From: Clostridia bacterium
Lineage (GTDB): Bacteria; Bacillota_A; Clostridia; Christensenellales; Aristaeellaceae
Assembly: GCA_017432405.1 (NCBI GenBank)
Contig: JAFRJF010000291.1
Coordinates: forward strand, 1 to 35,056
DNA length: 35,056 nt
Reading direction: 5' to 3'
Below the pieces are notes generated by a model that saw only the letters and a program-made list of their open reading frames with translations, was not told where the DNA came from and did no database searches. Each line of letters starts with the position of its first letter. The stretch's first letter is position 1. Shown here piece by piece: positions 1 to 35,056 of the stretch. Both the position numbers and the translations under genes were made by a program.

Positions 1-138
1 CTTTGACATCCCGTGCACCGCCTCTCAGATGATGCGGTCTCGTTTCTCGATTTGCGCGGTTTTGTCAAGTGTTGTCAGTTTGTTTATTTGTTATTTCTTT
101 GTTGCCTCCTTCCCTTTCCTCTTAAGTTGATGACATTG

Positions 139-313
139 CCTTCAGGGGAAGGTGGGCCGGCCGCAAGGCCGGGTCGGATGAGGTCGGTCCCCCTGCAGCA
201 ACGATGTTTTATGCGCTTCCTTCCAAGAGAACGACCTCATCCGTCTTTCGACAAAAACGCAAGCGTTTTCGCCGAAATCCACCTTCCCCTGAACCGGCAG
301 CTTCGCTGCCTGG
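139..313. repeat. Nested inverted-repeat element upstream of the DUF2264 gene
   Basis: The outer arms are TTCAGGGGAAGGTGG (141-155) and its exact reverse complement (279-293). An inner pair is GGATGAGGTC (176-185) and GACCTCATCC (233-242). Small hairpins sit between and after them: GGCCGGCCGCAAGGCC, AAAACGCAAGCGTTTT and GGCAGCTTCGCTGCC. The layout resembles a non-coding palindromic repeat or MITE. The open frame crossing it has no ribosome binding site before 388, so I treat it as untranslated. Positions 1-138 hold no gene or convincing promoter that I can see. Confidence 0.7.
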
Positions 314-387
314 GGAAGGCTTTTGGTTGCCACTCATCTCTCCGACAAATCAGAAGTTACAACACTAAACGACAAGAGGAATCACCC

Positions 388-2193
388 ATGAACAAATATC
401 AAATCAATCCCCTGAAAACCCGCGCCGACCTCGTTCGCCTGGCGGTGGATCTGATCGAGCCGCTGCTGCCCTGCCTGTCCGAGGGCAAGGCGCGGCTGCA
501 CATCGGCGATACCGGCGCGGTGTACGACGAGGCCATCGCGGGCATGGAGGGCTTTTCCAGGGTGCTGTGGGCGCTGGTGCCGATGCTCGCGGGCAAGTGC
601 CCGGAGGCGGAGCCCCTGTGGGCGCTGTGGCGGGAGGGCATCGTCAACGGCGTCGATCCCGACCACCCGGAGTACTGGGGCGACATCGGCCCCTTCGACC
701 AGCGCATGGTGGAGATGGCGGTGATGGGCATGGCCCTGTGCATGATCCCGGAGCGCTTCTATTATGAATTGCCGGAGGACGCCCGGGGCAACCTGTATAC
801 CTGGCTGAACCAGATCAACCGCTATGACATGTCCCTGAACAACTGGCTGTTCTTCCGGGTGCTGGTGAACTGTGGCTTCCTGTCCGTGGGCCTGCCCGCC
901 GACGAGAAGCGCCTGGCGGACGACCTGGACAGCCTGGAGACCCACTACTGCGGCGACGGCTGGTATTACGACAAGCCCGCCCAGCGGGACTACTATACCC
1001 TGTGGGCCTTCCACTATTACGGGCTGGTGTACGCCAAATTCATGGGCAAGCGGGACCCGGCGCGCGCCGCCCGGTTCATCGACCGGGCGCGGCAGATCGC
1101 GCCGCGCTTCGCCGCCTGGTTCGACGGCGCGGGCCGGGCGCTGCCCTACGGCCGGAGCCTGACCTATCGCTTTGCCCAGGGGGCCTTCTGGAGCGCCTGC
1201 GCCCTGTCGGGCGTCACCGCGGATGGACTGGGCTGGGGCGCTGTCAAGGGATTACTGCTCAATAACCTGCGCTGGTGGATGAAGCAGCCCATATTCGACC
1301 GGGGCGGCATACTGACCATCGGCTACGGCTACCCGAACCTGATATTCGCCGAGGGCTACAACGCGCCGGGCTCGCCCTACTGGGCCATGAAGGTGTTCGC
1401 CGTGCTGGCCCTGCCGGAGGACCATCCCTTCTGGCAGGCTAAGGAGCAGGCGTATGTGCCGCCGAGGGTGCTGCTGGACGAGCAGGCCCGGCTGCTTCTG
1501 ACCCGGGACGCCGAAAACCGCTCGGTCATCGCCTACACCGCGGGCAACCACGCCTACGAGCACGCCCACGAGGACGAGAAGTACGAGAAGTTCGCCTATT
1601 CCACCCGCTTCGCCTTTTCGGCGGCGAAGGAGGCGGGCACGCTGAAGAAGGGAGCCTTCGACAGCATGCTGGCCCTGAAGGGCGAGCGGGGGCTGTGGCA
1701 CGCCCGCAGCGGCTTCGACCGCTTTGAGCTGTCCCAGGCGGAGGTGTCCTTTGCCTGGCGGCCCATGGACGGGGTCGAGGTCGAGACCCGGCTGATTCCC
1801 TGGGAAAACTGGCATCTGCGCTGCCACACTGTGCGCACGGACCGGCCCCTGGAGGCGGCGGAGGGCGGCTTTGCCGTCTGCCGGGACCATGCCGGCGCGC
1901 GCCCCTGCGACCGGGTGCGCAGCGTTGCCCTTGCCGATGAAACCCAGGCTGCTGTTCGATGTGAAAAGGGCTCCTGCGCCGTATTCGCCATCGAGGGTTA
2001 CGACGGGGGCGAGGTGGTGGAGGCCGAGCCCAACACCAGCCTGGCGTATCCCCGCACGCTGATTCCCACCCTTCGGGCGAAGCTGTCGCCGGGGACAACC
2101 CGCCTGGTGTGCGCGGTCTGTGCCACTGAGGACGGGATCCTGCCCGAGAACATACCCCAGGAGGTGACGCGCCTTGCGCAACAATGCCTGTGA
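388..2193 (+). CDS. DUF2264 domain protein of a carbohydrate locus
   Basis: This 601-residue protein has no signal peptide and is likely cytoplasmic. The first ~360 residues are a Trp/Tyr-rich helical region like the alpha/alpha-barrel part of the DUF2264 family, with stretches such as NNWLFFRVLVN and GDGWYYDKP. The C-terminal third looks like a beta-rich domain. DUF2264 proteins commonly occur in polysaccharide-degradation clusters, but I know of no settled reaction. The frame is open further upstream into a palindromic repeat. The ATG at 388 is chosen because AAGAGGA (374-380) precedes it and the family-like sequence begins there. The stop overlaps the next gene by 20 bases, so the two are translationally coupled, which suggests both proteins act on the same imported oligosaccharide. 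Confidence 0.8.
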   Translation: MNKYQINPLKTRADLVRLAVDLIEPLLPCLSEGKARLHIGDTGAVYDEAIAGMEGFSRVLWALVPMLAGKCPEAEPLWALWREGIVNGVDPDHPEYWGDIGPFDQRMVEMAVMGMALCMIPERFYYELPEDARGNLYTWLNQINRYDMSLNNWLFFRVLVNCGFLSVGLPADEKRLADDLDSLETHYCGDGWYYDKPAQRDYYTLWAFHYYGLVYAKFMGKRDPARAARFIDRARQIAPRFAAWFDGAGRALPYGRSLTYRFAQGAFWSACALSGVTADGLGWGAVKGLLLNNLRWWMKQPIFDRGGILTIGYGYPNLIFAEGYNAPGSPYWAMKVFAVLALPEDHPFWQAKEQAYVPPRVLLDEQARLLLTRDAENRSVIAYTAGNHAYEHAHEDEKYEKFAYSTRFAFSAAKEAGTLKKGAFDSMLALKGERGLWHARSGFDRFELSQAEVSFAWRPMDGVEVETRLIPWENWHLRCHTVRTDRPLEAAEGGFAVCRDHAGARPCDRVRSVALADETQAAVRCEKGSCAVFAIEGYDGGEVVEAEPNTSLAYPRTLIPTLRAKLSPGTTRLVCAVCATEDGILPENIPQEVTRLAQQCL

Positions 2194-3382
2194 CGCGCTG
2201 CGCCGCGCGATCGACAAATACCGGGCCACCGCCCCGCTGGCGGCGGAGGCCGGGATGCTTCCCTACCGGGGCGGCGAGCGCTGGCTGGACTCGCCCTTCG
2301 ACGGCGACAGCTGGTGGACCGGCGGATTTTGGCCGGGGCTGATGTGGCAGCTCTGGGCCGCCTCACGACGCGAAGCAAGTCCTTTAGGGCGACGCGAAGC
2401 ATGTAGCGGCGCCTATCAGGCGCCACATGGCGGCAGATTGCAAAACGAAGCCAGTCCTTTAGGAAAGGACGATTGGTTCAAGGATGAGGCTCTGCGGGCC
2501 GAGGCCCTGCTCACCGAGCAGTTCCGGGCCTTCGAGCGCCTGAACCATGACGTGGGCTTCATGTACCTGCTCTCCTGTGGCGCGCATCACAAGCTGCTGA
2601 AGGATGAACAGGCCCGGGTGGACACCCTGCACGCCGCCAGCCTGCTGATGGGCCGCTTTAACCCCGCGGGCTTCATCCGGGCCTGGAACGAGCCGGAGCG
2701 GGTGGGTTACGCCATCATCGACTGCATGATGAACCTGTCGCTGCTGTTCTGGGCCAGCGACGTGACCGGGGATCCCCGCTTTGCCCATGTGGCCCGCGTC
2801 CATGCCGACACCACCCTGCGGGATTTCGTGCGGGCGGACGGTTCGGTGTGCCACATCGTGGAGTTCGATCCGAACACCGGCGCGCGGCTGCGGGAGCACG
2901 GGGGCCAGGGCTACGCCGAGGGCACGGCCTGGTCCCGGGGCCAGGCCTGGGGGCTTTACGGCTTCGCGCTGGCCTTCGCCAATACCGGCGAGCGCCGCTA
3001 TCTCGAAGCGGCGGAGCGCATTGCCGCCTTCTTCATGGCTCACATCCGCCCCGACGGGCTGACGGACTGCGACTTCTGCCAGCCTACCGAGCCCATGCGG
3101 ATCGACAACATCGCCGGGGCCTGCGCCGCCTGCGGGCTGATCGAGCTGCACCGGCTGACCGGCAAGGGGGTATACCTGGAGGCCGCCGGCAGGCTGCTGG
3201 ACGGGCTGATCGACCACTGCTGCGACTGGTCGCCGGATACCTGCGGCATACTGACCCACTGCACTGCCAGCTACCACGACGACGCGGCGGGCGTACATAC
3301 GAACATCGTCTACGGCGACTATTTCCTCGTCGAGGCCCTGGCCAGGCTCGCCGGAACGGACCCGGGCCTGTGGCGGGCGTGA
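2174..3382 (+). CDS. GH88 unsaturated glucuronyl hydrolase with an in-frame repeat insertion
   Basis: This 402-residue protein matches GH88 enzymes, which hydrate and cleave the unsaturated uronic acid left at oligosaccharide ends by polysaccharide lyases. Family motifs are WWTGGFWPGL, NHDVGFMYLLSCG, IIDCMMNLSLLFWAS, VEFDPNTGA and WSRGQAWGLYGFA. D126 (NHD) and D183 (IID) are the likely catalytic aspartates. No signal peptide is present, so it acts on imported sugars. Translation starts at a TTG, supported by a near-perfect AGGAGGTGA (2159-2167) six bases upstream, inside the end of the DUF2264 gene. Residues 65-99 are not family sequence: they are encoded by a palindromic repeat inserted without breaking the frame. 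The insert follows the first Trp-rich segment, so activity may survive. Confidence 0.85.
   Translation: MRNNACDALRRAIDKYRATAPLAAEAGMLPYRGGERWLDSPFDGDSWWTGGFWPGLMWQLWAASRREASPLGRREACSGAYQAPHGGRLQNEASPLGKDDWFKDEALRAEALLTEQFRAFERLNHDVGFMYLLSCGAHHKLLKDEQARVDTLHAASLLMGRFNPAGFIRAWNEPERVGYAIIDCMMNLSLLFWASDVTGDPRFAHVARVHADTTLRDFVRADGSVCHIVEFDPNTGARLREHGGQGYAEGTAWSRGQAWGLYGFALAFANTGERRYLEAAERIAAFFMAHIRPDGLTDCDFCQPTEPMRIDNIAGACAACGLIELHRLTGKGVYLEAAGRLLDGLIDHCCDWSPDTCGILTHCTASYHDDAAGVHTNIVYGDYFLVEALARLAGTDPGLWRA
2366..2470 (+). repeat. Composite palindromic repeat inserted in frame in the GH88 gene
   Basis: The 105 bases (35 codons) contain a 24-base unit CGACGCGAAGCAAGTCC... (2366-2389), a partial second copy (2390-2400), a palindrome GGCGCCTATCAGGCGCC (2408-2424) preceded by GTAGC, and a third variant ending AGTCCTTTAGGAAAGG (2453-2468). 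The 24-base unit recurs in the GH31 gene at 7471-7494 in the same reading frame, and the palindrome recurs in both orientations near cysK. Confidence 0.85.
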
Positions 3383-3388
3383 GGGACA

Positions 3389-3427
3389 AATTCTGATTTA
3401 TCGAGCTGTGCTCGATGAATCAGAATT
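3389..3427 (+). repeat. Hairpin after the GH88 gene
   Basis: AATTCTGATTTATCGAGC (3389-3406) pairs with 3410-3427 through an 18-base stem with one G-U-type mismatch and loop TGT. It begins seven bases after the stop codon. No T-run follows. A near-identical hairpin lies at 11716-11752, so this is a recurring element that may also stop or protect transcripts. Confidence 0.7.
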
Positions 3428-3455
3428 AAGGGATTAGGTTTTAGGGGATAGGGAA

Positions 3456-3500
3456 AAGCCCGATTTATCGAGCGGTTCCGGTAAATCGGGCTTCTTATTA
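3456..3500 (+). terminator. Rho-independent terminator of the DUF2264-GH88 unit
   Basis: The stem AAGCCCGATTTA (3456-3467) pairs with TAAATCGGGCTT (3482-3493) and is followed by the T-rich CTTCTTATTATT. It separates the two hydrolase genes from the transporter promoter. Confidence 0.8.
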
Positions 3501-3535
3501 TTGCATCAAAATCGACGGATTACATCAAAAAAGGC

Positions 3536-3565
3536 TTGCCAAATGGCAGCGGTTTGTTATATAAT
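3536..3565 (+). promoter_or_regulatory. Sigma-A promoter of the sugar transporter operon
   Basis: TTGCCA (3536-3541) and a perfect TATAAT (3560-3565) are 18 bases apart. The leader to the ATG at 3623 is about 50 bases and carries AAGGAGG (3609-3615) for translation. Confidence 0.8.
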
Positions 3566-3622
3566 GTAAACAGTCGGGTCAAACCCGAAGTCAGCCAACA
3601 TCAAATCAAGGAGGATAACCCA

Positions 3623-4864
3623 ATGAAGAAGCTGCTTTGCCTGCTGCTGGCCGTCGCCACGGTGCTGGCGATGTCCGTCCTGCCCGCGATGGCGGAGGGC
3701 GCTGAGATCAACATGTTCATCTCCAGCCCCGAGTACGCGGACGCCGTGAACGAGCTGATCGCGGCCTACAAGGAGGTCGCGCCGGACGTGACCATCAACT
3801 ATGAGACCACCCAGAACGACTATCCCACCCTGCTGAAGACCCGCATCAACGCGGGCATGACCCCGGACATCTTCTCCACCACCTCCGGCAAGGAGATCGC
3901 GGACTACGCCGAGTATTCCTACAACTTTGCCGGCAGCCCCGCCGCCGAGGCGATGGACCCCGCAGTGGCGGCCATGATGGTCTATGGCGACGGCGAGATC
4001 CACGGCTTTGCGCTGAAGGGCAATTATTTCGGCATGCTGTACAACAAGGCCATCTTCGAGGAGGTCGGCATCGAATTCCCCAGGACCCTGGACGCGTTCG
4101 AGGCGGCCTGCGAGAAGCTGTCCGAGGCGGGCTACCAGCCCGTGACCACCGGCTTTGCCGAGTGGTGGGTGTTCAAGCACGTGATGCAGCACTTCCTGGA
4201 CGCCGCCAGCGACGATCCCGCCGCGCTGGTCGCCGCCTTCCAGAAGGGCGAGGCCCACTTCAAGGACTATCCCGTGCTGTATGACAACTTCTTCCGCTTC
4301 ATCGACCTGTGCGTGAAGTACGGCGACAACAAGCCCCTGGAGACCGACCTGGCGGGCGAGGACGCCGCCTTCGGCGCGGGCAAGGCCGCGATGATGACCG
4401 GCCAGGGCGCCTGGGTCGAGGCCGACGTGCTGGCCATCGACGATGCGCTCCAAATCGGCTTTGCGGGCTACCCCGTGACCGACGATCCGGCCAAGAGCCA
4501 GATCATCGGCGGTTCTGACCAGGCGCTGCGCATCAACAAGGATTCCGCGAACCTGGACGCCGTGATGGACTTCGTGAACTGGTGGTACACCAGCGACTAC
4601 GGCAAGGCCTGGTTCTGCGACGTGGCCGGCGTCATCCCGCCGATCACCGACGCGAAGGTGGCCGACATGCAGATCATCCAGCAGGGCTCTGAGCTGAGCG
4701 CCACCGACGGCGCGGCCGCGCTGAGCATCTGCTACTCCTCCGACAGCTTCAACCAGGCCATGGGCGAGGCCATCCAGGCCTACATCGGCGGCACCATCGA
4801 CAAGGATGCCTGCTGCGCGCAGATCGAGGCCAAGTGGGTCGAGCTGGACGGCGCCGCCCAGTAA
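3623..4864 (+). CDS. CUT1 family ABC transporter sugar-binding protein
   Basis: This 413-residue extracellular solute-binding protein (family 1) captures an oligosaccharide for the two permeases downstream. The signal peptide is residues 1-24, with an AMA|EG signal peptidase I site. The only Cys in it is at position 6, so there is no lipobox, unlike most Gram-positive binding proteins. The mature part shows family features: EINMFISSPEYADAVNEL near the start, LLKTRINAGMTPDIF, GMLYNKAIFEEVGIEFPRT, and an aromatic-rich C-terminal half. The ATG at 3623 follows AAGGAGG. No ATPase gene is present here, so a shared MsmK-type ATPase is expected elsewhere. A strong hairpin after the gene should make this protein more abundant than the permeases. 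The ligand is unknown; the neighbours point to xylosyl- or uronyl-containing oligosaccharides. Confidence 0.88.
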   Translation: MKKLLCLLLAVATVLAMSVLPAMAEGAEINMFISSPEYADAVNELIAAYKEVAPDVTINYETTQNDYPTLLKTRINAGMTPDIFSTTSGKEIADYAEYSYNFAGSPAAEAMDPAVAAMMVYGDGEIHGFALKGNYFGMLYNKAIFEEVGIEFPRTLDAFEAACEKLSEAGYQPVTTGFAEWWVFKHVMQHFLDAASDDPAALVAAFQKGEAHFKDYPVLYDNFFRFIDLCVKYGDNKPLETDLAGEDAAFGAGKAAMMTGQGAWVEADVLAIDDALQIGFAGYPVTDDPAKSQIIGGSDQALRINKDSANLDAVMDFVNWWYTSDYGKAWFCDVAGVIPPITDAKVADMQIIQQGSELSATDGAAALSICYSSDSFNQAMGEAIQAYIGGTIDKDACCAQIEAKWVELDGAAQ

Positions 4865-4894
4865 GGCACAATTGACTTAAACTGACCGGCGTTT

Positions 4895-4926
4895 CAGCCG
4901 CGCCGCATACGGCGCGGCTGATTTAT
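4895..4926 (+). terminator. Partial terminator (attenuator) between binding protein and permeases
   Basis: CAGCCGCGCCG (4895-4905) pairs perfectly with CGGCGCGGCTG (4910-4920), with loop CATA and then ATTTATT. The T-run is interrupted and no promoter is visible before the permease gene, so readthrough must supply the permeases. Confidence 0.75.
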
Positions 4927-4955
4927 TCCATTTCCAACGCAAGGAGGGCGAGGAC

Positions 4956-5855
4956 GTGGACAAGAAATCCATGAGCCCGATGAACCGCAAGGCGCTGAAG
5001 GAGACGCTGCTCTTCACGCTGCCGGCGGTGGTCATGGTGCTCATCGCCATCTACATCCCCTTCGTCATGAGCGGCTATTATTCGCTGACGGAGTGGAACG
5101 GCATATCCCGGAACCCGGTGTTCATCGGGCTCAACAACTTCAAAACCATCTTCTCCTCGGGCAGCCCGGAATTCGTGAACGCGCTGGTGTTCACGTTCAA
5201 GTATTCCGCGCTGTTCATCGTGTTCAGCAACGTGCTGGCCCTGGCCCTGGCCGTGGCGCTGACGAAGGAATTCAAGCTCGCCAACTTCCTGCGGGGCATG
5301 TTCTTCCTGCCCTACATCATGTCGATGACCATCGTGGGCTTCATCTGGAAGTTCATATTCACCCAGGGCTTTGAAAAGCTGTACGAGCTGACCGGCTGGG
5401 GCATATGGAACCTGAGCTGGCTGGGCGACGGCGGCCTGGCCTTTTGGTCGCTGGTGATCGTGGGCACCTGGCAGTCGCTGGGCTTCTATATCGTGCTGTA
5501 CATCGCAGGGCTCCAGGCCATTCCCAAGGAGGTCATGGAGGCGGCGAGCATCGACGGTGCCACCGGCAGCCAGCGCTTCTTCCGGGTGACGCTGCCCCTG
5601 CTGGGCCCGTCCATCACCACCTGCATGTTCATGTCGCTGACCAATTCGCTGAAGGTGTTCGACATCATACTGGCCCTGACCAAGGGCGGCCCCGGCGGCG
5701 CCACCTACTCCGCCACGCTGGACATCTACCGCGAGGCCTTCCAGAACAACAACTACGGCCTGGGCTCGGCCAAGGCCATCGTGTTCTTCGTGATCGTGCT
5801 GGTGCTGACCCAGGTGGTGCTTAAGATCTTTGAGAGCCGGGAGGTGCAGCAGTGA
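4956..5855 (+). CDS. CUT1 ABC transporter permease, MalF/UgpA type
   Basis: This 299-residue inner membrane permease has about six membrane segments, starting with LLFTLPAVVMVLIAIYIPFV. The EAA loop that contacts the ATPase is EAASIDGATGSQRFFRVTLP, about 100 residues from the end. The protein is as long as typical first CUT1 permeases. The start is a GTG preceded by AAGGAGGG (4941-4948), seven bases away. The TGA stop overlaps the next start by one base (TGATG). It forms the channel together with the following gene and is fed by the binding protein upstream. Transport direction is inward, by analogy with all family members carrying a binding protein. Confidence 0.9.
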   Translation: MDKKSMSPMNRKALKETLLFTLPAVVMVLIAIYIPFVMSGYYSLTEWNGISRNPVFIGLNNFKTIFSSGSPEFVNALVFTFKYSALFIVFSNVLALALAVALTKEFKLANFLRGMFFLPYIMSMTIVGFIWKFIFTQGFEKLYELTGWGIWNLSWLGDGGLAFWSLVIVGTWQSLGFYIVLYIAGLQAIPKEVMEAASIDGATGSQRFFRVTLPLLGPSITTCMFMSLTNSLKVFDIILALTKGGPGGATYSATLDIYREAFQNNNYGLGSAKAIVFFVIVLVLTQVVLKIFESREVQQ

Positions 5856-6703
5856 TGGACAAGGTACAATCCCCGGTTCGGCGCATCGTCACCCACACCC
5901 TGTTCCTGGTCGTGATCGTGCTGCTGGCGTGCCTGTACATCTATCCGGTTTTCCTGATGGTGTGTAATTCGCTGAAGCCCTTCAAGGAGATCCTGACCAA
6001 CGTGCTGGCGCTGCCCAGCCACCTGGAGTGGGCGAACTATTCCTATGTCATCGAAAAGATGGAATACTTCCGCCTGTTCTTCAACAATGTGGTGATCACG
6101 CTGCTGGGCATCCTCGGCATCGTGGCATTCTCGTCCATGGCGGCCTATATACTGGACCGCCGCCAGACCCGGGTGACGAAGGCGCTGCACACCTTCATCA
6201 TCACCCCGATGCTGATCCCCTTCCAGACCATCATGATCACCCTCTTGAAGTTCATGAACATCATCCACCTGAACGGCACCACCTGGGGCCTGGGCATACA
6301 GTACTGGGGCTTCGGCATTCCGATGGCTACGTTCATCTACTTCAACTTCATGAAGTCCATCCCCAGCGAAATCGACGAGAGCGCCATGATCGACGGGGCG
6401 ACCACCTTCCAGACCTACGTGCGGATCATCTTCCCGCTGCTCAAGACCGTCACTGCCACCGTTGTGGTGCTGGACGTGATGTGGATCTGGAACGACTTCC
6501 TGTTGCCGCTGTTGATGGTAAACAGTTCCCCGTCCTCCAAGACGCTGGTGCTGGCCGCCTACAACTTCGTCGGCTCGCTGAACACCAAGTGGCACTACGC
6601 CCTGGCCGCCATGGTGCTGGCCATACTGCCCTCGGTGATCGTGTTCGTGTTCCTGCAGCGCTACATCGTCGACGGCGTGGTCGCGGGGGCGATCAAGGGG
6701 TAA
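5855..6703 (+). CDS. CUT1 ABC transporter permease, MalG/UgpE type
   Basis: This 282-residue second permease has the N-terminal segment HTLFLVVIVLLACLYIYPVFLMV and the classic CUT1 landmark NSLKPFKE. Its EAA loop is DESAMIDGATTFQTYVRIIFP, and the C-terminus is LQRYIVDGVVAGAIKG, as in MalG/AraQ-type proteins. The ATG at 5855 is chosen over the GTG three bases earlier because it forms a TGATG overlap with the upstream stop and has GGGAGGTG about eight bases before it. It completes the importer whose ATPase is not encoded here. The GH31 gene follows 26 bases later, so the imported sugar probably goes directly to that enzyme. Confidence 0.9.
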   Translation: MDKVQSPVRRIVTHTLFLVVIVLLACLYIYPVFLMVCNSLKPFKEILTNVLALPSHLEWANYSYVIEKMEYFRLFFNNVVITLLGILGIVAFSSMAAYILDRRQTRVTKALHTFIITPMLIPFQTIMITLLKFMNIIHLNGTTWGLGIQYWGFGIPMATFIYFNFMKSIPSEIDESAMIDGATTFQTYVRIIFPLLKTVTATVVVLDVMWIWNDFLLPLLMVNSSPSSKTLVLAAYNFVGSLNTKWHYALAAMVLAILPSVIVFVFLQRYIVDGVVAGAIKG

Positions 6704-6729
6704 ATTCAAATTCAACGGAGGTTCCTTCT

Positions 6730-8973
6730 ATGAAATTCACCAACGGCTACTGGCTGAACAAGCCGGAGTACGACCTGCATTTTGCGATACAGAGCTTTGA
6801 CGCCACCATCACCGAAAGCGCCCTGCGGATCATCTGCCCCACGGTGCCCGCGGAGGGGCGGGGCGGGGTGATGAACCACCCGGCGTTGACCGTCACCTTC
6901 ACCGCGCCCATGGAAGATGTGATCCGCGTGAAGGTGGAGCACTGGCGGGGCGTTGTGGATCGCGGCCCCCACTTTGAGCTGCACGAGAGCCCGGTCAGGC
7001 CCGTCATCACCGAGACCGAAACAGAGTATATCTTTCAAAGCGGACGGGCGAAGGCCACGATCAGCAAGGCCCCCAAGGGCTGGCGGGTCACCTACACCGG
7101 CGACGACAGGCTGCTGACCGAGTCGGAATACCACGCCATGGCCCATGCCTACTGCAAGCCCACTGGGGTGGACTACATGATCGAGTCGCTGAACCTGGAC
7201 GTGGGCGAGCGGGTGTACGGCCTGGGCGAGCGCTTCACCGCCTATGTGAAGAACGGCCAGGTGGTGAACATCTGGAACGGCGACGGCGGCACCGCCAGCG
7301 AGCTGGCCTACAAGAACGTGCCCTTCTACATGACCAACCGTGGCTATGGCGTGCTGGTGGAGAGCAGCAGCGACGTCAGCTTCGAGGTGGCCAGCGAAAA
7401 GGTGGAGCGGGTGCAGTTCAGCCAGCAGGGCCAGAGCCTGACCTATGACGTCATCTATGGCGCGGACCCCCGACGCGCAGCTAGTCCTTCAGGGAAGGGC
7501 GTGCTGGAGAAGTATACCGCCCTCACCGGCCGGCCAGCGCTGCCCCCGGCCTGGAGCTTCGGGCTGTGGCTGTCTACGTCCTTCACCACCAGCTACGACG
7601 AAAAGACGGTCACGTCCTTCATCGACGGCATGGCCCAGCGGGACATCCCCCTGAGCGTGTTCCACTTCGACTGCTTCTGGATGAAGGACAACCACCTGAC
7701 CGAGCTGACCTGGGACCCTGACGTGTTCCCGGACCCGGAGGGCCTTTTGAAGAAGCTGAAGGCCAGGGGACTTCACATCTGCTGTTGGATCAATTCCTAC
7801 ATCGCCCAGGAGAGCAGTATGTTCGACGAGGGCATGGAGAAGGGCTACTTCATCAAAAAGGAAAACGGCGACGTCTGGCAGACCGACATGTGGCAGCCGG
7901 GCATGGCGATCCTGGACGTGACCAACCCCGAGGCCCGGGAGTGGTACTGCGGCAAGCTGCGCGCGCTGATGGACATGGGCGTGGACGCCTTCAAGACCGA
8001 CTTCGGCGAGCGCATACCGGTGCGGGGGGTCAAATACTTCGACGGCAGCGATCCCCTCAGGATGCACAATTTCTATACTTATCTATATAATAAGATGGTT
8101 TTCGAGTGCATCGAGCAGTATCGCGGGAAGGGCGACGCGGTGGTGTTCGCCCGTAGCGCCACCGTGGGCGGCCAGCAGTTCCCGGTGCACTGGAACGGCG
8201 ACAGCAGCGCCTCCTTCATGAGCATGGCCGAGACCCTGCGCAGCGGCCTGTCCATAGCCCATTCCGGCTTCGCCTTCTGGAGCCACGACATCGCCGGCTT
8301 CGAGCAGACCGCCACCGCCGACGTGTACAAGCGCTGGGCCGCCTTCGGCCTGCTGTCCAGCCACAGCCGCCTGCACGGTTCGAGCAGCTATCGGGTGCCG
8401 TGGCTGTTCGACGAGGAGGCCAACGCGGTCGTGAAGCGCTTCGCCCGGCTGAAGAACCGGCTGATGCCCTACCTGTACGGCGCGGCGGTGGAGGCCCATG
8501 AAAAGGGCGTGCCGGTGCTGCGGCCCATGCTGCTGGAGTTCCCGGACAGCATTGCCTGCGAGACCTGCGATACCCAGTACATGCTGGGCGCGAACCTGCT
8601 GGTGGCCCCGGTGATGCATGCGGACGGCCATGTGGACTACTACCTGCCCGCGGGCGAATGGACGAACATCCTCTCTGACGAGGCGGCGACGGGCGACACC
8701 TGGCGCAGGGAGACCCACGGCTACCTGTCCCTGCCGCTGATGGCCCGCCCGAACAGCGTCATCCCCATGGGCGCGAACGAGGAGCGGCCCGACTACGACT
8801 ACACCGACGGCCTCGAGCTGCATGTGTTCAGGCCGGAGGACGGCGAGATCACCGTGAAGGTGCCCGATTTGAAGGGGAATACCGCCGCGACCTACAGGGT
8901 CAGAACCGCAAACGGCGAAACAACCGTCGAGACTGATTGCAAGAGGCCTTATAAGCTGGTTGTGCACAGATAG
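6730..8973 (+). CDS. yicI: GH31 alpha-xylosidase (YicI type)
   Basis: This 747-residue cytoplasmic enzyme resembles E. coli YicI along its whole length. It releases alpha-linked xylose, for example from isoprimeverose of xyloglucan. The nucleophile is D424 in FKTDFGERIP and the acid/base is D491 in HWNGD. Other shared blocks are RPALPPAWSFGLWLSTSFTT, FHFDCFWMK, LFARSAT-like FARSATVGGQQFP, and SHDIAGFEQTA followed by LLSSHSRLHGSSSYRVPW. The start at 6730 has ACGGAGG upstream. Residues 248-255 (RRAASPSG) are extra compared with YicI as I remember it and are encoded by a 24-base repeat unit. Substrate specificity for xylose rather than glucose is inferred from the YicI-like blocks. It is the last gene of the transporter operon, with no clear terminator after it. 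Confidence 0.88.
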   Translation: MKFTNGYWLNKPEYDLHFAIQSFDATITESALRIICPTVPAEGRGGVMNHPALTVTFTAPMEDVIRVKVEHWRGVVDRGPHFELHESPVRPVITETETEYIFQSGRAKATISKAPKGWRVTYTGDDRLLTESEYHAMAHAYCKPTGVDYMIESLNLDVGERVYGLGERFTAYVKNGQVVNIWNGDGGTASELAYKNVPFYMTNRGYGVLVESSSDVSFEVASEKVERVQFSQQGQSLTYDVIYGADPRRAASPSGKGVLEKYTALTGRPALPPAWSFGLWLSTSFTTSYDEKTVTSFIDGMAQRDIPLSVFHFDCFWMKDNHLTELTWDPDVFPDPEGLLKKLKARGLHICCWINSYIAQESSMFDEGMEKGYFIKKENGDVWQTDMWQPGMAILDVTNPEAREWYCGKLRALMDMGVDAFKTDFGERIPVRGVKYFDGSDPLRMHNFYTYLYNKMVFECIEQYRGKGDAVVFARSATVGGQQFPVHWNGDSSASFMSMAETLRSGLSIAHSGFAFWSHDIAGFEQTATADVYKRWAAFGLLSSHSRLHGSSSYRVPWLFDEEANAVVKRFARLKNRLMPYLYGAAVEAHEKGVPVLRPMLLEFPDSIACETCDTQYMLGANLLVAPVMHADGHVDYYLPAGEWTNILSDEAATGDTWRRETHGYLSLPLMARPNSVIPMGANEERPDYDYTDGLELHVFRPEDGEITVKVPDLKGNTAATYRVRTANGETTVETDCKRPYKLVVHR
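7471..7494 (+). repeat. 24-base repeat unit inserted in frame in the GH31 gene
   Basis: CGACGCGCAGCTAGTCC... differs from the unit at 2366-2389 in the GH88 gene by three substitutions. It encodes RRAASPSG, against RREASPLG in GH88, in the same reading frame. It lies in a loop between IYGADP and GVLEKYTALTGRPALPP, before the catalytic barrel. Confidence 0.8.
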
Positions 8974-9019
8974 GATGATTATTCTGTCGTTAAAAACACC
9001 AAAAAAAAGCCGACTGCGC

Positions 9020-9048
9020 TTGTCATGGTCCATTGCCGGTGGTAAAAT
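9020..9048 (+). promoter_or_regulatory. Sigma-A promoter of the glmS operon
   Basis: TTGTCA (9020-9025) and TAAAAT (9043-9048) are 17 bases apart. The ~57-base leader carries a small hairpin (GGGCGG 9065-9070 with CCGCCC 9080-9085) and GGGAGG (9098-9103). It is too short for a glmS ribozyme, so feedback by glucosamine-6-phosphate must work in another way, if at all. Confidence 0.75.
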
Positions 9049-9112
9049 GCTGACATAAAAAATGGGGCGGTGGGCTTATCCGCCCAAACTTTGATCGGGA
9101 GGACTCTGAAAT

Positions 9113-10981
9113 ATGTGTGGAATCGTGGGCTATACCGGCAATCGACCTGCCGCGCCGATCCTGCTGGAGGGGCTCTCCAGGTTGGAATACCGGGGCTACG
9201 ACTCCGCGGGATTGGCGGTGCGCGACGGCGAGCGCCTGGCCGAGGTGGTCAAGGCCCGGGGCAAGCTGCGCAACCTGGCGGTCAAGACCGACAACGGCCG
9301 CTCGCTGCCAGGCGCCTGCGGCATCGGCCACACCCGCTGGGCTACCCATGGCGAGCCCAGCCAGGCCAACGCCCATCCCCACGTCAGCGGCATCTGCAAG
9401 GGCTCCGGCTCGGGCCCGGTGGAGTCGGCGGTGGTGGGCGTGCACAACGGCATCATCGAAAACTTCGCCGAGCTGAAGGACAAGCTGCTGAAGAACGGCT
9501 ACCAGTTTTACAGCGAAACCGACACCGAGGTGGCGGTGAAGCTGGTGGACTACTATTATAAAAAGTACAAGATCGGCCCGGTGGACGCCATCAACCGCAT
9601 GATGGTGCGCGTGCGGGGCAGCTACGCCCTGGCGCTGATGTTCAGGGATTATCCCGGCGAGATCTATGCCGCCCGCAAGGATTCCCCGATGATCATCGGC
9701 ATGGGGGAGGGGGAGACCTTCCTGGCCTCCGACGTGCCGGCGATACTGAAGTACACCCGCAGCGTGTACTACATCGGCAACCTGGAGGTGGCGCGGCTGT
9801 GCCCCGGCGAGGTCACCTTCTTCGACCTGAACGGCGATGAAATCCAGAAGCAGCTGACCGAGGTCACCTGGGACGCCGAGGCGGCGGAAAAGGGCGGCTA
9901 CGAGCATTTCATGATCAAGGAGATCCATGAGGAGCCTGCCGCCGTGCGCGATACGCTGAACAGCGTGATCCACGAGGGCCGGATCGACCTGAGCGCCGCA
10001 GGCCTGACCGACGCGTGGCTTTCGGACGTGAGCCAGGTGTACATCGTGGCCTGTGGCTCGGCCTGGCACGTGGGCATGGCGGCACAGTACGTGATCGAGG
10101 ATATGGCCGGCGTGCCCGTGCGGGTGGAGCTGGCCTCGGAGTTCCGCTATCGCAGGCTGCTGCTGCCGTCAGGCGCGCTGGTGATCGTGATTTCCCAGTC
10201 GGGCGAGACGGCGGACAGCCTGGCCGCTCTGCGCCAGGCGAAGCAGTGCGGGGCGCGCACGCTGGCGGTGGTGAACGTGGTGGGCTCCTCCATCGCCCGG
10301 GAGGCCGACAACGTGCTGTACACGCTGGCAGGCCCGGAGATCGCCGTGGCCACCACGAAGGCCTATTCGGCCCAGCTGGCGGCGATGGACGCGCTGGCCG
10401 TGGCCCTGGGCCGGGCGAAGGGCGCGCTGGACGATGAGGCCTGCGAGCACTACGTGCAGGAGCTGCTGGCCCTGCCGGACAAGATCGCCCGGGTGCTGGA
10501 AGACAAGGAGCGCATCCAGTGGTTCGCGGCAAAATTCGCCAACGCCCACGACATATTCTTTATCGGCAGGGGCCTGGACTACGCCATCAGCCTCGAGGGC
10601 AGCCTGAAGATGAAGGAGATCAGCTACATCCACTCCGAGGCCTATGCCGCCGGCGAGCTGAAGCACGGCACCATCAGCCTGGTGGAGGACAACACGCTGG
10701 TCATAGGCGTGCTGACCCAGGACGACCTGTTTGAAAAGACCGTCAGCAACATGGTAGAGTGCAAGGCCCGTGGCGCCTACCTGATGGCCCTGACCAGCTA
10801 CGGCCACTACAGCGCCGAGGACACCGCCGACTTCACCGTCTACGTGCCCAAGGCCGACCCCCACTTCATGGGCAGCCTGGCTGTGGTGCCGCTGCAGCTG
10901 CTGGGCTACTACACCAGCGTCGCGCGAGGGCTGGATGTGGACAAGCCGAGAAACCTGGCCAAGAGCGTCACAGTTGAATGA
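9113..10981 (+). CDS. glmS: Glutamine-fructose-6-phosphate aminotransferase (isomerizing)
   Basis: This 622-residue enzyme makes glucosamine-6-phosphate from fructose-6-phosphate and glutamine, the first step to UDP-GlcNAc and peptidoglycan. The class II glutamine amidotransferase domain begins MCGIVGYTG, with Cys2 as nucleophile, and continues with LEYRGYDSAG, GHTRWATHGEPSQ and HNGIIENF. Two SIS sugar-isomerase domains follow (VACGSAWHVG, ISQSGETADSLAAL, ATTKAYSAQL, GRGLDYAISLEGSLKMKEISYIHSEAYAAGELKHG). The C-terminus DVDKPRNLAKSVTVE is the invariant end of the family. Length is normal. It is first in an operon with an LbH protein, nagB and glmM, so the locus holds both the entry and exit enzymes of glucosamine-6-phosphate. 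Confidence 0.97.
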   Translation: MCGIVGYTGNRPAAPILLEGLSRLEYRGYDSAGLAVRDGERLAEVVKARGKLRNLAVKTDNGRSLPGACGIGHTRWATHGEPSQANAHPHVSGICKGSGSGPVESAVVGVHNGIIENFAELKDKLLKNGYQFYSETDTEVAVKLVDYYYKKYKIGPVDAINRMMVRVRGSYALALMFRDYPGEIYAARKDSPMIIGMGEGETFLASDVPAILKYTRSVYYIGNLEVARLCPGEVTFFDLNGDEIQKQLTEVTWDAEAAEKGGYEHFMIKEIHEEPAAVRDTLNSVIHEGRIDLSAAGLTDAWLSDVSQVYIVACGSAWHVGMAAQYVIEDMAGVPVRVELASEFRYRRLLLPSGALVIVISQSGETADSLAALRQAKQCGARTLAVVNVVGSSIAREADNVLYTLAGPEIAVATTKAYSAQLAAMDALAVALGRAKGALDDEACEHYVQELLALPDKIARVLEDKERIQWFAAKFANAHDIFFIGRGLDYAISLEGSLKMKEISYIHSEAYAAGELKHGTISLVEDNTLVIGVLTQDDLFEKTVSNMVECKARGAYLMALTSYGHYSAEDTADFTVYVPKADPHFMGSLAVVPLQLLGYYTSVARGLDVDKPRNLAKSVTVE

Positions 10982-11050
10982 GGAATGGGGAATTGGAAAT
11001 GGGGAATGATGAATAGCTATTCATTCCCAATACCCCATTCCCAATTCCTA
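10981..11050. repeat. Imperfect long palindrome between glmS and the LbH gene
   Basis: The left arm is a run of GGAATGGGGAATT-like units and the right arm is its approximate reverse complement (CATTCCCAATACCCCATTCC), meeting at the perfect centre GAATAGCTATTC (11011-11022). It begins at the glmS stop codon. It looks like a palindromic repeat that could fold into a long hairpin in the operon mRNA. Confidence 0.7.
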
Positions 11051-11067
11051 ATTATATGGAGGTAGCC

Positions 11068-11724
11068 ATGTATACGATCAACGATTTGTTTGACCTGAAC
11101 CATACCCTTGCGGCAGATTACCTGCGCGCTTTCAAGTACCCCTGGGAGGCGCTGAAGGGGATCAAGGATTTCATCCTCGCTCTGGGGCCGACCCTGGGGG
11201 AGGACTATGAGGAGGTCTCGGAGCACGTCTGGGTGCATAAGACGGCGAAGGTGTTTCCGTCAGCCTGGCTGGGCGCGCCCTGCATCATAGGGCCCAATAC
11301 CGAGGTGCGGCACTGTGCCTTTGTGCGCGGCTCGGCGCTGGTGGGCGCGGACTGCGTGGTGGGCAACAGCTGCGAGCTGAAGAACGTGATACTGTTCGAC
11401 CACGTACAGACGCCCCATTACAACTATGTGGGCGATTCCATACTGGGCTATTACAGCCACATGGGCGCGGGCTCGATCACCAGCAACGTCCGTTCGGACA
11501 AGCAGCTGGTGGTGGTGCACGCCCCTGAGGGCGGCATCGGGACCGGCATCAAGAAGTTCGGTGCGATGCTGGGCGACTATGTGGAGTGCGGCTGCAATTC
11601 GGTGCTGAACCCCGGCACCGTGGTGGGCCGCCACAGCAACATCTACCCCACCTCCTGCGTTCGCGGCGTCGTGCCGGAGAACAGCATCTACAAGAACACG
11701 GGAGAGATCGTTGGGAAATTCTGA
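11068..11724 (+). CDS. Left-handed beta-helix protein related to the GlmU acyltransferase domain
   Basis: This 218-residue protein has hexapeptide-repeat character from about residue 60 on (WVHKTAKVFPSAWLGAPCIIG, EVRHCAFVRGSALVGADCVVGN, DSILGYYSHMGAGSITSNV, LNPGTVVGRHSNIYPTSCVRG), the left-handed beta-helix of sugar-nucleotide acyltransferases. The N-terminal ~55 residues are helical. There is no uridylyltransferase domain, although such proteins are often named UDP-GlcNAc pyrophosphorylases. An ATG at 11056 exists, but the GGAGGT at 11058-11063 serves the ATG at 11068. Its place between glmS and nagB/glmM suggests a role in hexosamine or sugar-nucleotide metabolism. The acceptor is unknown. 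The stop codon lies inside the stem of the hairpin that follows. Confidence 0.8.
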   Translation: MYTINDLFDLNHTLAADYLRAFKYPWEALKGIKDFILALGPTLGEDYEEVSEHVWVHKTAKVFPSAWLGAPCIIGPNTEVRHCAFVRGSALVGADCVVGNSCELKNVILFDHVQTPHYNYVGDSILGYYSHMGAGSITSNVRSDKQLVVVHAPEGGIGTGIKKFGAMLGDYVECGCNSVLNPGTVVGRHSNIYPTSCVRGVVPENSIYKNTGEIVGKF

Positions 11725-11752
11725 TTTGTCGCGGGGCGACAAATCAGAATTT
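11716..11752 (+). terminator. Perfect 17-bp hairpin between the LbH gene and nagB
   Basis: AAATTCTGATTTGTCGC (11716-11732) pairs perfectly with 11736-11752 around GGG. It spans the LbH stop codon. The element matches the hairpin at 3389-3427. Weak T-content after it makes it an attenuator or mRNA-stability element rather than a full stop, because nagB has no clear promoter of its own. Confidence 0.65.
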
Positions 11753-11782
11753 GACCAACAATAACAGAGGAGTGAATTTGTT

Positions 11783-12571
11783 ATGCGCGTTGTCATTCAG
11801 GAAAATTACGAGAAGATGTGCAAGTGGGCCGCAGCCTACATTGCCGCGAAGATCAATGCCCACAGGGGCGACAGGCCCTTCGTGCTGGGGCTGCCCACCG
11901 GCTCCTCGCCCCTGGGCGTGTACGCCGAGCTGGCCCGGATGAACAAGGCCGGCGAGGTCTCCTTCAGGAACGTGGTGACCTTCAACATGGACGAATACCT
12001 GGGCCTGCCCCGGGAGCACGACCAGAGCTACTGGTACTTCATGTGGTCCAACTTCTTCGATCACATCGACATCCCCAAGGCCAACGTGAACATCCTCGAC
12101 GGCATGGCCAAGGACCCCGAGGCCGAGTGCGCGGCCTATGAGGCGAAGATCGCCTCCCTGGGCGGCATCGACCTGTTCCTGGGCGGCATCGGTGTGGACG
12201 GCCACCTGGCCTTCAACGAGCCCTTCACTTCCCTGACCAGCCGCACCGGCGTGCGCGTGCTGACCAGCGACACCCGCATCGTCAACAGCCGCTTTTTCGG
12301 GAACGACCCGGAAAAGGTGCCCGCGAAGGCGCTGTCCGTGGGCATCGGCACGGTGATGGACGCCCGCGAGGTGCTGATCCTGATCAACGGCCACAACAAG
12401 GCCCGGGCGCTGGCAGCCTCTGTTGAGGGCGGCGTCAGCCAGAAGTGGACCTGCTCCGCGCTGCAGACCCATCCCAATGCCATCATCGCCTGCGACGAGC
12501 CCGCCTGCGGCGAACTGACGGTGGATACCTACAAGTACTTCCTGGACATCGAGAAGGCGGAGAGGCTGTAA
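11783..12571 (+). CDS. nagB: Glucosamine-6-phosphate deaminase
   Basis: This 262-residue enzyme converts glucosamine-6-phosphate to fructose-6-phosphate and ammonia, the reverse flow to GlmS. Family motifs are LPTGSSPLGVYAEL, FNMDEYLGL (general base Asp) and GIGVDGHLAFNEP, which contains the Asp-Gly-His and Glu catalytic residues. The length is typical of NagB. GAGGAG (11767-11772) precedes the ATG. Having glmS and nagB in one operon is unusual, because they form a potential futile cycle. Separate control could come from the 17-bp hairpin just upstream or from allostery. It would also serve growth on GlcNAc-containing oligosaccharides. The gene ends two bases before glmM. Confidence 0.95.
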   Translation: MRVVIQENYEKMCKWAAAYIAAKINAHRGDRPFVLGLPTGSSPLGVYAELARMNKAGEVSFRNVVTFNMDEYLGLPREHDQSYWYFMWSNFFDHIDIPKANVNILDGMAKDPEAECAAYEAKIASLGGIDLFLGGIGVDGHLAFNEPFTSLTSRTGVRVLTSDTRIVNSRFFGNDPEKVPAKALSVGIGTVMDAREVLILINGHNKARALAASVEGGVSQKWTCSALQTHPNAIIACDEPACGELTVDTYKYFLDIEKAERL

Positions 12572-12573
12572 TT

Positions 12574-13965
12574 ATGGGAAAATATTTCGGCACTGACGGC
12601 TTCCGGGGAGAGGCCAATGTCACACTCACGGCGGACCACGCCTATCAGGTGGGGCGCTTCCTGGGCTGGTACTACAGCCAGCAGCGGCGCTTCGCCGGTA
12701 ACCGGGAGAACGCGAAGATCGTCATCGGCAAGGACACCCGCCGCTCCTCCTACATGTTCGAATACGCGCTGATCGCGGGCCTGACGGCCAGCGGCGCGGA
12801 CGCCTACATGCTCCACGTCACCACTACGCCCAGCGTGGCCTGGGTCACCCATGCCGACGAGTTCGACTGCGGCATCATGATCTCGGCCTCCCATAACCCG
12901 TTCTACGACAACGGCATCAAGCTGCTGGACGCCAACGGTGAGAAGATGGGCGAGGACACCATCAAGCTGATCGAGGATTACCTGGACGGCAAGCTGAACG
13001 TGTTCGGCCAGCAGGTGAAGGAGCTGCCCTTTGCCCTGAAGGAGCACATCGGCGAGACCGTGGACTACGTCAGCGGCCGCAACCGCTACGTGGGCTACCT
13101 GATCAGCCACGGCCTGTACAGCTTCCGCGGCCTGCGGGTGGGCCTGGACTGCGCCAACGGCGCTTCCTGGATGATCGCCAAGGCCGTGTTCGAGGCGCTG
13201 GGCGCCCGCACCTTCGTGATGGGCGCGGAGCCCAACGGCACAAACATCAACAACGGCGTGGGCTCTACCCACATCGAAGCCCTCCAGCAGTTCGTGCTGG
13301 ACAACCACCTGGACGTGGGCTTCGCCTACGACGGCGACGCGGACCGCTGCCTGGTGGTGGACGAGAAGGGCGACGTGCTCACCGGCGACCACATCATGTA
13401 CGCCTACGCCTGCTACATGCAGGATCGGGGCAAGCTGGTGGACAAGCCCGTGGTGGCCACGGTGATGAGCAACTTCGGCCTGTTCAAGGCGCTGAACGAG
13501 CGGGGCATCGACGTGGTCAAGACCAAGGTGGGCGACAAGTACGTCTACGAGTACATGACCACCCACGGCTGCCGCCTGGGCGGCGAGCAGAGCGGCCACA
13601 TCATCTTCTCCAAGTACGCCACCACCGGCGACGGCATCCTCACGTCCCTCAAGATGATGGAGTGCATGCTGGCCCGCAAGAAGAAGATGAGCGAGCTGTG
13701 CGAGGGCTTCCAGATGTACCCTCAGGAGCTGATCAACGTAAGGGTCTACGACAAGGCCGAGGCCCAGGCCGACCCGGACGTGCAGGCCGCCGTCAAGGCC
13801 GTGGCCGACCAGCTGGGCGAGAAGGGCCGCATCCTCGTGCGGGAATCCGGCACCGAGCCGGTGGTCCGGGTGATGGTGGAGGCCGAGAGCGACGACATGT
13901 GCCTGGAGCTGTGCCAGAGGGTCGTGGACGTGATCAAGGCCAAGGGGCACGCGGTGAAGGACTGA
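12574..13965 (+). CDS. glmM: Phosphoglucosamine mutase
   Basis: This 463-residue alpha-D-phosphohexomutase interconverts glucosamine-6-phosphate and glucosamine-1-phosphate. It starts MGKYFGTDGFRGEANVTLT, the GlmM signature. The phospho-serine loop is ISASHNPFYDNGIK, with S106 as the likely phosphorylated residue. The metal loop is DGDADRCL, the sugar loop GGEQSGHI, and the phosphate-binding loop RESGTEPVVRVMVEA. The start at 12574 is two bases after the nagB stop, and GCGGAGAGG at the end of nagB is its ribosome binding site. It is the last gene of the glmS operon, and together with GlmS it gives the path from fructose-6-phosphate to glucosamine-1-phosphate. No terminator is visible after it. 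Confidence 0.93.
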   Translation: MGKYFGTDGFRGEANVTLTADHAYQVGRFLGWYYSQQRRFAGNRENAKIVIGKDTRRSSYMFEYALIAGLTASGADAYMLHVTTTPSVAWVTHADEFDCGIMISASHNPFYDNGIKLLDANGEKMGEDTIKLIEDYLDGKLNVFGQQVKELPFALKEHIGETVDYVSGRNRYVGYLISHGLYSFRGLRVGLDCANGASWMIAKAVFEALGARTFVMGAEPNGTNINNGVGSTHIEALQQFVLDNHLDVGFAYDGDADRCLVVDEKGDVLTGDHIMYAYACYMQDRGKLVDKPVVATVMSNFGLFKALNERGIDVVKTKVGDKYVYEYMTTHGCRLGGEQSGHIIFSKYATTGDGILTSLKMMECMLARKKKMSELCEGFQMYPQELINVRVYDKAEAQADPDVQAAVKAVADQLGEKGRILVRESGTEPVVRVMVEAESDDMCLELCQRVVDVIKAKGHAVKD

Positions 13966-14010
13966 CATCGCTTATAACCTGAATCTATAGCCTACAATAT
14001 AAATAGAGTA

Positions 14011-14040
14011 TTGGACAAATCACGCCTCCTGCGGTATGCT
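14011..14040 (+). promoter_or_regulatory. Possible promoter of the sulfhydrylase gene
   Basis: TTGGAC (14011-14016) and TATGCT (14035-14040) are 18 bases apart. This is a modest match, but the placement would start the RNA just upstream of the leader reading frame at 14074. The ~140-base leader shows no SAM riboswitch or T-box consensus that I can recognise. Confidence 0.4.
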
Positions 14041-14073
14041 TTATTCAACGAAGCAAGCAAGGAGATGATGGCG

Positions 14074-14193
14074 ATGACGAGGCAGCTAAGAAGGCTGTTG
14101 CTGGTCGCGCGAATGGCCACCGACCGAATGTGTCGATGTCTGCAAAGCGAATCACCATCATCGATACCGACAGGAGGCTATATAAATGTCTGA
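14074..14193 (+). CDS. Possible Cys/Arg-containing leader peptide before the sulfhydrylase gene
   Basis: A 39-residue frame starts MTRQLRRLLLVARMATD and continues RMCRCLQSE. It has a strong AAGGAG (14059-14064) nine bases before its ATG, and two more in-frame ATGs lie at 14065 and 14068. It runs through the sulfhydrylase's own GGAGG and stops at 14193, eight bases inside that gene, so its translation must interact with sulfhydrylase initiation. A Cys-Arg-Cys run ahead of a sulfur-assimilation gene is the layout of cysteine-responsive leader peptides known in other bacteria. The function is an inference, and the frame could also be chance. Confidence 0.4.
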   Translation: MTRQLRRLLLVARMATDRMCRCLQSESPSSIPTGGYINV

Positions 14194-15490
14194 TATTCGT
14201 TCTTCCAAAAACTGGGCCTTTGAAACCCGCCAGCTGCACATCGGCCAGGAGAGCGCCGATCCCGTCACTGACGCCCGGGCGGTGCCGATTTACGCGTCCA
14301 CGTCCTTCGTGTTCCACAACAGCCAGCACGCCGCCGACCGCTTCGGCCTGCGGGACGCCGGCAACATCTACGGGCGGCTGACCAACCCCACCAACGACAT
14401 CTTCGAGCAGCGCATCGCCTCGTTGGAGGGGGGCGCTGCGGCACTGGCGGTGGCCAGCGGCGCGGCGGCCATCAGTTACACCTTCCAGGCGCTGGCCCGC
14501 TCCGGCGAGCACATCGTTGCCTCCAAGACCATCTATGGCGGTACCTATAACCTACTGGCCCACACGCTGCCGCTGACCAGCGGCATCACCACGACCTTCG
14601 TGGACCCGGAGGTGGACGGCAGCTTCGAGGCGGCCATCACCGACAAGACCAAGGCGCTGTTCGTGGAAACCCTGGGCAACCCGAACTCCAACCTGGTGGA
14701 CATCGAGGCCGTCGCCGCCGTCGCCCATCGTCACGGCATCCCGCTGGTGGTGGACAGCACCTTCGCCACGCCGTTCCTGGTGCGGCCCATCGAATGGGGC
14801 GCGGACATCGTGGTGCACAGCGCCACCAAGTTCATCGGGGGTCACGGCACGGCCATCGGCGGCGTGATCGTCGAGGGCGGCAAGTTCGACTGGAAGTCCG
14901 GCGGCAGGTACCCTTGGATCGCCGAGCCGAACCCCAGCTACCACGGCGTGTCCTTTGCCGACGCGGTGGGTCCGGCGGCCTTCGTCACCTACATCCGCGC
15001 CATACTGCTCAGGGATACCGGCGCGACGCTTTCGCCGTTCCACGCCTTCATCTTCCTGCAGGGGCTGGAGACCCTGTCGCTGCGGGTGGAGCGACACGTA
15101 TCAAATGCCCTGAAGGTGGTGGATTACCTGGCAAAGCATCCCCAGGTGGAGGCGGTGCACCATCCCTCGCTGCCCACCGAGCCCAGCCACGCGCTGTACG
15201 GCAAGTACCTTCCAAATGGCGGCGGCAGCATATTCACCTTTGAAATCAAGGGCGACGCGAAAAAGGCGCAGAAGTTCATCGACAACCTGCCCATCTTCTC
15301 GCTGCTGGCCAACGTGGCGGACGTGAAGAGCCTGGTGATCCACCCGGCCAGCACCACCCACAGCCAGGAGACCGAGGCCGAGCTGGCCCAGCAGGGCATC
15401 AAGCCCAACACCATCCGCCTGTCCATCGGCATCGAGAAGGTCGAGGACCTGATCGCGGCGTTGGACGCGGCGTTTGCAAGTATTGCTTAA
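14186..15490 (+). CDS. metY: O-acetylhomoserine sulfhydrylase (PLP dependent)
   Basis: This 434-residue Cys/Met-metabolism PLP enzyme makes homocysteine from O-acetylhomoserine and sulfide. It begins [28 protein letters not shown], has [10 protein letters not shown] and [13 protein letters not shown], and carries [34 protein letters not shown] with the PLP lysine at K215. The long form, with the large insertion around [18 protein letters not shown], distinguishes the MetY type from cystathionine synthases. CAGGAGG upstream of the ATG overlaps the leader reading frame. With cysK next, the locus assimilates sulfide into both homocysteine and cysteine. A cystathionine gamma-lyase-like role is less likely because of the length and N-terminus. 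Confidence 0.93.
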
Positions 15491-15536
15491 TGACGCACCC
15501 GTAGCGGCGGCTACCAGCCGCCACCACCCCGTTCCG

Positions 15537-15565
15537 TGGGACAGAGGGACGGTTCTTCTGTCCCA
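15537..15565 (-). repeat. Inverted copy of the GGGACAAGAGAACCGTCCC repeat
   Basis: The 29 bases begin TGGGACAG and end CTGTCCCA. They resemble the reverse complement of the core of the two tandem units at 15585-15656, with a few changes. The unit is itself a dyad able to form a hairpin. Confidence 0.75.
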
Positions 15566-15584
15566 GTCGGGTGATCATTCGGGC

Positions 15585-15656
15585 TGGAAAGTGGGACAAG
15601 AGAACCGTCCCCTTGTCCCATGGAAAGTGGGACAAGAGAACCGTCCCCTTGTCCCA
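15585..15656 (+). repeat. Two exact 36-bp tandem repeats
   Basis: Positions 15585-15620 and 15621-15656 are identical. Each begins TGGAAAGTGGGACAAG, contains GAGAACCGTCCCC, and ends TTGTCCCA, with TGGGACAA/TTGTCCCA as inverted arms. Repeats of this general look (TGGGACA...CGGTTCT...TGTCCCA) are familiar from Clostridia intergenic regions. Confidence 0.85.
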
Positions 15657-15742
15657 CACCAGCCGCCACCAGGCACGATCGTCATGGCGCCTGATAGGCG
15701 CCGCTACAGAGACAGCATTGAATATCGAGAGGAGCGACCCAC

Positions 15743-16672
15743 ATGTCCAATATCTATAGGAGCGCGGACCAGCTGATCGGCAAAACGCCTCTGCTGGAGC
15801 TGACCCACATCGAAGCGGCGGAGGGGCTGAAGGCCCGTGTGCTGGCGAAGCTGGAGTACTTCAATCTCGCCGGCAGCGTGAAGGACCGCATCGCGAAGGC
15901 CATGATCGACGACGCCGAGGCCAAGGGCCTGCTGAAGCCCGGTTCGACCATCATCGAGCCCACCTCCGGCAACACCGGCATCGGCCTGGCGGCGGTGGCC
16001 GCGGCCCGGGGCTATGACATCATCATCGTCATGCCCGAAACCATGTCGGTGGAGCGCCGCCAGCTGATGCTGGCCTACGGCGCGAAGCTGGTGCTCACCG
16101 AGGGTGCCAAGGGCATGAAGGGCGCCATCGCCAAGGCGGAGGAGCTGTCGAAGGAGATCGAGAACAGCTTCATACCCGGCCAGTTCGACAACCCCGCCAA
16201 CCCGAAGGCCCATGTGGAGACCACCGGCCCCGAGATCTACGCCGACACCGACGGCGAGGTGGACATCTTCGTGGCGGGCGTGGGCACCGGCGGCACCGTC
16301 ACCGGCGTGGGCCAGTACCTGAAGTCGAAGAAGCCCGGGGTGAAGGTGGTGGCTGTGGAGCCCGCGAGCTCTGCCGTGCTGTCCACCGGCGTGGCCGGAG
16401 CCCACAAGATCCAGGGCATCGGCGCCGGATTCGTGCCGAAGGTGCTGGATACCGGGGTGTACGACGAGATCATCACCGTCACCAACGAGGACGCCTTTGC
16501 CACCGGACGGCGGATCGGCCGGCAGGAGGGCGTGCTGGTGGGCATTTCCTCCGGCGCGGCGGCCTGGGCGGCCATCGAGCTGGCCAGGCGCCCTGAGAAC
16601 GCAGGCAAGACCATCGTGGCGCTGTTGCCGGATACCGGCGACCGGTACCTGTCGACGCCGTTGTTTGAATGA
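15743..16672 (+). CDS. cysK: Cysteine synthase A (O-acetylserine sulfhydrylase)
   Basis: This 309-residue PLP enzyme makes cysteine from O-acetylserine and sulfide. It has [23 protein letters not shown] with PLP lysine K47, the substrate loop [11 protein letters not shown], the PLP phosphate loop [12 protein letters not shown], and [11 protein letters not shown] near the end. The family usually reads EYFNPAGSVKDR; here the Pro is Leu, which is tolerated in homologues. Length is typical. GAGAGGAG (15728-15735) precedes the ATG. It follows metY after a repeat-filled gap of about 250 bases, so it may be read through or use a promoter hidden in the repeats. A terminator follows it. Confidence 0.95.
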
Positions 16673-16709
16673 CCGCATTCTCCGGGAAAACCCCATATTG
16701 CATGGTTTG

Positions 16710-16760
16710 AACCCCATGGAGCGAACCTGTTTCAGGCCTGCTCCATGGGGTTTCTCGTCA
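16710..16760 (+). terminator. Terminator of cysK
   Basis: AACCCCATGGAGC (16710-16722) pairs with GCTCCATGGGGTT (16740-16752), a 13-bp perfect stem, followed by TCTCGTCATT. Confidence 0.8.
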
Positions 16761-16786
16761 TTATGCGCCGACATCCCGAAATCCGG

Positions 16787-16815
16787 TTGTCTTTGCGCCC
16801 CGATTCAGGTATAAT
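16787..16815 (+). promoter_or_regulatory. Sigma-A promoter of the clostripain-like remnant
   Basis: TTGTCT (16787-16792) and a perfect TATAAT (16810-16815) are 17 bases apart, 33 bases before the GTG start. The promoter is intact although the gene is broken. Confidence 0.75.
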
Positions 16816-16847
16816 GTCTGTAATATCCTTTTGAGGGGGGAGCACCT

Positions 16848-17432
16848 GTGAAACATTTGCTCAGTTGGATGCTGGCGCTGGCCCTGGCGCTCTTGCCGTC
16901 GGGAGGAGCGGCGGAGGAAAAGCCGCGCAGGCTGACGCTGATGATATACATGTGCGGCAGCAATCTTGAGAGCACCTATGGCTCGGCAACGTCGGACATC
17001 CTGGAGATGCTGGAAGCCAGAGGAGCGGGCGACGGGGTCTCGGTGCTGTTGATGACCGGCGGCACATCGCGCTGGTCGCTGGGGCTGGACGCGCAGCAGT
17101 GCCAGATTCACGAGCTGGGCCCTCGGGGAATGCGGACGGTGTGGCACTCTGAGGCCCTGGACATGGGCAGCAGCGAAACACTCACCCGTCTTTTGCGCTA
17201 CGGCAGGGAGAATCGTCCCGCGGAGGATTACGCCCTGATCCTGTGGGATCACGGCGGTGGTCCGATGGAAGGACTTTGCTGGGACGAGCTGTTCAGCCTG
17301 GACAACCTGTCGCTGGAGGAGCTGCGGCAGGGCATCGAGGACGCCGGTCTTGGCCGAAGGCTCAGCTGGATCGGCTTGTGGTGTACAGCAGATCGAAACG
17401 GGAGCCTGGGATTGATCGGAAAGGCGAAATGA
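16848..17432 (+). pseudogene. Truncated clostripain-like (C11) cysteine peptidase
   Basis: The 194-residue remnant starts at a GTG behind GAGGGGGGAG. It has a signal peptide (residues 1-22) and C11 motifs TLMIYMCGSNLES, GSATSDILEML, VLLMTGG and YALILWDHGGGP, with catalytic His135. The family continues with an IGFDACLM-type motif carrying the nucleophilic Cys, in proteins of about 400 residues or more. Here the frame reads SWIGLWCTADRN and soon stops. One frame over, 17374-17412 reads ACGVQQIETGAWD, which fits the lost Cys segment. An 8-base deletion between two GCTT copies in a sequence such as GGCTTCGACGCTTGT would give exactly this junction. The rest of the gene is missing, so the protein should be inactive. 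Confidence 0.75.
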
Positions 17433-17438
17433 CAAACG

Positions 17439-17470
17439 ACGGCGCCCGTGCCATATGGCACGGGCGCCGT
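17439..17470 (-). terminator. Terminator of the small membrane protein gene
   Basis: ACGGCGCCCGTGCC (17439-17452) and GGCACGGGCGCCGT (17457-17470) form a perfect 14-bp stem with loop ATAT. On the minus strand it is followed by CGTTTGTCATTT, on the plus strand by no T-run, so it mainly serves the minus-strand gene. Confidence 0.8.
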
Positions 17471-17488
17471 TGCCATGAAAGTGATCAA

Positions 17489-17779
17489 TCAGGCCGGGGG
17501 AAGGACCCCTGCCGGGGAAGCGGTCCTCATCGGCTGGCGCATGTATTCCGCCAGCCTGGTGAAGAAATCCGGGAATATCATGAAGGCGAGGAACGTCAGA
17601 AGCGCGCTGATTATGATCAGCAATATGCCCGCGATGGCGAAACTGCGCTTGCTGGTGGACTTTGCAAATATGGCGGACAGGATCAGGAAGATCAGGTTCA
17701 CGCCGGGGATGGCATACAATATCAGCGTACCCATCCAGTTCAGCACTGAGGGCTGCCTCTTGCTGTTGCTTCTTGCCAT
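17489..17779 (-). CDS. Small two-helix membrane protein of unknown function
   Basis: This 96-residue protein has a basic N-terminus (MARSNSKRQP), a first membrane helix around residues 18-39 (TLILYAIPGVNLIFLILSAI), a short basic loop KSTSKRS, and a second helix around 47-69 (FAIAGILLIIISALLTFLAF). It ends in a short tail. I do not recognise the family. The frame is open 11 codons further upstream, but GAGAGGAG sits just before the ATG at 17779, and a consensus promoter precedes it. It is the only gene on its strand in this part, with its own promoter and terminator, so it is expressed independently of its neighbours. Confidence 0.75.
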   Translation of the reverse strand: MARSNSKRQPSVLNWMGTLILYAIPGVNLIFLILSAIFAKSTSKRSFAIAGILLIIISALLTFLAFMIFPDFFTRLAEYMRQPMRTASPAGVLPPA

Positions 17780-17854
17780 GCTAATTAACTCCTCTCCTAT
17801 GGACAGCCGCATCCGCTTTCAGCGGCGATGTGCTCATAGCCATATCCAACTTAC

Positions 17855-17883
17855 ATTATACATGTTCATTTACCCCGCGTCAA
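17855..17883 (-). promoter_or_regulatory. Sigma-A promoter of the small membrane protein gene
   Basis: Read on the minus strand, TTGACG (17883-17878) and a perfect TATAAT (17860-17855) are 17 bases apart. The leader to the ATG is about 70 bases and includes a small GC hairpin. Confidence 0.8.
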
Positions 17884-17997
17884 ATGAAGTCGGGGGATGT
17901 TGAAAAAAAGTCAAAATTGCAGCCGGCACAAAGTTGCGCAAAATTGGATGTATTACGACTTTGCATCGAAAAAGCGGGTACGATTTAATAGTTTCTA

Positions 17998-18026
17998 TTT
18001 ATTTTGCAATACTTCTGTAATATAAT
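17998..18026 (+). promoter_or_regulatory. Probable promoter of the SH3b protein gene
   Basis: A perfect TATAAT lies at 18021-18026, in an AT-rich stretch about 40 bases before the start. The -35 at 17 bases spacing (TTTATT, 17998-18003) is weak. Positions 17884-17997 show nothing else that I can name. Confidence 0.45.
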
Positions 18027-18067
18027 GTCAGCACAATTTAAAATCCATCGGAAAGGTGATATCAAAA

Positions 18068-18799
18068 ATGCTGCGTCGTTTACAGAAGATGATTTGCCTG
18101 CTGGCAGTTGCGCTGCTGCTTACCTCCACCATGACGCCCGCGATGGCGAAGACCGTCAAGGCGAAGGTGAACTCGTCCTCGGCCAAGGTGTATAAAAAGG
18201 CCAGCCACTCCTCAAAGAGCGTGAAGCTGAAGAAGGGCCTGACGCTGAAGGTCACCGGCGTTTCCGGCAGCTGGGCCAGGGTGACGCTGAATGGCAGGAC
18301 CGGCTACATGCCCACGAAATACCTGTCCGCCACCTCGTCCAAATCCAGTTCCTCCTCCAAGTCGAAGAAGAACAGCAAATCCTGGAAGTCCAAGGTGGTC
18401 AAGATGAACTGGTTCAAGGGCGGCAGCAACGTGCTGAAGAAGGGCCACTACGGCACCATCTACGACATCGACACCGGCATCAGCCTGCGCATCAAGCGCA
18501 TGGGCGGCCACTACCACGCCGACGTGGAGCCGGCTACCGCCGCCGATACCGCCAAGCTGAAGCGCGTGGCGGGCGGGCACTTCTCCTGGAGCTCCGAGGC
18601 GGTGATCCTGAAGGCCGGCGGCAAATACGTGGCCTGCGGCATCAATACCAAACCCCACGGCGACCAGACCATCTACAACAACCACTATGACGGCCAGTTC
18701 TGCCTGCATATGTCCGGCAGCATGACCCATGCCTCGAGCAAGGAAAACAGCCATCACCAGAGCTCCATCGACCGGGCCTACCGGTGGGCGCACAGGTAA
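18068..18799 (+). CDS. Secreted SH3b-domain protein with a His-rich C-terminal domain
   Basis: The 243-residue protein has a signal peptide (1-27, PAMA|KT), a bacterial SH3 domain (about 29-87, ending GRTGYMPTKYL) for wall binding, a Ser/Lys linker (88-112), and a C-terminal domain (113-243). That domain has GGHYHADVEPAT, YVACGINTKPHGDQ and YDGQFCLHMSGSMTH, with His/Asp residues (H148, H150, D152, H198, D200, H214, H220) spaced like metal or catalytic ligands. I remember similar domains in clostridial SH3 proteins but no function. The ATG at 18068 is chosen because AAAGGTGAT lies ~9 bases before it; a GTG at 18056 is part of that site. A cell-wall role is inferred only from SH3b and secretion. 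Confidence 0.8.
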   Translation: MLRRLQKMICLLAVALLLTSTMTPAMAKTVKAKVNSSSAKVYKKASHSSKSVKLKKGLTLKVTGVSGSWARVTLNGRTGYMPTKYLSATSSKSSSSSKSKKNSKSWKSKVVKMNWFKGGSNVLKKGHYGTIYDIDTGISLRIKRMGGHYHADVEPATAADTAKLKRVAGGHFSWSSEAVILKAGGKYVACGINTKPHGDQTIYNNHYDGQFCLHMSGSMTHASSKENSHHQSSIDRAYRWAHR

Positions 18800-18824
18800 T
18801 CAAGGGGAAATTGAGGAAAAGGCA

Positions 18825-18867
18825 AGGGAACAGGAACGGCTTGACAGAGCAACGATTCCTGTTCCCT
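18825..18867 (+). terminator. Hairpin after the SH3b protein gene
   Basis: AGGGAACAGGAA (18825-18836) pairs perfectly with TTCCTGTTCCCT (18856-18867) across a 19-base loop, followed by GTTGTCTGTTAT. It may be a terminator or another palindromic repeat. Confidence 0.5.
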
Positions 18868-18900
18868 GTTGTCTGTTATATCCAATGAGGGGGGTCGGGG

Positions 18901-19863
18901 TTGAAAAGGCTTTTTTCGGTGCTGTTGTCTCTGGCCCTGCTGTGCGCCTGCGCGACGGCCCGGGCCGAGTATGACGGATTTTTCCGCATGGACAGGAACA
19001 GTCGTGAGGCATGGAAGGGACAGATCGCCAACCTGAGGCTATTGACCAAGGGGCAGTACGAATTCACAAAGCCCAAGCCCCGCTATCGCATCGATCCCGA
19101 TTACATGCCCAGCACCGAGGGGCTGGATCGGTTGAACATATCCGGCAGCGCCCAGTTTTCCGAGCCGCAGTTTCACCAGCTGGCAAAGACGCTCAGGAAG
19201 CTGGCGAAGGGCAAGGAGATCTATGTGATCGACCTGCGACAGGAGAGCCATGTGTTTCTCAACGGCAATCCCATCTCCTGGTATTCCGAGCACAACTGGG
19301 CCAACGCGGGCCTGACGCTTTCACAGATCCAGCAGGACGAGGCGGAGCGCTTCGGGACCCTGGTGGGCCAGACCGTCGACGCCTACGGGGTCGCCCACGA
19401 CATGAAGAACGGACACACCAGGATCACCGTTCACAGCTGTATCATGGAACAGACTGCGGTCGAGGATGAGGGCTTCGGGTATCTGCGGCTGCCCGCGCCG
19501 GATCTGAGCTGGCCCCCGCCGGCTTTGATCGACGAATTCATTGAATTCGTCAAGGGCATCGACATGGCGCAGACCTGGCTGCACTTCCACTGCCACGCGG
19601 GAACGGGGCGCACCGGCATATTCATGATGCTGTACGACAAGCTGAAGAATCCGAACGTGTCCATGAAGGATATCGTCATACGCCATGTCCTGACCGGCAG
19701 CGAATATCCGCTGCACAGCTCCGGCAGGAACAGCTTCCACGGGCTGTTGAATACCGAAAAGGCCCGCATGATGCCCCTTCTCTTTCAGTACGTCGATGAG
19801 AACCGGGATTCGGATTATGCCGTGCGCTGGAGTGATTGGCTGGCGGCGCGCCCATCTCAGTGA
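18901..19863 (+). CDS. Secreted cysteine phytase (PTP-like inositol polyphosphatase)
   Basis: This 320-residue protein has a signal peptide (1-22, ARA|EY; a CAC just before it makes a lipoprotein conceivable). It matches the PTP-like phytases of Selenomonas type, which remove phosphates from myo-inositol hexakisphosphate. The P-loop is HCHAGTGRTG, with nucleophile C231. The general acid is probably D201 in PDLSWPPPALIDEF, 30 residues before the Cys, close to the 29 in the Selenomonas enzyme as I recall it. Around the loop, WLHFHC, LKNPNVSMKDI and YVDENRDSDYAVRWSDWL match that enzyme's C-terminal half. The start is TTG behind GAGGGGGG. It would free phosphate and minerals from plant material in the gut. 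Protein-phosphatase activity cannot be excluded. Confidence 0.87.
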   Translation: MKRLFSVLLSLALLCACATARAEYDGFFRMDRNSREAWKGQIANLRLLTKGQYEFTKPKPRYRIDPDYMPSTEGLDRLNISGSAQFSEPQFHQLAKTLRKLAKGKEIYVIDLRQESHVFLNGNPISWYSEHNWANAGLTLSQIQQDEAERFGTLVGQTVDAYGVAHDMKNGHTRITVHSCIMEQTAVEDEGFGYLRLPAPDLSWPPPALIDEFIEFVKGIDMAQTWLHFHCHAGTGRTGIFMMLYDKLKNPNVSMKDIVIRHVLTGSEYPLHSSGRNSFHGLLNTEKARMMPLLFQYVDENRDSDYAVRWSDWLAARPSQ

Positions 19864-19905
19864 CGCGGGATTGTTTTCGGATTTGTAAAAGAATAGACTT
19901 TTTTT

Positions 19906-19935
19906 GTACCACATTCCCGCTCGGGAATGTGGTAC
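19906..19935. promoter_or_regulatory. Perfect 14-bp dyad before the Asp-rich protein gene
   Basis: GTACCACATTCCCG (19906-19919) and CGGGAATGTGGTAC (19922-19935) are perfect reverse complements around CT. A T-run precedes it (TTTTTTT, 19899-19905), so on the minus strand it would be an unusual terminator. On the plus strand it could end the phytase transcript or act as an operator for the gene at 19980. No convincing -35/-10 pair is visible. Confidence 0.55.
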
Positions 19936-19979
19936 AGTATAGGTGGCTACAGATCATCAACCTTAAGGAGATATGCGAT

Positions 19980-20891
19980 ATGAAAGTAACCGTTTGCGCG
20001 CTGCTCGCAGTCCTGCTGGCCTGCCTGCCGATGGCGGCGCTGGCCGAGGCCCCGGTGGACAAGGCGGTGATCGACCGCTTCACGGATACCTGGGTTTGCG
20101 AAGGCACCGAGGGCTACGCCGCGGAGATCTGGTATGAGGATGGCGCCTTCCGCTGCAGCGGCACCCGCTTCATCACCGTGAACGAGGGCTACAGCTTCGA
20201 ATTCGAGCGCTGCGACTACGATGCCCAGGGCGACGCCCTGGTCTGCGCGGGCGGCGTGCTGCGCCACGAGGCGTACAATGAAGCCGAAGGCAGGATCACC
20301 GCCGAGGAGGTGGCTTCCGGCTTTGGCGCGACGCTGACGGTGGATGAGAACCGCCGCCTGCATTGGACGGGCTCCGGCGACGCGATCCCCGACCAGCTGT
20401 TCGCCAGCCTGGACGAGGTGGGCGAGGAATCCTGGTACGACACCCACGGCGGCGACGACGATGAAGCTGACGATGATGACGACGACGGCGACGCCGATGA
20501 TGTCGGCAATCCCGGCGATGTCTTTGTGGGCGACTGGATGTGCGAAAGGGCCACGATCTACATAGACGAGGATGACGGCGTCTATACCGTGCGTGTCACC
20601 TGGGGCGCCAGCGCCTTTGAACGGGTGGTCTGGGATTACAGCTGCGCCTTCGATCCCGCCACCGGCGCGCTCAGCGGCAGGGGCCGGAAGAGCACGGAGA
20701 CCTATGACGAGTCGGGCGACCTGACCGCCACCGAGGTGGAATACACCGACGGCTCGGCCACCTTCACCATCGAGGGCGACTGGCTGCTGTGGAACGACGC
20801 CAAGGAGGACGCGGCCCAGGGCATGCGCTTTGAGCGCATCGTGCCAGAGGGGGACAACTACGAAGGCGGGGACGACAGGGACGACGATTGA
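19980..20891 (+). CDS. Secreted Asp-rich protein with two copies of one domain
   Basis: This 303-residue protein has a signal peptide (1-22, ALA|EA). Two similar beta-rich domains follow: DTWVCEGTEGYAAEIWYEDGAF to LHWTGSGDAIP, and GDWMCERATIYIDEDDGVYTV to LLWNDAKEDAAQG. In both, a Trp-x-Cys start leads to an E-A/E-S-rich middle and a final W-containing strand, suggesting an internal duplication. They are joined by a highly acidic linker (GGDDDEADDDDDDGDADD) that could bind calcium or other cations. The tail is also acidic. I do not recognise the family. AAGGAGAT (19965-19972) precedes the ATG at 19980. It follows the phytase, and both are exported, but no functional link is shown. Confidence 0.75.
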   Translation: MKVTVCALLAVLLACLPMAALAEAPVDKAVIDRFTDTWVCEGTEGYAAEIWYEDGAFRCSGTRFITVNEGYSFEFERCDYDAQGDALVCAGGVLRHEAYNEAEGRITAEEVASGFGATLTVDENRRLHWTGSGDAIPDQLFASLDEVGEESWYDTHGGDDDEADDDDDDGDADDVGNPGDVFVGDWMCERATIYIDEDDGVYTVRVTWGASAFERVVWDYSCAFDPATGALSGRGRKSTETYDESGDLTATEVEYTDGSATFTIEGDWLLWNDAKEDAAQGMRFERIVPEGDNYEGGDDRDDD

Positions 20892-20912
20892 AGCTGGCTG
20901 TTATTTTATACG

Positions 20913-20945
20913 CAGGAGCGTCGAATTGGCGCTCCTGTTAATTAT
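20913..20945 (+). terminator. Terminator after the Asp-rich protein gene
   Basis: CAGGAGCG (20913-20920) pairs with CGCTCCTG (20930-20937), followed by TTAATTAT. Confidence 0.7.
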
Positions 20946-20990
20946 CTGCGTTCGGTATAATCTTTCTAATCCCCAATCCCTAAAACCCCC

Positions 20991-21045
20991 TTGACAAATA
21001 GCCCCAGGGGGTATATAATACCCGTGAAATACCTGCCAGGGGTAT
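20991..21045 (+). promoter_or_regulatory. csoR-copA promoter with two CsoR-type operators
   Basis: TTGACA (20991-20996) and TATAAT (21014-21019) are 17 bases apart. Two 17-base dyads overlap or follow it: ATAGCCCCAGGGGGTAT (20998-21014), in the spacer, and ATACCTGCCAGGGGTAT (21029-21045), at the start of the RNA. Both have the ATAC/GGGGTAT form of CsoR boxes, so copper-free CsoR should block the promoter and copper should release it. Confidence 0.85.
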
Positions 21046-21063
21046 AGAAGCGAGGTGAATGTC

Positions 21064-21393
21064 ATGAGCGATGCGGAGCATCGGGCCGCTGAGGCGTCGG
21101 GCTGTCCGGCCTGTCACCAAAGGCACACGCCCCGCAGCGAGGAGGAGCTGCGCCAACTGAAGAATCGTTTGAACCGCATGGTGGGCCAGCTGAACGGCAT
21201 CGGCAGGATGCTGGATGAAAACCGCTACTGCGGAGATATACTGATACAGATCAGCGCGGTGGAGAAGGCGCTGCAGGGCTTCGGCTACAGCGTGCTGAAG
21301 AGCCATATGGAAAACTGCGTGGTCGAGGAGGTCAGAAACGGCAACCCCGACATCATGGATGAGACGCTGGAACTGATGAAGAAGCTCAAATAA
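21064..21393 (+). CDS. csoR: Copper-sensing transcriptional repressor CsoR
   Basis: This 109-residue all-helical repressor has RLNRMVGQLNGIGRMLDENRYCGDILIQI, the hallmark of the DUF156/CsoR family. The Cu(I) ligands are C56, H81 and C85, spaced 25 and 4 apart exactly as in Mycobacterium CsoR. The N-terminal CPACHQRH adds a possible extra metal site. It binds the operators in its own promoter and represses the operon with copA. The ATG at 21064 follows GAGGTGA; a GTG at 21055 lies inside that site. copA starts 14 bases after its stop. Relatives for nickel (RcnR) or sulfide (CstR) use other ligand sets, so copper is the best call. Confidence 0.92.
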   Translation: MSDAEHRAAEASGCPACHQRHTPRSEEELRQLKNRLNRMVGQLNGIGRMLDENRYCGDILIQISAVEKALQGFGYSVLKSHMENCVVEEVRNGNPDIMDETLELMKKLK

Positions 21394-21407
21394 TAGGGAA
21401 TATATCT

Positions 21408-23936
21408 ATGACATTCGATGTAAAGGGCATGACCTGCGCGGCGTGCAGCGCCCATGTGGAGAAGAGCGTGCGCAAGCTGGAGGGCGTCAGCGACGTGGCG
21501 GTGAGCCTGCTGACCAACTCGATGGAGGTCCAGTTCGACCCCGCCGCCGTCACCCCGGACGCCATCTGCAAGGCGGTGGCCTCCGGCGGCTACAGCGCCT
21601 CCCCAAGGGGAGAGGCCGCGACCACCGCGCAAAAGGCTGAAAGGCCAGACCACAGCGCCGAATTGAAGGCCATGCGCAAACGGCTGATCGCCTCCTTCGC
21701 GCTTTTGATCGCGCTGATGTACGTGGCGATGGGCCACATGCTGCACCTGCCGATGCCGGCAGCACTGCACCGGCCCATGTTCAACGGCCTCATACAGCTG
21801 CTGCTGGTGATCCCGGCCATCGTCATCAACCGGGGCTACTTCATCAACGGCTTTAAGGCGCTGTTCCACCTGGCCCCCAACATGAACAGCCTGATCTGCG
21901 TCGGCGCGACGGCGGGCCTGGGCTACAGCCTGGCGGTGCTGCTGGGCGTGGCGCTGAAGCTGGACGCCGGCGAGAGCGTGGCCATGGCGGACTATTACTT
22001 CGACGCCAGCGTGATGATCCCCACGCTGATCTCCGTGGGCAAGTACCTGGAGGCGAAGGCCAAGGGCCGCACCAGCGAGGCCATCTCCCGGCTGGTGGAT
22101 CTGGCGCCCCGGAAGGCCAACGTCATCCGGGACGGCGTTGAAATGGAGATCGACGTAAGCGCTCTGGCCGTGGGCGACGTGGTGATCGTTCGGGAGGGCC
22201 AGACCGTGCCCACCGACGGCGTGATCCTGGAGGGCCACGGCAGCCTGGACCAGTCGATGCTCACCGGCGAGAGCGTGCCCGTGGACCTGTCCGTGGGCGA
22301 CGAGGTGGTGGGCGCCACCGTCAACCGGGGCGGCAGCTTCACCTTCCGGGCCACCAAGGTGGGCGAGGACACGGCGCTTCAGAAGATCGTGCGGCTGGTG
22401 GAGGCGGCGGCGAACTCAAAGGCCCCCATCTCCCGGCTGGCCGACCGGGTCAGCGGCGTGTTCGTGCCGGTGGTGATGGGCATCGCGCTGGTGACGTTCA
22501 TCGTGTGGCTGGCCATCGGCGGCGGCGTGCCCGCGGCGCTGAAGCACGCCATCGCGGTGCTGGTGATCTCCTGCCCCTGCGCGCTGGGCCTGGCGACCCC
22601 CACGGCCATCATGGTGGGCACCGGCAAGGGCGCGGAGCTGGGCATCATGATCCGCTCCGCCGCCTCGCTGGAGATGGCCCATTCCATCGACTGCGTGACC
22701 TTCGACAAGACCGGCACGCTGACCCAGGGCCAGATGCGGCTGACCGGCGTCAACGCCGGCATCGACAGCGCCGAGGCCCTGCGGCTGGCGGCGGCGGTGG
22801 AGAAGCTGAGCACCCATCCCATCGCGGCGGCCATCGTGGCGGCGGCGGGCGGCGAACTGCCCCCGGCCAGCGACTACGAGACCCTCCCCGGCAGGGGCGT
22901 GGCGGCCACCGTCGAGGGCCGGCGCATACAGGTCGGCAAGGCCGGCTGGATGGCCGAGCTGGGCGCGGACACCGCCCCGATGTCGGCCTGGGCCGACGAA
23001 ATGGCGGCCTCCGGCGCGACGGTGATGTTCGCCGCCGAGGATGGCCGGCTGCTGGCGGGCTTCGCGCTGGCGGACACCCTGCGGCCCACCAGCGCCGCCG
23101 CGGTTGCCGACCTGAACCAGCTGGGCGTGCGCACGGTGATGCTCACCGGCGACAACGATCGCGCCGCGAAGGCCATCGGCGGCCAGCTGGGGGTCAGCGA
23201 GGTGCGTGCCCAGCTGCTGCCCCAGGACAAGCAGGACGTGATCGCCGAGGGGCCGTCCCAGGGCACAAAGGTGAGGCGGGTGGGCGACGGCATCAACGAC
23301 GCCCCGGCGCTTGTGAAGGCGGACCTGGGCGCGGCGGTGGGCCAGGGCACCGACGTGGCCATCGAGAGCGCCGACGTGGTGCTGATGCGGGACGACCCCC
23401 GGCTGGCCGCCGGCGTCATCCGGCTGGGCCGGGCGGTGATCCGCAACATCAAGCAGAACCTGTTCTGGGCGTTCTTCTACAACCTGATCGGCATCCCCAT
23501 CGCCGCCGGGGCGCTGACGAAGCTGGGCATCGAGCTGAATCCGATGATTGCCGCCGCCGCCATGAGCATGAGCAGCGTGTGCGTGGTCACCAACGCCCTG
23601 CGCTTGCGCCGCTTCCAGCTGGACCTGCCCGACGCCGGTCCTGCCGCCACGGCGGACGGGGCGCAGCCCGTGGCCTTGGTCCATACCGACCTGCCAACCG
23701 TGGATTCCAATGTCAATAAAACCAATATCAAGGAGGATAATACCATGAAGAAGACCGTGAAGATCGAAGGCATGATGTGCCAGATGTGCGTCAAGCACGT
23801 GAAGACTGCCCTCTCCGCCCTGGACCCCAATGTGGAGGTCTCCCTGGAGAACAAGTGCGCCACCGTCGACGAGAGCGTGGCGGACGACGCGATCGTGGCC
23901 GCCGTGAAAGAGGCAGGGTACGAGGTCGTGGCGTAA
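21408..23936 (+). CDS. copA: Cu(I)-exporting P1B ATPase fused in frame to a CopZ-like domain
   Basis: The 842-residue frame is a P1B-type copper export ATPase. It has an N-terminal heavy-metal domain with GMTCAAC (C10, C13), a CPC ion-path motif (SCPCALGLATP, C389/C391), the phosphorylation loop DKTGTLTQG (D433), the ATP-binding HP motif (STHPIAAAIV) and GDGINDAPALVKADLG. ATPase sequence ends about residue 742 (TNALRLRRFQLDLPDAG). A linker follows, then from residue 780 a complete second metal-binding domain with GMMCQMCVKHV. The linker's DNA contains AAGGAGG and an ATG, so it looks like a former intergenic gap without a stop codon. The full frame would carry a chaperone domain at its C-terminus. 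It follows csoR by 14 bases and is copper induced. Confidence 0.93.
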   Translation: MTFDVKGMTCAACSAHVEKSVRKLEGVSDVAVSLLTNSMEVQFDPAAVTPDAICKAVASGGYSASPRGEAATTAQKAERPDHSAELKAMRKRLIASFALLIALMYVAMGHMLHLPMPAALHRPMFNGLIQLLLVIPAIVINRGYFINGFKALFHLAPNMNSLICVGATAGLGYSLAVLLGVALKLDAGESVAMADYYFDASVMIPTLISVGKYLEAKAKGRTSEAISRLVDLAPRKANVIRDGVEMEIDVSALAVGDVVIVREGQTVPTDGVILEGHGSLDQSMLTGESVPVDLSVGDEVVGATVNRGGSFTFRATKVGEDTALQKIVRLVEAAANSKAPISRLADRVSGVFVPVVMGIALVTFIVWLAIGGGVPAALKHAIAVLVISCPCALGLATPTAIMVGTGKGAELGIMIRSAASLEMAHSIDCVTFDKTGTLTQGQMRLTGVNAGIDSAEALRLAAAVEKLSTHPIAAAIVAAAGGELPPASDYETLPGRGVAATVEGRRIQVGKAGWMAELGADTAPMSAWADEMAASGATVMFAAEDGRLLAGFALADTLRPTSAAAVADLNQLGVRTVMLTGDNDRAAKAIGGQLGVSEVRAQLLPQDKQDVIAEGPSQGTKVRRVGDGINDAPALVKADLGAAVGQGTDVAIESADVVLMRDDPRLAAGVIRLGRAVIRNIKQNLFWAFFYNLIGIPIAAGALTKLGIELNPMIAAAAMSMSSVCVVTNALRLRRFQLDLPDAGPAATADGAQPVALVHTDLPTVDSNVNKTNIKEDNTMKKTVKIEGMMCQMCVKHVKTALSALDPNVEVSLENKCATVDESVADDAIVAAVKEAGYEVVA
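23745..23936 (+). CDS. copZ: CopZ-like copper chaperone from an internal start
   Basis: From ATG 23745, in the same frame as copA, comes a complete 63-residue CopZ-like protein: MKKTVKIEGMMCQMCVKHV, then a standard beta-alpha-beta fold ending EAGYEVVA. The Cu(I) ligands are the two Cys in MCQMC. AAGGAGG (23730-23736) lies eight bases upstream, an ideal ribosome binding site that would have no reason to exist inside a simple fusion. I infer that a free chaperone is made in addition to the fused one. The alternative is that a stop codon at the end of copA was recently lost. Confidence 0.8.
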   Translation: MKKTVKIEGMMCQMCVKHVKTALSALDPNVEVSLENKCATVDESVADDAIVAAVKEAGYEVVA

Positions 23937-23953
23937 ACAGGCACACGCTGAAG

Positions 23954-23988
23954 CATCCCCATGCCCTTCACGGTATGGGGATGTTTTA
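23954..23988 (+). terminator. Terminator of the copper operon
   Basis: CATCCCCAT (23954-23962) pairs with ATGGGGATG (23975-23983), then TTTTACT. It also forms a hairpin on the minus strand, where it could end the toxin transcript. Confidence 0.8.
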
Positions 23989-24016
23989 CTAACAAAGCAA
24001 AAAGGCGGCAAAGCCC

Positions 24017-24046
24017 TTGACAAGCTTGCCGCCAATGCTGTACAAT
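24017..24046 (+). promoter_or_regulatory. Promoter of the antitoxin RNA
   Basis: A perfect TTGACA (24017-24022) and TACAAT (24041-24046) are 18 bases apart. No reading frame follows; the RNA ends at a terminator about 80 bases later. Confidence 0.75.
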
Positions 24047-24052
24047 AGAGTT

Positions 24053-24133
24053 GCAGAGGGAAACACCCCCACCATAGTGGAACCTATGGGAAAGCCGCCT
24101 CCGAGTAATTGCAGTTACCCGGAGGCATTTTTC
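24053..24133 (+). ncRNA. Probable antisense antitoxin RNA of a type I toxin-antitoxin pair
   Basis: The RNA is inferred from its promoter and its terminator: GCCTCCGAGTAA (24097-24108) pairs with TTACCCGGAGGC (24115-24126) with one mismatch, followed by ATTTTTC. A second small hairpin forms around CCATAGTGG (24072-24080). It runs toward the toxin gene and ends two bases before the toxin's stop codon, so it is complementary to the 3' untranslated part of the toxin mRNA. This matches the geometry of RatA/TxpA-type systems. The exact start is an estimate. Confidence 0.7.
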
Positions 24134-24135
24134 AT

Positions 24136-24216
24136 CTAACGCTTAGAGCCGAAGTAAATCGTCAATGCGAGACTTGCAATAGCAATCAGACCGAAGAATA
24201 ATTCGACGTTCGTCAT
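24136..24216 (-). CDS. Hydrophobic 26-residue putative type I toxin
   Basis: The peptide starts MTNVELFFGLIAIASL and continues with more hydrophobic residues to a basic tail GSKR. It is one membrane helix, in the style of the holin-like TxpA/BsrH toxins (MTxxExLxLxIAxxxL...). Such peptides insert in the membrane and arrest the cell unless an antisense RNA blocks their mRNA. The ribosome binding site GGGGGGTGAT is ideal but is paired in a 7-bp hairpin, as is typical of type I toxin mRNAs. A strong promoter lies 63 bases upstream. The gene is below the usual gene-calling size, so it may be unannotated. Family membership is judged by pattern only. Confidence 0.72.
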   Translation of the reverse strand: MTNVELFFGLIAIASLALTIYFGSKR

Positions 24217-24224
24217 ACTATCAC

Positions 24225-24250
24225 CCCCCGCCTTTTGTAATCAGCGGGGG
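24225..24250 (-). promoter_or_regulatory. Hairpin hiding the toxin ribosome binding site
   Basis: On the toxin mRNA, CCCCCGC (24250-24244) pairs with GCGGGGG (24231-24225), which contains the ribosome binding site. Translation would need opening or processing of the 5' end. Confidence 0.65.
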
Positions 24251-24278
24251 CGCTTCCGGGCTATTGTCCAGCACGATG

Positions 24279-24308
24279 ATTATATCATAGAATAGGATCC
24301 ATCGTCAA
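24279..24308 (-). promoter_or_regulatory. Promoter of the toxin mRNA
   Basis: On the minus strand TTGACG (24308-24303) and a perfect TATAAT (24284-24279) are 18 bases apart. It faces the antitoxin RNA promoter. Confidence 0.8.
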
Positions 24309-24403
24309 TAAAACCATTGAATGACTCCGTGGTAAACTACAGATCAGGACTCTAAGCTGTAACAGTCTGGGACTGAACAGATACCCCCCAATAATGGACG
24401 GCA

Positions 24404-24432
24404 TTGCGCTTGCGATCGAAAAATGGTATAAT
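24404..24432 (+). promoter_or_regulatory. Promoter of the zinc-ribbon protein gene
   Basis: TTGCGC (24404-24409) and a perfect TATAAT (24427-24432) are 17 bases apart, with the start codon about 55 bases on. Positions 24309-24403 show nothing recognisable. Confidence 0.7.
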
Positions 24433-24487
24433 GCAAGACGAGATGGAATGATGGTTAGGCCGCCTTTTGGCTGGAGGAGGAAACACC

Positions 24488-25348
24488 ATGGAAAATCGGG
24501 ACAGGTGCCCCCATTGCGGGGCGCTGATACTGTCGAACGAGAAGTTTTGCGGCCAGTGCGGCGCGCCGCTGACGGGCTCCGCCGATACTGCGGGCACTGC
24601 CAACACCGGTGAACAGGCCCCGGCGAACGCCGCCCTCGCCGGCTCCTCCGGCTGGCAGCCGGGGACGCGGCCCCGCACCATCGAACAGCTTCAGGACTTC
24701 TGCGCCTACAACGAGATGCCCCTGGAGCGGATGCGCTTCTTCGTGGGCGAGGATTACAAGGAGGCCCGGGCCTTCGGCATCTACGGTGACAGCGGCCGGT
24801 TCGTGGTCTACAAGAACAGGTCCGACGGCAGCCGGGTCGTGCGCTACGACGGCCCGGACGAGGCCTACGCGGTGGGCGAGCTGTACGACAAGCTGCTGGA
24901 CGAGTGCCACCGGCGGGACATCTGGCCGGACGGCAAACCCGCGGACCTGGAGAAGCGCCGGAAGTCGGAGAAGCGGCGGCGGATCGCCATCGCGGTGGTG
25001 GCCGTGTTGCTGGTTGGCACCCTGGGCTACATCTTTTACCGGATCGGGGCGAAGATGCACGCCTATGACGGCTACTACCGCTTCGAAAGTCCGGGCATCT
25101 ACTACTGCTACGGTGACGACTGGTATTACAGCGACGACAGCGACTGGGTGCGGACGGACGACGTACCCTATGATAATTACGACGACCGGGCCGACTATTA
25201 CATCGGCGACACCTACGACAGCAGCTGGGGCCACAGCGATTTCGAGCAATCCCAGGCCTGGGCGCAGATCCAGGAGGAGAGCCGCACCTCCTCCAGCGAC
25301 TACAGCAGCTGGGATTCCAATGACACCAATTGGGATTCGGACTGGTGA
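24488..25348 (+). CDS. Zinc-ribbon membrane protein of unknown function
   Basis: The 286-residue protein opens with a zinc ribbon, CPHC...CGQC (C7, C10, C21, C24). A globular part (about 60-155) with GEDYKEARAFGIYGDSGRFVVYKN follows, in the style of a small alpha/beta domain, then a basic stretch KRRKSEKRRR and one membrane helix (166-185). The outer tail is rich in Tyr, Asp and Ser (GIYYCYGDDWYYSDDSDW, NDTNWDSDW). The topology is ribbon inside, acidic/aromatic tail outside. The start follows GGAGGAGG (24474-24481). Zinc-ribbon proteins with single helices are common in Clostridia and often unassigned; I do not recognise a specific role. Confidence 0.75.
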   Translation: MENRDRCPHCGALILSNEKFCGQCGAPLTGSADTAGTANTGEQAPANAALAGSSGWQPGTRPRTIEQLQDFCAYNEMPLERMRFFVGEDYKEARAFGIYGDSGRFVVYKNRSDGSRVVRYDGPDEAYAVGELYDKLLDECHRRDIWPDGKPADLEKRRKSEKRRRIAIAVVAVLLVGTLGYIFYRIGAKMHAYDGYYRFESPGIYYCYGDDWYYSDDSDWVRTDDVPYDNYDDRADYYIGDTYDSSWGHSDFEQSQAWAQIQEESRTSSSDYSSWDSNDTNWDSDW

Positions 25349-25358
25349 TCACAACAAA

Positions 25359-25403
25359 ACAGGGACCGGTTCAAAATGGCTTACATTTTGAATCGGTCCC
25401 TGT
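25359..25403. terminator. Bidirectional terminator between convergent genes
   Basis: The arms 25359-25378 (ACAGGGACCGGTTCAAAATG) and 25384-25403 pair over 20 positions with one mismatch. On the minus strand it is followed by TTTTGTTGTG, so it serves the gene at 25416 best, and it also stops transcripts from the zinc-ribbon gene. Confidence 0.8.
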
Positions 25404-25415
25404 CTGTGCGGGGGC

Positions 25416-26123
25416 TTATTCAGCCTTGGCCACGGCGGTGATGTGGGGGTTGGCGCCGTTGTACCAGTACAGGAAGCCCTGCAGGTCCACCACGTCGCCC
25501 ACGTTCAGGGCCTCGACGGCCTTGTAGACGTCGGTGTCCTTGCCGCAGAGGTAGAATTCCACGGTGAACTCGAAGGTCTGGCCGTCCTTGCTGACCTTGA
25601 AGTACAGGTCGTCGGTCTTCTCCTCGGCGTTCTTGTAGGCGAAGGCCGCGCCGCTCTCGTCATAGGCCTCGACGGTCATGCCCTTGAAGGCCACCAGCTG
25701 GTTCATCTTCTCGGCCAGGGCGTCGCTGCCCAGCAGGTCGGTCACGTCCACGGGCTCGGCGATGTAGGCGTCGCCCTCGATGAACTCGAAGCTGGAGACG
25801 TCCACGATCTCCACCTCGCCGGACCACTCGCTCTTGAAGCCGGTGGCGCGGAACTTCGCGCCGGGCACCAGCTTGGCGGCGTCCTCCTCGCTCATGGGCA
25901 CCTCATACAGGAAGTAAGCCCCGTCCGCGTCGGCGGCATAGATGGTCACCTTGCCGTCCCACCAGTCCTGATGAGCCTGCACGCAGGCCTCGATGGTCAC
26001 CTCGTCGTCCACCGCGGTAGCGGCATAGTCGGCATAGGTCATCACAGCGCCCTCGGCCACGGCCAATGCGAGCATCGACAGCGCCAGGGTCAGCGCCAGA
26101 ACGGCAACCAGGATCTTCTTCAT
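25416..26123 (-). CDS. Secreted protein of unknown function with OB-fold-like segment
   Basis: This 235-residue protein has a signal peptide of about 23 residues (AVA|EG) and two beta-rich halves. In the second, VVDLQGFLYWYNGANPHIT is reminiscent of OB-fold proteins such as those related to tRNA-anticodon binding or YgiW/NirD-type folds. The first half has DGKVTIYAADADGAYFLYEVP. I do not recognise the family with certainty. Two ATGs exist; the one at 26123 is chosen because AAGGAGG lies eight bases before it, while the ATG at 26129 is too close. It has its own promoter and a terminator shared with the gene on the other strand. Confidence 0.75.
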   Translation of the reverse strand: MKKILVAVLALTLALSMLALAVAEGAVMTYADYAATAVDDEVTIEACVQAHQDWWDGKVTIYAADADGAYFLYEVPMSEEDAAKLVPGAKFRATGFKSEWSGEVEIVDVSSFEFIEGDAYIAEPVDVTDLLGSDALAEKMNQLVAFKGMTVEAYDESGAAFAYKNAEEKTDDLYFKVSKDGQTFEFTVEFYLCGKDTDVYKAVEALNVGDVVDLQGFLYWYNGANPHITAVAKAE

Positions 26124-26182
26124 TTTCATTTCCTCCTTGATGTAGATGGGCGGGCAGTGCCCGCTGTTAAAAGGACAATTCA

Positions 26183-26210
26183 ATTATACACGTAATTGAA
26201 AATATTGCAA
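26183..26210 (-). promoter_or_regulatory. Promoter of the secreted protein gene
   Basis: On the minus strand TTGCAA (26210-26205) and TATAAT (26188-26183) are 16 bases apart, ahead of a ~55-base leader. The rest of 26211-26363 is AT-rich and shows no gene. Confidence 0.65.
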
Positions 26211-26363
26211 CGGTAAAGTTGGATTTTCAGAATAGGTTTTTTCAATAGCTTGACTGAACGGCGGAGTTTGTGAAACGCATAAGCAAATTGAAGATATAAA
26301 ACGATTTAGAAATCGAAAAAAGATATGAGGGGTAAAAATAGGACAGCAAAACGAAAAAAACAG

Positions 26364-26392
26364 TTGCATCTTATCTGCATGATTGTTATAAT
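26364..26392 (+). promoter_or_regulatory. Promoter of the cas operon
   Basis: TTGCAT (26364-26369) and a perfect TATAAT (26387-26392) are 17 bases apart, about 50 bases before the cas3 start. GGAGAAGGTGA (26430-26440) is the cas3 ribosome binding site. The reading frame is open upstream of the promoter, but this part is not translated. Confidence 0.75.
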
Positions 26393-26444
26393 TGTATTAA
26401 AGCACAAATTAAAAATCAGAGTGTCGAATGGAGAAGGTGATCCA

Positions 26445-29006
26445 ATGGATTATGATCGATGGCTATGGGGAAAATCCGAGCCGTTTTGCAGCTTGAGCCG
26501 GCATATGATGGCTGTCGGCGCATGCGTCATGGAATACCTTGGTGCAGCATCATCCAAGGGAATATTGATGCGCTTGAGTGAGTGGATGGGACTGGACGAG
26601 TATGAAACCATTCATACCTTCGGCTATATTGCTTCCGCTCACGACATCGGCAAGGCAAACCCCGGTTTTCAACCTTATTCGGGCGTAAGAGAAGGGACTT
26701 ATCGTGTTTTGAACTATCGCCATGAACAGTATGGGGCAACGAGATTGAAGACGATGTGGAAAAGTAGGGGCTGGCCTCGGCGTCAAATCAGTCTGTTGAC
26801 TGCTGTGATTCGGGTGCATCACCAGGGAAAGGGAATGGGTTACAGCGAAAAACCCGTTTCAGCAGAGTGGATGGCATTGCAGGACAGTCTCGAGACGAGG
26901 ATGTGGACATTGTTCAAACCGGTTGAAAAACTGCCAGCTTTTGAAAACGCGGATGCGTTGGGTGTTTTGTTGTCTGCCGTGCTGATCCTGTGCGACTGGG
27001 TTGCTTCATCCGAGGGCTTTGGTGCGGAAGCATTGCCGGAGCTGGAGGATGTTGAACTGTTGGGTGCGCTGCGGGTGAGGGCACACCAGGTACTGGGCCA
27101 GTACGGCTTAATTGACGGTGAAGCGTGCGCCTATCCCAGGAAGACTTCGTTTTCGGCGCTGTTTCCCGCAATCCCGATTCATGGCATGAGGCCGCTCCAG
27201 GCGGCTTGCGAAACCGTCGGCGATCGTCCGGCTATGCTGACGATCATAGAAGCGCCGATGGGTGAGGGGAAGACGGAGGCAGCGTTGTATATGGCAGGGA
27301 GGTTGTGTGAAACCTTCGACAAGCGCGGCATTTATATGGCGCTGCCTACGGCAGCCACCAGCAATCAAATGGTCGATCGCGTTCGCCATATGCTGGAGGC
27401 GCACCAGTCCGGCAAGGCACGATTGTTGCACAGCATGGCCTGGTTGATTGACGATCAGTCGCTGCCTGCTGAAGCATTTGAAACAGACGACGCTCCAAGC
27501 GCAGAGGATTGGCTGCGGCCTTTGCGCAGGGGCATGCTGTCGGGAAATGCTGTCGGTACTGTAGACCAGGCCATGGCCGCTGCGCTGAGGATCAAATACG
27601 GTTTTTTGAGATTGGCGGGGCTGGAAAACAAGGTGCTCATCATCGACGAAATTCATGCCTATGACCTGTTTATGAGCACGATCATCGCTCGCTTGTTGGA
27701 ATGGTGCCGCGTCATGCGGATACCCGTCATTCTGCTGTCCGCGACCATGCAGGCTCAACAGAAGAGAAAATATCTTGCTTGCTATGGCATCAGGGATGTA
27801 AAAACAGAGAATGCCTATCCGCTGATCACTCAGGTGTCGGAAGCCAGGCAGGTCCGCGAAACGAAGATTACCAACGTATATATGAGGGGTTCGTTTCGAT
27901 TCATTCCCAGGCCTCTTGGCAGCGATTCGGCTGCTGTGGCGGAATATGCCATCGAGCGGGCTTCCGGCGGAGGGTGCATTTGCGTGATGCTGAACACGGT
28001 TCGGCAGGCGCAAGCGGTTTATCGGGAATTAAAGCGGCGTGGTGAGACACAAGTGATGTTGTTTCATGCGCGTTTCACGGCGAAGCGACGCGCTGAAATT
28101 GAGGAACAGTGCATTAAGGTGTTCGGCAAGGGCGGCGCACGTCCGGAACGGATGATATTGGTGTGTACCCAGGTCGTGGAGCAGAGTTTGGACGTGGACT
28201 TTGATGCCATGATCACCCAACTGGCGCCCATGGATCTGCTGCTACAACGGGCAGGACGCGTTCATCGACATGGGGACAATCGGCGCCCGGCAGGTATGGA
28301 ACGGCCTGAGATAGATGTGATCGTGCCGGAGCCCAGTTCAACAATGGATGTGGACAAGCGCTTCCGACAAATTGGCGGCGTCTACAGGCCGTCCGTCATG
28401 AAGAGCACCGAACAGCTGCTGGGACAGGGCAGGACAGTTTTGGTGCCGGAGGATGTCCGCGTGTGTGTCGAGGAGGCTTACAAAGATATCTCCGATCAGG
28501 AGCCCAATGAGGCGATTCAGGAGATGATGAAGGATATGTACAGCGTCACATCGGCCGAGGGCGTATTACTTGTTTCACCGGAGACGGATGAATTCTTCGC
28601 GGAAACCCCGAGCGTTGCCAACAGCCTGAGCCTGACAGATTCCAATGAGGATACATTTTTGCACAGCGCCAGGACGCGCGAAAACGATAATTCCCAGCGA
28701 TTTGCTTTTTTGCCAAAGGATTTTCCTGAATCTGACGGCAGCCGTCGGTGGTTGAAACAGGTGATGGAATACAGCTGCAGCTGTCCCGTGAAAAAGCATG
28801 CGATGGAGGCGCGGAAAGAAGGAGAAAAATGGAACAAAGGCTTGACAAAGCAACAAGGTGCAGGTATAATAGGAAACAACAAGGGAAAAGGTAATAATAT
28901 AAAAGAGTGTATTCTGCTACGTGAAGGGGGAGATGGCTTATACCATGGTCAGGATTATACCTTTTCGTGTTCGGATGAGTATGGTGTGGAGGAGGTGTCG
29001 GAGTGA
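26445..29006 (+). CDS. cas3: Type I-E Cas3 nuclease-helicase
   Basis: This 853-residue protein has the Cas3 order: an HD nuclease domain at the N-terminus (H20, AHDIGK with H66/D67, VHHQGKG) and an SF2 helicase. The helicase has Walker A APMGEGKTEAAL (K276), DEIHAYD (D401-H404), LLSATM, and motif VI LLQRAGRVHRHGD. The C-terminal part is shorter but ends in ILLREGGDGLYHGQDYTF, resembling other Cas3 tails. It is recruited by Cascade to unwind and shred the target strand. The start at 26445 follows GGAGAAGGTGA. The stop overlaps cas8e by four bases. Its 3' end also contains a consensus promoter at 28842-28870. Confidence 0.95.
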   Translation: MDYDRWLWGKSEPFCSLSRHMMAVGACVMEYLGAASSKGILMRLSEWMGLDEYETIHTFGYIASAHDIGKANPGFQPYSGVREGTYRVLNYRHEQYGATRLKTMWKSRGWPRRQISLLTAVIRVHHQGKGMGYSEKPVSAEWMALQDSLETRMWTLFKPVEKLPAFENADALGVLLSAVLILCDWVASSEGFGAEALPELEDVELLGALRVRAHQVLGQYGLIDGEACAYPRKTSFSALFPAIPIHGMRPLQAACETVGDRPAMLTIIEAPMGEGKTEAALYMAGRLCETFDKRGIYMALPTAATSNQMVDRVRHMLEAHQSGKARLLHSMAWLIDDQSLPAEAFETDDAPSAEDWLRPLRRGMLSGNAVGTVDQAMAAALRIKYGFLRLAGLENKVLIIDEIHAYDLFMSTIIARLLEWCRVMRIPVILLSATMQAQQKRKYLACYGIRDVKTENAYPLITQVSEARQVRETKITNVYMRGSFRFIPRPLGSDSAAVAEYAIERASGGGCICVMLNTVRQAQAVYRELKRRGETQVMLFHARFTAKRRAEIEEQCIKVFGKGGARPERMILVCTQVVEQSLDVDFDAMITQLAPMDLLLQRAGRVHRHGDNRRPAGMERPEIDVIVPEPSSTMDVDKRFRQIGGVYRPSVMKSTEQLLGQGRTVLVPEDVRVCVEEAYKDISDQEPNEAIQEMMKDMYSVTSAEGVLLVSPETDEFFAETPSVANSLSLTDSNEDTFLHSARTRENDNSQRFAFLPKDFPESDGSRRWLKQVMEYSCSCPVKKHAMEARKEGEKWNKGLTKQQGAGIIGNNKGKGNNIKECILLREGGDGLYHGQDYTFSCSDEYGVEEVSE
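28842..28870 (+). promoter_or_regulatory. Consensus promoter inside the 3' end of cas3
   Basis: TTGACA (28842-28847) and TATAAT (28865-28870) are 17 bases apart: a full consensus match in the sense direction, 133 bases before the cas8e start. The TTATACC repeat in the following stretch (28938 and 28954) could be a control site. It would express Cascade and the adaptation genes without Cas3. Confidence 0.75.
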
Positions 29007-30481
29007 TTTCGGTACTGTATGCGCCGCTGTTTACAGCGGTATATGATGAGAGCATGGAAAAGGTGCTCGGCCTGATGGATCTGTTGGCGGACGCCCATCT
29101 CATTACCGAGCTGAAGGCCAACAGCTGCACAGGAAAGCTGGCACTGTTGCGATTTTGCATGGCCTTCCTGTCGGATGCCTATCAGCTGGATAAGCTGAAT
29201 CAGCGCGCGGATTTGTTGGAAAGAGGCTGCTTTGACAAGGATTTGCTGTTGGATTATGTACATAGATGTGAACAAGCCGGAGCGTGCTTCAATTTGGACG
29301 ACGGGAAGAAACCGTTCATGCAGGCGGGATATGACGAAGCATTGGATGCAAAGGCAGAGAAGCCGGTGGCCAAGATAATGTTTGATCGACCGGGTGGGAA
29401 CAATCACATTCACCTTGATCACAGGCTGGAGGACGAACACACAGTGGATACAGCCTGTGCCTTTGAGGCGATGCTGGAAACCTACCTCTTCTGCCCCGCC
29501 GGTCTGTCCGGGCCGTCGGGCGTGAACAATACACCCCCCGTATATGTGCTGATTCATGGGAGTAACCTCTTTGAAACACTCGTATTGAACATGGTATCCT
29601 GCAAGGAGATTGGGGGCATCCCCTATGGACGTGGGGAAGTAGCGTGGAGGCGCGACGAAAACATCATTCCGGGAACAAAGACGGTGGAGATGTCGCTGCT
29701 GAAGGCATTGACCTGGCAGCCCCGCCGCCTGACGCTGTGTTGGGATGAGGACGGTATGATTCGCCGCCTGTATTTGCAAAAAGGCCTCAATTTCCAGGGC
29801 AATGGATTGTGGCTGGATCCGCATGTAATCTATCGCCAGACCAAGGACGGGACACTGGCATCCGTCAAGCCGGAGCTGGGCAGGGAACTGTGGAGGGATG
29901 CAGGCAATTTGGTCAGGGGCGCCCAGGGAATCCGCAGTACAGTGCCGCTTGAAAACATTCGCGAGTTGGTCTCAGAACAGTCGGGAGACATGGATGTTGA
30001 GATGGTTGGACTGGTGACCAACCAGGAAGCCGTGCTGGGCCGGGTGAACGAGCGCTTCAAGCTGCCGGCGGTACTGTTCGAGGACCCGGAAAAGGCCTCT
30101 GAGTTCAAGAATGCCCTGGATATCTGTGAAGCAGTGTATCGTGAGCTTGACAAGGCGGTCAAGTGGCAATTTTGCCACCCGGGGGACAAGAAAAAGCGCA
30201 GCGATGTCGCCCAACAGGCGGGAGAGGTCTTCCTGCACGCGATGCGGACGGTGTTGTTTGTCCAATATCTGCAGTGGCTGCGGGAGAACCTGAATTTCAG
30301 GGAACGCACGCGCAGGTACTTTGATGCCATATGGGCGGTGCTGAACGCGCAGGTGCTGATGGGCGTAATCGAACAGACCGGAGATGACGTGCCCTCCATC
30401 AAGCGGCAGAACGCGGTGAGGGGAAAGATCAGAAAGGAGTACCTGAGTATCAGAGAGAGGAGCTGTGGTGCGGATGAGTGA
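29003..30481 (+). CDS. cas8e: Type I-E Cascade large subunit Cas8e (Cse1/CasA)
   Basis: This 492-residue protein is the Cascade subunit that reads the PAM and recruits Cas3. It shows Cse1 features: KLALLRFCMAFLSDAY, a CFNLDDGKKPFMQAGYDE-like segment in the N-terminal domain, and SGPSGVNNTPPVYVLIHGSNLFETL in the middle. A C-terminal helix bundle contains the Arg-rich RENLNFRERTRRYFDAIWAVL. Length is typical of Cse1. It starts at a GTG overlapping the cas3 stop, with GGAGGAG (28988-28994) upstream. A promoter 133 bases upstream can make it independently of cas3. It is followed by cse2 with an eight-base overlap. Confidence 0.93.
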   Translation: MISVLYAPLFTAVYDESMEKVLGLMDLLADAHLITELKANSCTGKLALLRFCMAFLSDAYQLDKLNQRADLLERGCFDKDLLLDYVHRCEQAGACFNLDDGKKPFMQAGYDEALDAKAEKPVAKIMFDRPGGNNHIHLDHRLEDEHTVDTACAFEAMLETYLFCPAGLSGPSGVNNTPPVYVLIHGSNLFETLVLNMVSCKEIGGIPYGRGEVAWRRDENIIPGTKTVEMSLLKALTWQPRRLTLCWDEDGMIRRLYLQKGLNFQGNGLWLDPHVIYRQTKDGTLASVKPELGRELWRDAGNLVRGAQGIRSTVPLENIRELVSEQSGDMDVEMVGLVTNQEAVLGRVNERFKLPAVLFEDPEKASEFKNALDICEAVYRELDKAVKWQFCHPGDKKKRSDVAQQAGEVFLHAMRTVLFVQYLQWLRENLNFRERTRRYFDAIWAVLNAQVLMGVIEQTGDDVPSIKRQNAVRGKIRKEYLSIRERSCGADE

Positions 30482-30995
30482 TTCGAAGTGGGACCTGTCT
30501 AAATTGGATGCGGGTGAGCTGAGCGCCTTGAGGCGTTCAGCCGGAACGATGGTGGAAGGGGCAAGCATGGATGCCCTGCGGGCGTTTTACAAAGCCTGCG
30601 GCTATTGTGATCCGAAGCGCGAGGCATACTGGTTTCCAGCCGTGTGCATGGATGCGCTGTGGCGGGACACGGATGTTGTGAAGGTCAGGCCCATGGCGGA
30701 ATGCCTGAGGGCCATGATCGGGCAGGATGCCAGTGCTACCGCGAGCATGCAGCACCGAATCGACATGCTGTTGGAGACGCCGTGGGGCAGGGATGGATTT
30801 CTGTTGGGAAAGATGTTGAACCAGGTGAAGCTGTTGAAATCGAAGACGGACTTGAAACCGGATTTTCAGATGCTCGCAGATGATTTGCGCAGGTGGAATG
30901 ACACGGGGCACCGTGTACAACGGGAATGGTTGAGGATTCTGTACAACGCCAAGCCGATAACAACCGATGAGGAGGATACGAATAATGTTGATTGA
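30474..30995 (+). CDS. cse2: Type I-E Cascade small subunit Cse2 (Cas11/CasB)
   Basis: This 173-residue, mostly helical protein has DLSKLDAGELSALRRSAGT near the start and a C-terminal part with LLVGKMLNQV-like LLGKMLNQVKLLKSKTDLK and LADDLRRWNDTG, as in Cse2 proteins. Two copies normally sit in the belly of Cascade and stabilise the R-loop. The ATG at 30474 is preferred; GTG codons at 30465 and 30468 are also in frame, and GAGGAG (30457-30462) cannot decide between them. It overlaps cas8e by eight bases and the cas7e start by eleven. Confidence 0.85.
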   Translation: MSDSKWDLSKLDAGELSALRRSAGTMVEGASMDALRAFYKACGYCDPKREAYWFPAVCMDALWRDTDVVKVRPMAECLRAMIGQDASATASMQHRIDMLLETPWGRDGFLLGKMLNQVKLLKSKTDLKPDFQMLADDLRRWNDTGHRVQREWLRILYNAKPITTDEEDTNNVD

Positions 30996-32109
30996 GATTC
31001 ATATGCTAAAAAATTACCCGCCGGTGAACCTGAACCGTGATGACAGTGGCGCGCCGAAGACGTGTTTCTTTGGGGGTGTGCAGCGAGGACGCATTTCCAG
31101 CCAATGCCTGAAGCGCAGCTGGCGCATGTCGGAGTCCTTTCGCAAATTGGGCAGTGCCGGCATTCGGACCCGTCGGATGCCGGAACAGGTGGCAAAGCGC
31201 CTGATTGAACAGGGCATAGGCGAGGATTATGCAGAGCGCGCCCAACAGATGCTGACCGGCATTGTCAATAAAGAAGGCAAAGAGAAGAAGGAGGGATATA
31301 CGGAACAGATCGTCATTTATGCTCCCGAGGATATCGATACGCTGACCGATGCGGTGATGAAGGCCATCTCAGAGGATGGAGAATTTAAAAAGTTTAAGGC
31401 GCGCAAGGCCAGTGATTTCAAAAAGATGGTGGACGGTGCGGCAATGCGACCGGTCACTGCAGACATTGCGCTGTTCGGCCGCATGGTGACCTCGGATTGC
31501 TTCCGGGACGTGGATGCTTCGATCCAGGTAGCCCATGCCATATCCACCCACGCCGTCAGCCGGGAGAGCGACTATTTTACTGCAGTGGATGATTTGCTTC
31601 AGGATGGAGAAGTCGGTGCCGGCATGATGGGTGATGTGGACTTTAACAGCTGCTGCTACTATGAATATGCTGCCTTGGATACGGACCAGCTTCGGGAAAA
31701 CCTGAAGTATACCGATAACTGTGAGGAGCTGATGGACAGGCTTGTGCCCGCATTGCTTCGGACAATGATCGTCACCAATCCCTCCGGCAAGCAGAATACC
31801 TTTGCCGGCCAGGTGCTGCCCGCTCTGATCCTGGTGGAGTGCAAGCAGGACAAGATTCCCCTCAGCTATGTAAATGCCTTTGAAGACCCTGTGACCCCCT
31901 ATGGTGGCCAGGGCATTGTGACAAAGAGTGTTGCACGTCTGTCCGCACATGTAGCGGCCATGGATGCTGCCTACCAGCTGCCGGTGGCACACCGGGCATG
32001 GATGAGCCCCCTGCAGGATTTGGATGAATCCATGCATGGCGAGCGCGTGGCCTCTATGCCGGCACTGTTGGAGCGTGTAGCGGCATGGGTGAAGGAGGAT
32101 CAGCCGTGA
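30985..32109 (+). CDS. cas7e: Type I-E Cascade backbone subunit Cas7e (Cse4/CasC)
   Basis: This 374-residue protein forms the six-fold backbone that holds the crRNA. It begins MLIEIHMLKNYPPVNLNRDDSGAPKTC, the Cas7e signature, followed by FFGGVQRGRISSQCLKRSWR. Later blocks are ADIALFGRMVT, AIQVAHAISTH-like VAHAISTHAV, YYEYAALD and NAFEDPV. Length is typical. The ATG at 30985 is chosen because GAGGAG lies about nine bases before it; the ATG at 30967 overlaps that site. It overlaps cas5e by four bases. No unusual residues were seen. Confidence 0.95.
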   Translation: MLIEIHMLKNYPPVNLNRDDSGAPKTCFFGGVQRGRISSQCLKRSWRMSESFRKLGSAGIRTRRMPEQVAKRLIEQGIGEDYAERAQQMLTGIVNKEGKEKKEGYTEQIVIYAPEDIDTLTDAVMKAISEDGEFKKFKARKASDFKKMVDGAAMRPVTADIALFGRMVTSDCFRDVDASIQVAHAISTHAVSRESDYFTAVDDLLQDGEVGAGMMGDVDFNSCCYYEYAALDTDQLRENLKYTDNCEELMDRLVPALLRTMIVTNPSGKQNTFAGQVLPALILVECKQDKIPLSYVNAFEDPVTPYGGQGIVTKSVARLSAHVAAMDAAYQLPVAHRAWMSPLQDLDESMHGERVASMPALLERVAAWVKEDQP

Positions 32110-32786
32110 AGCTGCTGACGTTTTTGCTGTCTGCGCCGATGCAGAGCTGGGGCGACGATTCGCGCTGGGATCATCGCGCTACCGCCGCCATGCCCACCAA
32201 ATCGGCCATTATTGGCATGCTGGGCTGTTGCCTGGGCTATGGTCGGGGTGACGCGAGACTCAGGGAACTGAGCGAAAAGCTGCATGTCGCTGTGCGTGCG
32301 GATCGCTCGGGGAGGCCGATGTGGGATTTCCAGACGGTGCAAAATCCGGGCGGAAAGATACTCAATGCCATGGGAAAGCCCAGGGGTGAGACGATCATCA
32401 CGCCCAAGCAATATCTACAGGACGCGGCCTTCCAGGTGTTCGTCTATGGCGATGAAGCGATGTTGGACAAATGCTGCCATGCCATGCGTCACCCGCGTTG
32501 GGCGATATGCCTGGGCCGGCGATCCTGCCCGCCGGCGTTACCCGTGATTCCCTATTTGACCGAGGAATACGATACGGTCCGGGATGCCCTGGAGCGCTAT
32601 TGTGATGTACACATGGCATACTCCGGGGAATACGCAGAGGGCCAGGTTGAGGCCGTTGCCGGTGAGGTGCTGGAAGGCCAGGTCATCACCCGCATGGATG
32701 AAGTCGTTCGTGGCGACCTGAACCAGTATCAGGAGCGCGTCGTCTGTACACATGTGGTAAAAAGGAGGGCACAGGAATGTATCTGA
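32106..32786 (+). CDS. cas5e: Type I-E Cascade subunit Cas5e (CasD)
   Basis: This 226-residue RAMP protein caps the 5' handle of the crRNA. It begins MKLLTFLLSAPMQSWGDDSRWDHR, then PTKSAIIGMLGCCLGYGRGD, the Cas5e signature, with PKQYLQDAAFQVFVYG and CLGRRSCPPALPV in the middle. The start is a GTG whose TGA neighbour ends cas7e (GTGA overlap), with GGAGG (32094-32098) seven bases upstream. It overlaps cas6e by ten bases. Confidence 0.95.
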   Translation: MKLLTFLLSAPMQSWGDDSRWDHRATAAMPTKSAIIGMLGCCLGYGRGDARLRELSEKLHVAVRADRSGRPMWDFQTVQNPGGKILNAMGKPRGETIITPKQYLQDAAFQVFVYGDEAMLDKCCHAMRHPRWAICLGRRSCPPALPVIPYLTEEYDTVRDALERYCDVHMAYSGEYAEGQVEAVAGEVLEGQVITRMDEVVRGDLNQYQERVVCTHVVKRRAQECI

Positions 32787-33412
32787 GCAAGATTGTGCTG
32801 GATATTCGACACCCCAGCGTCCGCCAGGCGCTGAGGGATGTCAACGATATGCATCGGAATCTGATGGCCGGATTTGAAGCGCAATTGTCCCAAGGGACGG
32901 CTCGGGCCGATCAACAGGTGCTCTATCGCCTCTTTTCCGGGCGGGATCAGGTCTATTTGCTGGTATCCAGTCGCGAGAGGCCCAATGCGGATAAGCTGGC
33001 GGCCCGTGGTTTCCGCACGGAGCCCGCCCTTATTCGGGACATATCACCGCTGAAGGAAGTGTTCAGGGAAGGAACGTGTTTTCGGTTTGAACTGCTGGCT
33101 TCACCCTGCAAAAAGGTGGGTGGAGCGGGCAATAACAGCCGTCGCGTTTTCCTGGATACGCCCGAGGCGCGCATCGAGTGGCTCCGCAGAAAGGCGGAGC
33201 AGGGCGGTTTTGAAATAGTGTTTGTGGACGAAATGGCCAATCGCGTCGATGCCTGCGGCCATCGGGGCGCTATGATGATCAAGAATTCAGGCGCTGTGTT
33301 TTCCGGTGTGCTTCGGGTCACGAACGCAAGCGCATTCTGGAAGAGCTATACCTGCGGTATAGGACCGGGAAAAGCCTATGGTATGGGCATGCTGAATCTG
33401 TCCAAAGCATGA
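32777..33412 (+). CDS. cas6e: CRISPR RNA endonuclease Cas6e (CasE)
   Basis: This 211-residue protein cuts the CRISPR transcript at the base of each repeat hairpin and stays bound. It begins MYLSKIVLDIRHPSVRQALRD, with H26 in DMHRNLM, the position of the catalytic His in Thermus Cse3. The Gly-rich loop GIGPGKAYGMGML at the end is the RAMP RNA-binding loop. AAAGGAGGG (32761-32769) precedes the ATG. Two repeat-like hairpins begin right after its stop codon, so its own mRNA may be a substrate. Confidence 0.95.
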   Translation: MYLSKIVLDIRHPSVRQALRDVNDMHRNLMAGFEAQLSQGTARADQQVLYRLFSGRDQVYLLVSSRERPNADKLAARGFRTEPALIRDISPLKEVFREGTCFRFELLASPCKKVGGAGNNSRRVFLDTPEARIEWLRRKAEQGGFEIVFVDEMANRVDACGHRGAMMIKNSGAVFSGVLRVTNASAFWKSYTCGIGPGKAYGMGMLNLSKA

Positions 33413-33482
33413 TATCCCCGCTCTGCGGGGGTGAACCTGGAAACGGTAACAATAGCGAGCTTTCCCCACGTGAGTGGGGGCG
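33413..33482 (+). repeat. Two degenerate CRISPR-repeat-like hairpins between cas6e and cas1
   Basis: The first (about 33413-33441) has CCCCGC/GCGGGG (33416-33430) with loop TCT and then the exact GTGAACC handle of array repeats. The second (about 33461-33482) has CCCCAC/GTGGGG (33464-33479) with loop GTGA, the exact stem of array repeats, but a changed 3' flank. The stems are 48 bases apart, against 61 in the array. The stretch between reads GGAAACGGTAACAATAGCGA. GGGAGG for cas1 follows directly. Confidence 0.75.
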
Positions 33483-33495
33483 ATGGGAGGCTGTG

Positions 33496-34416
33496 ATGCC
33501 CAGAGATTTACATGAACTGTCGCGCCTTGAGGATAGCCTGAGCTATCTGTACATAGATAAGGCAATAGTGGAACGCGACGTGAATTCAATTGTCATCATG
33601 CGTGGGAATGAGAGAATACCTGTTCCGATATCTTCACTAACGGTGCTGATGCTTGGGCCAGGAACAAATCTGACTCATGCTGCAATGAAGGTGATTGCGG
33701 ATAGCGGATGTCTGGTCATATGGTGTGGCGAGGGGGCATTGAGATTTTATGGCTATGGCATGGGGGAAACCCGGTCTGCCGGGAATCTGCTCAGACAGGC
33801 GCAGTGCTGCATGGATGCACAAAAGCACATAGAAGTGGTACGACGCATGTTTGAACTTCGCTTTCCCGGAATGGATCTGTCCGGGAAGAGCCTACAGCAG
33901 ATGCGAGGCATGGAAGGTATACGGATGCGCGAAACCTATAAGCTGCAGGCAAGCAAACACGGGCTCATTTGGAAGGGGCGCAGCTATAAGCTTGAGGATT
34001 GGGATGCTTCCGATGATCTGAATAAAGCATTGTCTTCAGCGAATGCATGCCTTTACGGACTGTGCAATGCTGCAATCGTTTCTCTTGGGTATTCGCCTGG
34101 ACTGGGCTTTATCCATACCGGGAAGATGATGTCCTTTGTCTATGACATTGCCGACCTGTACAAGGCGGAGACTACCATTCCGGTGGCCTTTGACATCGTG
34201 ACGCAACCGAGAACAGAACCGATTGAACGTGAGGCGCGAATTCGATTGAGAAGGGTGTTGCGGGAAAGGCGCATACTAAAGCGCATCGCCAAGGATATTG
34301 CCTTTATGTTTGATGCGATGGCTGATGAAGACCCCAACAGAATTGATGCAGGTGAATTGTGGGATGGAGAAAACCAAACGATAGATGGCGGTATAAACCA
34401 TGGAGTAGATGTATGA
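33496..34416 (+). CDS. cas1: Type I-E CRISPR integrase Cas1
   Basis: This 306-residue protein, with Cas2, inserts new spacers at the leader end of the array. Metal ligands are E140 in QQMRGMEGIRMR, H207 in GFIHTGKMMSFVYDIAD and D220, equivalent to E141, H208 and D221 of the E. coli enzyme. The start at 33496 has GGGAGG (33485-33490) just downstream of the repeat-like hairpins; the frame is open further upstream but through those hairpins. A short acidic tail extends past the usual end. It overlaps cas2 by four bases. Confidence 0.96.
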   Translation: MPRDLHELSRLEDSLSYLYIDKAIVERDVNSIVIMRGNERIPVPISSLTVLMLGPGTNLTHAAMKVIADSGCLVIWCGEGALRFYGYGMGETRSAGNLLRQAQCCMDAQKHIEVVRRMFELRFPGMDLSGKSLQQMRGMEGIRMRETYKLQASKHGLIWKGRSYKLEDWDASDDLNKALSSANACLYGLCNAAIVSLGYSPGLGFIHTGKMMSFVYDIADLYKAETTIPVAFDIVTQPRTEPIEREARIRLRRVLRERRILKRIAKDIAFMFDAMADEDPNRIDAGELWDGENQTIDGGINHGVDV

Positions 34417-34703
34417 CAGTATTGGTTCTTGAAAACGTGTCTTCTGGTTTCCGTGGAGAAGTGACACAGTGGTTACTGGAAATAAAGACGGGCGTCTTTG
34501 TCGGCAATATATCGGCGGCAGTGAGACAACGATTATGGAAAAAGGTGAACGACAATGCAAGTGATGGTGCTGCTCTGATGATTTTCTCTGCTCCGAATGA
34601 ACAAGGGTTTGCAGTGGAAGTGTGCCATATGCCTGAGCGAAATGTGGTTGATATGGAGGGGATATACCTGATAAAAAGAATCGTTAACAGCAAGAATGAT
34701 TAA
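34413..34703 (+). CDS. cas2: Type I-E CRISPR adaptation protein Cas2
   Basis: This 96-residue protein begins MTVLVLENVSSGFRGEVTQW, the Cas2e signature, then LLEIKTGVFVGNISAAVRQRLWKKV. It forms the dimer that bridges two Cas1 dimers. The ATGA overlap with cas1 couples their translation. The stop lies only 17 bases before the first CRISPR repeat, so the leader of the array must overlap the 3' end of this gene. Confidence 0.95.
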   Translation: MTVLVLENVSSGFRGEVTQWLLEIKTGVFVGNISAAVRQRLWKKVNDNASDGAALMIFSAPNEQGFAVEVCHMPERNVVDMEGIYLIKRIVNSKND

Positions 34704-34720
34704 TTATTTGTAATTTTAGT

Positions 34721-35056
34721 ATTGTCCCCACGCATGTGGGGGTGAACCGGCCCACGCGGTGATTCGCCACCGCTCCAGCGAATTGTCCCCACGCATGTGG
34801 GGGTGAACCGCCCTGGAGAGCGCCGTCGGCTCCTGCGAGGAGATTGTCCCCACGCATGTGGGGGTGAACCGAATCCTCGGTTGTGGAGCCATGCGCAAAT
34901 CCTATTGTCCCCACGCATGTGGGGGTGAACCGCCGACATACACGCCATAGTCCCAGCGCGTATGATTGTCCCCACGCATGTGGGGGTGAACCGTGTAAAG
35001 ATATAGCAAAGTCTCCCCCCTAAAGATTGTCCCCACGCATGTGGGGGTGAACCGGC
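34721..35056 (+). CRISPR. Type I-E CRISPR array, leader end, cut by the window edge
   Basis: Six identical 29-base repeats begin at 34721, 34782, 34843, 34904, 34965 and 35026, an exact 61-base period, with five 32-base spacers. Each repeat begins ATTGTCCCCACGC, has the stem CCCCAC/GTGGGG around GCAT, and ends GGGTGAACCG, the usual type I-E form with an eight-base GTGAACCG handle. Spacers lie at 34750-34781, 34811-34842, 34872-34903, 34933-34964 and 34994-35025; four are GC-rich and the last AT-rich. The array goes on beyond 35056. Orientation matches the cas operon. Confidence 0.98.

Follow-up and report, generated by a model that had tools for sequence, protein, structure and literature searches.

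The 83-nt gap between cas6e and cas1 in the window (the whole 35,056-nt stretch of clostridial DNA analyzed here) very probably holds a creR gene, as judged from the sequence, and a guide RNA freed from it by Cas6e would direct Cascade to the promoter of cse1 and block transcription of the genes from cse1 to cas2. The immune system would probably be using its own guide RNA to hold down its own expression. The repeats, the handle, the guide, the PAM, the target, the promoter consensus and a co-varying guide and target in a relative can each be read off the DNA.

A complete type I-E operon occupies the end of the window, with 8/8 genes present on the plus strand: cas3 (26325–29006 as an ORF, the true start possibly lying further in), cse1 (cas8e, 29003–30481), cse2 (cas11, 30465–30995), cas7e (30967–32109), cas5e (32085–32786), cas6e (32777–33412), cas1e (33496–34416, with its ATG at 33496) and cas2e (34413–34703). 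A canonical CRISPR array follows on the same strand, with six repeats at a 61-nt period up to the window end (34721–35056). Cas6e, the predicted processing enzyme, is a recognizable homolog of CasE/Cse3, including proteins of solved structure. Elsewhere in the window, positions 15585–15656 carry a perfect 36-bp tandem duplication with inverted sequence of the GGGACAAG/CTTGTCCC type.

The gap contains two degenerate CRISPR repeats flanking a 20-nt spacer, all on the plus strand. The first repeat forms a stem-loop, CCCCGC-TCT-GCGGGG (33416–33430), with a predicted 8-nt 5′ handle, GTGAACCT, directly after it (33431–33438). The 20-nt guide (33439–33458) leads into the second repeat, the predicted 3′ handle (33459–33479), which consists of a 5-nt flank and the stem-loop CCCCAC-GTGA-GTGGGG (33464–33479). 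The handle that comes next, GCGATGGG, is degenerate, which could weaken the second predicted cut. Just 3′ of that cut lies GGGAGG (33485–33490), the ribosome binding site of cas1. By the array repeat and the usual cutting by Cas6e, the mature CreR RNA would measure 49 nt (33431–33479) and begin with GUGAACCU; it would be made up of the 8-nt handle, 20 nt of spacer and, at the 3′ end, 21 nt that include the stem-loop, compared with 8 + 32 + 21 in the first array unit, a canonical crRNA of 61 nt.

The initial annotation had described two array-type hairpins ahead of the cas1 ribosome binding site, one of them with GTGAACC, and both the coordinates and the pattern counts confirm this. The stems start 48 nt apart in the gap vs 61 nt in the array. 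The array-type pattern of a stem followed by GTGAACC occurs at 7 places in the window, hairpin 1 accounting for one and the array repeats for the other six; 100 shuffles give an expectation of 0.00. The tetraloop stem of hairpin 2 likewise occurs at 7 places without mismatch, all on the plus strand (hairpin 2 and the six array repeats), and with at most one mismatch on both strands it occurs at 14 places, all in the gap or the array, against 0.77 expected. Folding z-scores are unremarkable both in the window and in the array repeat (–1.66, –1.09, –1.09, and –1.74; the array repeat itself –1.09) and were not used as evidence: the support for the gap repeats is sequence identity to the array repeat, together with relatives and a target, not folding energy. 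Comparison with Rfam returned nothing above the gathering score. Measured against a canonical I-E array, which has near-identical repeats, 32–33-nt spacers and ∼61-nt spacing, the gap unit departs in its 48-nt spacing, its 20-nt spacer and its differing repeats; it agrees with the mini-CRISPR form of CreR, in which ectopic repeats stand outside the array and are degenerate relative to it.

The same 83 nt can also be read as coding sequence, since the cas1 frame is open from an ATG at 33409 that overlaps the cas6e stop as ATGA, giving 29 in-frame codons without a stop (33409–33496). An N-terminal extension of Cas1 is nevertheless scarcely credible: the alignments of three Cas1 relatives begin at the internal start, which has its own ribosome binding site in the window, and in the related genome G028 (described below), where the gap is 118 nt long, the cas1 ORF starts at its own ATG without an extension.

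The creR reading is also supported by the target of its guide, which the initial annotation had left unnamed and which we place at 28884–28903. The spacer was scanned against the window with each sixth position left unscored, as these bases are flipped out in type I crRNA–DNA duplexes. The best match begins at 28884 on the plus strand, with AAG, the I-E PAM, in front (28881–28883), and comprises 14/14 counted positions in the first 16, the mismatches within that stretch being exactly positions 6 and 12. This AAG-flanked match is unique within the window. A run of 14 anywhere in the window, PAM not required, was reached by 0/1500 shuffled spacers and by 12/1500 random window 21-mers in a first control; in a larger one it was reached by 30/3000 (21 from the array or a tandem repeat, nine elsewhere), and by 0/3000 with AAG in front. 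The pattern of PAM plus target has one window place at zero mismatches, with 0.04 places expected at up to three.

The target lies at a predicted promoter of cse1–cas2 within the 3′ end of cas3 (28842–28870, plus strand), which is recognized by its match to consensus (TTGACA-17-TATAAT, 12/12). It is the best of 12 promoter-like sites found by a promoter scan of 8.7 kb. The target starts 14 nt past the –10 box and 119 nt ahead of cse1; with transcription likely to start at ∼28877, bound Cascade would therefore sit at the start of transcription. A site in the upstream region of cas3, with just an 8-nt match, no PAM and seed mismatches, was dropped in favor of the internal promoter site. Given that position in the cas3 3′ end, the predicted loop covers cse1 to cas2 and leaves the cas3 start alone. 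The suggestion in the initial annotation of feedback on cas1–cas2 or on the whole operon is supported as regards cas autoregulation, predicted from cse1 to cas2; the targeted promoter is an internal one, not that of the operon start.

A crRNA-like guide at a promoter also recalls CreTA-type modules, in which the guide represses a toxin and not the cas genes. The anatomy of the unit is that of CreA, cas6 and cas8 flank the creTA of Haloarcula hispanica according to PMC8501985, and a 41-codon plus-strand frame (28921–29046) follows the promoter. Set against this, the promoter runs straight into cse1, and that frame, which overlaps cas3 and cse1 out of frame, is besides cse1 the sole plus-strand frame of at least 20 codons starting between promoter and cse1 and has nothing to mark it as a gene. 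No recognizable toxin gene was found under the targeted promoter on inspection of the frames between promoter and cse1. A tiny RNA toxin may lie there, and we consider a CreTA-type module highly improbable.

A comparison for creR comes from an uncultured Clostridiales bacterium, RUG12259 (G028, represented by loci L026 and L029), whose Cas6e and Cas1 are 48% and 69% identical to those of the window. Its 118-nt cas6e–cas1 gap also has two hairpins, the first followed by GTGAACCA, and a 19-nt spacer unlike the window's; their folding (z = –2.32) is slightly stronger than in the window and was again not used as evidence. An exact-seed search of this locus missed the target owing to a mismatch at seed position 3, and the target surfaced when total matches were ranked and a genome-wide check followed. 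The match begins at 5973 of L026, is flanked by AAG and has mismatches at positions 3, 6, and 12 in the first 16 (13/14 counted positions). Again the target falls in the 3′ end of cas3, 14 nt past the –10 box, an offset equal to the window's, and its promoter (TTGACA-17-TACAAT, 11/12) is the best promoter-like site of the region. In the 3.6-Mb genome, the guide itself aside, no place other than the cse1-promoter target comes within one mismatch of the guide pattern; six further places have two mismatches, and a reversed control pattern has four within two.

Guide and target have changed together between the window and G028, as far as the two sequences tell, and a different guide at the same promoter and the same offset is what selection for guide–promoter pairing would predict. 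In both genomes the guide is partly complementary to the cognate cas promoter, as in CreR, and its target stands beside the PAM of the subtype. AAG was found without being required in the window, in G028 and in L065, one of the survey loci described below; the PAM is likewise AAG in L062, L036, and L191, for which the searches required one (AAG or ATG, or AAG). The PAM-flanked seed match at the promoter and the co-varied pair in G028 lend strong support, at the level of sequence, to the earlier idea of a CreR-type, crRNA-like unit, and overall the initial interpretation is partly supported.

We then asked how common repeats are at this site. A Cas1 search of six genome samplings and two collections yielded 126 distinct cas1-matching loci, and cas6e lies directly upstream of cas1 in 90 of them; the remaining 36 include weak matches, matches at contig ends and other gene orders. 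Viral contigs contributed one distant cas1. The gap is at most 45 nt long in 77 of the 90 and longer in 13, and the pattern test found repeat-like hairpins in 4/90, all among the 13 longer gaps, so that this location of the repeats is rare. The initial annotation's call for conserved hairpins in relatives has a divided answer: they are kept, with a co-varying target, in G028, and among the 90 loci they are confined to these four and absent from G052, which has a gap of –1 although its Cas1 is 69% identical to the window's.

A matching target was found in two of the four loci (the window, G028, L059, and L065). In L059, from an Anaerolineae MAG, the gap has just one I-E repeat, with an inverted repeat after it (4044–4150), and no target for it was found within its 5.9 kb. 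L065, from assembly G1043, has two near-intact repeats with a 33-nt spacer at 9871–9949, beside a broken cas1, and the I-E repeat pattern has no matches in that assembly other than these two; no target was found for the pair, a promoter-near match having TGC as PAM and a run of only 7. In G052, a small array in which six repeats were detected lies between cas3 and cse1 (L027, 5036–5430), and the loop of its repeat differs from that of the array downstream of cas2.

The L065 pair, near-intact, in the corresponding gap, with no target found and next to a broken cas1, is what a worn-out array remnant might look like, and terminal array repeats are often degenerate. On such a reading the window's spacer was acquired from the operon, or matches it by chance, and has no present regulatory role. 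We judge this very unlikely for the window: its repeats differ from the array while seed pairing is preserved, guide and target are both different in G028, and the target has an equal promoter offset in both genomes.

Isolated repeats were also surveyed across I-E loci. A lax test (PAM AAG or ATG, 9/10 seed positions) hardly separated isolated repeats from array spacers, with targets for 3/44 vs 43/851. All three isolated matches had AAG, at least 13/14 positions and a place at a cas promoter; it is in the longer matches that isolated and array spacers differ. A strict test (AAG, 9/10 seed, 12/14 overall), its threshold chosen after three pairs were known (window, G028, and L065), was run on 70 loci totaling 964 kb, a few of which are one contig fetched twice. 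It passed 6/415 isolated candidates vs 0/1245 shuffled isolated spacers, and 5/875 array spacers (0/61 in further loci), which seem by their coordinates to match in or beside arrays, vs 4/2625 of their shuffles.

Five of the six strict matches precede cas genes, in the window, G028, L036, L062, and L065; the sixth (window minus strand, 1079 to 28131) was judged to be chance. In 20 further loci, for which the strict test was run without shuffles, 2/33 candidates passed: L191 (assembly G1354) and L203, the latter an artifact of a repeat matching a repeat. L062 had first appeared at the lax threshold, L036 and L191 at the strict one.

The units and targets sit at several places. L065 has a second unit (1593–2900) before cas3, and its target follows a TTGACA-17-TATACT promoter. 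This promoter precedes a gene for a DUF1016/YhcG-type PD-(D/E)XK nuclease, itself ahead of cas3, and with a creR-like unit matching the promoter in front of it the nuclease may share control by guide RNA. In L062 the target adjoins the –35 box of a promoter that lies ahead of cas1, and in L036 target and unit lie together ahead of cas3. In L191 the unit (15590–15680) comes ∼11 nt after cas6e and closes an operon whose first gene is cas1, and its target is ∼30 nt before cas1. The promoter scan found no plus-strand promoter near the target in L036 or L191, so the case for these two lies in the match together with its position before the first cas gene. The contig of L036 also carries a lone repeat with a different loop (G1044 C15, 59121), 304 nt beyond the point where the last array repeat begins.

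Across the 70 loci (964 kb), none of the first five guides has a match outside the cas promoter or leader of its own locus. Over the six pairs, positions 6 and 12, which the search did not score, match in 2/12 cells, about the chance level, as expected for flipped-out bases; the other positions among 1–11 match in 58/60 and positions 13–16 in 20/24, both raised by the threshold. Three of the six pairs have a 19–20-nt spacer. As one Cas7 step is 6 nt, such a spacer is about two steps short of normal. The relatives with pairs are labeled in their assemblies as uncultured Clostridiales, Lachnospiraceae (twice) and Veillonellaceae, and are mostly animal-gut assemblies.

These loci also bear on a reading in which the spacer is irrelevant and the hairpins are a Cas6e cutting or binding site on the mRNA that sets cas1–cas2 expression apart from that of Cascade. 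Both stems keep the repeat geometry, the second ends 5 nt ahead of the cas1 Shine–Dalgarno sequence, and the pair lies exactly at the boundary between Cascade and adaptation genes in the window and in G028. We nonetheless regard this reading as unlikely. It leaves the PAM-flanked spacer match to the cse1 promoter in both genomes unexplained; the second stem of G028 is 54 nt from the cas1 start, so that closeness to the ribosome binding site is not kept; and ectopic pairs occur elsewhere in other loci, including before cas3. Such an effect on the mRNA could accompany the guide function of creR as a side effect and need not be an alternative to it.

CreR, a cas-regulating RNA also termed a mini-CRISPR regulatory RNA (PMC12948488), is reported for types I-B, I-E, and V-A in the matched passages of PMC13131331 and PMC12737573, and with CreR already reported for I-E the kind of element is known. 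The likeness, here by sequence, lies in a crRNA-like guide partly complementary to a cas promoter and in the autorepression by the effector that is predicted from it. The window differs in three ways: its unit lies within the operon, flanked by cas6e and cas1; the promoter targeted is inside cas3; and the spacer is 20 nt long. The CreR reviews and CreTA papers among the matches listed give no gene location for I-E CreR in the passages matched, and the cas6e-adjacent, intra-operon layout may be new.

CreA has, like the window unit, two divergent repeats that give an 8-nt 5′ handle and a 3′ handle (predicted in the window) and represses its own operon promoter, as would be expected of the window unit, and in CreA experiments guide positions 1–5 and 7–11 were needed and 6 and 12 dispensable (PMC8501985, as excerpted). 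It differs in that the window has no recognizable toxin gene, its target drives Cascade genes, and its PAM is AAG vs TTC. With tracr-L (type II) and Francisella scaRNA, too, the effector becomes a repressor through a natural guide derived from a repeat, and tracr-L represses its own cas operon, according to the text seen of PMC8730458. Both differ from the window unit in their effector class (Cas9) and in having no repeat pair. Neither is known to involve processing by Cas6.

From these features we infer that the unit is transcribed, cut by Cas6e, loaded onto Cascade and used for repression that competition would release. The mRNA from the promoter at 28842–28870 would run through cse1, cse2, cas7, cas5, and cas6e into creR, and Cas6e would cut at the 3′ base of both hairpins, giving the 49-nt crRNA-like RNA with its 8-nt handle, 20-nt guide and stem-loop. 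Cascade loaded with CreR would then bind the AAG-flanked target just past the –10 box, pairing through positions 1–5, 7–11, and 13–16, and block transcription from cse1 to cas2, the pairing being too short for Cas3 to destroy its own locus. The steps of release by Cas6e and delivery by Cascade are proposed by analogy with CreA and CreR. More Cascade and Cas6e would make more repressor, and repression would be lifted when array crRNAs or phage inhibitors use up Cascade. As its own 3′ end holds the target, cas3 would be expected to escape most control, and repression probably spares it. In type I-B, guides of at most 26 nt repress without cleavage, according to the passages seen of PMC10551041, which also notes that shortened crRNAs had yet to be shown to repress in E. 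coli I-E; by analogy, the 20- and 19-nt spacers of the window and G028 would fit the I-B length range for repression without cleavage.

A more specific arrangement, possible though on balance doubtful as a whole, is a self-metering CreR placed directly behind cas6e, as in the window, in G028 and at the operon end in G1354, whose guide would be excised, at the pace at which Cas6e is made, from the mRNA of the very operon that it silences. Both in the window and in G028, Cascade and adaptation genes would be repressed and cas3 spared, the short spacer would give repression without cleavage, and the same cuts would split cas1–cas2 from the Cascade message.

The window is a compact and testable example of what seems to be a CRISPR system governing itself by its own guide RNA, for which the co-varied guide and target in G028 serve as a natural evolutionary double mutant. 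From the survey, I-E operons, mostly in animal-gut assemblies, seem to have acquired CreR-like units repeatedly and at several positions. Operons of this kind could appear silent as long as Cascade is not taken up by phage proteins or by many crRNAs.
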